64,000 nt of DNA from NCBI RefSeq assembly GCF_001632365.1, contig NW_024468585.1, positions 1 through 64,000 on the forward strand, given 5' to 3'. A model generated the notes under the pieces. The model had not been told where the DNA came from. It saw nothing but the letters and a program-made list of their open reading frames with translations, and did no database searches. This DNA comes from Laetiporus sulphureus 93-53 (lineage: Eukaryota > Basidiomycota > Agaricomycetes > Polyporales > Laetiporaceae). How positions within the stretch are numbered: position 1 is the first letter of the stretch; each line of letters starts with the position of its first letter. The translations under genes were made by a program, and so were the position numbers. Of this stretch, positions 1 through 64,000 are shown piece by piece.

Positions 1-1068
1 GAACCGCCACTCGACGCGCTGCAGCGCCGGCGGCCGCAGCTGCGCGCTCTTCTTCCGCTCCACCCAGTCCACCCGGAAGCCCTCGTCTGCGTACATGACC
101 GCCATGCAGTGGCCGCACTCGCCGCACCAGAGGTTCTCGTTCGCCTCGTCGATTCGAGAGTAGCCATCCTTGTGGTAGCCGACGGTGATGCGCACGGTGT
201 GCAGGTGCTTGAGCATGGCCCAGAAGCGGTTGTAGTGCATCTATACTGTATGATGAGTCCCCTCTGATGGAGATGAGACTCCCGTTAAATTGCGGGCTTC
301 TGCAATGTGTTTGCCCGCAAGTCGTACCGAATTCCCCCGTTCTCTCTGGAGAAAAAGAGAATAGAGGTACACTCACGGGTAGGCCAATGCCGCCTGTGTA
401 CACGATCGGCGAGGGCGGCTCCTCTTTGAATGCTGGGACGTTGCATGTGTTGCAGAGGCTACACCAGATCGATTTCTGCGAGAGCCGGAGGACCCGCAGC
501 TCAGGGAACCGCATCGCGATGGCCTGCAGGAAGACGGGAGACGGCCATGGGTGGTCATGGACCTCGAGCTCTTGCAGAGGCGGCACGTTACAAAAGTCGA
601 ATGCATAGTTATAGTCGAGAGGGTCGACGTCCAGGCGTAGTCTGTTTACGCGTTTGAACTTGCTGAGGTCCCACCATGGGCCGGCTTCTGCATCGTGAAG
701 AGTTCTGTCGTGATCTTTGCAATGCAGGACTCTAGAGATGTGCCATCCAGTCCTGTACCAATGCTGAGTTTTTGCATGGAAACGCACCTTATCCAGCTGC
801 TGACTTGAGGAAACGTATCGATCTCGACGAGATCCCTTGGATGGCTGGCTACAAAGACGTGGAACCAAGCCTCGATAGCCGACTGGCGGATACTCCTGGA
901 AGTCAGGGTGAGAGGCTCAATCAATCTCCAATCGGGCTTCAACCTCGTGGCAGTTGACAAGAAATCCTCGTCCACGGTAGGATATGCATCACAGATGTAG
1001 TAGGAAATTATCTCGTCAATGAGCTCGATAGGCAACTTGGCGGTCAGTGTCATCTTGTCGTGGGACAT
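1..1068 (-). CDS. F-box-like protein, 3' end cut by window edge
   Basis: The N-terminus (start at 1068, context MSHDKMTLTAKLPIELIDEI) has the Leu-Pro-x-Glu-Leu-Ile-Asp-Glu-Ile-Ile pattern typical of agaricomycete F-box-like proteins. These families are greatly expanded in mushrooms and are presumed SCF ubiquitin-ligase adaptors. Three exons fit the frame: 788-1068, 377-731 and 1-240. The introns are 732-787 (56 nt, gtgcgt...ctctag) and 241-376 (136 nt). The second exon carries leucine-rich stretches such as RVNRLRLDVDP and LRVLRLSQKS, as in the degenerate leucine-rich C-terminal half of these proteins. The last visible exon encodes Cys-x2-Cys-x2-Cys in ENLWCGECGHC, possibly metal binding. The gene continues beyond base 1, so its C-terminus is unknown. 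Family level is fairly secure; target and function are not known. Confidence 0.7.
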
Positions 1069-1246
1069 TGTGAGAAGGTCGCGACTACGCACGGGCCACT
1101 CAAGGATTTCGGACGGTGATTCGAATTATGTAAACTCTGAATTATGTAGATTATACTACGAGACATAAGGACAGCACTAGCTGGTGTGCAGGAAAGGCGA
1201 TTGCAAAATAAGACAAACGAGCGAAGGAACATGTTGCAGAGGGAGT

Positions 1247-1925
1247 TTACGTATCCGTATCCAGTGCAGCCAGATGGTCTACAAGATCCTCCATGACAGA
1301 TTTGGTATGACCGTATTCTGCATCATCTGGTACTGCAGACGGCGAGCTGTATCCCATCGATGATCTCTTGAGAGGGACGAGTGGCGATCCTTGAGGCTCG
1401 AAGCCTGGTGCAATTCTATGCAACGCCTCTCGTTTGCGGCGCTCCTTCTCCTCTTCGCGGGACTTGAGGTACGCCTCGCGACGAGCAGCGTGGGCAGCGA
1501 GTGTTGCCCGTCGCGAGTCCTCCAGTCTCAGCACATGCGGCTCGAGCGTGAATGGGTAGACGAACTGGCGGCGCGGGTACAGAACGGATGAGAACACGCG
1601 TCTCGATGCAGGGAGGACTCACGTATGCGGTTACATCGTCAGGCAGTGGGTGAATATCTGGAGGGCGTACTACCTGAGTAGCATTTATAAACTGATACAG
1701 TTGTGTTTCGAAGATGGACGAACCGGCCGAGGTACCCTGAGACTCGGAGATTTAATGAGAGGGATCCGCGCTGCAGCAGCATACTGCATGTGCACTATCA
1801 ACGAACGGCAAAATAAGTGTAAAACCACACATATTTGACGAAAGACGTACGAGAATCAGGCATACTTGAACGAATCTCTGAAATCTACAGGAAGCCACTG
1901 GACAGAAAGCAGCGCGGCCTTTCAT
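1247..1925 (-). CDS. small conserved-looking protein, function unknown
   Basis: Two well-supported exons join in frame: 1623-1736 and 1247-1564, with a 58-nt intron 1565-1622 (gtgagt...ccgccag). The joined frame encodes an acidic N-terminal stretch (FETQLYQFINATQVV), then an Arg/Lys/Glu-rich helix (SREEEKERRKREALHRI) and a motif APGFEPQGSPLVPLKR. It ends with MEDLVDHLAALDTDT. The composition looks like a genuine small soluble fungal protein, but I cannot name the family. The first exon is uncertain. A start at 1925 with donor at 1850 keeps the frame and gives about 168 residues. A start at the ATG nearer the donor would break it. The gene diverges from LTN1, with about 170 bp between start codons. 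Confidence 0.5.
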
Positions 1926-2040
1926 TTTCGGGGTTTAAAGTATGCTTACATGTCCCTTTCGGAGATCTAATTCCACCTAACGATCGTGCTAAGCGCGGAC
2001 CCCAGGTCCTGGAATGACGCATCTTGACTTGATCCTGACA

Positions 2041-2050
2041 TATAAATAAG
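2041..2050 (+). promoter_or_regulatory. TATA-like box upstream of LTN1
   Basis: TATAAATAAG lies 44-53 bp before the LTN1 start codon in the short divergent interval. Spacing to ATG suits a short 5' leader. It is a sequence match only. Confidence 0.4.
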
Positions 2051-2093
2051 CGAGGTCCGACTCTCTCGATTACCACCATTGCGTCGGGCGACG

Positions 2094-5000
2094 ATGGCGA
2101 AAAGCAAGTCGTCTGCATCCTCCGCAACCCGAAAGAAACACGTACGAAAGGCGACGGCGGCAGCAGGTCCATCCAATGAGCCTCCATTGCCGAAGGAGAA
2201 GAAGGCAAAGGGCAAAGACAAGAAGAACAAAGAGCCCAGGAAGAAGGTATACATCCCACCTGTGAAACCTGCGCCTGTGCAACCAGATCCGCTTGACACG
2301 CTTGGAGTTGCACAAATCATCCCGCCAGAGTTGTTAGTTGTACTGAGGAGACTCGCGAAAAAAGACTCGACTACAAAGAGACGCGCTTTGGAGGAACTCC
2401 AGGCAGGATGGGTTGACAAGGCGAAGAAAGAGGGCCCGACCAGCGAGATACTGCATGTCTTGGTGGACATAATACCTGTCTGGGTGCGTTGATATGCTTG
2501 CTCATATTCTTCCTCGACACTGAACATTCCAGTAGTTCCACCATGTCCCTGCACTTTTCTTACATCCTTCCCGCAGAATCCGACTGCTGGCTGTGGGCGT
2601 GCACTCATCTCTCCTGCAGATGCCCGACATAGTCAGAGACCAACTTTTCTTCTTTCTGCGCGAGGTAGCCTCTGCGGACCAAGCCTCTGCGGACCAAGCT
2701 GAGTACATCATCGGCTCCTGGTGCATGGCTGCGCACGACGCCGACCGTCAGGTCTCCTCCCTCGCGCGTGAGACATGGGCGCAGTCGGTCTCGCTTACAA
2801 CGGAAGAGTCCCGGCCGCTCGTCCTTGCGGGAGACACGTTTAAGCAATTGTGGGAGTTCGTGTTGCGAACGATTCTGGATCCTAATGGCGTGTACTTGTA
2901 CGTGAATCCTCCTCAGGCCGCCGCGCTGCCTCCTCCGCCACATCAGCAGAAGAAGGGCGCTTCTCGTCCAGCGCAAGCCCGGAAGGACAAGGAAGAGGAG
3001 GCAAGTGCTCGTGCAAAAGCCGAGGAGGACGAGGAGAGCGAGCAGGATAGGAAGGGCCGGCTGCGCGTAGGCGCGCTCCGGTCGGCGGAGTGGATTATTA
3101 GTACGTCCTCACATGTACATACTGTACTGAAATGGCATTCATCATTCATCGTCACGTAGATTCGCTCGCAAAAGAGAGAAAGGCAGATATGACGGACAAA
3201 TTCCTCTCTCCGCTTGGTAATCCAGCACTCTGGTCTGCGCTGTACCACGGCCAGACACCACCGTTCGTACAGTTTGAAAGCATCGGATACAGTCAACCCG
3301 GAGTGCGAAGGGCGGCATGGTCACTCTTACAAACGTTACTTGGTGCATGTGAAGGTGAGAGAGCTCCATCTGGGATGCACATATCAGTCGCCAACTGTGC
3401 GATTAGATCATCTCAATCCGCTGCTGTCGATGTTGAGCAGCCCTGTCCTCCGCTCAGCATGGGTCGAGCCTGACAACAGCGTGAGGGACGTTATGATGGT
3501 GCCTCTATTGCTCTATCTAAGACGTGCGTCGCCTGTGCTCACATATTCCGCGAAATACAAATGTTCACGCTCATGATAGGCTACCCGGAAGCTTGGAAGG
3601 TCGACGCTCAGCCGGCAGACGACGAAGATGAAGATAGGTCTGGTTCGGAAAGCGAGGGCGAGGTGTACCAGGAGAAGTCCTTGGAGGCTTCCAACAAAAC
3701 GACTCCGCGTTCCCAAGCGTACTCGGAATTCTTGCAGTACCTTCAACTAGGATGTGCGGGGTCGCCGACACAGGGGTACCCCGCAGTCCCCATCATTCTC
3801 GCGACCATTCCGCCGATGGTGCGTTTCGCCCTGTTACAATCTTTTCCACAGTTGATGAGCAATCCGATAGATCGTCGGCTCTTTGTCGTCGACACCACTC
3901 GATGACCTCTTCACATCGTTTTGGGCCGCGCTTGATGGTCGTGCGCTGAGTGCACTAGACAGAAGCGCAGCATCGGCTGCGTTCCTCGACGCGCTCCTGT
4001 TGTGTGTCAATCTTGTTGTTGGCAGGCTCATGCGTGGCTCGCTGGAGGATAGCAAGCTGCTGATCTGTGGTGCTGAGGGCGAATCCATATCGCAAGATGG
4101 CGTGCGCGAAGCTGCCCTTAGGATGGTCAAGGAACAGTTTGCGCGAATATGGGAGGAGCTCAGTTCTGGGCGTCTGAGGGTTGAGGGAAACAAGGCGACG
4201 GCGCTGATGATGCGACCGCTTGTTTCCTTCAACAACATCGACAGAGGTATTTTTCCGACTGCATTACTTCCCAAGACTTGAGTCCTGAATATTGCACCTT
4301 TTGAGAATTCTTCCAGGTCGCATGGCAACCTCTCGCATCCGGCATCAAGAAGCAGGTTGACGCAGAGGACGCGCCAATCCCGCCATTGATTTCTACGATG
4401 CTTAGTGCGTTCAAGCGCAGTTTCGAGGCCGGCAGTGAGCAAGACGCTGCAGCACAGGCATTGATTAGGGAGGTGGTGCAGAGTGCCATTGCACAACTCC
4501 AGGCGGTCCTCGAGGGAAAAGACCCTCTTTCATCAGAGCATCTCTCGTCTCTGGTATCTCTTTTCGATGCATTCGCGAGTACCGCGTTCGGAGGCTCTTC
4601 CATGGGTGTGGTACGTCTCATTGATTTTGTTGAAAATCGGCAGCTTCTCAAAAATGCTCATCGCAGGAGCTCGAGGAGAAAATGCGGCAACATATCGAGC
4701 GGCTTGTGCTGGTCTTGCCATCTCTGCTTCGGGTGTACGTCTCCCATTGCCCCGACGAGACGCGTTCCTTGCGGCTTTGGCAAGATGTCCTCAACGCGAT
4801 TGCGAAAAATCCAGAAGAGAGTTCGAAGGAGCTAACATCATTGCTAGATCTGGCCATAAAGAACGAACTTCCGTCGTTCCTGAAGCCGCAAACACCTGTG
4901 CTGGATGAGCTTGCAGGTGGCTTGCTTGCCGACGCCTTATCAGAAGTGCCGCCGACGTCAAAAGTAACAACTATGCGCGGGCTGCTATGCTATCCAGGTA

Positions 5001-8000
5001 TGCTTTGATTCGGAGGAAGGTCTCAAGCCTTGCTTAGCTGGTCCTCAGACCACTTTATTTCCCGCAGTTGCTTTGAAGGTCTGGTGCGACGTCTCAGCTC
5101 GGCATTCACTCGATACATTCCCGATGCATTCCGTGATGATGCCTTCTCCTTGGATGCATTTGACGTTCCGTTAGAGATGTTTGATGCATTAGCTGAAAAG
5201 CAACCAGACGTCCTCTTTTCAGTCGGCGCCATCGGCAGCGTCTTACCGGATATGTTTTTTTTCGCGTATTTACTACCGACATTCCGAACGGTCAACGCGC
5301 AGGGACGCGATGTGGCAAGAATGCTGTGGATTCAATGGGCAACGGCTGCTGGCGAAGAGGCAGCATCGAGAGTATCGACAGTGATAGCAGAACAGCTGCG
5401 TGATCTATTGCTCGATTGTTCTGTCATTCCAACGTAAGTTTGGAGCACTATCATGTCGTAAATGAAATTCATCCTAAGTAATATTCCTAGACCAGGACAG
5501 ATCTTGCAATTCCTATCGGGCAGCTATCCCGGCTTTGACGTTGCTCCAATGGATCTGCTTCCACCCAAGTCCACGTTCGATAGCATGTTAAACGAGTTGC
5601 CCGCTGAAGCGATTGATGCAAGTCTAGCGGTCATAGATCCCATTATCCCGACTAGCCTTGGGGAAGGAGAAGCCACTGAAGATGAAATGCATGACCGCCT
5701 TGGTTTCTCCCGATACGCTCGTGCTGTATACGCCTTGTTGCTGCACCTTGCGGACGACAGGACAGCTGCGAGGGAGAATCCGTGGGCGCTCCGGCATCTC
5801 CTAGCCATATCTATGTACGCGGGCGAGCTTTTGCAGAGTCCACGATCGCATGGCGTAGTCTTCTCGAATCAGGCCTCGAGGACTGCTCTACAGGATGTTG
5901 TCACAAAGGTCGGGCAGATATCGGCCTACGTGCTCTCCTCTGAGCAAGGGGAGGGATGGCATGCCACGGTCGTAAAAGCCATTACTACGGAGAATCAGAT
6001 TGGCTGTCCGGACGACATTGGTCGACTCCTATACGATCTCATCGCGCTTTCACGATCAGAGGACACAGTGCGAGAAGCTCGTATTCTGAGGACTCTCTTG
6101 CAACACTTACTCGGCAGTGCATCTAAAACGGATGCCGAACAGTGGATTCTGCTCGCACGGAAGCTGGAGAAACAAGGTTTGTTTCCATTGTCCACGACCT
6201 GGAACGCTGACAGACAAACACAAACGCACAGCACCGTTTGCATCTCTCGCGATTGTTTACTCCGTCACGCAGTGCGCTCCAGAGCCGCCGATACTGGATC
6301 GTTATCGGAACGAGTTGGCTGCTAGCACGCTCGGCGTACCTCCGTCGAAAGCTAACACTGAGGGGCTATGGCATCTACGACGTTTAGCTGCAAGCGCACC
6401 TGATCCCGAGTCCGACGTTGTATTCTTGCCTCAACTCAGAGCAGTGAATCTTATGAAGGCTTGCCAGCAATGGATTACCTCGGACGAAGATCTCGATGAG
6501 GAGGTCGAGAGCGAGATGACACTGGTATTTTTCCATTTGGTCCCTATCCTGCAGAATGTGCCCGGTGCCCATTGGGACCTGATCTTCGACGTCATGGAGA
6601 ACAATCTTGAGGTAGGTTCTTCTTTATTTCCAACGCATCAGACGATTCTGATGCCGTCTGCGACGTTTAGAACTCGGCTCTCACGGAGCCCAGCACACTG
6701 GCAACTTTGAGCAGAACGTTGCGATTGTTCATTACTATCCAAGATCTTGCCACCACCAATAAGGCACTGCGCACCATATGGCAGGAAAGAGAGGCTACCT
6801 GTCTGACCCTCATTCGCGACATGATTGTCGTCAAGCTCGGTTCGTAGCATCCATGGCTGTGAGAAATCGCCGGCTAAATGCACGCTAGATGAATCGAAGA
6901 TGTCTACTCCGCTGTCCATCTGCCGAGAGCTGGCTTTGCAGATTGTTCAAGACCTCCCAGAGTCGCTCATCGACAAGAACATGCTGCCACAGGCACGTGG
7001 ATTTGTCTGCATTCCAGGACACGTTTTCTTACCGAGCATGCCAGACATGTCATATTATCACAGACTCTTCCTTTGACGTTCAGCGCATGGCCTACCAACT
7101 ACTTCACGAAGCTGCTAGAAAGTACACTGAACACATGGTCATTGAGGCCGCGGTCGATTCTGATGAGCAGGTGAAGGTTGAATTGCCGTCAGAACTCATC
7201 GAAATTCTGCAGCGGAGCCTGAATGACGACCCAGACGAGCTTCATCAGGTGAGCGCGCACGCTTCTCGTGTGAGCGCGCTTCTCAAAGACAATACAGGAA
7301 TACACCGGTTATCTACTTGCATGGATGGTCGCCTTCGATCTTTTCACAAATGCTGTACGTCAGGGCTATGACCTTGCTGCCCATTGCTGAATGTGCTCTG
7401 TTTGCAGTCGCTGAAAGTGAAATCGGGTTACATTGATCAGTTGCGGGACCTCAACCTCGTTGGTGATCATTTGCTTCCAAACATTCTCAGCATTCTTGGC
7501 CTTTACGGCAGCCTTTCCAAATCATTCAAGCTGAACATCTGGGACATTGGCGACATATATCTTGATCGTGAGCTCCTCTTCTTCTCTGGAGAAACCAGAG
7601 TGATGGCTACATGGTGACTTTTCACAGTCTGTCTGGCTGATTCGCCGTTGAGTTTGCGACTGCTCGCCGCGCATGTCTACTACCGGGCACTCTTCGTCGT
7701 TCCCTCGCTCATCCGAGCATGGCTGTCTGAGTGCAGGGACCGGCAGCTCTTCAAGGCCGTGACCTCGTACACCTCTACCCACTTCTCACCTCTGATCATC
7801 TCAGCCGAGTTGTCGCAACTCAGGGATCCCTCAGTGATGAGTGATCTCGTGGACGAGACCTTCACTGTCAAGGTCGCCGGTGCTGTCAATGAGGTCACGG
7901 CATCCTACGCGGTGGACGAGAATCACCTCGAGATCACTGTGAAACTCCCCTCGGACTATCCATTGCATGGTATTGAGGTCAGCGAGAACCAGCGGATAGG

Positions 8001-8444
8001 CGTACCAGAGCATCGTTGGCGGTCGTGGGTGCTGGGTGTCCAGCAGATTCTCACGTTTAGGGTGCGTTTTGCTACTAAGCCTCTCTCCACTTCCACTTAG
8101 TCCTGTGACAGAGCGGAAGCATCGTTGACGGCTTAAGTTTCTTCAAGAAGAACGTCTCGTCGTTCTTTGAAGGCCTGACCGAGTGCGCGATCTGCTATTC
8201 GTATGTGGTCATGCTGTTTTCTGCGAGTGTACCCTTCATACTTTCCCAGAGTCATCTGCGCCATCGACGGCACCGTGCCACGCCAACCATGCAAAACGTG
8301 CAAGAACCGCTTTCATTCTGCGTGTCTGTACAAAGTACGTCTATTCTCTCGTGCATTCATACTCTCCTCACCGTCGGCTTTTCGCAGTGGTTCAAATCGA
8401 GTCATACGTCAAGCTGTCCATTGTGTCGTTCGGAGCTTATCTGA
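2094..8444 (+). CDS. LTN1: E3 ubiquitin-protein ligase Listerin (RQC complex)
   Basis: Listerin tags nascent chains stuck on 60S subunits after ribosome splitting (ribosome-associated quality control, cytosol). The N-terminus is basic and lysine-rich, then shows the conserved LTN1 segment around LGVAQIIPPELLVVLRRLAK and KRRALEELQAGW. A long HEAT-like helical middle part follows. The C-terminus is a RING of the Listerin type, split over three exons: CAIC, then CKTC with FHSAC, then CPLC followed by the end RSELI. Order and spacing fit the family's terminal RING, with the protein ending right after it as in known orthologues. The gene has about 20 short introns. The first is 2484-2535, ending in cagtag. 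Estimated length, about 1,750-1,800 residues, matches fungal Listerins. The start at 2094 is the first in-frame ATG, and a TATA-like box lies upstream. Confidence 0.92.
2668..2697 (+). repeat. 15-bp tandem duplication inside LTN1
   Basis: GCCTCTGCGGACCAA occurs twice head to tail (2668-2682, 2683-2697), giving a repeated Ala-Ser-Ala-Asp-Gln in the N-terminal helical region. It is in frame, so the protein stays intact. Confidence 0.9.
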
Positions 8445-9259
8445 TCCCCATAGACCGCGAAGCGCGAAAGTATAATGTGTATCACTGCTGCCATGCTGTA
8501 TCGGAATACTCGACAAGTTCATCACCTTCTGTTGATCCGCCTGACAGGAATGTGCCTTTCCGACAGTTACAACAGCAGTTTACAGTGTACACAGCTGATT
8601 TCGGGATGCCTGGAACACCTGCTACCCGCGTCAGATGTTCGAGAGCAGTGGCCGTGCCCTTCGATCAGAAGTGATGCCTGGCATAGCCATAGCCCAACCT
8701 GATCATTTCGAAGCGTGCTCTTCATCCAAATCTAAAGAACCCTATCTAACGGGGATGTTCTGGTGGACACACATGCGCAGGCCTCGAATGAGTCGACGCC
8801 TGATTCAGATAAGTAATCCTTGATGCCGTAAGTCTCATAGGATGGAAGTGGTTCGCTTCGTTGCAGGCATGTGCCGAAGGAAGTTCAAGGAACTCCTGCG
8901 AAGGTGCAAATCCCGTTGAATTGTGAAGTCAACCTGGAAAATTTACTTGTCCGCTGAATTTGACTACAGGCGAGGGAGCTTCGTATCCTTAGCACGACAT
9001 AGACCGTCCTATTCCTATGACAGAAGGGAATGTAATATGTGGGATATCGTTACATACATTTGGGTATGGTATTAGTGGTCAACTGCAGGGCAGGATATAT
9101 GTGTAGTATGATACAGCGGTGACGTGATGGCATACTTCCTCGCCGGGAAAGGTAAGGTCGCATAAGTAACGCAGTGGCAGCGATGACACACATACTGCGA
9201 GGCTTTTGGCTCATGCTCCACTCCCTCAACGCAATGTGTGGACCCGACCTGACCTGGAC
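8445..9259. other. convergent 3' intergenic region
   Basis: About 815 bp between the stop of LTN1 and the stop of the minus-strand small gene. Short open frames here show no conserved motif and no splice-consistent extension. I see only presumed 3' UTR sequence. Confidence 0.6.
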
Positions 9260-9773
9260 TCAGTGCGAACGGGACACTTGCCCTGCGACCCGTGGCCGGC
9301 GGAAGCAGCGCTGCGAGTCGAGCGTAAGCTTTTGCAGACGCGCCATTAGGTCTCGCGCAAGGAAGACGACGCCCTTCTCCTCCTCATATAATGTGTGTTG
9401 CTCATCGATGGGCTCGAGAATGTGGAGATCCGCCGGATGCAGGGACGTCGAGTGCGAGAAGCGGAACTGTGTGATGAACTCGTGTCGGAAGATGTGCACG
9501 TCGGACGCCACAAGCGCGGATGATACGTCGCCCTGCGCGGGTTCGGGTACTGAGTGGCGTGACGCGAGCTGTCAGTTGAGGCGGATCGGATGTGGCGAGT
9601 GGCGTCGACAGCTCACCTTGGACAAGGTACACCCCTCCTTTGATTCTAGCAAAGGCGAACTGTGCCTTCGTCGCTGGTGATGGGGACGTATATGTTGGCG
9701 CGTTTAGCATGGATGTGCTGGCGGAGGTGTACATAGTACGGTATGGGGCGGATGACGTCGCCACAGCAGCCAT
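9260..9773 (-). CDS. uncharacterised 148-residue protein
   Basis: Two exons, 9617-9773 and 9260-9549, join in frame across a 67-nt intron (gtgagc...cactcag) to give exactly 148 codons plus stop. The protein begins MAAVATSSAPYRTMYTS and contains FAFARIKGGVYLVQ, then FRHEFITQFRFSHSTSLHPAD and DEQHTLYEEEKGVVFLARD. It ends with a basic tail. No signal peptide or membrane segment is visible. I do not recognise the family. Clean splicing, a consistent frame and a TATA box 155 bp upstream on the same strand support a real gene. Confidence 0.6.
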
Positions 9774-12700
9774 GGTATGCTTTTGAGCAACTTGGATGAG
9801 AGTGCGAGAGCGGAACAGGAGCAGCGACGATTTATGGAGAGTGGAACAGGAGCGCGGAACAATAAAGGAGGCGGTCCAGGCGGCGGGTGCGTACACTAGG
9901 ATCTGCCATCTGCACCGGAGATGAGTTGTTTATATAGAGGAGCGATGGATCTGTTCTGACATGCTCGGGCCACGAGGGGAAAAGAAAAGACGCGGTGACT
10001 GCACAAAGCGTCGCAACGCCTCCGTCCGACCTGCCTAGGCATCACTCTCACCGATCTCTCTCGGCCGCTAATTCATATATGCAACTCCGCCGCATCATAC
10101 CAACTCTCAGCCCAATGATGCACGCGTTGCTCGTGGCCGCAATAAAGCTGAGGAGGGTGAGACGGACGCGAGCTGCTTTGTAAAAATGCACTTTGAGGTC
10201 ACGCTACTTCCGCGAGCAGAAGACGAAGCGCCAGCGAACTGTGGGAGTTGGCCGGCCACTCAGCCTGTTTGGTGTGGCGCTTTCTCGTTTCCGTGTGTCC
10301 CGTGTGTCCGCACCGTTCTAGCTCCACTTCCGCACGCGGCTGATGGCTCCTTTTAACCTTTAGATAGGACTATCGGCATCCTTCTTCGTTCGGCATGCAC
10401 AGGCGTGGAAGTATGGAAGCGCCTTCCGACTTAGACAATTATCCCATACCGCACGGACACGCAGAATCGCTGATGGCTTATCGCAGGCTACGTGCGAGCC
10501 ATCGATGAGCGCGAAGCAGTCTTGACGGCATTGTCCGCGATGATGGATGGCCGGATTGAAGGGAGACATACACATTGTTTTGATGGGATCGCACTGCATA
10601 CACCCTGAGCCGTAGCTCCGTGGCGATACTAGGGCATGAATCTGTGTTTCGGAATAGGTACAAGGAATGATACTGATGGTGATGATGACTTTATAGCAGG
10701 AGCGCCACAATTGATGCAGATAGAACCTTGCTATCATCCTGCTAACGTCGCACACAAGTCAGGAAATGCGTGTTTCTTGACCATCTCACTTAGATGAAAC
10801 GCACGGTTGCCACATTATGGAGCATTCGGACGTATAACGAATCAGACCATCGGACCCGTGTAGAGCCACTGATATTGCATGCCGACCGGCCTGCGCACAG
10901 CCGCCGCTGAATTGCATCTTGCTTCCAGATGACCCGCTAGCTAGAGATAGTAGCTGGTCCTTCGAAAGTGAAGCCTCGAAACTCTATTGGCATGCTGGGC
11001 TCCCAGGGTCGGCGAGAGCGCGCCAAAGACCAAGACCCAGTCCAAGACAATCGCTAGACGCAGACGATGACAGATTCGAGCCGTGACTGCGGAGCGCGCA
11101 GGTGACATCTTCGTCCATTGCTCCGGCGTCAAGCTTCGAGATGTCGCCTGAAGTATTCTTCTAACTGGATGCGGGAAGCGCCACAAAGCCACGCCACCTT
11201 GCGTTGATTATTCAACGAGAGCAAGCACCTGGAGGCAAATCACAGACGAAACGAATAAGACATTGGATGACCTGTTAGGAAGACATGATGCCCTGAACGC
11301 AGCCATGCAGCAGACACGGTGAAACGGCCGTGAGCATAGACCGGGAGCACGGGTCAAGATGAAAAATGCTAGACAGCATGTTGAACTCCATGTTCCCCGG
11401 CAGCTATAGGATTGATTCTGGCAAATTGAGACGTTCTGACAGAAAACGGCGGCCGCGTCAAGTTCGGAAGGATGCAAGAATTTTGCTCGCGACATGAATT
11501 GTCCCGGGCACCTCGTGTCTGAGTGTTGACTTTGCTGAGAAACTTGGATACCTGATGGAGAAGACATGCAGGAATTCATGTCATAGAGCAGCCGGGAGAA
11601 ATAACTTTGTGATGGCAGCACGGATGCCAAGTGGAGAAGCGTAGCAATTCTGTTATTGGCTGTACATGTGGGACGGAGATGACAATTCTCGCTCGTGAAT
11701 CGCTGACTATGGCAGCACGAGACTTGCACGTTGAGAAACATGAAGTGTGTGGCACGGACCAGTATTCTTGATGGATTGATCACTCGCTCTGAACATGGAT
11801 ACTCGGAAGCAATGACCGCTGCTTGCTAGCTCTGTCCGAGCGCGTTGCACTTCACGGCATCAGACCCGTACAATGCGCCAGGGGAGAATGCGCGACTCCA
11901 GACCGCCGCGGTGTTTGCAACCTTGTAGCCACAAATCCTTCGATCCCGATTCGACCTTGAAGAGGTTGCACTGCCGATCCTGCATCGAGAGCGACTGACG
12001 TATTTCATTCGGAATCTGGTTGACTTCGGATGGATCCAGACACAGTCCAGCCATATATATGCATAGCATATGAAGAGGGGATTAGGCGAGACCCGGATGG
12101 CCGCATATACCGCTCGGATATGCACACGTTTGATGTTGACACAGACGCAGGCCGGTATGCAGCGACTTGATGGCGACGGAGTTGCAGGTAGTTGCGAGCT
12201 CTGCTGGCGGGGCGCCCAGGGGCCAGGACGATGCTTTGGGCCACGTGGAGACGCGACCACGTGACCGCATACAGCGCGATTGTGCCGCGTGTCCGCCACA
12301 GCGCAGGTTTGCTGTGCGAGGCGACGCTTCTGAAAGTATCGACTCGCCATTCGTCTTTTTCTCTTCACCATGGACTTTGGTACCTCAAGTTAACATTGAG
12401 CTCATACTTTTATGACACTTAATTGGCAGTCATCGAGGTTCCTCGGACCTTCGGCTCACGGTATAGTAGCAGGCTAGCAGCGCGGTTCGATATGATGATC
12501 TTATGCCGCTGCTGATCTCCTGGGGAGAAAGGAAAAAACTATCGCTGAAGACCGAATAATTTACCTGGTAAGTGGACGCTTGTCAAAATGCAGTGCAGTT
12601 CTGCATATTGGACGGAATTTCAGGACCATCACTATAACCGTTGACTCCTGCTTCACCCCACGGCTGCTACGCGAGACTGAAGCCCAAGCTTCCTTAGACT

Positions 12701-13774
12701 GTGGACGAAGAAGACCATCTCTCATGCTGCGGTCTCTGCCAATGCACTGTTTCCGCTTGCGTGGCAACCAACGTATCATTCATACAGTCACGATGTAACA
12801 CGACGGCCTGCTACTTCGTTTCCTGCAGCACAGATCGCAAAAAGCTATGCCTGCTTCATGCTTTCAACACATCTTCTGACATGAAGACGTCGGAGACGAG
12901 AATTAGCACAGGCGACGTGACTAGCTTGGCGGCACTGCCTTATGTTCATTGTAATTGTAACTAGCTGCGCCTTCTCGCGATCCACTCCAGACTTGTAGCT
13001 GGGTCCACGTGGCTACCTTGTACCTCAAGTCAGTCGCATTCACAATTTTGTTCTTTTCACGAACTCATTGATGCACTTTATGTTCATTTAGAGGGTATGA
13101 TTTCATCGCGGACACCGTTCAGCGGGCGTCCCGAGGCAACGCTCTTTCCAACCACAATTTGCAATTTCGTCGTCAATCTCCGAATCACCACTGGCGCGTT
13201 GGCACGTGCTGGGCGCTCTGATCTCATTTTTCAATCCTACCACTCGCTCAGGTCATAATTCGCACTGACAGTGCCTCGCATATCAAGCCTGTTTCCGGAG
13301 AATCAGGCTTACGATTTCCCGAATCGCACACGCACCCATGGCTCCGTGGAAAATTGTCTACGATTGTGCCCTTTAAGTGAAATACGCTTGCGGCAGCGCG
13401 GTAGCCGCGCGCAGAACAACGTATCTCGGTGATTTATGCCTTGATCGGACTTTCGCTTCTTGTTCGCCGGCGGATGACATGCCTGAGGCGCCTCTGCGCT
13501 ATTCTGACGTCCTCTAAACCATTCGATAGGTGGTGGTGACATACGGCAACTGGATTCCCTCACACTATCGCAACTAGCCATCGCTGCGCAATCCTATGCA
13601 CTTCTATGCGGCAGTGTAGCGAGCCATCTGTGCCTGGTTGAGCTGCCGACTGGGAGCGCATAAAATGGGCCGTGGCGGATTTCGTCGGTCGTCACCTCAG
13701 CTCTCGCGATCCTTGAACATTATACAGATTCTTGTGAAGACGGGGCTCTCTACAGACGTTATTCGCGCTTCATA
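9774..13774. other. 4-kb gene-poor interval
   Basis: No splice-consistent gene could be built. Minus-strand open frames of 191 codons (11208-11783) and 181 codons (11826-12371) lack recognisable domains and have Cys/Ser/Arg-rich composition typical of chance frames. A 69-codon minus frame at 11860-12069 (IPNEIRQSLSMQDRQCNLF) faintly resembles the start of fungal HNH-type domains, but it is isolated. The last few hundred bases hold the dehydrogenase promoter, including CATAAAAT near 13660. The region could include decayed mobile DNA, but I found no terminal repeats or transposase. Confidence 0.5.
9928..9936 (-). promoter_or_regulatory. TATA box for the small gene at 9260-9773
   Basis: On the minus strand this reads TATATAAAC, about 155 bp before the proposed start codon. 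Position and strand fit a core promoter. Confidence 0.45.
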
Positions 13775-15012
13775 ATGTCCGGAAGCACATCATTCCAACC
13801 CCGTGTGGCCATCATCACTGGCGCCGCTCAAGGGATCGGCAAGGAGATCGCACTCAGACTAGCCCGGGACGGACTTGACGTAGCGGTGAATGACATCTCC
13901 AGCAAGAGCGAAGAGTTGGAACAGGTCGTGGCGCAAATTCAGGACATTGGTCGTCAAGCAATAGCGTTGGTCGCGGACGTCTCTGATGAAGAGCAAGTCA
14001 GAAATATGGTAGAGAAAACTGTTCAAAAGCTAGGAAGGCTAGACGTTGTGCGTTGTCCTTTCTTCACTGTTGCTTTTAGAGAACAGTCTCATTCGGTATC
14101 CTGGTAGATGGTAGCAAATGCAGGCATTAGCGTTAGCGGTTCAATCCTTGACAGTATGTCGTCAGCTTGGTGAAAACCAAGGCTTGTTGACTAAAAGGGT
14201 GAACCAGTGAATATGGAGCAATGGAACCGTACAATAAACATCAATTTGCATGGAGTGATGCTCTGCTACAAATATGCAGCGGAGCAGATGGTCAAGCAAG
14301 GAACCGGCGGCAGGCTGATCGGTCAGATGCTCTCGCTGATCGTTGACATCAGAAATATCTTACATGTGAACACTGCAGGTGCATCATCAGTGTTAGGAAA
14401 AAGAGGAAAGCTTGCACTTCAGATTCGGATTTAGCACAGAACCTGAGTTTAGATTCTGCACAGGCGCTAGCAAGCTGTCAGCGTACTGTACATCAAAGTT
14501 CGCCGTGCGGGGCCTGACACAAGCTCTTGGTATGCACCGCCTATTTGACTTCATGCTTACTGTAGATTTCATGCTGTTTTCTCAGCCCTTGAATTGGCAG
14601 AACACAAGATCACTGTCAACACGTATGCCCCGGGCGTGATCCTTACATCAATGAGTGAGCATCGTCGTAATTCATTATCTTAATCGTCTGATACCATTCA
14701 TTCACCACTAGCTAATGACCCACTTCGCGATCCTGTTCGCGGCGGAACCCATGGTGCATCGGCGAAGTTTGTGAGTGGTATCAGTACCCTATCACCTCCC
14801 ATAGCCCAACGCTCTTCCTCAGATAATAGGGGTCCCACCAGACGGGCCGGACGCAGGACCAGAAGTCGTCGCGAGCATTGTCTCTTACCTCGTCAAGCCA
14901 GAAGCATACTTCATCACAGGTATTAACCACCCTCTGCCTCACTCGTTCCATGCTCCTGAACCCGTTCTCAGGACAATCAATATCAGTCGATGGTGGCGTT
15001 CACATGGACTGA
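13775..15012 (+). CDS. short-chain dehydrogenase/reductase, diacetyl/acetoin reductase-like; one abnormal splice donor
   Basis: This is a classical SDR expected to reduce or oxidise carbonyl/hydroxyl groups with NAD(P)H. The Rossmann cofactor motif TGAAQGIG sits near residue 17, followed by VNDIS, VADVSD and VANAGIS (the NAG motif). The catalytic segment is Ser (GASSV), then Tyr and Lys in YCTSK. Downstream are NTYAPG and the C-terminal SVDGGVHMD end. Roughly eight exons join in frame, and total length, about 260 residues, is normal for the family. Substrate cannot be read from sequence. One intron (14406-14463) starts with GA instead of GT. Unless that intron is still removed, the reading frame closes shortly after GKRGKLALQ and the catalytic Tyr-Lys is lost. 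The gene may therefore be a recent pseudogene or use a rare donor. Confidence 0.8.
14406..14463 (+). other. intron with GA-AG ends in the dehydrogenase gene
   Basis: Removing 58 nt from GAAAGC to the acceptor CTGCACAG restores the expected SDR sequence GKRG-ASKLSAYCTSK exactly. The donor would read GTAAGC, a perfect consensus, if the second base were T rather than A. Length is in the normal 50-60 nt range for this genome. Confidence 0.7.
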
Positions 15013-15241
15013 AGTTCAGTGCACAGTAGTCAGCTTATACGGACGTCACGTTAGCGCAAGACGGATATTTTCTGGATTACACGCTGCCCTCGTATGCTAG
15101 AGAGTAGCGCATGACGGTATTACACATACAGTTTCGGGTCACAAGAGGTACTGTACAATGGAATCACGAGTCCACACTTAGCAAGCGGCATCGAACGCCG
15201 CCACGGTTATCATCAATGGATACATTCAAACCTTGGCGCAC

Positions 15242-16658
15242 TCACGCAGTTGCAGCTTGGCTCCCCTGAGAACTTTCAGCAGCCGAGCCTCCTCCGCTCT
15301 CCTGCACTTGCGCATTTTCTTCGTCCTGAGCAGCCGCCCCCTCGCCATCCTCCGCCGCTTCCTGTAAACTCTCGTCCCGCCCCAGGCGACCGCGCGGCAG
15401 GAGCGTGCCCGTCTCGGCGATACGCGCCCCGCGTTCGACGCTCGCGCGACGACTGTGTCCCCTGCTTACGCTACGCAGGTTTCCGGTCTCCGCGACGTGT
15501 CGGTCGAAGCTCCTGCGATGGTGGAACGAGTGCGCACGGCTGCCAAGAGGCGACACGGGCGACGGCGGCCCATCCTCGCGCGCAAACGAGATTGGCGGCG
15601 GTGCAGGCATGTGAAAGGATGTCGACGGCGATCCGAACGACGACGACAGCGAAGGTGGCGGTACGGATGGGTACGAGAGGGTTGTAGCCGCGCCGGGGTA
15701 AGGCGGAGGCGGGTTGGATGTGAGCGACGCGGAGGAGGGCGGCGTGGTGATGGCAGTAGTCGCGCTTGCGTAGCTGTTCGGGAGGGGTGACACAGAGGAC
15801 GGGGAGAATGGAAAAGGAGAGGACGAAGAGGACGAGGGTGAATGCGAGAGCGGTGTAGTCGTCTCGGACAGGTTGTTTGCCGGCCGATGGACTTGCGAAG
15901 GCGGGCGCGGGATCGGGACGGGGGGTATCGGTCGTGGGGGCTGCGTCTGTAGGGCATTAAGGCTTGTAGCAATGGACGCCGTGGGCGAGGAGGCCGAGCT
16001 CGAACGTCGATGTGTAGGTTGTGAGTACGGGTCTGCGGACGAGAGGCCAATGAGGTTGTCCACGGGCAGTCCCAACTGTCGTTCGTCGCCCTCAAGCATC
16101 TTTCGATCATCCAGAGAACGCAGAACACTCACCCGTCGTCGGTGCTCGATGAGCTCCTCGCGGTATATCTCATTCAAACGTGAGATGTGAATGAACTCCC
16201 GTTCGGTGTCGACCAGCCTTGTGCGAAGTTGCTCGTTTTCCCTGCGCATGGCGTCAAGCATCGCCTCCGGCGCGGGCTCTGCAGGGTTCTTGTGTGCTAG
16301 GAAAGCCTGCATGCCCAGCCGGGTGTCGACTGGGGATCCGCCGCCGCTGCCATTGCCATTTGCCTGAGCCTGCTGCTGTTGCGCGAGTCGAAGGGCAGAA
16401 ATCTCCCTCGAGAGCCTGTTTACATGATTTTCTGACTCGGCCTCGAGCGTGTTCTCAAGAGCAATCTTCTCCTCGCGCAACTACAGGTGGTAGATGAGTA
16501 CATTTCGAATTGAACCGTTCGAATAGACGCACCCGTTCGAGCTTGCGGGAGAGTACGTTGATAATGCGCTCCTCCTCCGCCTCGTACTGATTGATGAGGT
16601 CCTCGCGGCTGCTGGAGCTAGTGGACGAATATCGACGGATGGGGGGAGAAACAGACAT
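15242..16658 (-). CDS. SIKE/FGFR1OP2-like coiled-coil protein, probable STRIPAK-associated factor
   Basis: The N-terminal half is a long coiled coil: EEERIINVLSRKLERLREEK, then NHVNRLSREISALRLAQ, then ENEQLRTRLVDTEREFIHI and LNEIYREELIEHRRR. It is followed by LGLPVDNLIGL. This order matches my recollection of fungal proteins with the SIKE domain, which associate with STRIPAK phosphatase-kinase complexes. The second half is low-complexity Ser/Pro/Thr, then Arg-rich, with an acidic Ala/Glu/Gln end. Exon 1 ends near 16533. A second intron, 16076-16132, is 57 nt with no in-frame stop, so retention would simply add 19 residues. The coiled-coil call is firm; the family name is probable. Confidence 0.65.
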
Positions 16659-17309
16659 GATTGTCGCTCAAACCGGTGGACCCGCGAGCCAGAGAACGCC
16701 ACAAGCGCATGAGCGCCAAACCGAGCTCGCGAGTTCGCGAACTTGGACTTGGCCACGGCTCTCATCTTCGAACGGCCATGTCAGCCTGGATAATGGGGAC
16801 ATTCTCTTGGTCTCTAGCACTCGTCTCGTCGTCGAACTTGTTCATCATGATCAGCAGCCTATGCTCTGGAACGGCTCAGTCGCCTTGATTTAGCATGGGC
16901 TCCGCAATTACCAATCACTTCTGTCTTGCTGGGGTCTGGCGCACTAAGCTGTCATAGAAAAAAATTCTTGAGCAGGAAGGGCTTGCTCGACCAGATAGGT
17001 GACCGAGGTTGGCATGTGGGTGTGTTGGCATAGCTGTACGCGAGAGACACGTTCATGGCATTTCAAAGGACATCTACTACTGTATATATGCAGTTTGCAA
17101 ATACCTGATACACGCGGCGAAAGCACAGGCACCATAGACTTCCTCGCAATGCTCACACTCACACTTGGGCGGATGAGACGTACCCTCATCGCATGAGCTC
17201 TGCTATTAGCTCATATCGACAACACCTCGGCATGCCGAGAAAATTATGCATATGTATCGGTAACGGCGAATGTGAGGAGCACTCATGGGATGCGACGTGC
17301 ACACTTCGG
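16659..17309. other. intergenic, 651 bp
   Basis: Lies between the SIKE-like start and the NAA15 stop, both on the minus strand, so it should hold the SIKE-like promoter and NAA15 3' UTR. No gene or RNA seen. Confidence 0.6.
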
Positions 17310-20300
17310 TTAGCCGACTACCTCTGCCTTGTCTGCTCCTCCTGTAACTGCATCTGTCTCAGCAGCATTCCACTGCAGTGAAGAAGTCTCGCTCGGCAGC
17401 TTGAAGACAGTTGACAGCTCGAACCTCTTATCGCATGCTGTCCTGAGCTCATCTGCCCGCGGCGATTGGAGGTCTTTCAAGAAGTCGTGCACGGCAAGAG
17501 ACGTCTGAGTAGATTGGAGCGTCAGTCTAATATTTCCGGAGTCGGGGCGACGTAGGTGCCCACCTTAATGTCCAGCTTGACATCCGGATTAAGCACCGCA
17601 AACGTGGCATCTTCTACCTCTCCCCTAGGTGCTTGTAGCAGGTGTGACACCTTCGCGCAAGCCAAGATCGCCCTGGCATCAGTAGAATGCCGCTGTAAAT
17701 ACTGCGAATTGTACAGCTCCAGTGACAGCTCTTCTGGGAGCAACTTGGTCAGAGCCTCGCTGACAACAGGCCCCATAGGTGCAGGAGGTGATTGAGGTAG
17801 CGAGGCCACTATATGGCACGCCGTGAGGAGAGAGTGATGCAGACTAGCAAAAGCCACGTACCAATTGTGCGAAAGTGGACCAGTCGAACATGCAGCTCTG
17901 GATCTTCAGCATTCACAGCACGCGCGCTATTCAACGCCTTGACAGCTTGGATGTACTTCTCTGACGAGAAGGATGAGATGTAATGCACGGCAACATGCCA
18001 ACGATCACAAACTTACTTCGACGTACGGCCACGTCGTATGTTGCTATCCAAGCGTCGATGTTGTCCTTTGCAAGTGTCCTGAGCGGAGCCAAGAACTTGG
18101 CAGCCTTCTCAAGAGGGTCAGAGGCTTGCAGTAGTTTTGCTCCATCAGGATCGTCGTCCTTGGGAGCGGGCAGCTCCAGCCCCTTATCCTCGTTAACGTT
18201 GGCGTTCGCTGCGATATGTAGTGGCCGTCCAGTCAGTACACAACACTGGTGAGACAGCAGTGATCCCGACCTTTCTTGACTTCCTCGTGCACCTTTTGCG
18301 CTGCTTTTTTCGCCTTTTTCTTTGCCTTTTTCTCCGCATCCGTAAGAGTGCCTGCAAGGTGTTATGAGCTGGCCTTCGAAGCATATGTTGCTTCTCACCG
18401 TTTGATGTTAGAGTACTGGTTAAGGACGGATTATCGTGTAGACGGACGTATATCTAACAGAAAATTAGCAGTTATCCTTACGACGCGTGTGAGAAACTGA
18501 CTTACCTTCGAAGCAGCAATGGCGGTGTGTACATATGCCGGATGCGACCGCAAATGGTCTTCCCAAACAATCAGCCTATGCTCTCGATAAGCAAGACGAT
18601 CGGGAACGAGCCCAAGGTAGATGCGCACTCCAAGTACACGTTGATTGTGAACTTCCTCAGCGAGTATCCGTGGAAGTCGAACTGGTCATCCTCCAGCTCA
18701 TCGAACACCTGGGAAGATCGGTGGGAAGCATGAATGTCCATTGCACAATCGAGAGTCCGCGGAGATCATGGACCTGCGCAAGGTTTCAATGATCGCACGG
18801 ACCTTTTGTACAGCAGTGTACCTCTTCAAAGCCATTCCCAGATTGCCCTTCCGCAGATGCGCGTCACCCTCCTCAGTGAGATAAAGCAGCGATTGCATGT
18901 CCTCGAGGTCAGCACCAGGACTTGGAGCATCTTTCTAGTATAGGCGTCAATAGTCGAGGTGTGCAGCAGAAAGCAGTGGAGTTGCTCACCTTCGTGAACA
19001 AACCAAGTATATCACTCGCTTCGTCTATGAAACCAGCCCGCATTCTATACTTAGCACATTTGGTATTTAGGCAGCGATCTTGAAGGTCCAGGATACGGGC
19101 CTCGTCCAGACAACGCGCAGCGCCGATTGGGTTGCCGCACCATTTCAGCACTCTACCCTTGAACATATGAAGCTCAGGCAGTGTGGGAGTATGCAAAATG
19201 GCAACATCAAGCAGTTCAAGAGCTTTGGTATGCCGGTGTAAGTATGAATGGTGCTGAGCCAGGAAGTAAAGAGTCCAGAGGTAAGTTGTCGGGTCCGAAC
19301 TCGTCGGCTGCGGTTCCGCCGCAGGTGCGAATTTGTCGCGAAAGGCCTCTACGATCGTTTCGATTGCTTGTTGTTTGGAAAGATCACGATACAACGCCTT
19401 GACATCAGCAAATAGGGAAGGAATGCCTTTCTCCAGGCCACTCATGAGATAGGGCTCTATGAGCTCATTGAACTTGTCACCTGAAGCCGAGGTGTCATCC
19501 ATTGCTTCGATGAGGGGAGCGAAATACAAACCAACTGCAATGCTGAGTGCCAATCGCCGAGGAGCTGCAGCACGGGGTAATTGTGTAGAGAAGTCCTCTA
19601 AGCACTGCAAAGCAGCCTCCCTGTTCTCATCCGAGATTGCATCTTCATGCGGTGGCGCTCTTTGTCAGAAGGGGTCGCTGTTGTTCTAGCTGACCAGCTT
19701 ACCAAAGTCGATACCACGGTTCAACAGAAACCCTCGATAGTAATCATGACAATCTGGGTTTTGTTCAATGAGCGCCCGCCATGTGTGTTCCGCCTCACTG
19801 TCACCAAGTTTCGACAGCAATCGAGCTGAGGGTGGGCTCTGTCTGACTACATGAAGCAATTAGTAAAACTGTTGATCACGCACCTCGGAATTCCATTATG
19901 GCCATTCGATCGATGATTGCTCTTGACTTTGCATTGACATCGAGCAGCGCCAGAGCTTCACTTGTTGAACCTATCTCTTCCAGGATCCGGACGTGGTATA
20001 GAAGGACCTCCGAGTGCTCTACATCATAATCTGGAACATTCTGCCAGTGTGTGTAGGAGTATGTCCGACCTTCGTAGTGACACAGCATACCTTGAGCGTA
20101 GCCTCATACTGTTCCAGAACTTTGCGTGCTTCATCCAGGTTTCCATTCAAATGGTAAGCAACCGCAAGACCAATCCAGTTCTGGCGCAGACTAGGCCGGA
20201 GACGAAGGAGCATAAGTCGGGTCTCAACCAGGCCATCGAAGATCCGTAGCTGCGTCTGCAGATGTGCGGCATCTCGCAGAATATTGAGATTCTCCTGGGG

Positions 20301-20756
20301 GTGTGGCACACAATATAACTTCAGACACGTCACAAGAACTGGTTGCAACTGACCTTGTCAAATTTCAGAGCCTGGGTATAGGACTTGAGAGCCTCCTCGT
20401 AGTTTTTCTCCCCCTTCTGAATGAGACCAAAGACATGCCAGCAAATGTGCGAAGTAAGATCGAGTCGAATGCCTTTCTTAACCAGTTCCAGCCCTTCTTC
20501 TCGCCGACCCATGTGCGTGAGGATGAGTCCCTTCATGCAGAGAGTTTCTATAGCACATAGGACCACATGGGAAACATATTAGTGTTGCATCAGCGACATA
20601 CGTACCTCCATGCTCAGGGAATTTTTTGACGATCTGGTCGGCAGTCTTGAGGCCTTTCTTGAGTTGCCTGGTCTCATATAGGTTCAGCAGCTCTTTAAAG
20701 AGCGTCGCCTCCTTTGACGGCAGCGCCCGCTTAGGCGGAATCCCTGCGGGCGGCAT
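17310..20756 (-). CDS. NAA15: NatA N-terminal acetyltransferase auxiliary subunit
   Basis: This is the ribosome-anchoring TPR scaffold of NatA, which positions the catalytic subunit Naa10 to acetylate Ser/Ala/Thr/Gly N-termini. The N-terminus (MPPAGIPPKRALPSKEATLF, start 20756) and KGLKTADQIVKKFPEHGGT are diagnostic of the family. TPR units follow: MKGLILTHMGRREEGLELVK, HVFGLIQKGEKNYEEALKSY, then NWIGLAVAYHLNGNLDEA. Later come WTLYFLAQHHSYLHRHTKAL and the lysine/acidic linker with KKQRKRCT-type composition. The C-terminal helix HDFLKDLQSPRADELRTACD leads to the stop at 17310. About ten short introns are present and the estimated length is near 850 residues, as expected. It is head to head with PDS5. 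Confidence 0.9.
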
Positions 20757-20880
20757 AGCGGTGATTGTGGATGGTAGTCAACACGCGTTGGTGGCCCAGA
20801 AATGCGCGAAAATACAGCAAAACAACGCGTACGCGCCTCTCCTCCCGCATCCACTCCTCGACCTTCCCCTCACTACCAAT
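20757..20880. promoter_or_regulatory. bidirectional promoter, NAA15 / PDS5
   Basis: Only 124 bp separate the two start codons. Both promoters and both 5' leaders must lie here or extend into the neighbouring coding sequence. No clear TATA box is visible. Confidence 0.7.
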
Positions 20881-23800
20881 ATGGTGGCACAAACACGCAC
20901 AACGGCGCAGCCTACACACAGAAAGCTCAAGTTCCACGACAAACTCGTCAGCAGGGTTCTTTCTACAGATGCTCTGCAAAAGAAACTCAAGGTCCTCCAC
21001 GCGGAACTCGCGGAGATGGACCAAGAGCACGTGGATGTCTCCTCCCTGTCGACAGTCCGCGAGGAGCTCATTAATACCTCCATTATTCTTCACAAGGACA
21101 GAGGAGTCAAAGCCTATGCTGCCTGCTGTCTTGCCGACTTGCTGAGACTCTACGCCCCAGACGCACCATATACGCACAGCGAGCTACGCGACATCTTCCA
21201 ATTCTTCTTTCGCCAACTTTCCACTGGCCTCAAGGGCCCGGACTCTCCATACTACAATGAATACTTCCATCTGCTTGAATCACTCTCTACCGTCAAAAGT
21301 GTTGTGCTTGTCTGCGACCTCCCGAGCGCAGACGATCTCATGGTCGAGATCTTTCGTGACTTCTTCGGTATGGTCAGACGCGAGCTCGCGAAGAAGATCG
21401 AACTTTTCATGGCGGACATCCTCATCGCACTCATTGATGAATGTCAAAGCGTGCCTGCGGATGTGTTGGAATCTATAATGGCACAATTCATGGACAGGAA
21501 CACAGTAAGTCCGTCTCAGCTGACTCCTGATCGATAGCGGAGCAATCCCATCCATCCGCTCCTGCCATCACCATCTGCCAGGTGTGCGTGTGTCAGCTAC
21601 CCTTGTTAGTACGCAGAGAGAGTTCTTGGCCCGTTGCCATGATGCTGACAAGCGCCGATAGGCCATTGAGTCGGTCGTTCCAGATTCTGCTCCTGATCAA
21701 GCCCCCATGATGCGACATTACTCGATTGCTGATTTGTTTCTATTATAGCGCATGGATCAACCCGCGTATCGGCTGGCCATACAAGTGTGCAATGCAACGG
21801 CTGATAAGCTACAACGCCACGTCTGCCAGTACTTCACAGACATCATAGTGTCGCATTCGCGGGACGAGGAGTTCGATGAGGTTCAAACTGCTCATGAGCT
21901 GATCAAGCAGCTGAATAGATCATGTCCTTCACTGCTACATAACGTCGTGCCACAATTGGAGGAAGAGCTACGGGTGGAGGAGACCCAGATCCGAATCATG
22001 GCTACACAGACGCTGGCGGAAATGTTTGCGGACAAGGGTGGTACAGAGTTTGTGAAGAACTACCCATCCACATGGAGCGTATGGCTGCTGCGTAAGAATG
22101 ACAAAGCTGCTTCTGTCCGGCTCGCGTTCGTCGAAGCAGCAAAAGGCGTTCTTGTCAATTTGACGCAGCCCGAGCAGCGCGAGGCAATCGAGGAGGCCAT
22201 GCAAATGAAGCTCTTTGACCCTGAAGAGAGGGTGCGGGCAGCGGTGTGCAAGCTGTACTCGCAGCTGGATTATGAGACGGCTTTGCACCACGTCTCGGAG
22301 GAGCAGCTCCGAGCAGTCGCTGGTCGCGGTATTGACAAAAAGGTCAGAATGCGCTTAGTCAGCATTCGAGTGTGATTATGACCCGTTTGCAGGGCGCGGT
22401 TCGTATAGAAGCGATGAACGCAGTCGGCCATCTGTACAGTCTCGCGTATCCTGAAATGTACGTTCACCATTCTACCAAGCTATGTCGTGCTCATTCCACA
22501 CAGCGAGAACAACGACCCTGCTGCGACCAAGCATTTCGCTTGGATACCGCAGGAGGTCTTATCAATGTGCATTTTACACCAGGAGCCAAAGTCAGTGAGA
22601 ATAGCTGTGTTCCTGTGACCCGGACTCACTCATCAATCTGTTTCAACAGAGCCGTTGCAGAGCAGGTCATTGCAGAGTACATCTTACCACTTCCATTGCT
22701 ACCGTCTAATTCGTCATCGAAAGGCGATGTCGACGAAGCAGCGTGGACAGACCGGCTCCTATTCACTATGAAATTCCTGGACAACTCCGCCACCAATGCG
22801 CTGTTAGCTCTCTCGGGGATGAAAGGAATGTGAGTACGCGTTGCTCCTTTGTTCCACAGCATGGACGATCAAGGCACTCAGATAACTGATTGCCTGTGTA
22901 TAGGATGCGGCCTGCTACTGACCGATACGTCCAAGCATGTATCGACCACAATGTAAGTCCTTTCATACTACCATTGTAACGTCTCCTCCATTGGCAAACA
23001 TAGGGTGGTGTCATTGACAACGACGAGGATGAGATAACGCAGAAGTTGAGAGTGTCCATTAAGCGGGTTGCAGGTGCGTTTTCCAAAGCAGCCAGCCCTC
23101 CTATGTATGCGACTGATCCAGCATGCAGCAACGTTCCCCGATCCTCAGAAAGCCACTGAAGACATGCATACATTCGCGAAACTGAACGAGGGAAGGCTGT
23201 ACAAACTATTGAAGACATGTATGGACACCCAAGTGGATTTGAGGAGCCTTGTAAGGTCGACGGTGAGCGTGTCTCCTTCATCACGATCGCCCAACAGCGT
23301 GACATTGGTTCAGAACGAATTCATCAGACGGCTGGAGCAATTGACCTCCTCCATCGTACCAACCATGTCCACATTCCTCCGCCGGGCGAGCCTGCGCATC
23401 GTCAACCAATCGTCGATACCCACCCTTATTAAGCGTGTGCAGAAAGGCGATCAGTCGGGTGAGGGCTCTAGTCAGGCTGAGATGACCGCTCAGCATGCGC
23501 AGACCTGGATGAACTACATCTCGAAGCATTGTCCCGCTTTGTACAATTCTCATGTCGGGGAACTATGCAAGGCCATTGCAGATGAGAAGAATGCTCGATT
23601 GATTGAAGTCTGTCTGCAGGCTTTTGGAGCGGTGGCAGTATGGGACAAGAAGCTGGCTCCGAGCGATAGGTCTGGATTATTAAAAACTTCGTCGCACCTC
23701 TATTGACTGAACATATACTATGGCAGGCGTATCATCGACCGAGTCATGAAATTTGCCCTCAAAAGCAATGCTCGACACTCTAAGTTCGCTGCTCGCCTGC

Positions 23801-25945
23801 TCACGTGCTTACCAAATTCGGAAGAGCTGTGTGGCCAGATCGTGGATGTACGTCGAAAAATCACGCTTGCTCCATTCATAGAAGATATTGAAGGAGCGAC
23901 CCCCCTAGTCAATAGCAGAGGGTCTCTTGGAAGCCGACCCGGAACTCCTCGCAGCACATGTCGCGGTGCTAGCGCAGATCGCTCTTAGGGCACCTGATGT
24001 ATTTGAACGGCAGAGCGAAGCCATCATGACATTCCTTGTGAAGAAACTCTTGATGAGGAAGACGAATACTTCGGTGCGCCTGTCATCTTGTACGATTCTG
24101 CAACCTTCTGAACACTTGGCATCCAGGACGAAATGGACATTGATGAAGAATGGGTGGAGGACTCAGCGATGTCGCCGCATCTGCGGGCCAAAGTAATGGC
24201 ACTCAAAGTGTGCCGGAATCGATGTCTGGCCCATGCAACTTCCGAGACCGCAGTGGACATTGCGAAGCCAGTTCTTCTGATGTTTACGACACTACTGCAG
24301 CACAATGGCTCGTTCACTGCCGAAGCGTCCGATGAGTGCGTCATTTCCTTGAGTACCATGTTGGCATTCCTTGCGAATCATATCTAGCCCGAAGACAAAG
24401 GCGCGCCTACGACTGCAAGCTGCAGTATCTATGCTACACTTAGCAAGCGTGCCGGCATTTGCGAAGGTCATAGCTACAAACTTTGTTCTGTTGGCTGTCA
24501 CAGTCCAGGTATACTGTTGTCTGAGAATATAACCGTGCTGGCATGATTGACCTGGCGTTAGGATCCCTGCTTCGAAGTCCGCATGACGTTCATGGACAAG
24601 TTGATAATGCTCCTTACCGCGCGTAAGATTCCTGCTCAATACAATGTGATACCGTTCCTTTCGGTCCATGATCCAGAAGCAGACGTGAAGAACAGGGTGA
24701 GCTTTCATATTGATCAGAGGTTGACTCGTTTTGCTAAGCGGCTCGTTTTCGCAGGCAAAAGCATACGTGCTAACCGCAATGCGTAGCATGCCCAAAGGTC
24801 CGTGCATGATACATATTCACTGTGTCATTCACTGAAATGCATCGTTCAGAGCTCAAATTGCAGGATTTCGAGCTCAGCTTCATTCGATTCCTGCATCTGC
24901 TCGCTCACCATCCCGATTTCGCAGTAGATGAGGCAAATTTGCCTGATATCGCAAAGTACGTGATGGTGGCCAGTATGCGACCCTTTTAACTGCATGATGG
25001 GTTGCAGATATATTGAGTTCTATCTTGAGCTCGTCGCGTCTCCCGAGAACGTGTCCTTACTGTACCATGTGGCCATGAAAGCAAAGACCGTGCGGGATGC
25101 GCAATCACACACGTACAGCGAGGTGCATCGATCTCCGGTAACCCGATAGCTTTCGTGACTGACTCAGACCCAGAACCTGTATGCCGCTAGTGAACTCGCC
25201 CAGCATTTGATCAAAGCTCTCGCGAAACAGCACTCGTGGAGTCTTGAGAGCTATCCAGGGAAAGTTAGGCTACCACCAGATATTTTGCGACCTCTGCCAA
25301 ATGCAGAGGCTGCAAATGAAGTAAGACGGTGCAGCCAAGTTCATGCTTACCCGTTGAAATGACCTTTCGCTCTGCAGATTTTGAAGACTGTGTACCTACC
25401 GGAGAGTTCTCTCGCACAGCTAGCAGAGCGAGCGAAGCATCGGCAGCATGAGCCTAGGGTATGGTATCTTTTGACTGTATTAAACCAGTATTGATGGCTC
25501 GACATAGCAAGAGAAAGCTCGAGCTGTACGCAAAACGACTGCGAAGCGAAAGGCGGCCCCAAAAGCAAATGGAAACGCGAAGTATGACTCTCCCTGGCCT
25601 TACGGTCTTTTGGTTGACCTGATGTGCCTCTAGACGTACTCGCACAACCGGGAAGCGCCGTAAAGCAGAGAAATCTGATGAAGAGGACGAATCGTCTGAG
25701 TCAGGGCCCAGTGAGACCGACGACGAGGAACAAGCCTCGAGCAAGGCCAGTCCGAACACATCCGAGCCAGAAGATGAGCGAGAAGCTGCACAGCCTGAAA
25801 AAGGTGAGAAGTTGACAAGAGGTGCTAGGACTAGAGCGGAGGTATGATCCAGCGTACCCGGCCAGCTTGGTGACACGTTTTCATGTGCCTTCTGTAGGAA
25901 AAAATCAAGCAGCAAATGAAGAAGCCAAAACGCAAGTCGTTGTAG
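20881..25945 (+). CDS. PDS5: sister chromatid cohesion protein Pds5
   Basis: Pds5 is a HEAT-repeat regulator that binds cohesin and controls its loading, acetylation and release by Wapl, in the nucleus. The start MVAQTRTTAQPTHRKLKF is followed by conserved N-terminal sequence RGVKAYAACCLADLLRLYAP, then IFQFFFRQLSTGLKGP and YFHLLESLSTVKSVVLV. Further HEAT-type segments run through CPSLLHNVVPQLEEELR, FVKNYPSTWSVWLLRKND, RVRAAVCKLYSQLDYE, and CFEVRMTFMDKLIMLLTARK near the end. The C-terminus is acidic (EEDESSESGPSETDDEE) then basic (KKPKRKSL), as in fungal Pds5. About 15 introns occur; the first large one (about 21508-21749) is unusually long. Estimated product is near 1,300 residues, normal for the family. 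Confidence 0.9.
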
Positions 25946-26327
25946 CAGCTTTACATGACTGTTCGGTGTTTTTAGTACGTTTTGGTAGGATCTCTCCGAT
26001 GCTCTTTCTATGATTCCTCATATACCGTGTGAATGCTGTCTCGTTACCTTTTTGCACGATTTGCGACTTTCCTTACGCTACGGATCTCCTTGCGAGTCAT
26101 GATACTCATGATCTAAGCCATGTACAACACCAAGCAATTGATAGTGTGATTTATACGTCTTTTCATCTCTCGGATATGATCAAGCTGAAGCGGCGGGGAG
26201 GTTACAATTTGATCGGAGATCGAACTCTATCAAGCAACTGCTTGCCCTTTACGGCTACTGCCTTCAGCGACAGTAAGGCTCAAGACTGCCCGCCAAAATC
26301 CAAGTCAACGCTGCCGCCGCTAGTCAG
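25946..26327. other. intergenic, PDS5 3' UTR and eL42 promoter
   Basis: About 380 bp, both flanking genes on the plus strand. No additional gene recognised. Confidence 0.6.
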
Positions 26328-26972
26328 ATGGTGAACATTCCAAAGTACGCTGTTCTGTTGGCTACTCGAACCATGATAGACTGACTCGTTGTCCAGGACA
26401 CGACGAACCTGTTAGTATTGCAAGCGCGGCTTGATACGAGGGAGTATTGATCGTATGTCCACAGACTGCAAGGGTAAGCAGTGCAGGAAGCACACGTACG
26501 TACCGTAGTCATTATCTTGCTGTCTCGTACTTACTGCCATGCTTGCCGCAGCCCTCACAAGGTCACGCAGTACAAGAAGGGAAAGGACTCGTTGGCTGCG
26601 CAGGGAAAGCGTCGGTATGACCGCAAGCAGTCCGGTTACGGTGGTCAGACGAAGCCCGTCTTCCACAAGAAGGCAAGTTACCTCGTCGGACAGCAGAGCT
26701 CCTCACGCTGATCAACTTTGCTTCTTGTTCAGGCGAAGACGACGAAGAAGGTTGTGCTGCGACTAGAATGTACCGTCTGCAAGTACAAGATGCAGCTTTC
26801 GCTCAAGCGCTGCAAGCAGTACGTACCAACATTCGCACATCTTCCTGCCCTCGTTGACCCGTCTTCTTCAGCTTCGAGCTCGGTGGTGAGAAGAAGACCA
26901 AGGGTGCTGCGCTCCAGTTCGTAAGTGGTTCGTTTTCAATTTACATCGTTACTACTAACAAGTCGACAGTGA
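26328..26972 (+). CDS. RPL42: 60S ribosomal protein eL42 (L36a/L44)
   Basis: This is a zinc-binding ribosomal protein at the E-site of the large subunit. Six exons assemble a protein of about 105 residues. It starts MVNIPKTRRTYC and runs through [20 protein letters not shown] and [20 protein letters not shown] to [19 protein letters not shown]. Cysteines at about 12 and 17, plus CTVC, are the zinc ligands. Residue 56 is proline; in yeasts a Gln here gives cycloheximide resistance, so a sensitive form is predicted. The gene is odd in two ways. One intron (26673-26733) begins GC. The last intron (26921-26969) separates the final Phe codon from the TGA stop, so the terminal coding exon is the stop codon alone. 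Confidence 0.95.
26673..26733 (+). other. GC-AG intron in eL42 gene
   Basis: The donor is AAG|GCAAGT and the acceptor is GTTCAG. Removal joins HKK to AKTTKK, the invariant family sequence, so the GC donor is certain on protein evidence. Confidence 0.9.
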
Positions 26973-27662
26973 TTGTGGACGCTCCCTTTCCTTCTTCTCT
27001 TGCTTTCATTTGTGTTATTCTCGTTGTCGCCTATGTTTCGCCGAGCTCCATGTGATATGCACACCCATCATGCACATGCATCATCACGAAAAATTGTATT
27101 GCTATCGAGAGGTGCCTGCTATGCTTCGCATATGGGTCCCTGGTGGTATTCCCGAGCCAGTGAATATGCACTCAATGTCGATTTCTGCAGCAGCAGACCT
27201 GACTGCTCGACAGCCTATGAACATGACGTCGCCACTCAGCCGTACCTACCGGGCCTCTTGCGTGATGCCCCATTGCCTGACCTCAGTCGTATCGCTTTGC
27301 TGCAAGATCACATCATCTCGACGGCTTTGTAGCAAGCAGCTCTTGTCTCACTGGAGAGACATGTTGATCGCACATGTCCATCTATCATACAGGGGCACTT
27401 TTTTGACTCTGAAGAGTGCCGTCAAAAGTCACTGCGGTTTAATGATATGCCCCTTCAATATGGCAATACTTAATATCAAACGGGATATCTCGAAAAACGG
27501 CGTCGCAAACAGGACTGTGTCTGGGGTATATGCTCGGGTGTATCAAAGACAGATGCTAGAAGATTTGATAACAGCGATATGATGCAAGAGAGTTGCGTAG
27601 CAAGGAAGGTGATTGAGCAAATGTGAGATTTCATCCTTGAAATAATTATAAGCATGACCCCG
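26973..27662. other. convergent 3' intergenic region
   Basis: Holds the 3' ends of eL42 and the CCCH gene. Open frames here (for example 119 codons at 26973) read straight on from the eL42 stop and have no recognisable motif. Confidence 0.6.
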
Positions 27663-30181
27663 TCAATGCACTCCACGGGCTGGAGCCTGATACCCATCTG
27701 GACATCCGATCCTCTCTGCCCATGCTCGTATCATATCCACCATCTGCGAGGAATCTTTCAGCCTGGGTCCGATCGTGGAATGTACTTCCTTCTGATGAGC
27801 GAGGATCATCTCCTCAACCTCTTTGCCTAGACGATCCAAGAGCGGGCGAATCTCTTGCTGAACGGAATGCATGAGGATGGGCTGCACGGTGGAGATTATC
27901 TGCTCGACGGTAGGCCCAGGTGGCGGGATACGCGCATTCATGGCTTCTCTCAACTGACGCGCCTCCGCCGCCATCTCGTCGATCTCATCCTGCTGCTTCT
28001 TGCCAATCTATGCTGTAGAATTAGCATTTATTGCTCTCGCTAACTTGAGAAGAAACTCACATGCACAAGATAATGTTTCAATTCGTGATTTTGATCGGTC
28101 AAGGCCGCATTTTCAGCCCTGAGAGCTCCGTTCATATCGGCGAGGTCCAACATTTCCTTCCTTAAATTGGATATCTCCTCGTCGGCGCTGGCAAGCTTCC
28201 CTCTGAGCTCGGATAGCTCTTCTTTTACTTTATCATCAAGAAGCCCCTGGAATTCAGCTCTCAAGTCATCATCATGCGCATGCATGTCATTGCTCAACTG
28301 CTGGAATTGCTCCTCAAAGCGTGCGACTTGATCCTCGAGCTCCGCAATGTCAGGTACTCCCTTGCCGTCCGCGCTCTCGCATATTGACATTCTATCCGAC
28401 GCATCGTCAATTGATAGCCCATGCTGCTTGCTCTGTGAACCAGATGCTAGGAGTGTCCGGTCGTTGTCTAATTGCCGTGCGTCCGACTGCAGCTGAAGCT
28501 TCTCCAGAAGTCCTCTCATATCGACAAGCGAATCCCTAATCTCGCGGACTTGTGTGGCCACATGAGGCTGCACAGATGGGGGCACAGGTTGCGTCCTCTG
28601 CTGCTCCTTGAAGGGCCAATAGTCGGACTCTGCGAGCTGCAAGAGGCCGTTCTTGAGCTCTTCCCTTTTGTTGTCGCGCTGTATCTGCACCATCAAGAGT
28701 CTGGCGTGCAGGTCTGCATGCGCCTGCTCTGAAAAGACTCCAGACGTGGTGGAGGTCTCAAGGCGAATGAGATCGGCGACTTCGCGGTCGAGTTTCTGGT
28801 ATTCCGCTCGGGCAGCTGTTGCGCCTGCAAGAAGGCTAGCAATCTGGTGAGCTAATTACGAAAGACCGCATTCAGTAGCTACTCACTTGATTCGTTCATT
28901 CCACACTTCACGTTTTTCTTCTGGAGACAACATCGGGACATCGGGCTGGGGGTCAGATTTAGGTAGGTCTGCCGGGGTTGTTACAGCAATCCAACCGGTC
29001 TTTGGAATCTCAGGTATTGAGGATGCAGATGGACCGACTTTAGCATGAGTCACGCCAAACACACTCTCAGCAGAAGGTGCAGGAGGCGGAGTGTGAGCAG
29101 GAGCCACGGGAAATGGCGCAGGTTGAGTGATTTGAGATGATACACCAGCTGAAGGATCAACGGGCGTAGACCATGTTTTAGGTGGAGGTACAAAGGCAGG
29201 CACCGGAGGAACGAAGCAAGAAACGGGTTCTCCTGCAGACAATGCCGCAGAATTGAACATCTCGTTATGCGGATTCAACTTTAACGTGATCCGTGTCGCT
29301 GTTAAAATAGGCTCCTTGCTCTCTTCCTTCACGGGGAGAGGCATTGAAGCAGAGGTATCAGCGGGGGCGTTGATGATGGCAGCGGATGAAGACGGCAAAT
29401 TCTGTGGCCCCATCAGGTCGCCATGAGGGGAAGCATTCTCGAAGCGCCTGAGGTTTCGCGGTCCAGTGGGCGGCGCACGGCCTCGTGGTGTCCCTATGAG
29501 ATTAGGTTTGGGCAGGCTGGCACTATTGGGAAGTAACGATTGCTGTGGCAAACGGTGCGGCTGGACTTCGGGCTCTGGAGAAGACGATGCAATACTATCG
29601 CTGCGACCTCGATGACGGCTAGGAGATACAAGCCGTACTGGCCTGCTGCTCATTGCTTCTCTACTGCGCGATCGCCGTTGAGGGGACTTTGCCCGAGGCC
29701 GGGACGAAGAGCGAACAGAAGACCTCCTCCTGGAGTAGCTGTCATCGTGACCGCCTCCACTGGATGACAGATGCCGTGAACGAGATCTGTCGCGACTGTA
29801 AGAGCGACGTCGTCCTTGCTTGCTGTGTGATCGTGTGCGTCTTGGACCTATCGGTGAGCGACTGTCAGATCTTTCCCTCCTCCGAAACGGAACGTTCCGC
29901 GATGCACGAACACGTTCAAGTTCGCTTTGATGAAGGAGATGAGGATATACTGTGCCAAACGCAGGATGGGCGTTGTGCCATTGCTCGAGATCGTCGGGAT
30001 GTGCGTACGTGCATCTTCTACCATCGATTCTCGAGTCACACCCTTGGTTTCCACCTGCGCGCAAATAAGGTCTACCTGTGTCGTTGTCATACCACTAGCG
30101 TAAACGGGATATGGATAAGTGGAATACGCGGTTGACTGGACGAAACTTACGCACCCAACATCGGGCCTGGACGTACTTCAT
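27663..30181 (-). CDS. CCCH zinc-finger, RS-rich, coiled-coil protein
   Basis: The short first exon encodes MKYVQARCW and, after a roughly 60-nt intron, continues WYDNDTGRPYLRAGGNQGC. The Cys residues of RCW, QGC and RRC and the His of YAH form a C-C-C-H finger in the first 45 residues, ending TYAHPDDLEQWHN. An arginine/serine-rich region follows (repeated RS, SRDRSRSR, RRSRSR), then a long Pro/Ser-rich linker. A coiled-coil C-terminal half comes next (ARFEEQFQQLSNDM, EELSELRGKLASADEEISNL). The protein ends with AERIGCPDGYQAPARGVH. Total is about 830 residues. CCCH plus RS composition suggests RNA binding or splicing-related work in the nucleus, but this is inference and I cannot name an orthologue. 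It shares a 273-bp promoter region with BUR1. Confidence 0.75.
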
Positions 30182-30454
30182 TTCTTTAAATGCTGAGAAG
30201 TTGCTGACAGTGTCAATGTTGCGATGCCGGATTGATTTACAGAGAGCTTTGACATAAAACAGGCGGTTACAGTGGAAAACCCTGTTAGTATTAAATGTTG
30301 GTGTGGCCACTCGCGCGAGGCTGCGGACTTTGAATTACCCGTCGGAGATTACATTTTCCGCGTATGATTCCAAGCTGCGCGTGATCTGAGCTTCACTCGC
30401 GCACAGTGGCGGTGACTTGCTTGTCCTTCAATCCCTCTCTCAGCTCATCTGAGG
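30182..30454. promoter_or_regulatory. bidirectional promoter, CCCH gene / BUR1
   Basis: 273 bp between divergent start codons. No clear TATA box seen. Shared control is possible, given that both products plausibly act in transcription or RNA processing. Confidence 0.6.
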
Positions 30455-33400
30455 ATGCTGTCTACGCCCTCAAAGCGTACGGCGTCCACTACCCCTGATG
30501 GCGCAAGACCAACGAAAAGGCAGGCAACGTCTTCTCCAGAGGAAGGGGAGGTAGACGACACGACGCCTCCGCGTCCTCCCCGTCCAGCCACGCCTCCGAA
30601 GACCAAGGTTCCCTTTCCCTTCAAGCGCAAAGGGACCTCCGACGAGGACAGGCCAGAAATATATACGAGCAGAGACGCACGCTCAAGAGGTCCGCCGATG
30701 CCAATGGTATACGAGCGCTCGCGGGAGGACGAGCAGCGATTCAGAGAAGAGGATGAGCGAAGATGGTCGCAGGCGCGCTCAATACGACCGGACTCGCATT
30801 CTCGATCAGTTGACCGCTGGAAGCCTTCCGCAGGTCGATATGATCCTCCTTCTAGGTCACGATGGCCGCCCCCGGATTACGGGTACGGCGCCCACTATCC
30901 TCGCTCGCCCGAGTATCGCGAATACCCATCTCGTTTTCCACCTTCTCCTCGCCGACATGTCCCTTCGCGCTCACCATCCACCCCGCGCTCACGCTCCCCG
31001 CTTTCGCCCGTTGTGAGCAAGGAGAAGCATCGCCTCCCGCCACCGCGACCGACACATGATACATCCATTCTCACAGAGTACTACGACGAACGCGGAAGTG
31101 ACCTCGGCAAACGCAGCCATAGCAGAGAGGGGAGAAAACGTAATCTCAGTGATCGCGCTATCACACCGCCCCGAGAACGGTTGGGTCAGCGTGGTTGGGA
31201 TGAAGGCGGGTACGTGCTTGACGATGATGACCGGCATTATAGGCCAACACGCGACACACGCGATGATGGCGACAACTGGAGGAGAGACAGAGATCGGTAC
31301 GATGATTACCCAAACGGATATCACCGTGTCGGGGACAGTTATCGCCCTCTCTCGCCGGGCACATTGACGTCTCCAAAGTCGCTCTCTCCGCGGACGCAAC
31401 CGCCTCGATCCTCCACTGCTTTTACAACGCCGCTGCCACCCGTGTCGCCACCTCCTCCCCCACCCCCAGAGTCGCGGAAATATGAGCATTTACCGACCGC
31501 TCATCCGGCCGTGACGATCCACTTGCCTGCAAGGCGACCCCCATCGCCCCTCAATATTCACTCGCCGCCTTCTATGCCATTACCTGCTAAGACAGATGTT
31601 CTACCAAAAGAGACACCTGCAAAGGAACAGAGCATTTCGGGGCCTAAGCTGGCCGTGGCACAGAAATTGAAGCGAAAAGTTGTCGTTAGAACGCGGGAGG
31701 AAGAGGCGAAGGTGTATGGGCGAACATTCGTTGGATGCGGAAGACAGGAGGATTACAACGTTCTGACGAAGTTGGGCGAAGGAACGTTTGGGTGAGTCTC
31801 AGATATCATTTTCACGCAAGAGGTAGGTGTGACAATGCTCGCAGAGAGGTTCACAAAGCTGTACATCGTACGAAGGGGAATGCAGTCGCTCTCAAGCGGA
31901 TTCTGATGCACAACGAAAAGGAGGGCATGCCTGTCACAGCACTGCGCGAAATCAAGATCCTTAAGGCGTTGCACCATCCCTGCATTGTCGACATTCTGGA
32001 CATGTTCGTGGTAAAAAGTACGTATAAAAGCGCGAAGATTTGTGCTCCACCTCATCTGTCGTGCAGGTCAGGACAAACACACACCACTCTCCGTGTATAT
32101 GGTCTTCCCGTACATGGACCATGACCTTGCTGGCCTCCTCGAGAACGAGCGTGTGAAGTTGTCACCAAGCCAAATCAAGCTATACATGAAGCAACTTCTG
32201 GAGGGCACAGCGTACATGCATCGAGTATGTCCATCTCTAAGCAGTCGCGCTTTCGTACTCATCATTTGCAGAATCACATACTTCATCGAGACATGAAAGC
32301 AGCGAATCTGCTCATTTCTAACGAAGGCACGCTCAAAATTGCAGACTTCGGTCTCGCTCGTGCGTTCGATCCGAGCATTGTGCAGCACAAGGAGGACTTC
32401 CGCGGCAAGGAACGGAAATACACGAATTGTGTGGTGACTCGGTGGTACCGTCCCCCGGAGTTGCTGCTTGGTGCGCGACAGTACGGCGGTGAAGTCGACA
32501 TGTGGGGCATCGGGTAGGTTATCTTGTTGCACGTCGACTGGCGAGCTAAAGAGACTGACCTGATCCCATAGCTGCGTGTTGGGCGAGATGTTCTGGCGTA
32601 AACCGATTCTACCTGGTGCCTCAGATTTGGACCAGCTGGACAAGATCTGGAGGTTATGTGGTACGCCGACACAGTACACCTGGCCAGGCTACGACGCCTT
32701 GCCTGGCTGCGAAGGCGTCAAGAAATTTGCCCCGTACCCTCGACAGCTCAGGAATCTCTATGAAGCGTCAGTATCGAGTCCTTGCCGCCCATGACGTCTC
32801 ATCTCACGGCTTCGTACAGGATCGGCCCTGAGACGGTCGATTTGCTCGACAAGCTCCTAACATGCAACCCACGAGAGCGAATCACTGCTGAGCAGGCCCT
32901 CGACCATGACTACTTCTGGACGGACCCTCTGCCTGCGGATCCTAAAACGTGGGCACCCGCTCTGAGCCTCCTCTGTCATATTGTCACTCATCTTGTTTGT
33001 TTCCTATACCGCTCCCGCTGGATCTGCATCATCATGCTGTCAACGATTCACTCCATCCTGGTGCGTACTTCCCGATCTGTTCAGTCTGCCAAGGTACGAG
33101 GCCTCCCATGAGTTCGACAAGCGTGGTCGTCGTCAGCAAGCTCCTGTGGGTCCTGTTCTTGGTCAGCACATGAATGAAATGCCGAGGCAGTTGCCTCCGC
33201 CCGCACACATGCAACGGCACCGTGCGCCACCTCCCAGAGAGGCTTTCCGTAGCGGTCCTCCCCCTCATTTTTATGGTGGAGCACACAACCAAGGTCCGCC
33301 TCAGCCCGCCTACCCCTCCTATCCTCCCGCGCAAGGCTACGCGCATCCGCCACAACGATACCCTCCTGGTCCTGGGCCTATGCCGCCTGCAAGCACCCTA

Positions 33401-33601
33401 ATGCCTATCACGCTCAGGCCTGGACAGCCACCCCCGCAGATCGCTCCATGGCAGCCGCCTCCCCCTCGGCCAGTCCATCTGCCTCCCCGCCCGCAGGCGC
33501 CTATGCCAATGGGGCGAGGCACCGGCCCTCATCGTGACCACAACCAACCACACTATGATGGCCAGGGCGGGTACAATGAGGGCGCGCTGAACTATGGCTG
33601 A
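30455..33601 (+). CDS. BUR1: cyclin-dependent kinase Bur1/CDK9 type
   Basis: This is a transcription-elongation kinase expected to phosphorylate the RNA polymerase II tail and Spt5 with a cyclin partner. The first exon carries about 430 residues of Arg/Ser/Pro-rich, disordered sequence. The kinase domain then begins [18 protein letters not shown] (Gly-loop) with VALKR (Lys). The cyclin-binding helix reads PVTALRE, the CDK9-class variant. The rest of the core comprises HRDMKAAN (catalytic), DFGLARAF (Mg binding), [15 protein letters not shown] (T-loop with its Thr), and [21 protein letters not shown], which is Bur1-like. The C-terminal 150 residues are Pro/His-rich. About eight introns occur, and the kinase core is intact. 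CTK1/CDK12 is the alternative, but PxTALRE and the domain-end sequence favour BUR1. Confidence 0.88.
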
Positions 33602-35465
33602 ATTTATCTCCATCGCATTTGCTTTCCTCTCTGGTTGTCCTTGTTGCTTACAATCATCGTCATTGCATCGCATACCTACTTTACTCGTCCTCGCAAGCTA
33701 TCGTTGGTGTCTCTGTCGGACGTTGTGTAATGATATATCTCTATTCGTGCTGCACTAGATGGAATGCATTGTAAGCACGTGTTATACTCTCTCGCACCAT
33801 GGCGTGAAGCCTAATTATCTGAATTATCTGGAATGATCATGACCTGGCTGTTGCGTACGAGGAGCGGCACACAGTAACCCAGACAGAAGAGATGAATTAG
33901 TATTAATCTAGCACCTGCGTCGCGTACCCAAATGAGAATCTGACATCGTACATACCCAGTAGAACTCCGTTCTTATGCTTCAGCGATGCATGTAGAAAGG
34001 TTGATTGCGTTACACGCGGAACGACGATTAAATGTTTTGGCCTGATTGTGGACGCCCAACAAGGGAGCAATGGTGACATTGCCCTGTTCATCATGCTGAG
34101 AGCGATAGCCGTGAATGGCGGAGCGTGTATACTAGGTAGGAAGGGAGTGCTGTTCGAGATAATACTAGCGAAGCAGCTGATCACCTGCATCGTGACGAAG
34201 CATGAATGCATGAAGGTTCAGTCCGACAGCTTCGCACCTTTCGTCCGTGACGCCCTTCTCGCCATCCATCAGATGCCCCGGTACGCATTCCTACGGACGA
34301 TGCTTCCGAACCATGGGCGACCGCCCGGACTTTTGTCGAGGATTCTGCGACTCTGGTACCCATGCATGTGGCCAGGGCGCAGTGACTTCATATTATTCGT
34401 AATTGTCCGATGGGTGATTCAATGATGAGATGAGAGGTCGTCAGAGGCGAATGTTGCTCCATGGCCAATGCGACGCGTAGGCGGATGGAATCGCTGTAGC
34501 AGCTTGGCGACAAGAGTTGAGCACCGCTACCGCGACACATCTAGGTCGAAGTGTTGCAGATTGAAGTAAGATCTTGCCCATAACCTGCTACAAAGTGTTC
34601 AGGTATAGTTGCACTGCGAGCATTGACACAGTTAGTAGATATGCTTCAAGGGTATTATCCTAGATGCTGTATACGCCGAGAGCAGTTCTCAACCTCCAAG
34701 CAGGTGCGTCACAGGAAGGACTATGCCGAAAAAGACGTCTGCTAGCCGAGATTATCATCTATGTTTGGCAAGACGCTCTGGCAAGAAGCAGCACCAGCGA
34801 TGAAGAGATTGAACGAAGTTCCCTTCGCATCAGAACTGTCAGCATGTGTCCCAAAGCGCGTTCGAATGAAGACACAACTTGAGCAGTATCGTCGCGGTGG
34901 AAGCTCCTAACTCCAATACTAAGCTATGACTATTAGACAGCGGGTCAAGCAACAAGCACGGGCTCCGTGTAACAAATCAGGAGTATCCAGTAATCCCCCA
35001 AGAGCTGTAAGTAGTAATGTCCTCATGAGAACATGATCTCCATCAGCACTCACTACTTATGGAGAAAACCACGCACCGGATTGGAAACCGATAGGAATGA
35101 GGCACGCTTGCTGCTCAGGAGTGGTAGCCTTTCAGACTATGAGCAAACGCAGTCGGAGCGCACGCAAGATCCGAGCAAGGAGATATGTTCAAAACAAGCC
35201 TATAATTTGATACCGACGTGCGATGGGTGATCAGAGGGATGTGGTCATGCGAGCATTGCATGAGAAGGCTGCTCACCTGATTGTACGCATTTAGTCGTCC
35301 ATCATGCCTTCTCTGGCGCGGCGCCATTTACGAATCATGAGCGTTCCGCCCTTCTCGAGTGAACCGTCTCCGCAGAACCCGGGGCCGCCCTTCTCAGGCT
35401 ATGCTCTTCAACCAGTTATAAACCGGGAGTTCAGCTCAGCCAGGCCCACTACCTCCTTGACCGAC
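33602..35465. other. gene-poor interval, 1.9 kb
   Basis: Contains the BUR1 3' UTR and the P450 promoter. Open frames of 102-125 codons on both strands around 33.9-34.4 kb overlap each other and show no domain. No RNA gene or repeat recognised. Confidence 0.5.
35417..35422 (+). promoter_or_regulatory. TATA box upstream of the P450
   Basis: TATAAA lies 44-49 bp before the ATG at 35466 and inside the longer open frame that begins at 35304. This argues for the downstream start. Confidence 0.4.
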
Positions 35466-37584
35466 ATGACAACGATATTGTCTTACTTTCAAACGCTGGT
35501 CAGCGTTCAGTACGCTGCTTGGTTGCTGCTGGCTCCTGTGCTCGTTCTCCTCGTTCATTTCGTCCCTTACCTGCGTGATCCGCATCGCATCCGTTCCTAT
35601 CCGGGCCCATTCCTCGCGAAGCTCTCCGATGCATGGCTAGGCTGGGTGGCTGCGAAGGGACACCGTTCCGAGGTCGTTCACAAACTTCATCAGAAACATG
35701 GTGAGTAGAATCAGTTTGCTTCATGTTCCTGCTTCAGTGGAAAGAAAGTTGGGGAAAGGATAGCTCGGAGAGGTACTGCTGCAAACGAAATTACTCCATC
35801 TGGCAGGCTTAGTCAGCTGGTTGTCTCCTGGTATCCCGGCGTAGTGCGATGCACACCGGTCAACAGCAGAATATTGAACGCTCTACATCAGGACCTTTCC
35901 CTTCGGGTTTTATGGATATTCGCATTTCAATCTTCGTAGATCACGATTCACTCACAACAATCACAATTATACAGGCAAATTTGTCCGCATTGCACCCGAC
36001 CATGTGTCCATCAGCGATCCTGAGGCCATTCAGGAAGTTTACGCCCACGGCAATAGCACGACAAAGTCCAACTTCTACGATGCGTTCGTGTCCATTCAGC
36101 GCGGTCTGTTTAACACGCGCTCGCGCCCAGAGCATGCTCGTAAACGCAAGATAGTCTCGCACATCTTCTCCCAGAAGAACGTGCTCGACTTCGAGCCATA
36201 TGTTCGCATGCACATCGCTGCACTAATGAAGCAGTGGGACCGCCTCTGCGATCTCAGTGCGAAGGGACTCTCTGGCGAAGAAGGTGAGGGCGGATGGAAA
36301 GGCCGTGACGGCAGACTCTGGCTTGACTGCCTCCCGTGGTACAACTACTTGGCTTTCGACATTATCGGTATGGTCTCTATTTTCCTGCAGGCTGAACAAT
36401 TATTAAGTCGTTCTTTATTAGGTGACCTGGCATTCGGTGCGCCCTTTGGCATGCTCCAAGCCTGCGCGGACGCTGCACCCGTGGCCGTATCTCAAAAGGA
36501 CGCAATGGCCTCGTACGGTGAGAGCGGGTCGCCAGAAATCACCTATTTCCCTGCCGTCCAAGTTCTCAATGACCGCGGCGAGTACTCTGCATCGATAGGC
36601 GTCCTGCCTCATTACTGGCGTCCCTTGGCCGTGCGGTTCATACCCTGGTATCGGAATGGCAACAAGGCCGTGAAGCGCCTTGCGGGAATCGCTATCGCTG
36701 CGGTGGCGAAGAGACTGACCACTCCTACTGACCGTGTGGACCTGCTCGGTAAGCTTCAAGAGGGCAAGGACGATGAAGGTAACCCGATGGGAAGGGAGGA
36801 GCTCACTGCGGAAGCTCTCACCCAGCTGATCGCTGGCTCGGACACGACATCCAAGTAAGCCTGCTTCGTGATGTGCCATAGGCTCCGGCTGATTGCATTG
36901 GCTAAGCTCCTCTTGTGCAATTACATACTTCCTCGCAGCCAACCCGATGGTGCAGCAGAAGCTCCAGCGCGAGCTCGACGCAGCCCTCGGCAACGACGAC
37001 GACCCAGTGGCAACCTACGAGCAGGTCAAGCGTCTCCCCTACCTGGACGCCGTCATCAACGAGGCACTGCGCGTGCATTCGACCTCTGGGATCGGCCTCC
37101 CCCGCGTGGTACCCGAAGGCGGCATCACTGTCTGTGGGCAGTTCTTCCCCGAGGGCACCGTCTTGTCTGTACCGACGTATACAGTCCATAGGGACAAAGA
37201 GGTGTGGGGAGAGGATGTGGAGGTATTCAGGCCTGAGAGATGGGAAGAGTGCGACAAGAATGAGATGCAGAAGGCGTTCAACCCGTTCTCCTTTGGGCCG
37301 CGGTAGGTGTATCTCGGGCGTGCGTGACGACTTGGGGCTCAGATTTTGTTTACACAGGACATGTGTCGGCCGTAACCTGGCAAGCCTGGAGCTGCTCGTC
37401 ATTATCTCCTCCATCCTGCGCCGATACCACTTCGTGCTGCAGGAACCTGAAAAGAAGGTGTGTGCCAATTAATCTATCCGCACTGATCTCTGATGCATGT
37501 GCTGCGATGCAGTTCGAGACACGGGAAGGTTTCCTCCGCAAGCCAGTGCAATGTAAAGTCGGCATCAGGCGGAGGACGGTGTGA
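35466..37584 (+). CDS. cytochrome P450, CYP53-like (benzoate 4-hydroxylase type)
   Basis: This is a membrane-anchored microsomal monooxygenase. The N-terminal anchor (AAWLLLAPVLVLLVHFV) is followed by a proline hinge, RSYPGPFLAKLSDAW, characteristic of CYP53. Family-type blocks follow: FVRIAPDHVSISDP, SNFYDAFVSIQRGLFNTR, HARKRKIVSHIFSQKNVLDF. The I-helix carries AGSDTTS, the K-helix carries NEALRVHS (ExxR), PERW is present, and the heme loop is FSFGPRTCVGRN with the Cys ligand. An intron interrupts the heme loop after FGP(R). CYP53 enzymes hydroxylate benzoate and related aromatics at the para position, a detoxification and lignin-breakdown step; this substrate is family knowledge, not seen here. 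The start at 35466 is chosen because it opens the anchor and follows a TATA box. About five introns. Confidence 0.85.
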
Positions 37585-37862
37585 TCAGAATTACATTATT
37601 CGGCCGCGTCCTCGAACCTCGTCGACTATGTCGCTTGCGTATAGATTAACGATGCCCCTGCTCTATTCATGCGTTCTCGGCGCAGTTTCTCACCAGACAA
37701 CGTCTCTCGGAGGACAGTCAGTTGCACCGGCCTTTAATGGCGGTTATGTCGACGTATACGAAAGTACTGGTCTCATCGACGGCAATAGCTTTCATTATCG
37801 GTTATCATCAAATATACGTCTAGACCATTCCAACGTGGCCGGTCAACAGTCAGGCCAGACGC

Positions 37863-38402
37863 CTATGCGCTGGCGGGGGGCTTGCATCCGAAGCCAGTGG
37901 CAGAGGCCCAGCAGGTGTAGCCAGCCTACAAGCAGTATGTCAGCGAGTGATTCACGCGAACGAGAGAGAGCCACATACATCGCAAGACGATCCTGCTACA
38001 CTGGGATCCACCTCGCCGTCGTTGCAGTAGACGATCTCGATGCCGTAGCAGTCGCTGCGGTCACGATCAGTAGGTGTTCGACGAAAAGGCAAGCTAGAAA
38101 CATACTATCCGGTGTAGGAGGCCGGGCACTTCGTCTGGCGGCGCTGCATGGGGGCCGTGCAACCAAAGTCGGTTGTGGATGCCCAGCAAGTGTCGCCGGC
38201 CTACAAGATAGCGTTAATGAACGGTGGACACGAACGAGAGCGGGTAGCATACATTGCAAGAGGATCCGGCAACGCTGGTGTCGATCTCGCCATCTTTGCA
38301 ATAGATGATCTCGGAGCCGTAGCAGTCACTGAATATTTGATGAGCAAATAGTGAACATAGAAACAAAATGGACACATACTATCCGGTGTAGGAGGCGGGG
38401 CA
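37863..38402 (-). repeat. tandem genomic duplication of the cysteine module
   Basis: Unit A runs 38129-38402 and unit B 37863-38128, each from the first module Cys codon and each spanning two introns. The introns differ more than the exons, which fits an older duplication under selection for the protein. Confidence 0.85.
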
Positions 38403-38483
38403 CATCGTCACGCTGCGCTCGATGGTCAGAGCCTTAGCCGCACCGACGAGGAACGGAAGGGCGAAGAGGACAGCGAAACGCAT
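37863..38483 (-). CDS. small secreted protein with two tandem six-cysteine modules
   Basis: Five exons join in exact frame: 38380-38483, 38253-38328, 38106-38200, 37979-38054 and 37863-37925. The introns are 51-53 nt and all GT-AG. The product is 137 residues. It opens with a clear signal peptide, MRFAVLFALPFLVGAAKA. Then come two modules, each with cysteines spaced C-x8-C-x7-C-x13-C-x5-C-x8-C; shared blocks are CPASYTGYDCYG, VAGSSC and TCWAS. The two modules are joined by a linker with a dibasic Arg-Arg (MQRRQTK) that a Kex2-like protease could cut. Exons 2 and 4 are both 76 nt and the introns fall at matching codons, so the module duplicated together with its introns. Twelve cysteines suggest six disulfides. 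I recognise no named domain. It may be an effector-like, cell-wall or defence peptide, but its role is unknown. It converges with the P450 gene. Confidence 0.88.
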
Positions 38484-38575
38484 GTTGGTGAAGAATAGGA
38501 TTTGAAGACGGGGACGGGCTACTGCAATGGAGACAAGGGCGAAGTGCTCTGGTGGACAGGTATGGCGGACGTCCA

Positions 38576-38584
38576 CCTTTTATA
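38576..38584 (-). promoter_or_regulatory. TATA box of the cysteine-rich secreted protein gene
   Basis: TATAAAAGG on the minus strand, 93 bp before the start codon. A near-perfect TATA box suggests strong or inducible expression. Confidence 0.65.
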
Positions 38585-41500
38585 CCATGAGCTGACAAGT
38601 CTCGCTTAAACCCACACTGAGAAGCAGAGGTAATGTATTGCTTGTTTCAGGTCGTTGTCAAGAGTCAAAGCGAGCGTAGGTATTTCACGATGCCATTTGT
38701 AGTACTTCGGGCTTCTTGAGACGTGCTGCATGCATTGTGTGAAGGTCTGTCCGCGTAATTGAACCGAAGAGAACAACACGTCTGTCCACGATACAACAGT
38801 TACTTGCGGCTCATGTCTGCTAGCCACACTGCTAATAACCCTGTCGTGCATAACAGTCAGTGAGCGAACTTTGTCTAGAGAAAGCGGTGCGTCATATACC
38901 ATTGAAACCTGTCGGGAGAGGGATTCGCCCTCGCAGAAGCAGCAGTGCCGTCGGTGTGATATTGAGACGATCGGCCGGCAACCAAGATGAAACATGAACG
39001 TTACAACCGAAAATTCGGATGAGGGAATGCGGAAGGTTACGATTGTGGCACAATGGTGGACATGTGACCTCGAGGCTCGCGTTTCCTGACATCGAATGGT
39101 AATGTACACGGATCACATGAAGAACCGGCAAAGTTAGCAGTGGTAAGCTCTTTTCTTGACAAACCCGCGACGGATCACGACATGACCCGGAGTCCAATCC
39201 CCTAATTCATCGAGAGCGACGGCAACCTCTTCACATCTGTCGGCTATGTTGCAGTCAAATGCGGAAACAAGTGTACTCATGCATGCAGCCAAAGAGGGAA
39301 TCGGTAAATGACTTACAGGCTCAGCCGCGTAGCGTGGCAAGTCAGGTGACCGCGTTGCGAAAGAACGCGTCCGAGACGCGTTGCCGCTGTGGCGCTACTC
39401 AGTCCGTCAGCGATGAGAGGCCTAAGGAACATCGCTCACGTCGAGAAATTCGGGCACGGGCGGTGGAACGCATTGCAGTTTTTCTTCCTTGGAAACCGTA
39501 AACGAAAGTCCTGCTATATTTTGTTGCAGTGCCGCGACCGAGCGAGAGCAGGCAGTCGGAGGCATTGAACTATCGAGCATAGCTAGCCTCAGGAACAACG
39601 TACGGCAGATAGCGACGGACCCACGGCTTACACGAGGGTGCCTTCCGGTGGCCGATGGTGAACCAGCTCTGCGGTATACATAAAGTCAGCCACACGGGCG
39701 CTTGATGCGACCACCTCCTTGTCTCTTACCGCCTCTATTTCTCCGCTACCCAGGTTATGCTCAGCATCAACAACAACTGCTCTGTTACTCTGCATATAAT
39801 TGATATTTTTGAACCCTTGGCACGGCGACAGCTCACGCGACTCGCTACATGCGGCATTGTCACCTGGCTCTCGGACGAGTGGCGTCGATGACCTTGGGTC
39901 CAACTACCATTATCGCGAGAATCCAACGGCTCTCTAGTCATCTATATGCAAAATTCTAAGTAGCCGCTCGGTAGGAGGAGTCTCGGACACGCATTCCACC
40001 GGTACAGTGTTGTTCATCCGCCGTCACTGTCGTCCAAAGGGTGGCTATACGCGGTGTCATTGCTGACGGGTTTCCCAACAGACGATGGATTGGTCAATCA
40101 ATAGTAGCTTATATGTCCATAACGCGCATCAAGAACCCGACAACCCGACGACTCCTTGCACAGCCTGTGTCATGGATGGCCACAGCATGTTCAAGCTCCG
40201 AGTCGGCCTCGAGGTACGCCGCTTTCTATTGGACAACTCCGTCAGCCGGTAGGTATTCATCATATTGGGACGCAGCGGTTGGCGTATTGCAATCTAGCCT
40301 CGTATGAAACAGATAACTATTGACGTTAACCATAGCATACGATATACCGCCACCAAGTGCGATGCCGTCACGATGCGATAAAGCCTTTTTCAAGGGCGTG
40401 CGAATATCAAGTCGTCTCGAGGATACCGACGACACGAAATTAATGGGATCCGATGCAATCACTTAATAAATGGCGATGATAATCGAGAACATACCTAGCA
40501 ATGGATTTGAACTTCGTGCGCAAAACGGATTCAAAACATAATTGAACACCAACGTTGAAGGAAATTGAGTGGAGCACAAATTTCAAAAGGACCAACCGAT
40601 GGAAGAAGGATTCAAATGAACATATGGGGCTGAAGCAGCTGGATGACAATATCGATGGGCCATACAGTCTTCAAAATATGGTTGATGAAACGCCACACCA
40701 GAGCAATTCGCTCGATGAAACGATGAGGCAATGATTATCGAGCGATCAACAGAGCAACCAGGAATGCCTTTCAAGACGAGTGTTAGAACCAAAATACCTG
40801 GCCATTCGAGGAAAGAAGAGGACACAAAGAAAACAAAAGACCATCTTGATGGTGCTCATGAATAAATGCTCGCCACAATCCAGCATTCCCGGCGGATTAC
40901 GTAGAGATGAGCCGACGAAGACACCCGTGCACGAAGGAACCATTCACAAATGTTTTGGCATATCCCTGTCACGCCGTCACCTGAGAGCGCGATGGTCCGA
41001 TGCAAGAGCTACCACTGCCTCACAACATTGACGCCCCTGCCTTTGACGTGATCACGCTCGAGGTGTTGTCGCGAAGAAGATATTGTTCGGATTGACGACC
41101 TGCGCGATCGTCAGTAGAGTTTGGCGGGGCGTCCTGTTACGGTGTCGTGCATGTGAAGTCGAATAGCAACCTGCGACATGTGCATGAAGTGTCAGACGGA
41201 AAGTCGACTGGTCTGCAAAGTGCTCAGGGCATTCAAGGAGTCTGCATTTTGGGATGTCTTCCGCGAACAGCTTCAACCTCGAGCCGAGGAGCGATGTCGA
41301 AGCACTTATTCGAATGCCAGCTGGGTCACGCATCGTGAGTCAGGCCACAAGCAGAGGATACCGATTTGGACACGTATGGGCAATATATTGAGTTATACAA
41401 TCGACTGATTCAGTATTTCGTTCGATTCATACCACCGACACCAGCCATTCCATGCGGTGAGACATAAAGCTAGCTGTGGTTAAATTATGGAGTGTTGCAC

Positions 41501-42340
41501 CAGATCAAGAGGGCAAACCGGTATCCAAGCCTGCTGCGAGGTGAAAGCACTCCTTGTACGCTCGAACGTGCCTTGACGGGCCGTACAGAAGGACAATTGC
41601 ATACCTCCACGAAGGCTGACCATGAGCCTAGCTTTCAAGATTCCAGTTCAGCAGTAAGGACTGATGTGTTTCATGTATGACTCACCGGCTCAAGCGGTCT
41701 TGCTCTATTCCACGGTACATAATATATCATCACTGACAAGATGTTATGAGGAGAGAGACGTTACATTGCAGTTACTATATTGAGAGGGATTGTAGCACTT
41801 CGTCTGTGCTGCAGTGCATACCAGTAGCCCGAATCCGAGCCTACGCATGCCCTGTTTTTGTGATGCCCTTCACTGATGGTACCTTAGTGCCGGGGCTGGT
41901 GAGCTAACAATACTGCAAACTGATGGAAAATTATTACGTTCAGGGACATTGCAAGATCATGCAATTGCGACGTGCGGCGGCCGTAGCGGCAACGAGTCGA
42001 ACCGGTGGCATATTAAGCGCCCTAAATTATATTGTGGCCGCATTTCCATTTAGGGAGCTACTGGCGAGTCATCGCTTGGACTGGACTCGCAACAATGTAC
42101 TCTCGCAGCTACTTCTTCTACCAGTCTTTCAATCTTCCATCGGTACTTTAAAGCGCCGTAGAACCTATCAAGAATTCAATTAGACAGAATAATCGTTAGA
42201 TCTACGAAAAATTCGATCAAATTTCCGACCTGCTGGATCGTAGAGCTGTCCATACATTTACGTGAGTGACGCATACCAAAGACTTCCAAGGCTTCATAAA
42301 GCTGAAGTTATTCTTAACAAATGTTTTAGCGATCTACACA
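38585..42340. other. 3.8-kb gene-poor interval, possibly decayed mobile DNA
   Basis: No splice-consistent gene was found on either strand. Short frames, for example 91 codons minus at 39628-39903 and 88 codons plus at 40041-40307, lack recognisable domains. Part of the stretch, about 40.3-42.3 kb, is visibly A/T-richer than the neighbouring genes. This could mean eroded transposon sequence, but no long terminal repeat, inverted repeat, integrase or reverse-transcriptase motif was recognised. The last few hundred bases contain the aspartokinase promoter. Confidence 0.45.
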
Positions 42341-44500
42341 ATGTCCGGCTCATCTACACCATCACCATCCTCCTCTATTTCCTCCATCTCCTCCAGCACT
42401 TCGCCTCGCACGCCTGCCAATCTGCACCAAAATAACATAGATCCCGCTGCCAAATGGCTCGTCCAAAAGTTCGGAGGCACAAGCGTGGGCAAATTTGCCA
42501 CCAAGATCGCCGAGGACATCGTCTCGTTCGTACATCGCTTACGTGCATATTAACTGCACCTACATGATCGCCGTTTCCTCATCGTGTGATACAGTGAATA
42601 TTTAGACCAGCATAAGGTGGCAATCGTCTGCTCTGCACGCTCTGGCTCAACAAAAACCCTCGGAACTACCAACCTTCTCCTACGTGCTGCTAAAGAGGCC
42701 TTGCAGCACACTCACAGCCCATCTGGCACCCCAGGAAACGTGACACCCGCACTCCACACATCACAGCAATCTCCCGTAGACAGTCCGCGGCCTCCGAGCG
42801 GGTCATCGCCTCGCACGGAGCCCTTCTCTCCTGGAGGCCTGATGAGCATGTCAACCATGAGCCTTCCTCCTCCCGCGTTCAATTCGACCGTCGACATTAT
42901 TCGTTCGGAACACATCAATGCGGCGCGATCGTCGGTCCGCGATCCGGACCTATTGAAGGAGTTAGAGGCGGAAATTGAGCGCGATTGTGATGGGTTGCGC
43001 TCCTTCCTGGTTGCGACGCAGGTAAATCGTTTGTATCCGTTCGGTCGTAATGTAACATCTGATTCTGTGTCGTGCTTTCAGGTCATCGACGAAATCTCTC
43101 CTCGCTCAAGAGACAGCATAATTGGTTACGGTGAGCGACTGGCATGCAAGGTCATGGCGGCCACTTTGCGGGACAGGGTAAGTGAATGCTTGACCCTTTG
43201 ACTTGTCAGTTGCCAATAAAGATGCAGGGTATCGATGCCGAATTTGTTAGCCTCGAAAACGTCGTTCCACTGTCTGAAGATGGTGAAACATATTCAGACA
43301 CTGAAACGCTCGGTCAAGACTTCTATGACCGCGTCGCGGAAGCTGTTAGCGAGCGCATCAAGCACTGTGGGCCTCGCGTGCCCGTCGTCACTGGTGCGTC
43401 CGCTGCTCGCTGAATCATTAACCTCGAAGCTAAAGTTATTCTCCAGGATTTTTTGGTCCGGTGCCAGGCTCTCTGCTACGGCAGGTCGGGCGCGGGTACA
43501 CGGATCTGCTCGCTGCTCTGCTTGCTGCAGGATTGAATGCATCGGAGCTGCAAATATGGAAGGAAGTAGACGGAATCTTCACAGCAGACCCGCGGAAAGT
43601 GCCCACGGCACGGCTCATACCCATCATCTCACCGGAAGAAGCGGCAGAGCTTACCTACTATGGCAGCGAGGTCGTGCACCCGTTCACCATGGAGCAGGTG
43701 CGTGGTGGACTGTTCAGCTCCGGCACTAGGACCATGTTGACGTGTTCCCATGCTACGTAGGTAATTCGCAAAAAAATACCCATCCGGATCAAAAATGTCG
43801 AGAATCCACAAGGCGGTGGGACCGTCATCCACCCGGACCCTGATATCGATGCTATCCCATACCCCGACGATGATGCCGGCATCATCATTCCTACTACAAA
43901 CACGTTTATTCCTATCTCGGAGCTTGCACGTGTTTCTTCGGAGTCGCCAGAGCGCAAGCTTCCTACGGCGGTTACCATCAAGGAGCACATTGTCGTGCTG
44001 AACGTGAACTCGAACAGGAAGAGTGTCTCGCACGGCTTCCTTGCTGGGGTCTTCGGCACACTCGATCGCTATGGCGTCGTGGTGGATCTGATCAGTACCA
44101 GCGAGGTTTATGTCAGCATGGCCATCGAGGATCACCTGGACAAAAAGGTCCTGGACCGAGTCGTGCGCGAGCTGAGGAAGAGCGGCACGGTTCGTAGTAA
44201 ATTATTATATACCTGAAACTGTCAGGATAGCTGACGCCTGGTGCACAGGTCACAGTGAGCCGGGACATGGCGATTCTCTCGCTAGTGGGTAAGAAAATGC
44301 GGAACATGGTGGGGATAGCAGGCCGCATGTTCACCACGCTGGGCCACGGTAACATCAATATCGAGATGATCAGTCAGGGCGCGAACGAGATCAACATCTC
44401 GTGCGTTATCGACGCGCGGGATGCTGTCAAGGCTCTCAATCTGATTCACCAGAGCTGTTTACAAATAACGCCGGAGGGGGCTAGGGGACGAGGTGGGTGA
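42341..44500 (+). CDS. HOM3: aspartate kinase (threonine/methionine/isoleucine pathway)
   Basis: This enzyme phosphorylates L-aspartate, the first step to Thr, Met and Ile, in the cytosol. After a Ser/Pro leader, the kinase domain opens with VQKFGGTSVGK, followed by VAIVCSARSGSTK. Downstream are EFVSLENVVP, VPVVTGFFGPVPG, the catalytic segment GRGYTDLLAALLAAGL, and EVDGIFTADPRKVP. Later blocks are ELTYYGSEVVHPFTMEQ and NPQGGGTVI. Two C-terminal ACT domains (HGFLAGVFGTLDRYGVVVDL; MVGIAGRMFTTLGHGNINIEM) are the regulatory region, normally for threonine feedback. A Ser/Pro/Thr-rich insertion (about 42695-42890) interrupts the N-terminal lobe, as in other fungal enzymes. About six introns. The upstream in-frame ATG at 42266 exists, but 42341 starts the natural leader. 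Confidence 0.92.
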
Positions 44501-45562
44501 TTACATTCTCATCAGCGTAATGGCGTGTTTGTGGTGGTTGCTGATGGTGGTCGACACGTCCAGTAGGTCCGTGGCTATTCTGAAGTGACACTGGTCCTCG
44601 AGGAGGTTGTGCTGCATGGCTATGAAATGTATTCCCATCGGGAGGCGTTCAACCCGCCGCAAAATAGATGGAAATCTGATTGTATCTGATAGATTTTCGA
44701 AATATTTGAGACTGTGTGACATGATGAAGCCGGGCGGACGTCTGCTGATTGTCTGTGCGTCGTTCTCACAATGCAGTAAGATATGTTGAGACTGCGCGTG
44801 AATACATCGTGAGTCCAATTCTCCTGGTATGCGTGTCACAACATCATGGTACAAGAGACAAAACGGTTTTGAATTTTCCTTTTGTGATGTTTTGCCGCTG
44901 GATCGAAGGACTGGACTACTCGAGCAGGATGTCACTTGATGAGTGCCTTCCTCCTTAGAAGCTTGAAGCTTAAAGACAAGTGCTGGGAAAAGAAAATCAA
45001 GAAATCTCCTGCATTTCCACAAATGCACCGCACCGCATTCTCCAACGATCTCACAATGGGGATTTTGGTTTCTCTTCCCTGACTCAACAGGGATGGTCCT
45101 GCCATCGGTGGACTGGGCACCTCGTGTTGCCTGCTGATTGGGGACCTGGACCCCAGCGCAACTTTGTGGACCTGCATACTGCATACAGTAAATTGCTCTG
45201 ACTACACCAGCCGTCTGAGTCAGCGACCCCTCAAATAACCCCGACTGCAAGTTCTCCGCTCGTAGAGGAGCACCTTGGTTCGCGGACCCCATAGGTCCTC
45301 GCAGCATCACCGGCTCGAATGCCAGGCGTTCATGACTCATCGGCCACGTGCAGTCAAGTTGCCCTTCCAGCATGGAGTGGACAGATACTTCCTCGAAGCA
45401 CGGACGCATGTGCCTGGTGACCTCTGTCTGCCGGCGACCAAGAAGCGCGAAACTAACCGGCCGCCGAGCTCCACGGTGATTAAGTTCGGCCCAGGACGCC
45501 CAGGCACGCAGTGCACACCCTCGCCGTATGAGGGAGCACGTATCTACGCGCTGGGAGCACAA
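44501..45562 (-). CDS. 353-codon open frame, doubtful orphan
   Basis: An uninterrupted minus-strand frame whose stop abuts the aspartokinase stop. It has no signal peptide, membrane segment or recognisable domain, and is rich in Cys, Arg, His and Ser, as chance frames often are. Nearly all confident genes in this window have introns, so a 1-kb intronless orphan would be unusual. It could be an antisense frame over the aspartokinase 3' region. Kept because such length without a stop is uncommon by chance. Confidence 0.15.
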   Translation of the reverse strand: MCSQRVDTCSLIRRGCALRAWASWAELNHRGARRPVSFALLGRRQTEVTRHMRPCFEEVSVHSMLEGQLDCTWPMSHERLAFEPVMLRGPMGSANQGAPLRAENLQSGLFEGSLTQTAGVVRAIYCMQYAGPQSCAGVQVPNQQATRGAQSTDGRTIPVESGKRNQNPHCEIVGECGAVHLWKCRRFLDFLFPALVFKLQASKEEGTHQVTSCSSSPVLRSSGKTSQKENSKPFCLLYHDVVTRIPGELDSRCIHAQSQHILLHCENDAQTISRRPPGFIMSHSLKYFENLSDTIRFPSILRRVERLPMGIHFIAMQHNLLEDQCHFRIATDLLDVSTTISNHHKHAITLMRM

Positions 45563-47637
45563 TGTTTCGCAAGATCCGGTGTCTTCGCATGCGGAACCAT
45601 CCGCGATAGGGTGTGCGGCCGAGGAAGAGGGGAATGGCTAGTGGGCACGGCGAGGAGGCGAGACGATCGTTGAGGTCAGACAGTGCCGCCAGTGCGGGGA
45701 TGTGCCCCAGCGGAAAGAGCGCAAGGTACCGAGTGAGAGAATCGCGAAGGTCCAACGGCTTTGATCCGGTCGCAAAGCAGCCCCGCTGGAAGTCAACTGC
45801 GGAGCGTACATGGGAATCCGTGCCTCGTCAGTTCCGGGCCATTGGGGTTCTGTTCGCATTGACTTGGTACGTGCCTTGGATCTTCACACTGTCTGCATGA
45901 CACATATGTAGATTGACAAGTACGATGACCTCGGTCGATTCGTCGGTAAAATTTTCAGTAAAGCATACGAGCAACGCCCGTAGGTTCTCCGCCATGCAAG
46001 ACCAAGGTGTCATGACAAGTATACCATTACCATACCAAGAAGCCATGCAACGAAGTTCAATTTTCACCGCCGAGTCGAACATTTCATTGTGGGTGAGATG
46101 AAGGAAAGCCTATCATGGATGTCTATCGCGCAGACCGAATGGGCATATTAAGTTGCGCGTCAGTAAAGAATACTAATGCAGCGCTCATTTCCGAGGCGCC
46201 AGGAACAGAGCAGTCCAATATGTTAATCCATGCAGACACCCTCGCCTCCTCGTGGTGATATCTTGGTGAGATGAGACACAGAAACTCGGCAAGGGCCCGC
46301 CCTGCATGTGAAAATGCAGCATTCGTGCTCACTCATGCTCTCTCGAACCGTCCACCGGTGGTTTCCGCACCCCAAAAAGCAATACCAACCTGAGCAGAAC
46401 GCATATCAGAACGCGCTTCTTCATTGTGTCAGACCGAAAGACATACATCATACCGCAGACATGAGGCAGCGCAGCTTGAGCTTCCGCACCCTCGGTGACC
46501 CCGCTGGCCGTTTGGTGCCAATAGTTGCCGGCGTGAGTTTCCGGTATGCGTGGTGACGGGTGTGTGAATGCCAGCCATTGAACAACACCGCATCTTTAGG
46601 ATAAAGCACAGCAGGAGATATAACCTAGTACAACAACGCGCCCACCCGCAGGACAGACGAAAGCCGAGGACAAGCCGTTGTCCTGCACTGTCACGAAGGG
46701 AAAGCGCGGCCTCCACGCTTATAGTTTAGCGCCACAATGGTCAGGAGGAACCAGAAAGATACTGGCTGCTGCGTATCGGTGCCTAGCGAGGAGTGATAAT
46801 CGCGGAAAATTGAATCCGAGTTCAGGACCACGGAGAGCGCGTCGAAAAGGCAATCGGGCCAGGCACAGCGGCATGTGGGCGAGAATAGGCAGATTCAGGG
46901 GGCCAGAATGTAGAGAAGCATTGCCTCAAGGACCAAGGCACGCAGATCCGCGCGGAGAACGGAGCAGACACGGTCCCCATTTGTTCTTGAAGTTTAATAT
47001 TGCCATTAAAAAGAACTTTATGCACTAAATCAGGTTTAAACGTTTTCCACTGGGTGAAAAAGGCCCAAGTCCTGTCGTGGTGAAGCTGTTTCTTCCATAT
47101 GAGGGACAGGATATTCCTTTATGGCAATTTGATGAGGGGATAACTTTTGCCTTTTTGTTTTTGGTTTTTCCAGGGCAAAACATAGTTTTTCTCAGGGTTT
47201 CTCGATTGTTCTCCGGTGGAAAAATGTTGCCATGCCGCGCGTGAGCACAGAGATGTTGAGGCGGCGTAAGAGGATCGCGTGATGGGGCTGTGTTTGCAAG
47301 GATAGGTGGGAGATAATAGCTGTGGGAGAAGAGGAGCGTAGCTGCCAGTGTTATCGCGCCATGTGGAGGCGTGGTGAGCAAAAGGCTCTGCTGAGAGTGA
47401 TGGGATCAGAGGGTGCATTGGCCGGCGAGCGGCGAAGCGGGAGCAAGTGATGGTGTGTCGCAGGAGCCGATCTAGACGCCCGCAGGCATATGCAGATCTA
47501 TGCAGATGGACATGACTTTGATCACCCAACTTTCGCTCTCCGCCTATTCTCAGTCACTCACCTCCCTCTTTATATCGCCTGTCTCCGCCCATCATTATCC
47601 CTTTTCTCCCAGCTTGACCTGACATCCGACGACCACC
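45563..47637. other. gene-poor interval upstream of the G-alpha gene
   Basis: No gene could be assembled. A T-rich patch near 47.0-47.2 kb and the final 100 bp form the likely promoter of the downstream gene. A 136-codon minus frame at 47119-47529 has no recognisable domain. Confidence 0.5.
47569..47575 (+). promoter_or_regulatory. TATA-like box upstream of the G-alpha gene
   Basis: TTTATAT lies about 65 bp before the start codon. Weak consensus match. Confidence 0.35.
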
Positions 47638-50611
47638 ATGCCCGGTCGAGAACCGCCCGACCATGATCCCCTGGACGCCGTACTCCGTCCCCCGATCGAC
47701 GAGACGCCGGAAGAGAAGGCATTTCGTCTCGCACAGGAGGAGGACGCTCGGCGCGTGAGTCAGGCCATCGACGAGAGTATCCGACTCGAGAAACAGCAGC
47801 GGAAGAAGATGAAGGTCGTCCGCCTGCTGCTGCTCGGCCAGAGCGAGTCTGGTACGTATTTCCTCTTTCCCGCCATTTGTACGCAGATCTCAGTAAGAAC
47901 TGGACGCTTTCCCGATGCGTGCAGGCAAGTCAACTACGCTGAGACGTGAGTATTCTGTTTTTTTTTTCTTTTGGTTGCTGGTACTGCTCCGGGAGGACTG
48001 TGAGGGCTGTGGACAAGGTGTCTCGGAGATCAGTCTCACCACAAAGGTCTGATGTAAGCCCACTCTTCAGACGGCGCTCTTCGGCATGTCACGATGCCGT
48101 CCCGCCGCCACTGGCCGTAAGGGACGGGAATGTCCAAGTATGGCAGCTGTCACTGGGCGGACATGTTCGAAGTTAATTCGGCGCGCTGCACTGACGCGCT
48201 GAACGCACAGGCTGCTACCAGACCTCCCAGTGAGTCTCCCGTGAGGTGAGTCTGTAGCCGTTAAGCGAGACACATTACTCGAAGTCTTGTAGGATCCACC
48301 AGATATGAGCCAAAACGTTGTCACGGTTGCACGCGGGAATATGCTGTTATCGTCGCAGATTATAGCAAATCAGAGCATCCTGCATGTTCTGCATGTTACC
48401 CGGGTTATACACCGATTTCTGGGTTGCAGATACGCAGTGCGCGTCCAGTGCTCGTCGTTGATGAGAGTCATGGGGTGCACAGCCCTCTACGTTCCCCGAG
48501 CAGTATTGCTACGTGTCAGGAGCCAGAGTCAGTCCTCAATGTGCTGATGTGATCACCCAGAATTCCAGCGACTATACACGCCATCGGCGTTTCGAGAAGA
48601 GCGCATCCTCTGGCACTCAATCATCCAGTTAAACCTCATCCGTTCCATCCAAATCATCATGGACACGCTCGCCGACGTCAGGCCACATGAACTGCCCTCC
48701 TCCCCTCCATCCCCAACGTTACATCCCATCAACTCCTTCTCCCCCTCGTCGAACTTCTACACCGGTCCTTCCTCTCCTTCGCGCAATCAACCTTTCACTC
48801 ACTCACCCCACTCGCGCAGCGCATCGCACACGCTATACAGTGACTCGGACGCTGAAACTGACTCTAATTCTGCCGACGCGCCCGTGCTACCCACACACCT
48901 GTCTGCGATCCTTGCGCGGCTCGCACATCTGAAGCATGTCGAGGCGCTGCTCATTGCGCGACTCGTGCCTCCGTCCGAGGAGGCGCCGTACCTCCCGCAG
49001 CATGGAATAGGGCAAGGCCATGTGCGCATTAACTCGACGCGTGAGGTGTTCGTGCGCCCGGGGAAGCATGCGCTGAGGCAGGGAGGGTGGGAGTCTAATG
49101 TAAGCGCAGGCGGTGTGGGCCCGCCCATGGTGGGGCAGGCGTCACAAGAGACGGCGAGCGAGGTACAGGCAGCGCTATTCCAGTGTCATGAGGACCTGAT
49201 TGCGCTGTGGCATGACCCAACGGTCAGAACGATTTTAAGATTGAGGAAGATTAGACTAGAAGAGGGCCCGGGATTGTGAGCCACACCTATTCAGACGATA
49301 TAATGTTTGCTAACCAAATTATGCCAGCTTCCTCGATGAGCTCGATCGTATCACATCCATGAAGTACACTCCTTCGGATGGTATGTCTGCCGAGCCGGTG
49401 AAATCATTGCGTCGCTCATCGCTCGTTTGAATCTAGACGATGTCCTGAAAGCTCGTCTAAAAACCGTTGGCGTCTCGGAGTACCGCTTCGAGATGGAGGC
49501 CGGAACCGAGCAAGGCACACAATGGCGTATTATCGACGTCGGCGGATCGAGGAGCCAAGTGCGTTCCCCTCTTCTCGCCGCGAGTCATAGCTGACCACTG
49601 CATTGCTCAGCGTCGTGAGTATACTGGGTCTCGTGCTTGTGCATGTGGGCGTGCGCTGACTCACCCGGGCTGACGCCCGCGCAGAGACGTGGGTGCCTTT
49701 CTTTGATGACGGTGCGTGTTTTGATTTCGCGTGTAGGGAGAAGTGCTGACAGTCGTTGGGTGACGTTCGTGTGCTTCTTGTCATTACAAAGTGAATGGTA
49801 TGTTGACTTCGTGCGGGTTCTGCGCTTCGCGTCCCTGAACGTCCGTATTTTGATGTAGCGATCATTTTCCTCGCACCTATTTCCGGCTTCGATCAAACGC
49901 TCGCGGAAGATAAGAGCGTCAATCGACTGGTATGGATTAATTCTCTTCATCCTATACACAGCGTATTTAAGTTTGCCCTTTACAGGAAGACAGCGTCCTC
50001 CTCTGGAAGGCGGTCTGCGCAAACAAACTGCTCGCGCGGGTTGACCTCGTGCTATTTCTGAATAAATGCGATATCCTTGCCGCGAAGCTCGCCTCGGGTA
50101 TCCGGCTGGCGAAATATGTCCGCAGCTTCGGCGAGCGACCGAACGATTCGGAAACAGCAGAGAAATGTGAGTTTCGTCTGCCTTCGTCGTTGTTGTGGAA
50201 GCATCTTCTGCGTTCCTGTGGAATTGGTTTCTGCTCTTTGCGAGGCTTCACTTCAGACTGGCCATCGTTGTCCTTGCGGATCTAGTCATTGAGTTGGGCG
50301 ACGTTACTCACGGTCTCGTCGTCGTGACCCGCAGACTTCCGGAGTAAGTTCAACGCGATACATAGAGAGTATTCGCCTATTCCGCGAAAATTCTATGGAT
50401 TCTGCACATCAGTTACGGTAGGTGCCTGCCGCGTTCTTCGAAGCACATGCTAGTGCTTAAAGAATATGTTGCGATAGGACACAACTACAACGGGCGGTAT
50501 CATTGCAAGCGGTACGTCTGAAGCTTCCGATATAAATTGAAATCTGATGCACCGATCTCAGTGCGAGACATGGTCGTGCGCGAACATCTACGCGCGTCAA
50601 AGCTGCTATGA
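47638..50611 (+). CDS. divergent heterotrimeric G-protein alpha subunit with altered GTPase residues
   Basis: All G-box positions can be found in order, but several are altered. The P-loop is LLLGQSESGKSTTLR (canonical GAGESGKST). Switch I is DVLKARLKTVGV, keeping the catalytic Arg and the Mg-binding Thr. Switch II is IIDVGGSRSQ, with Ser where nearly all G-alphas have catalytic Gln. G4 is FLNKCD (canonical NKxD). G5 is CTSVTDT. The N-terminus MPGREPPDHD lacks the MGxxxS myristoylation signal. The C-terminus ends HLRASKLL and lacks the usual Cys. The helical domain carries a Ser/Pro-rich insertion of roughly 70 residues. Agaricomycetes carry many such divergent copies besides canonical ones. 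GTP hydrolysis is probably slow or absent; this is inferred from residues. The gene has one 615-nt intron and two apparent microexons. Length is about 480 residues. Confidence 0.85.
47946..48560 (+). other. unusually long (615 nt) intron in the G-alpha gene
   Basis: The donor is C|gtgagtatt after TTLR and the acceptor is acccag before a frame reading FQRLYTPSAF. Splicing gives the expected G-alpha continuity. Most introns nearby are 50-60 nt. The interior has no recognised coding frame; insertion of foreign DNA or extra exons cannot be excluded. Confidence 0.6.
49611..49614 (+). other. apparent 4-nt microexon CGTC in the G-alpha gene
   Basis: It is flanked by gctcag on the left and gtgagt on the right. 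Including it joins DVGGSRSQ to RQTWVPFFDD in frame and supplies the conserved switch II Arg. Skipping it shifts the frame. Confidence 0.55.
49792..49797 (+). other. apparent 6-nt microexon TGAATG in the G-alpha gene
   Basis: It is flanked by ttacaaag and gtatgt. With it the protein reads FFDD-VNAIIFLAP, matching the canonical D-V-x-A-I-I-F block. Without it the Val-Asn codons are lost and the frame is disrupted at the junction. Confidence 0.55.
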
Positions 50612-51659
50612 AAGTTCTATCCATAGGATCGTGAAGCTTCTTCCACATGTTGGGCTTCCTACCCTCTGGCTTGTACCTTGAACGGACGTTTCGACCTGCG
50701 AAGACTACGAAGGCAGGACGACTCCTTATATCTTGCTGAGAGAAGCCCAGTTAGGGCAGATTGTCAGAATCACACCATGTTTCCAACCATCTCGCAGGCA
50801 AATGAAGGCAGTACACGCTTGCATGACAAGAGCGAGTGGACGATTCAAGAAGCGGAACGAATCCTTATCAGCCGCACTATTATCCGGCTTCGCGCTTTTC
50901 TACATCATGACCCTCCTGACGTGCATTCCGATGCCCTCACGACCAGCCACATCCATCTATGAGACACCTGTATGCTCCGACATCTATATCCGCCTGCACT
51001 ATGCCCCACATCACATCCATACCCTCCTGGCCTTCCACCTCGCTCTCATGAACTCTAGCGTCAATTTAGACACCAACATCTACGTGCTGCATTTGTCCTG
51101 GACTCGATTTGCTGATGTCCATGTTGTATATAGCGTTATATTCATTCATATCGAGTCTTGCACAGTTGCTCTGTTGCTGAGATGTCCTCGATGCGACTCG
51201 ATAGCGGATTATCCGGCACCGATCAATATATGATGGAAGCGTTGTAGGCCTCTCGAGCCTCATCAATAGGCGAACGTGCGTTGATAACGAAAACTGTCCA
51301 TTTCGAATACTGCCCTGATTTCGTCCTCGCCGACGATACTGACAATCCACGTTCGCGCGTCCCCCGCCGCGCTCACATTTCGAGCATCATGTAAAGAGTC
51401 GGCGACATTTATTTGGCGGCGGACGCGTCTGCACATGCCAGCTAACGCTGAATAGGCGCTGACAGGCACATTGGCAAGAACAACGCACGTGTGTGCTTCC
51501 CTTGATGGCCCTCATCAGCACGCGAGCCCAACTTCCTGCGTTGAGGCCGGTGCCTGAGGCCGTCCCGCGAGGTGGATAGGGGTGGACTCAGCGGCAGCAG
51601 AACGCTCAAATAGCGGGAGGATTGCCCGTAAGTGCCTTTCCAGCACTTCCTGGACCACC
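50612..51659. other. intergenic, 1 kb
   Basis: G-alpha 3' UTR and promoter of the transporter gene. A 166-codon frame at 50733-51233 shows no family features. No RNA gene or repeat seen. Confidence 0.5.
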
Positions 51660-54134
51660 ATGTCTTCGTTGCTCGAAAAAGTCGCAAGTTCAGATTCGGA
51701 AGTGCAGGTCAAGGCTGTGGACAAGGATAAGGATCCTCATGCGGAACCTCGGGCGGTCAGCAGGAAGGCCGCGCTCAGCGCGTATATGACAATCGCGGCA
51801 GCAGCCTTCGGTTTGATCTCAGATGGCTGTGAGTATGAGACGATTCACTAGGATCTACGCTTATTTATGGTTCTTCAGACCAAAACAACTTGATGACTAT
51901 GACTAATGTTGGTTCAACGGAGGTATATCACTGCATCACGTTACTGATATCTTCATAGGTCATTTTCAAGAAGATTCATGCAAAAGAATACACCTCGACC
52001 GTGTCCACGCGTGTTTCGAATGCATTGCTCGTTGGTACGGAGATTCTGGACTATATGCGTTGATCTCTGCTGACTACGCCTCTCATCAGGCGAGGTGATT
52101 GGACAAATCGTCGTAGGACTGATCTGCGACAGGATAGGCCGGAAAGCCGCCCTTGTCGTGACGACTCTCCTCATTGTCATCGGTGCCATCCTGGCTACTG
52201 CAGCGCATGGTGCCCATGGTAGTGTCACAGGTTTGTTTTGGTTCTTGACCATCGCCCGAGGGATCACCGGAGTGGTAAGCCCACGATTGATATAATGTAT
52301 ACATATATCTAAGTCTAATTTTTTGTGTAGGGCGTCGGCGGCGAATATCCTGCATCATCAACGAGCGCAAGCGAGGCTGCGAACGAGAAGATGGTCGCTA
52401 ATCGAGGACCAGGTCAGTCCCATTGAGTTAATCTGTGGACACTCGGCGTTGACCTTCCGACATACAGTGTTCATCATGGTCACGAACTTCGTTCTCTGTG
52501 TGATTATCATTTCCCATTTCATCTTATCTCGCAGTCTGACCCGTATGGGCTGACATGAATATTAGTTTGGTGGTCCTTTATCAGTGTCGATCTTCCTGAT
52601 TGTATTATCTGCCGCCGGCGAAAACCACCTCAACACTGTCTGGCGTGTCTGCTTCGGGATCGGCATCATCCTCCCTCTGTCCGTCTTCTACTTCCGGATG
52701 CGCATGTTCAGTCCGAAGCTGTGCGTGTTCTCTGTCCGAGCGTGCCGTCGCTCACGTGGACTTTACCCACTAGATACCATGACTCTGCGATCAAACGTAG
52801 GCATCCATCTCTCGTGGCGAGAGCGAGTGTTTTAACCACGCATACAATCAGGCAAAGTGCCCTATTGGTTGGCCATCAAGCGGTACTGGCGATCACTCAT
52901 CGGTACTTGTGGCGCATGGTGGGCATGAGTCGATATATGCGCGTGATTCTTGCATTGATGATATCTTCAGGTTTTTGTATGACTTCGTGAGCGACATGTG
53001 AATAATCTGGAGGGTATTCTCGAACAACGATGTCTTAGGTTACATTCCCGAATGGAGTTTTCTCCGGCACTATCATCTCTAGTGTGATCAAGGATGGTAG
53101 CGTCAAGTCAACGGCAGAGTGGCAGCTTCTGCTCGGTGCTATCGCGCTTCCAGGTAAGTTCCGTTTGGTCAAAGTCACAGATTGTTACTGACAGAGGCGA
53201 CGCAGGGGTCTTTGTCGGTGCCGCACTTTGCAACCCGCTTGGCCGGCGTAACACGGTAATACCTACGCATTCATGTTAGAAGCTATCCTTATCACGAGTA
53301 TTTTTTTTGTCAGATGATGGTCGGTTTCAGCGGATACCTCGTCTTTGGTATGCATTCGCCGTCTTCAAATGGAACACTTCCTGAAATGCGAATTTGCAGG
53401 TCTTATCATTGGCTGTGCATACGATAAAATCACCAAGATCGTGCCGCTCTTCGTCATCTTGTGAGCATCGGCCAATGTTTCATCCGCGTTCATAGTGTAA
53501 ATTATGGTTTAGCTATGGTCTGATGCAATCTACGGGTAATCTTGTAAGTGACACATCCGAACGCAGTCTTCAAAGATGCTGATCAACATGCAGGGACCAG
53601 GAAACATGCTAGGCCTCGTCAGTGCAGAGTAGGAACAACATATCTTCCTTTGCATATGTACGCTAATGCTTAGCTCTGTAGGTCATATCCAACCGCCATT
53701 AGGTGATTACGGAGAGAAAATTCTACAACATGGATAAATCATTGACATCAGCATTCAGGGGAACCTGCTACGGTCTTTCAGCCGCTATCGGCAAAACAGG
53801 AGCCGCAATCGGCACCCAGGCGTTCACGCCAATCGAAAACAACCTCGGCAAACAGTGAGAGCCTCGCATCACACTTTCCTGATAATGTCTCATTATCTAC
53901 AGATGGACGTTCATCATCGCAGCGATCTGTGGCGTCGTGGGCGTGCTCGTGACGTACTTTTTCGTGCCCGACAAGACGGGCATCGACCTCGCAGATGAGG
54001 ACGTGAAGTGGCTCGAGTACCTCCAGGCGAACGGTTGGGAGGGCGATGTGGGCGACGATGACGCCGCCGATGAGGCTGCGCTCGTGGGCGACGTCTATGA
54101 CGACCATAAAAGCGCGAACGATGAAAAGGCGTAG
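51660..54134 (+). CDS. MFS transporter, GIT1-like (glycerophosphodiester / phosphate-proton symporter group)
   Basis: A 12-helix plasma-membrane carrier. After a charged cytosolic N-terminus, TM1 begins YMTIAAAAFGLISDG. The MFS signature loop GLICDRIGRKAALV lies between TM2 and TM3. TM4 carries FWFLTIARGITGVGVGGEYPASSTSASE, the motif of the phosphate:H+ and GIT1 subgroup. Further membrane segments are VFIMVTNFVL, VSIFLIVLSAAG and GIGIILPLSVFYFRMRM. The half-signature GAALCNPLGRRNTMM and the last helices (FIIAAICGVVGVLVTYFFVP) follow. The C-terminal tail is acidic (DVGDDDAADEAA). About twelve short introns. GIT1-type carriers import glycerophosphoinositol or glycerophosphocholine and are usually phosphate-starvation regulated; the substrate here is not provable. 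Confidence 0.8.
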
Positions 54135-54721
54135 TGTGGACCACCGACGTGCTCGCTTCGTGTTTGCGGTGGTTATGACATTGACGACATTTGGCGTTGA
54201 CGGCCTCTACAACGCCTGTGCATGGTGATCTTATATATCGTTGCTGAGGTCCCGATGTTCAATACCACAGTTTTCAGTACTAGCCGTAACACTACAGCAA
54301 TTCGAAGATGTGCTCAATATACAATAGATCCAAAGTAACAACCCGCGTATAGTGTACATACGGATATGCTCGACAATCGCGCGGCAGAATCGAAAGGGAG
54401 CACGATCATTGAACATTGAGCGCTTGAAATGGCCTATGGTACCCGTACCGCACACAGTGCCATCAACAGATACGCACACTTCTGTCGACAGTACCGTAAT
54501 GCGACTCGAATGCTACTTCACGCATTCAGCCTATCGGCGTATGAGGTAGTTTTGGGCAGTCTGATAGCAGGAAGGGGCATTACAAAAAGGGTATTCAGCT
54601 GCATAGGCTACAGTCATGCTGGACGTACGCTGTCCAGCAACCACAGAACCGTCCGTAGAATAATTACGCGACCATGCAGACACGCTCCTACACGTACATC
54701 TAATTTAGAAAGCAAGCTCGA
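54135..54721. other. convergent 3' intergenic region
   Basis: Holds 3' ends of the transporter and the ChAPs gene. Nothing else recognised. Confidence 0.6.
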
Positions 54722-57652
54722 TCAGAAATCGTATCCCTCGACTTTGAACGTTTTCCCGTAGTTGAGGTATCCCTCCATGATTTTCGCGATCGAATCGGGG
54801 AGACCCATGCTCAGAAGCGTGTAGGAGATTTTCGCGTGGCCGTGGATCTGGCCGACCTTGAACAGACAGCGGGCTATCTGGGTCGGATACTGGGAGTAGC
54901 GGATAGTCAGCACACATTACAAAGTTCACTTGATAAGCATACCGTCATTTCCGCGTACTCTCCCCATTGGTACGCTGCGACGCGGATGGCGACCTGCAGC
55001 GTTCGCTGGATATCGCCCTCATCCGCATACATGTCCAACAGCTTGGACCACGGCTTGTAGGAATACCGAGGTGAGTCGAGGCAGCGCGTGTACGCTTCCT
55101 TGGCCTCCTCCTTGTGGTGCAGTCGTGACCCCAGATCGCCAAGGATCTCCCATTCGAGCGCAGTCTTGCGGTATGCGACGTGTTGTGTTTTAAAATGCGC
55201 TACTTCTGCGCGGAAGATGGTCCATACACGGAGATCCTAGGTAGAACAGTTAAAAGTAGTCGCGACATGGTACGAAGAACGACCCACTTCGTACAAGACC
55301 ATGAACAGGTTGTCGAGCCACCGCTCGCAAAGTCGCTTGTTGCTGAACGAAAATGGCTCTTGATTACTCATGGACGATGGCGGCTCTCCCTCTTGCGAGC
55401 CATCCCCTGCACCAGCAGCCGCCTGCTCTGGCTTTTCCAATGAATGGCTCATAGACACTCCATTCTGCTTGGCCTCCCCATTGGTATTCGCATCAGGCTC
55501 GTTCTTATTGCTGGCCGCTGCCTCTGCCTCAGCTTCCGCCTTAGCCTTGGCCTCCACTTCTGCCTCAGCTTCCGCCTTGGCCTTAGCCTCCGCTTCTTCC
55601 CTCTCCTTCTCTTTCACCATCGCGATTATAGCCTCCTTATCGCGCTCCACGTCGCTCGCAGTCGATATCCTGATCGTCGGCAACCCATCGTTCACGCCCA
55701 GCGTATCCGCATCCGTACGCGTATCCGCCGCGGATGGGTTCGCCGAGTGCACGGGCGAGACGACAGCCCGCGTTGACGCGTCGTCATCCGCCTGCTGCAC
55801 GAGCGTCGCGCTGTCCTGGAGAGATGAGCCGCGCGCCGGTACTTGCCCATTTGCACTGCTGGGACTTGTTGAGTGTCCGCGCATGTCACCCTGCTGCTTC
55901 TGCATGCGATACTCCTCTTCCATGACGAAGACGGAGCTCCGGGTCTTGAGCAGCTCATCCCAGCCAATTTGCGAGACCAAGCGCGTCAAGAGCGCATACG
56001 CGCGTGCCCATGTGCCCCGCAGGCCCGGCGCGGGCAATCGCAGTAGTGCAGGATCTGCCTGTAAGAAAACTGAGTGAGATATTCGAGACGCTGGAACGAT
56101 GGACCTACATCGTCATCTTCGGTTTTTGCGCGTTCAGGTAGGATCTCAACGATCTGCCCCTTGGGCGGTAGATGTACTTTTGACGCTTGCAAGTTGCGGT
56201 GAGCATCTCGGCCATTGTAGGTGAACATGGGACATGAATTGAGCGTGAGGAGAGCCTGCATGAAAATAAGCAAAAAGGCTCCACGTGCTATAGACTACTA
56301 ACGCACCGACTCATACTGCTTGAGGTCGATGTACAACTCCGTCAGCTTCTCCCATGTGACGAACTCGCTGGGTGCACAATTAACTGCTTGCTTGGCAAGT
56401 TTCAACGCCCATTCATGATTGCCCTTTGAGCGGAGAAGATCACATTGCGCGTGTAACAATGTGTACGATTGCGGCGTTTGCTTGATTGCAGCTGCCATGA
56501 TCTGCACTGCCTTGACCTCCTCATCTGAGTAGGACATTAACGATTAGTTCAAGTTGGGTTGTTCAAGGACTCACTCATGCCAATATAGCTCCGTGCAAGC
56601 AGCGACGATATCTCCGGCTCCTTCGCACTGAGTTTCTCGAACAGATTCGCAGCATATTGATATCGCCCACTATCGCCAAAGTACTTCATGATCGCCGATG
56701 TCAGGTGGTTCGACACGACCGTGGCAACCTGAATTTCGGGCTCCGACCCCACCTGCCAGCCTTCGCCTGCGTCAGCGTCCCATGTCGTGGCCACAGGATG
56801 ACAACGCACCCTTCATAAAGAGCGCCTCGGCCGATTGGAGGAAGCGCAGCTCGCCCTCAGGTGTTGTGATCGGGTCGAGCTTGCGGTAAGCGTCCAGCCA
56901 ATACGCGGAATCGTCGGAATAGAGGACCGCACGGAGAATAGCAGAGAGATAAGTCTCCTGCCACATATCTTGTCCAGCATCCGCGGTGAGCTCGTGTCTG
57001 TGCGAGCAATGCTGAGTCGACGCCACGGCAAGGGCTGATGTCATTACCTCTCGCCACGCAGGTCAATGATGTACGCGTTCACACCGCCGGGTATCTTGAC
57101 ATCTACTCGTACGTCGACACGAGAGAATGCATTGAAACAGCTGCGGTTGTGATGAGCAGCAGTCTCATTTGGGCAACTCGGCAGCCGCGTACCAGTAACA
57201 ACCATGCCGCACCTTCCATGCTGAACCCTTTGAGAACCAGCCCGAATCATCTTCAATCGCGTAGGTCAGAGAGTTGATGTAGGCAGCGAGAGACGCGGAT
57301 GATGAAGCGTCCACTCCCGATACATAGTGATAGGAACCGAGCTATCGCGATGTCATTGAGTTGCGACGCGTCGAGGGTTCAGGAACACTCACGTCGTGCT
57401 GCCCGCTGCGTCCTGTGCTCTTGATTACATGGCAAAGGTCCGGAGGTCCCAGCTCTCTCCAGGTTGCTTCCCCGAAGAGTCAGAACACATGGGGACTAGG
57501 GGAGATGCAAGAACTCACATAGCGCTTCTGTTCGAGCGGCCACCGACTCCCCCAGCTCGACCTAAATTCTGTGAGCGTAAGCATCTTAAAAGTAGAGAAA
57601 CAAGACAGACCTCAAAAATCTCCGGCACGTCTTTGAAGGACGCGTCCGCCAT
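54722..57652 (-). CDS. ChAPs family protein (Bch1/Bud7/Chs6-like exomer subunit)
   Basis: Cargo adaptor at the trans-Golgi; with Chs5 it forms exomer, which exports selected proteins such as chitin synthase to the cell surface. The start MADASFKDVPEIFE (57652) leads, after short introns, to VELGESVAARTEAL, LGPPDLCHVIKST and GSYHYVSGVDASSSASLAAY, the ChAPs signature. Further on are RVDVRVDVKIPGGVNAYIID and QDMWQETYLSAILRAV. A TPR part with YTLLHAQCDLLRSKGNHEWA and FVTWEKLTELYIDLKQY follows. The C-terminus (ARCLFKVGQIHGHAKISYTL, end KTFKVEGYDF) is also conserved. A Ser-rich and Ala/Glu/Lys-rich low-complexity insertion (about 55.4-55.9 kb) lies between the TPRs and the C-terminal region, larger than in yeast as I recall. 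About nine introns; roughly 800 residues. Confidence 0.87.
55526..55597 (-). repeat. 36-bp tandem repeat, two copies, in the ChAPs gene
   Basis: Units 55526-55561 and 55562-55597 differ at only a few positions. They encode an alternating Ala/Glu/Lys run (EAEAKAKAEAEAE pattern), predicted to be a charged single helix. The length is likely variable between strains. Confidence 0.85.
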
Positions 57653-58315
57653 CCTCGAGGAGATGCGATTTGCTAAGATCACAGCTGAGTTTCGGCTATG
57701 CGTGCATTCACTGCAGCCACGATACACGTCGCAGTCCCCTCCTTCCTTTTGCGGGACGATTTCCCACGCTCCATATTATAACTTTCTAGTCTGACTTTTT
57801 TTTCGCACATCATGTTGCCTTGTACTGATGTCTAACCAGATGCCATAATTTGTCATGGTGGTCCGGAAATCCTTTTGCAGTGCTTGTGCACCGGAGTCAT
57901 TGACCATCATAGCCACTGTGGTTATAAAGGTAGCAGTTAGAGACAAGAGGTCTGAAGAGGTGGCGGAAAGGCTATTTGAAGTATTATCAACGAGCGCCAG
58001 AGAATGTTGTGCCTGTTGCACGCGATAGCGTAAGATTCATTCTCTTAATGGCGGTGAAAAATAACCAGCAGAGTATCGGAAGATTTTGAACATCACCTGC
58101 CGGCAAGAGACCAAAGGACGTTGCTGAAGAGCCAGGAGCCATGGAGATCACATGGGTGTAGTGTCACGCAGTGTCACACGTATCACATCTGGCGATTCAC
58201 GTCACACCGTTTTTTTTTACTCCCTTCTCTTTCTCTAGTCGAGCGTGTAGACCGCGCAGAGATCCAGCTGGTGAGAATTCAGAACTATGTTCTCGAATTC
58301 ACCGTGTACAACTAC
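57653..58315. promoter_or_regulatory. divergent promoter region, ChAPs gene / PPR gene
   Basis: About 660 bp between the two start codons. It includes an upstream in-frame extension of the PPR frame back to 58121, a T-run near 58210 and an 81-codon minus frame (57776-58021) without features. No TATA box stands out. Confidence 0.45.
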
Positions 58316-60196
58316 ATGCAGGAAAAAATCGCAGTACGATCCATTCTACCGCTCCGCCAGACTGTCGTCACATCTAGGCGGACATGCGGCCGCCTGGGAT
58401 CTTTGAAGCCGCCACCACGACGTGCGGACCAACCCAAGACAACCCCACTTGTCCCTAAAGGACCTCCGCTCTATGTTACGAGAGCATCGAAGAAGGCACT
58501 CTACAGGCATGAGACTGTGGACGCAAATAAGACAAAAGACGTCGAACATGTGCCTGGCGCGATCAGCACACTGCTGGAGCCGGTGGAAGAGTACCTTCGT
58601 CTCGAGCGACCAGGTATGGCTCTCAGACGATTTCATGCCGACCTTGATAGGTCTTCTGTCGAAAGTTCCACTCGATTCTCCGCGTATGAAAGCGCAATCG
58701 GGCTGTTTTTGCGGTACAGGCAACCGCTTGAGGCTGCGATGATACTCGGACGCATGTCGTTAGCTGGATACATTCCCTCGGTATCCGCGCGTACACAGAT
58801 GGCGGTTATGCATTTTTTGATGCGGTCCTCCGATGCGAATCTGTTAATGCAAGAACTGCATCAGTACTTCTCGAACAAGTCCTTCAAACAATATTGTCTC
58901 CGAGATCTACTGCATCTTATGGACCATATCGCGGAGTGTCATCCCGAGACGATGGAAAAAATTGTGAAGCTCTTCCTGGAGATCAAAGGCCCCCACGAAG
59001 TGCTCTCAGAAAAATCGCGGAATCTTCTCGTACTCATGTACACAAAGGCAGGATCCGCGGAGTCCGCCTTGCGGTGGATTTCCGAACCGAAGCCCTCACC
59101 ATCAGAATCTACACCAACCCCGGTCACTCGGCAAACCTCAGACAAGCAGGCACACCCTCCGCACCTGTACACAACGCTTTTCAGGAACCTGGCCTCGAAT
59201 CAAGACGAAGATGGTACCACCTATCGCCGGATCTTCCAAGAAGCCCAGGAGCAGGGCATCGTCCCAGACCTTCCCTTTTGCAATGCCCTCATAGCAGTGC
59301 AGGTCGATCGCCGGCGCTACGACCAGGCCTTCCTCATCTACCGCCTTCTTTTTGACGAGCGCACGCAAACAAGCACACCTGACGCGTTCACATATGTACC
59401 ACTGTTCCGCGCTGTCTGCAACCTTCACCGGCCGCACAATGCACACACCCGCGGCTATCGGCGTCCGCTTGATGTTCCATCTCCTCGCCGGCTCTTCCGC
59501 GACATGCTTGAGTGTCACTTACTGAGAAATGGCTTGCCTCAGAAGTGGCTGCCATCTCCGGTGTTGAACGGTTCTGTGCTGCGCCATGCTCTCCGGATGT
59601 TTATGAGTATGGAGGATTACGCGGCCGCTCTCGTCATCTTGCGATCGTTTGTTCTCTTCGATGAAGACATTACTCTGAAGGTGTATCGCATAATACTTTA
59701 CCGCCTGATGCATCGGGTCAACTCGGAACTGGTTAGAATGCCTAAGGTGCCGGAGCCACATCGCCTGTGGACGTATCGCTTCTTAGGCTTAGCCTCTCGT
59801 CCGGACTTCGCGCCCAAGCGTGTCGATTTCCACCTCTTCGATGAGGTTCTGCGCCTCGGTACGGAGCCGCGCATCAATTTGGACTACATTCCTCCCCCCA
59901 TTTGTGCAATAAGAAGCACTTTATCTGGTGGTGCAGTCGGCCCGCTCGCGCCCGCCGACGCAGCTATCCAGCTGAGCCAACAGCATGGGATGCCTCCTGG
60001 ACTTCTGATCGCAGGTTTAATGGAAGACAACACGCATCCTAACACGCGCTACAGTGTTACACCTCTTCAGCGGATCTTGAGGCGGGCGGTACTGGCACAA
60101 CGGATGCATTTGTTCTGGGATCCGGCGGTGCAGGTCTCGCATGACGTCGCACAAGCAAAGGCCGAGGTGCTCGGGGGAGTAATGAAGGAGCGATAG
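58316..60196 (+). CDS. pentatricopeptide-repeat-type mitochondrial protein
   Basis: A single uninterrupted coding region. From 58316 the N-terminus MQEKIAVRSILPLRQTVV is basic and free of acidic residues after the first turn, like a mitochondrial presequence. The body shows PPR-type helix pairs: YESAIGLFLRYRQPLEAAMI, FCNALIAVQVDRRRYDQAFL, FTYVPLFRAVCNLHRPHNA and LRHALRMFMSMEDYAAALVI. The conserved-looking end has SQQHGMPPGLLIAGL. Such proteins bind organellar RNA or support mitochondrial translation. The frame stays open to 58121 (691 codons), but that extra part has no targeting character, so I prefer 58316 (626 residues). The near-absence of introns sets it apart from its neighbours. Exact role unknown. 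Confidence 0.7.
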   Translation: MQEKIAVRSILPLRQTVVTSRRTCGRLGSLKPPPRRADQPKTTPLVPKGPPLYVTRASKKALYRHETVDANKTKDVEHVPGAISTLLEPVEEYLRLERPGMALRRFHADLDRSSVESSTRFSAYESAIGLFLRYRQPLEAAMILGRMSLAGYIPSVSARTQMAVMHFLMRSSDANLLMQELHQYFSNKSFKQYCLRDLLHLMDHIAECHPETMEKIVKLFLEIKGPHEVLSEKSRNLLVLMYTKAGSAESALRWISEPKPSPSESTPTPVTRQTSDKQAHPPHLYTTLFRNLASNQDEDGTTYRRIFQEAQEQGIVPDLPFCNALIAVQVDRRRYDQAFLIYRLLFDERTQTSTPDAFTYVPLFRAVCNLHRPHNAHTRGYRRPLDVPSPRRLFRDMLECHLLRNGLPQKWLPSPVLNGSVLRHALRMFMSMEDYAAALVILRSFVLFDEDITLKVYRIILYRLMHRVNSELVRMPKVPEPHRLWTYRFLGLASRPDFAPKRVDFHLFDEVLRLGTEPRINLDYIPPPICAIRSTLSGGAVGPLAPADAAIQLSQQHGMPPGLLIAGLMEDNTHPNTRYSVTPLQRILRRAVLAQRMHLFWDPAVQVSHDVAQAKAEVLGGVMKER

Positions 60197-61918
60197 GACG
60201 GTGGGATATCGGATTGTATTCTCGCGAAGCTTCGCTGCGTCGACACGTCCTCGCAGGGAGCTACATATCACAGTTCTACTTGCCCGCAACGTGCCTTGAA
60301 GCGACGAGCTCGCGTATCACTGATGGACACCGGCACTAACAGCTGTCAACCGTCGTCGACCATTTCATGTCCGTACGTGGCAACAACCAGCCAGATCTTT
60401 CTGGACTGTTCGGAGCGGACCGAGTCGCTATAAGAAAGTCATGATTCACTACGGGGAATGTCAATCATGCTAATAGGAGTCCTTCGGAGCTATCGGCATG
60501 GAGAGTTGAGCGGTTGAAGAGGGGTTAGTAGTATTGATGTGCGTATCTGCGGGAGACGTCTGCCGTCTCTTGAATCTTCAGCGAGGTTGCTTATGGATCT
60601 ATCTGAGTACGATTGGTACTTGGGTTCGTTTCCCTTCTGTTGCGATGCTACACGTATGATGATTATCTTCGATCTCGCAGGACAGATATCAATATGCATC
60701 CTGTGCACTATCATTAGTGCGCTTCGAATGAGAGAAGTACTTGGACTATATGCTCGATCGTCCATTTGGTGAGCTTTGCCTTTCAGTAGCCTCGTCGTGG
60801 CCGCGGGATGGATTTACCGTTCCACGTACCTTGTAATTTCATCACGAGCTCGTAGCATGATGCATGACCAGCAGCGCTGAGCGCTGTCACTCTGATCGCC
60901 AAACAACGCGTGCAATGCCAACGGTGGAGGAAATTGTGTGTACGCTTCAGCACGTCACAGCAGCCCCAATATGGCTGCTCCGGCATCACAGCCTCAAAGC
61001 GCTCCGATTCAATGGAAGCTTAGGCTACATAGCCACCATTAGCATCCGCTGTGTTCGATGCTTCTGGTGCAGCAGGATCGGACTTGTCTTTATAATATCG
61101 CTGCTCTCATGATCGTCTCTGCGGTTTGTGTTTAGTTGGATCCATGAGGTTATTTTGAACCTTGGCCACTCCGGCATGAACAGAAGTGGTGTGTGACTTG
61201 GCTTAGTCGTGGATGTACGACGTTGACAGCGCTACAGAGATGTTTCAGATCTCCATCCTCAAACATGATGACCCCGCATTTTCGGCGCCCATCGCAATGA
61301 CTGGCATGCGCGCTGGCGCTCAACGACCTCCAAGTTCTTGGCAGAGGCTTACTATTGTCGGTGAACGCCGCCTATTGGAACCGTTTCATCGCATTTCCCG
61401 AGTTGCACATCGTGCAGTCCTCTGATAATCGCTTGGACTCCACTTGTTTCAACGTCAATATGGAGAATCATTTGCAAATCTCCACTTTGAGTAGCCATTG
61501 GGCCGCGGAATCTACTCAGATGATCCACTTCGTCCAGTCAGTGCTGCGGTCATGATCATTATAGTCCTGTGGGTTTATTTCAAAGCATCTGCCTACTACG
61601 GCGCTGTCCTCGCTCCGACAAAATGGCTGTACTAGGTTGACTCGTCGAAATGTGGTCATTATCGCTACGAGGTACGTCAGGCTGCATATACTATTCGACT
61701 TTCCCTATACAGTCGAGTGTAGCCGACACCAGGGTCGGAAGCTTGGCGGCGCCGACATACTCGGTGTCGTAGATGAAAATGAAGCTTGACGGCCACGGTA
61801 TACCTGGCCGTGGGGCTGCGCGCACCGCCCTGGCTGTTTGGGTTCGTCGAATGTCATTATAGCTGATGTGGGACTGATTGATGCCCCACACTCTGAGCGT
61901 CCATCCACTGGCCTCGAG
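60197..61918. other. gene-poor interval, 1.7 kb
   Basis: 3' UTR of the PPR gene and upstream region of the tyrosinase. A plus frame at 60539-60772 contains a hydrophobic stretch followed by LRMREVLGLYARSSIW, recalling the helix-plus-loop of fungal DUF6533-type seven-helix proteins, but no full gene can be built. Two short frames at 61.2-61.55 kb have no recognisable features. Confidence 0.45.
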
Positions 61919-61926
61919 TATATAAT
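61919..61926 (+). promoter_or_regulatory. TATA box of the tyrosinase gene
   Basis: TATATAAT, 69-76 bp before the start codon at 61995. Strong match and suitable spacing. Confidence 0.6.
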
Positions 61927-61994
61927 GCTCCCCGTGCTGTTCTTTGCGTTTGCAACCCGACAAATTCTTGTCATACCTAATCTCAATCATCACC

Positions 61995-64000
61995 ATGTCA
62001 AGCCCCACCTACCGTCCTATCATTACTGGTGCCACGAGCGATGTACCGCCAGAGCTCCTTCCTACGCGCCTCGAGTTCCATGACTTCGTCAAGGACAAAC
62101 GTCAATTCTCGCTCTACATCCAAGCTCTGCGTGCGTCCCTCTATGCATTGGTGTTTTCTTGATACTTACTCGATTGCTTCGGAATATGCATGATACATAC
62201 AGAGAGCATGATGAAGGAGCCTTACGCTGACGACTTCTCGCATGTCAGTATCGGTGGAATCCACGGGCTGCCCTATGCTCGATGGGGTGACTCAGGAAAT
62301 GCCGATGCCCCGGGCGGGGAGACGTTCGGAGGCTACTGTACCCACGGCTCAGTCCTGTTCCCTACGTGGCACAGGCCATACGTCGCTCTCTTTGAGGTAC
62401 GCAGCATTTGGCCTGGCTCTGACTAGCTGCTTGCTGATGGTCAATATGATTATAGCAATCTCTGTTTGCTCATGCGAACAAGATAGCCGGACAGTACACA
62501 TCCGACAAAGTGGCGTGGCAGACAGCCGCCTCCACTCTTCGCGCTCCGTTCTGGGATTGGGCCCGGAAGCCGGAGGCAGATGCGGCTGTCCCCGTTGAGA
62601 TAACTTCTCCCAAAGTTACGATCGTCACACCGAAGGGAGAGGAGACGGTTGACAATCCGGTGTATTCCTTCACTTTTCTCGCGAAATACCCGGAGGACAC
62701 CTTCTATGCGCCGTACGAACAGTGGAATCATACGTTGCGGTATCCCACGACCTCCGATGCTGATGCTCAGAACGACGATGCTAAGTTTATCAGGTGCATC
62801 AGCTAGAAAACTTGTTCTCATCATTGCTGACTGATGCTGACGGTGTTCTCATAGCACCTATGCCGGTCAGGCGAGCCAGGTCCGTACGCAGACTTTCAAC
62901 ATGCTCACGCGTCTCCATTCTTGGGAGTACTTCAGCAACCACACTGTCACGCCACTTCCCGTGGCGAACAGCCTGGAGTCGATCCACGACAACATGCACG
63001 TCGTGATAGGCGGGCCGAACGGACACATGAGCGACGTCGGTGTAGCAGGTCCGTCTTCCTTTCAAACGCACGGATGGATGTTGAACTTCTTCCGTCAGGT
63101 TTCGACGCCTCCTTCATGCTTCACCACGCAAACGTTGACCGCCTTCTCTCGCTCTGGCAAGCACTGAACCCCTCTCAATGGGTCAACAAAGGTGACCAGC
63201 CGGGCGGGACCTACACCATTGCGGACGATGGGACTGTCGATGCCACTTCAGGTGCTGCCTACATCACATTGATTACATAAGCTCTACATGTTGACATATG
63301 GCTTGTGTTTGGCAGACTTGACGCCCTTCTGGAAGACCCACACGACATACTGGGAGTCGAACGACCTGCGCGACTGGAAGATCCTGCATTACTCCTACCC
63401 CGAGTTCGCCGGCTTGAAAGGAGACGACCCCGACGCGGTCCGCAAGGCCATCCTGCAGAGGGTGATGGATCTGTACGGCACCTCACTGGTCACCAAGCCC
63501 ACCCCCACTCCCGCGGCCTCCAACCCCGCACCCACACCGGCCCCAGTCACCCTTGCCAACACGCAGGCCACCACCCCCGCGCAAACGCACGACTGGACGG
63601 TCCACTTGAAGTTCAAGAAGTACGAGCTCGGCGCGAGCTACATGATCCAGGTGTACCTCGGTGATACGTTCGTCGGCTCGGTCAGTGCGTTCGCGAATCG
63701 TAGCGCGGAGCGCTGCGCAAATTGCCTCAATAACCTCGATTTGGAGATCGAAGGCTTCGTTCACCTCAACGAGGCGCTGCTGGAGAAGTATCCCGATTTG
63801 GAATCACTCTCGCCCGAGCAGATCAAGGACGTTCTTGTTAGGGATCTTAGGCTGCGCATCGAAGGGGTGAAGGTGGGCAGACTCTGTTTCTTGGACCCAT
63901 AAAACGTATCGCTGATGTGCTTTGGATGACTCCCTAGCCCGACGGATCTGTCGCAGACTTCTCGGACTTACCTTCTCTCAAGGCTGCCCCATTCTCCCAG
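61995..64000 (+). CDS. tyrosinase (polyphenol oxidase), 3' end cut by window edge
   Basis: A type-3 copper enzyme that hydroxylates monophenols and oxidises diphenols to quinones for melanin and wound browning. No signal peptide ([20 protein letters not shown]), so it is cytosolic, as in mushroom tyrosinases. CuA ligands: His in [13 protein letters not shown], His in GYCTHGSV, and His in [13 protein letters not shown]. The Cys-x-His in YCTH is the usual thioether pair. CuB ligands: His in ESIHDN, in NMHVVIGG, and in [16 protein letters not shown] Thr/Pro/Ala linker (about 63490-63580) separates the core from the C-terminal latency domain ([35 protein letters not shown]). An apparent stop at 63900 lies in an intron, 63873-63937. 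The frame continues [19 protein letters not shown] and is still open at the edge. About seven introns. Confidence 0.92.

Follow-up and report, generated by a model that had tools for sequence, protein, structure and literature searches.

CBM14/tachycitin domains, among them Der p 23, tachycitin, the C-terminal domain of CHIT1 and Avr4, are among the known domains closest to the product of the gene described here, and five structures of this type (6bn0, 4z4a, 4zce, 1dqc and 5hbf) are named in the available text of PMC6128652. The CHIT1 domain is built on the spacing Cys420-x19-Cys440-x9-Cys450-x12-Cys463, with conserved disulfides joining residues 420 to 440 and 450 to 463, and chitin binding is lost from a construct without Trp465 and Asn466 (PMC4844120, available text). 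Excerpts from work on Rhizophagus clarus describe two effector candidates that resemble a Laccaria 'CBM19 protein' and lack PF03427, for which the authors refrained from predicting a function (PMC4746824), a case that counsels caution here. Fungi also produce Kex2-processed repeat proteins (KEPs), for which the available text of one survey sets a minimum of three repeats (PMC6339444); another type of KEP occurs in Laetiporus, according to the accessible part of a second study (PMC7329392). A multi-omics report on L. sulphureus ATCC 52600 names CBM13, CBM20 and CBM21 and a secretome with 10 hypothetical proteins in its accessible text, and a term search of its main text returned neither 'CBM19' nor 'small secreted' (PMC8052766).

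Below, we describe a gene of L. sulphureus 93-53 and read its product, with somewhat less than even confidence, as a secreted polypore protein with two tandem 47-residue, three-disulfide beta modules of the tachycitin type that bind chitin.

Gene structure and protein features

The gene lies on the minus strand at 38483..37863 of the window, the 64,000-nucleotide stretch of DNA analysed, and its five GT-AG-spliced exons join into a 414-nt in-frame CDS encoding 137 amino acids. Exon 1 (38380..38483, 104 nt) carries the likely signal peptide and the start of module 1, exon 2 (38253..38328) is 76 nt long, and exon 3 (38106..38200, 95 nt) contains the end of module 1, the linker and the start of module 2; exon 4 (37979..38054) is again 76 nt long, and exon 5 (37863..37925, 63 nt) includes the stop codon. 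The phase-2 introns 1 (38329..38379) and 3 (38055..38105), each of 51 nt, split the same Tyr codon, and the phase-0 introns 2 (38201..38252, 52 nt) and 4 (37926..37978, 53 nt) are placed after the residue next to Cys4. A branch-like CTNAY or YTRAY match is present in all four introns. Read without splicing, the frame ends at donor 1. The phase-2 donors at 38380 and 38106 read Gly-stop (GGA TAG) when that intron alone is kept, so that retaining either would terminate the protein immediately.

The N-terminus is hydrophobic (9-residue Kyte-Doolittle means of up to 2.8), which fits a signal peptide; this would span residues 1-18 (38430..38483, minus strand), with a predicted cut after Ala-Lys-Ala, and suggests that the protein is secreted. 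Its computed pI is 4.1. Module 1 runs from Cys28 to Cys74 (38159..38402, with introns 1 and 2 inside) and module 2 from Cys85 to Cys131 (37884..38128, with introns 3 and 4 inside), both on the minus strand and both with cysteine gaps of 8, 7, 13, 5 and 8. The inter-module linker of 10 residues includes Arg80-Arg81 (38138..38143, minus strand). Spliced translation agrees with the preliminary description, which had claimed a duplicated six-cysteine module of secreted type, exons 2 and 4 of 76 nt with introns at matching codons, and a dibasic Arg-Arg in the linker, the only dibasic site that the protein proved to contain. The TATAAAAGG box that it had also reported was found at 38576..38584 on the minus strand, starting at 38584, 101 nt 5' of the ATG; the window has two TATAAAA occurrences, counting both strands. 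From this box, the signal peptide and the Arg-Arg, the description had proposed a product that may be strongly expressed.

Several other frames surround the gene. An antisense open frame of 271 amino acids (37493-38308, plus strand) overlaps most of it and is very probably no gene but an effect of codon bias. Pieces of a cytochrome P450 lie at 36004-37584 on the plus strand, where 36004-36858 matches PF00067 above the cut-off and the frame 36915-37472 slightly below it. By eye, the P450 frame ends at the TGA 37582-37584, approximately 280 nt from the stop of the tandem-module gene, and the two genes are convergent. Further along, an open frame of 691 amino acids (58121-60196, plus strand) has a weak pentatricopeptide-repeat match of 18.8 bits, below the cut-off of 30.

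Module duplication and selection

Modules 1 and 2 are identical at 38/47 amino acids and 113/141 nucleotides. Third codon positions account for 19 of the 28 nucleotide differences, and 10 of the 19 shared fourfold sites differ. Between-module dN is 0.10 and dS 1.01 by NG86 (dN/dS 0.10), with LWL85 giving 0.11 and 0.89, respectively; by these codon comparisons, the modules are under purifying selection. Among the six intron pairs compared, introns 2 and 4 are similar, with a score reached by 3 of 2000 shuffles, and introns 1 and 3 are not (811 of 2000); the four remaining pairs gave shuffle fractions of 0.07 to 0.31, all values being uncorrected for multiple tests. The likeness of introns 2 and 4, together with the common intron positions and phases, supports a duplication of exons along with their introns, which have since been partly eroded.

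Relatives in Polyporales

The best match among approximately 5.8 billion proteins is LAESUDRAFT_753088 of L. sulphureus 93-53 (Laetiporaceae), identical at 137/137 amino acids (E 2.7e-88) and presumably predicted from the same genome. Its UniRef name begins 'Carbohydrate-bin', and its record has no precomputed Pfam domains. The second is WOLCODRAFT_139219 (hereafter P0002) of Wolfiporia cocos MD-104 SS10, which aligns with 47% of the query at 52% identity (E 4.1e-15) and comes from a species of Phaeolaceae that belongs, like L. sulphureus, to Polyporales. P0002 shares the six-cysteine spacing of both L. sulphureus modules and is identical to module 1 at 28/47 and to module 2 at 29/47 residues; given this significant similarity and the identical spacing, it belongs to the same family. 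It differs in having a single module, in a protein of 98 amino acids, and a longer pro-like N-terminal stretch. Since the two L. sulphureus modules are closer to each other than to P0002, the duplication would have followed the split from Wolfiporia, or the modules have been homogenised. The Trp directly after Cys5 is invariant in all three modules. Residues 19-43 of P0002 form the pro-like stretch, with Ala-Glu-Ala-Glu-Ala, ahead of the single module. Such a stretch resembles pro-regions trimmed by dipeptidyl peptidases.

No protein matched at E ≤ 10 beyond these two among the approximately 5.8 billion searched (2 of 9 and 2 of 73 candidates), in a search that relies on common five-residue words and similar length and could let distant relatives escape. 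Neither DNA nor protein comparison found a second copy in the L. sulphureus genome, which was searched exon by exon, so that diverged copies could escape. In viral contigs, 24 stretches fitted a pattern and none was confirmed. The term 'LAESUDRAFT' returned no published papers, and the tandem protein is undescribed in the titles and abstract openings among the listed literature matches on CBM19, CBM14/tachycitin, small secreted proteins, Laetiporus, Wolfiporia and Kex2 repeats.

Comparison with known domains

Pfam gave no match at E ≤ 10 for the whole protein, either module or P0002, in HMMER searches whose filters may lose weak ones, and none of these sequences reached the cut-offs of PF01607 (CBM14) or PF03427 (CBM19). 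Several other matches were taken as chance: three in NCBIfam, two of them to methyltransferase models (best E 0.00068) and one to an epimerase model, all far below their cut-offs, and weak PDB sequence matches with antibody chains on top (lowest E 0.076 and 0.16). In the L. sulphureus genome itself, three CBM19 matches (L002-L004) and one CBM14 match (L009) fell below the cut-off; the former look unrelated in six-frame translation and the latter by eye.

CBM19 was compared through additional proteins. Three hand-typed CBM19-like strings, run to verify the tool, scored 15.3, 27.8 and 30.2 bits against PF03427 (cut-off 20.1), and a search with typed CBM19-like cores yielded three natural proteins, P0003, P0004 and P0005, from 113 candidates. 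P0005 exceeds the PF03427 cut-off (22.4 vs 20.1 bits) and has one match in the L. sulphureus genome, L010 (E 0.037). P0003 (163 aa) and P0004 (166 aa) both begin like signal peptides and carry three six-cysteine CBM19-like modules in tandem; neither has a PF03427 match or any Pfam match above cut-off. The L. sulphureus modules share with CBM19 and these proteins the six cysteines, the spacing Cys4-x5-Cys5-x8/9-Cys6 and a Cys4-x-x-Gly motif, but the CBM19-like gaps are shorter between Cys1 and Cys2 (6) and between Cys3 and Cys4 (9), and longer between Cys2 and Cys3 (8 to 11). With hhalign, 154 of 200 cysteine-fixed shuffles equalled the real score of the module profile against seven CBM19-like domains. 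In HMMER, the module profile came near the tail for P0003_1 (13 of 500 shuffles), P0005 (23) and P0004_1 (34), whereas the other four domains gave 182-358 of 500; in the reverse direction, the counts were 190, 371 and 249 of 500. Membership in CBM19 is not demonstrated, because these profile comparisons with cysteine-fixed shuffles were overall not significant.

Structure prediction points weakly in another direction. Beta hairpins are predicted in both modules, with ten-residue pLDDT block means mostly of 68-80 within the modules, and CBM14-type structures head the VIA-align lists of both models: 5 of the 6 matches listed for L. sulphureus (8in6, 4zce, 8in3, 6bn0 and 1dqc) and 5 of the 8 listed for W. 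cocos (4zce, 8in6, 8in3, 5hbf and 4z4a), all with weak Z. We take 8in3 and 8in6 to contain peritrophin-A domains. Foldseek returned no match below 1e-3. The modules, arranged as Cys1-x16-Cys3-x13-Cys4-x14-Cys6, have core spans comparable to those of the CHIT1 domain; they differ from CBM14 in the positions of cysteines 2 and 5, besides the missing Pfam match and the weak Z, and the invariant Trp after Cys5 occupies a different place from CHIT1 Trp465 under the cysteine mapping used, a mismatch that slightly lowers our confidence in the CBM14 reading. The predicted models weakly suggest the known chitin-binding CBM14/tachycitin fold.

These comparisons bear on two further points of the preliminary description. 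W. cocos provides a homologue with identical cysteine spacing, the lack of which the description had named beforehand as refuting. Its statement that no named domain has this spacing stands for Pfam at E ≤ 10; the CBM14/tachycitin fold pointer and the record named 'Carbohydrate-bin...' qualify it, and because of these two the protein is less undescribed than it first looked.

Possible functions and alternative readings

The gene is real and encodes a lineage-restricted tandem protein of secreted type, probably built from a diverged, small chitin-binding-like module. Each module would probably adopt a small tachycitin-type fold of a beta sheet and a beta hairpin. By analogy with CBM14, disulfides may join Cys1 to Cys3 and Cys4 to Cys6, leaving a Cys2-Cys5 pair. 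Such a module could bind a polysaccharide, most likely chitin, via exposed aromatics, for which the conserved tyrosines and the Trp directly following Cys5 are candidates. Two modules in series, arising when a single module was duplicated along with its introns, may confer higher avidity for the fungus's own wall or that of a competitor.

The lone Arg-Arg decides whether the product works as a single bivalent molecule, a two-module form of 12.5 kDa, or as a pair of peptides. Kex2 cleavage after Arg80-Arg81 in the Golgi would release two six-cysteine peptides of 63 and 56 residues, a reading that is compatible with chitin binding and that we hold as a tentative but serious possibility. The sole dibasic site falls within the short linker, and in W. 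cocos the homologue consists of one free module behind a pro-like stretch; however, L. sulphureus has only one site and two repeats, and P0002 has no dibasic pair ahead of its module. RR is also a weaker Kex2 site than KR. KR, RR and KK are nonetheless the sites used in the KEP survey, as its available text states (PMC6339444), and a Neocallimastix/Piromyces repeat-protein type labelled Chitin_bind_1 shows that repeats of chitin-binding type flanked by Kex2 sites have a precedent (PMC7329392, accessible part). Like KEPs, the tandem protein has a signal-type start, repeats and a dibasic site between them, but it has two repeats and one RR in place of three repeats separated by Kex2 sites, and the KEP label was set aside; by the three-repeat minimum given in that text, a two-module protein would be missed by the survey (PMC6339444). 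We consider it unlikely that the modules form a new six-cysteine binding-domain family, found here in two related brown-rot polypores only, in which a secreted one-peptide gene became, through duplication of exons plus introns, a two-peptide precursor split by a Kex2-type protease.

Other readings dispense with chitin. A cysteine-rich antimicrobial or competitor-directed peptide acting on a membrane or protein would also be small, disulfide-rich and of secreted type, such a protein was found here in two fungi only, and the title of one fold match, tachycitin, calls it both antimicrobial and chitin-binding; yet most antimicrobial-type cysteine-rich peptides are not acidic, and the computed pI of 4.1 helps to make this reading improbable. 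A regulator of wood decay without sugar binding would have a parallel in the small secreted proteins (SSPs) of Pleurotus ostreatus: the available text of PMC5674062 describes most SSPs as orphans with no Pfam domains and treats those of P. ostreatus as regulators of three enzyme families. However, the fold matches from the predicted models favour a binding module, and we regard such a role as quite improbable. That the gene is mispredicted or not expressed is highly improbable: the stops met in the unsspliced frame disappear with four consistent introns, the cysteine spacing is maintained in a second genus, between-module dN/dS is low, and a public prediction has the identical product, though presumably from the same genome.

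Implications

The reading that we favour, a tandem chitin-binding protein of tachycitin type, matters for wood-decay fungi, in whose secretomes small secreted proteins make up a large unannotated share. If its module proves to be a chitin-binding domain that has diverged too far for Pfam to recognise, the gene would offer a concrete case for testing and a clear instance of a tandem protein arising from coding exons duplicated together with their introns.
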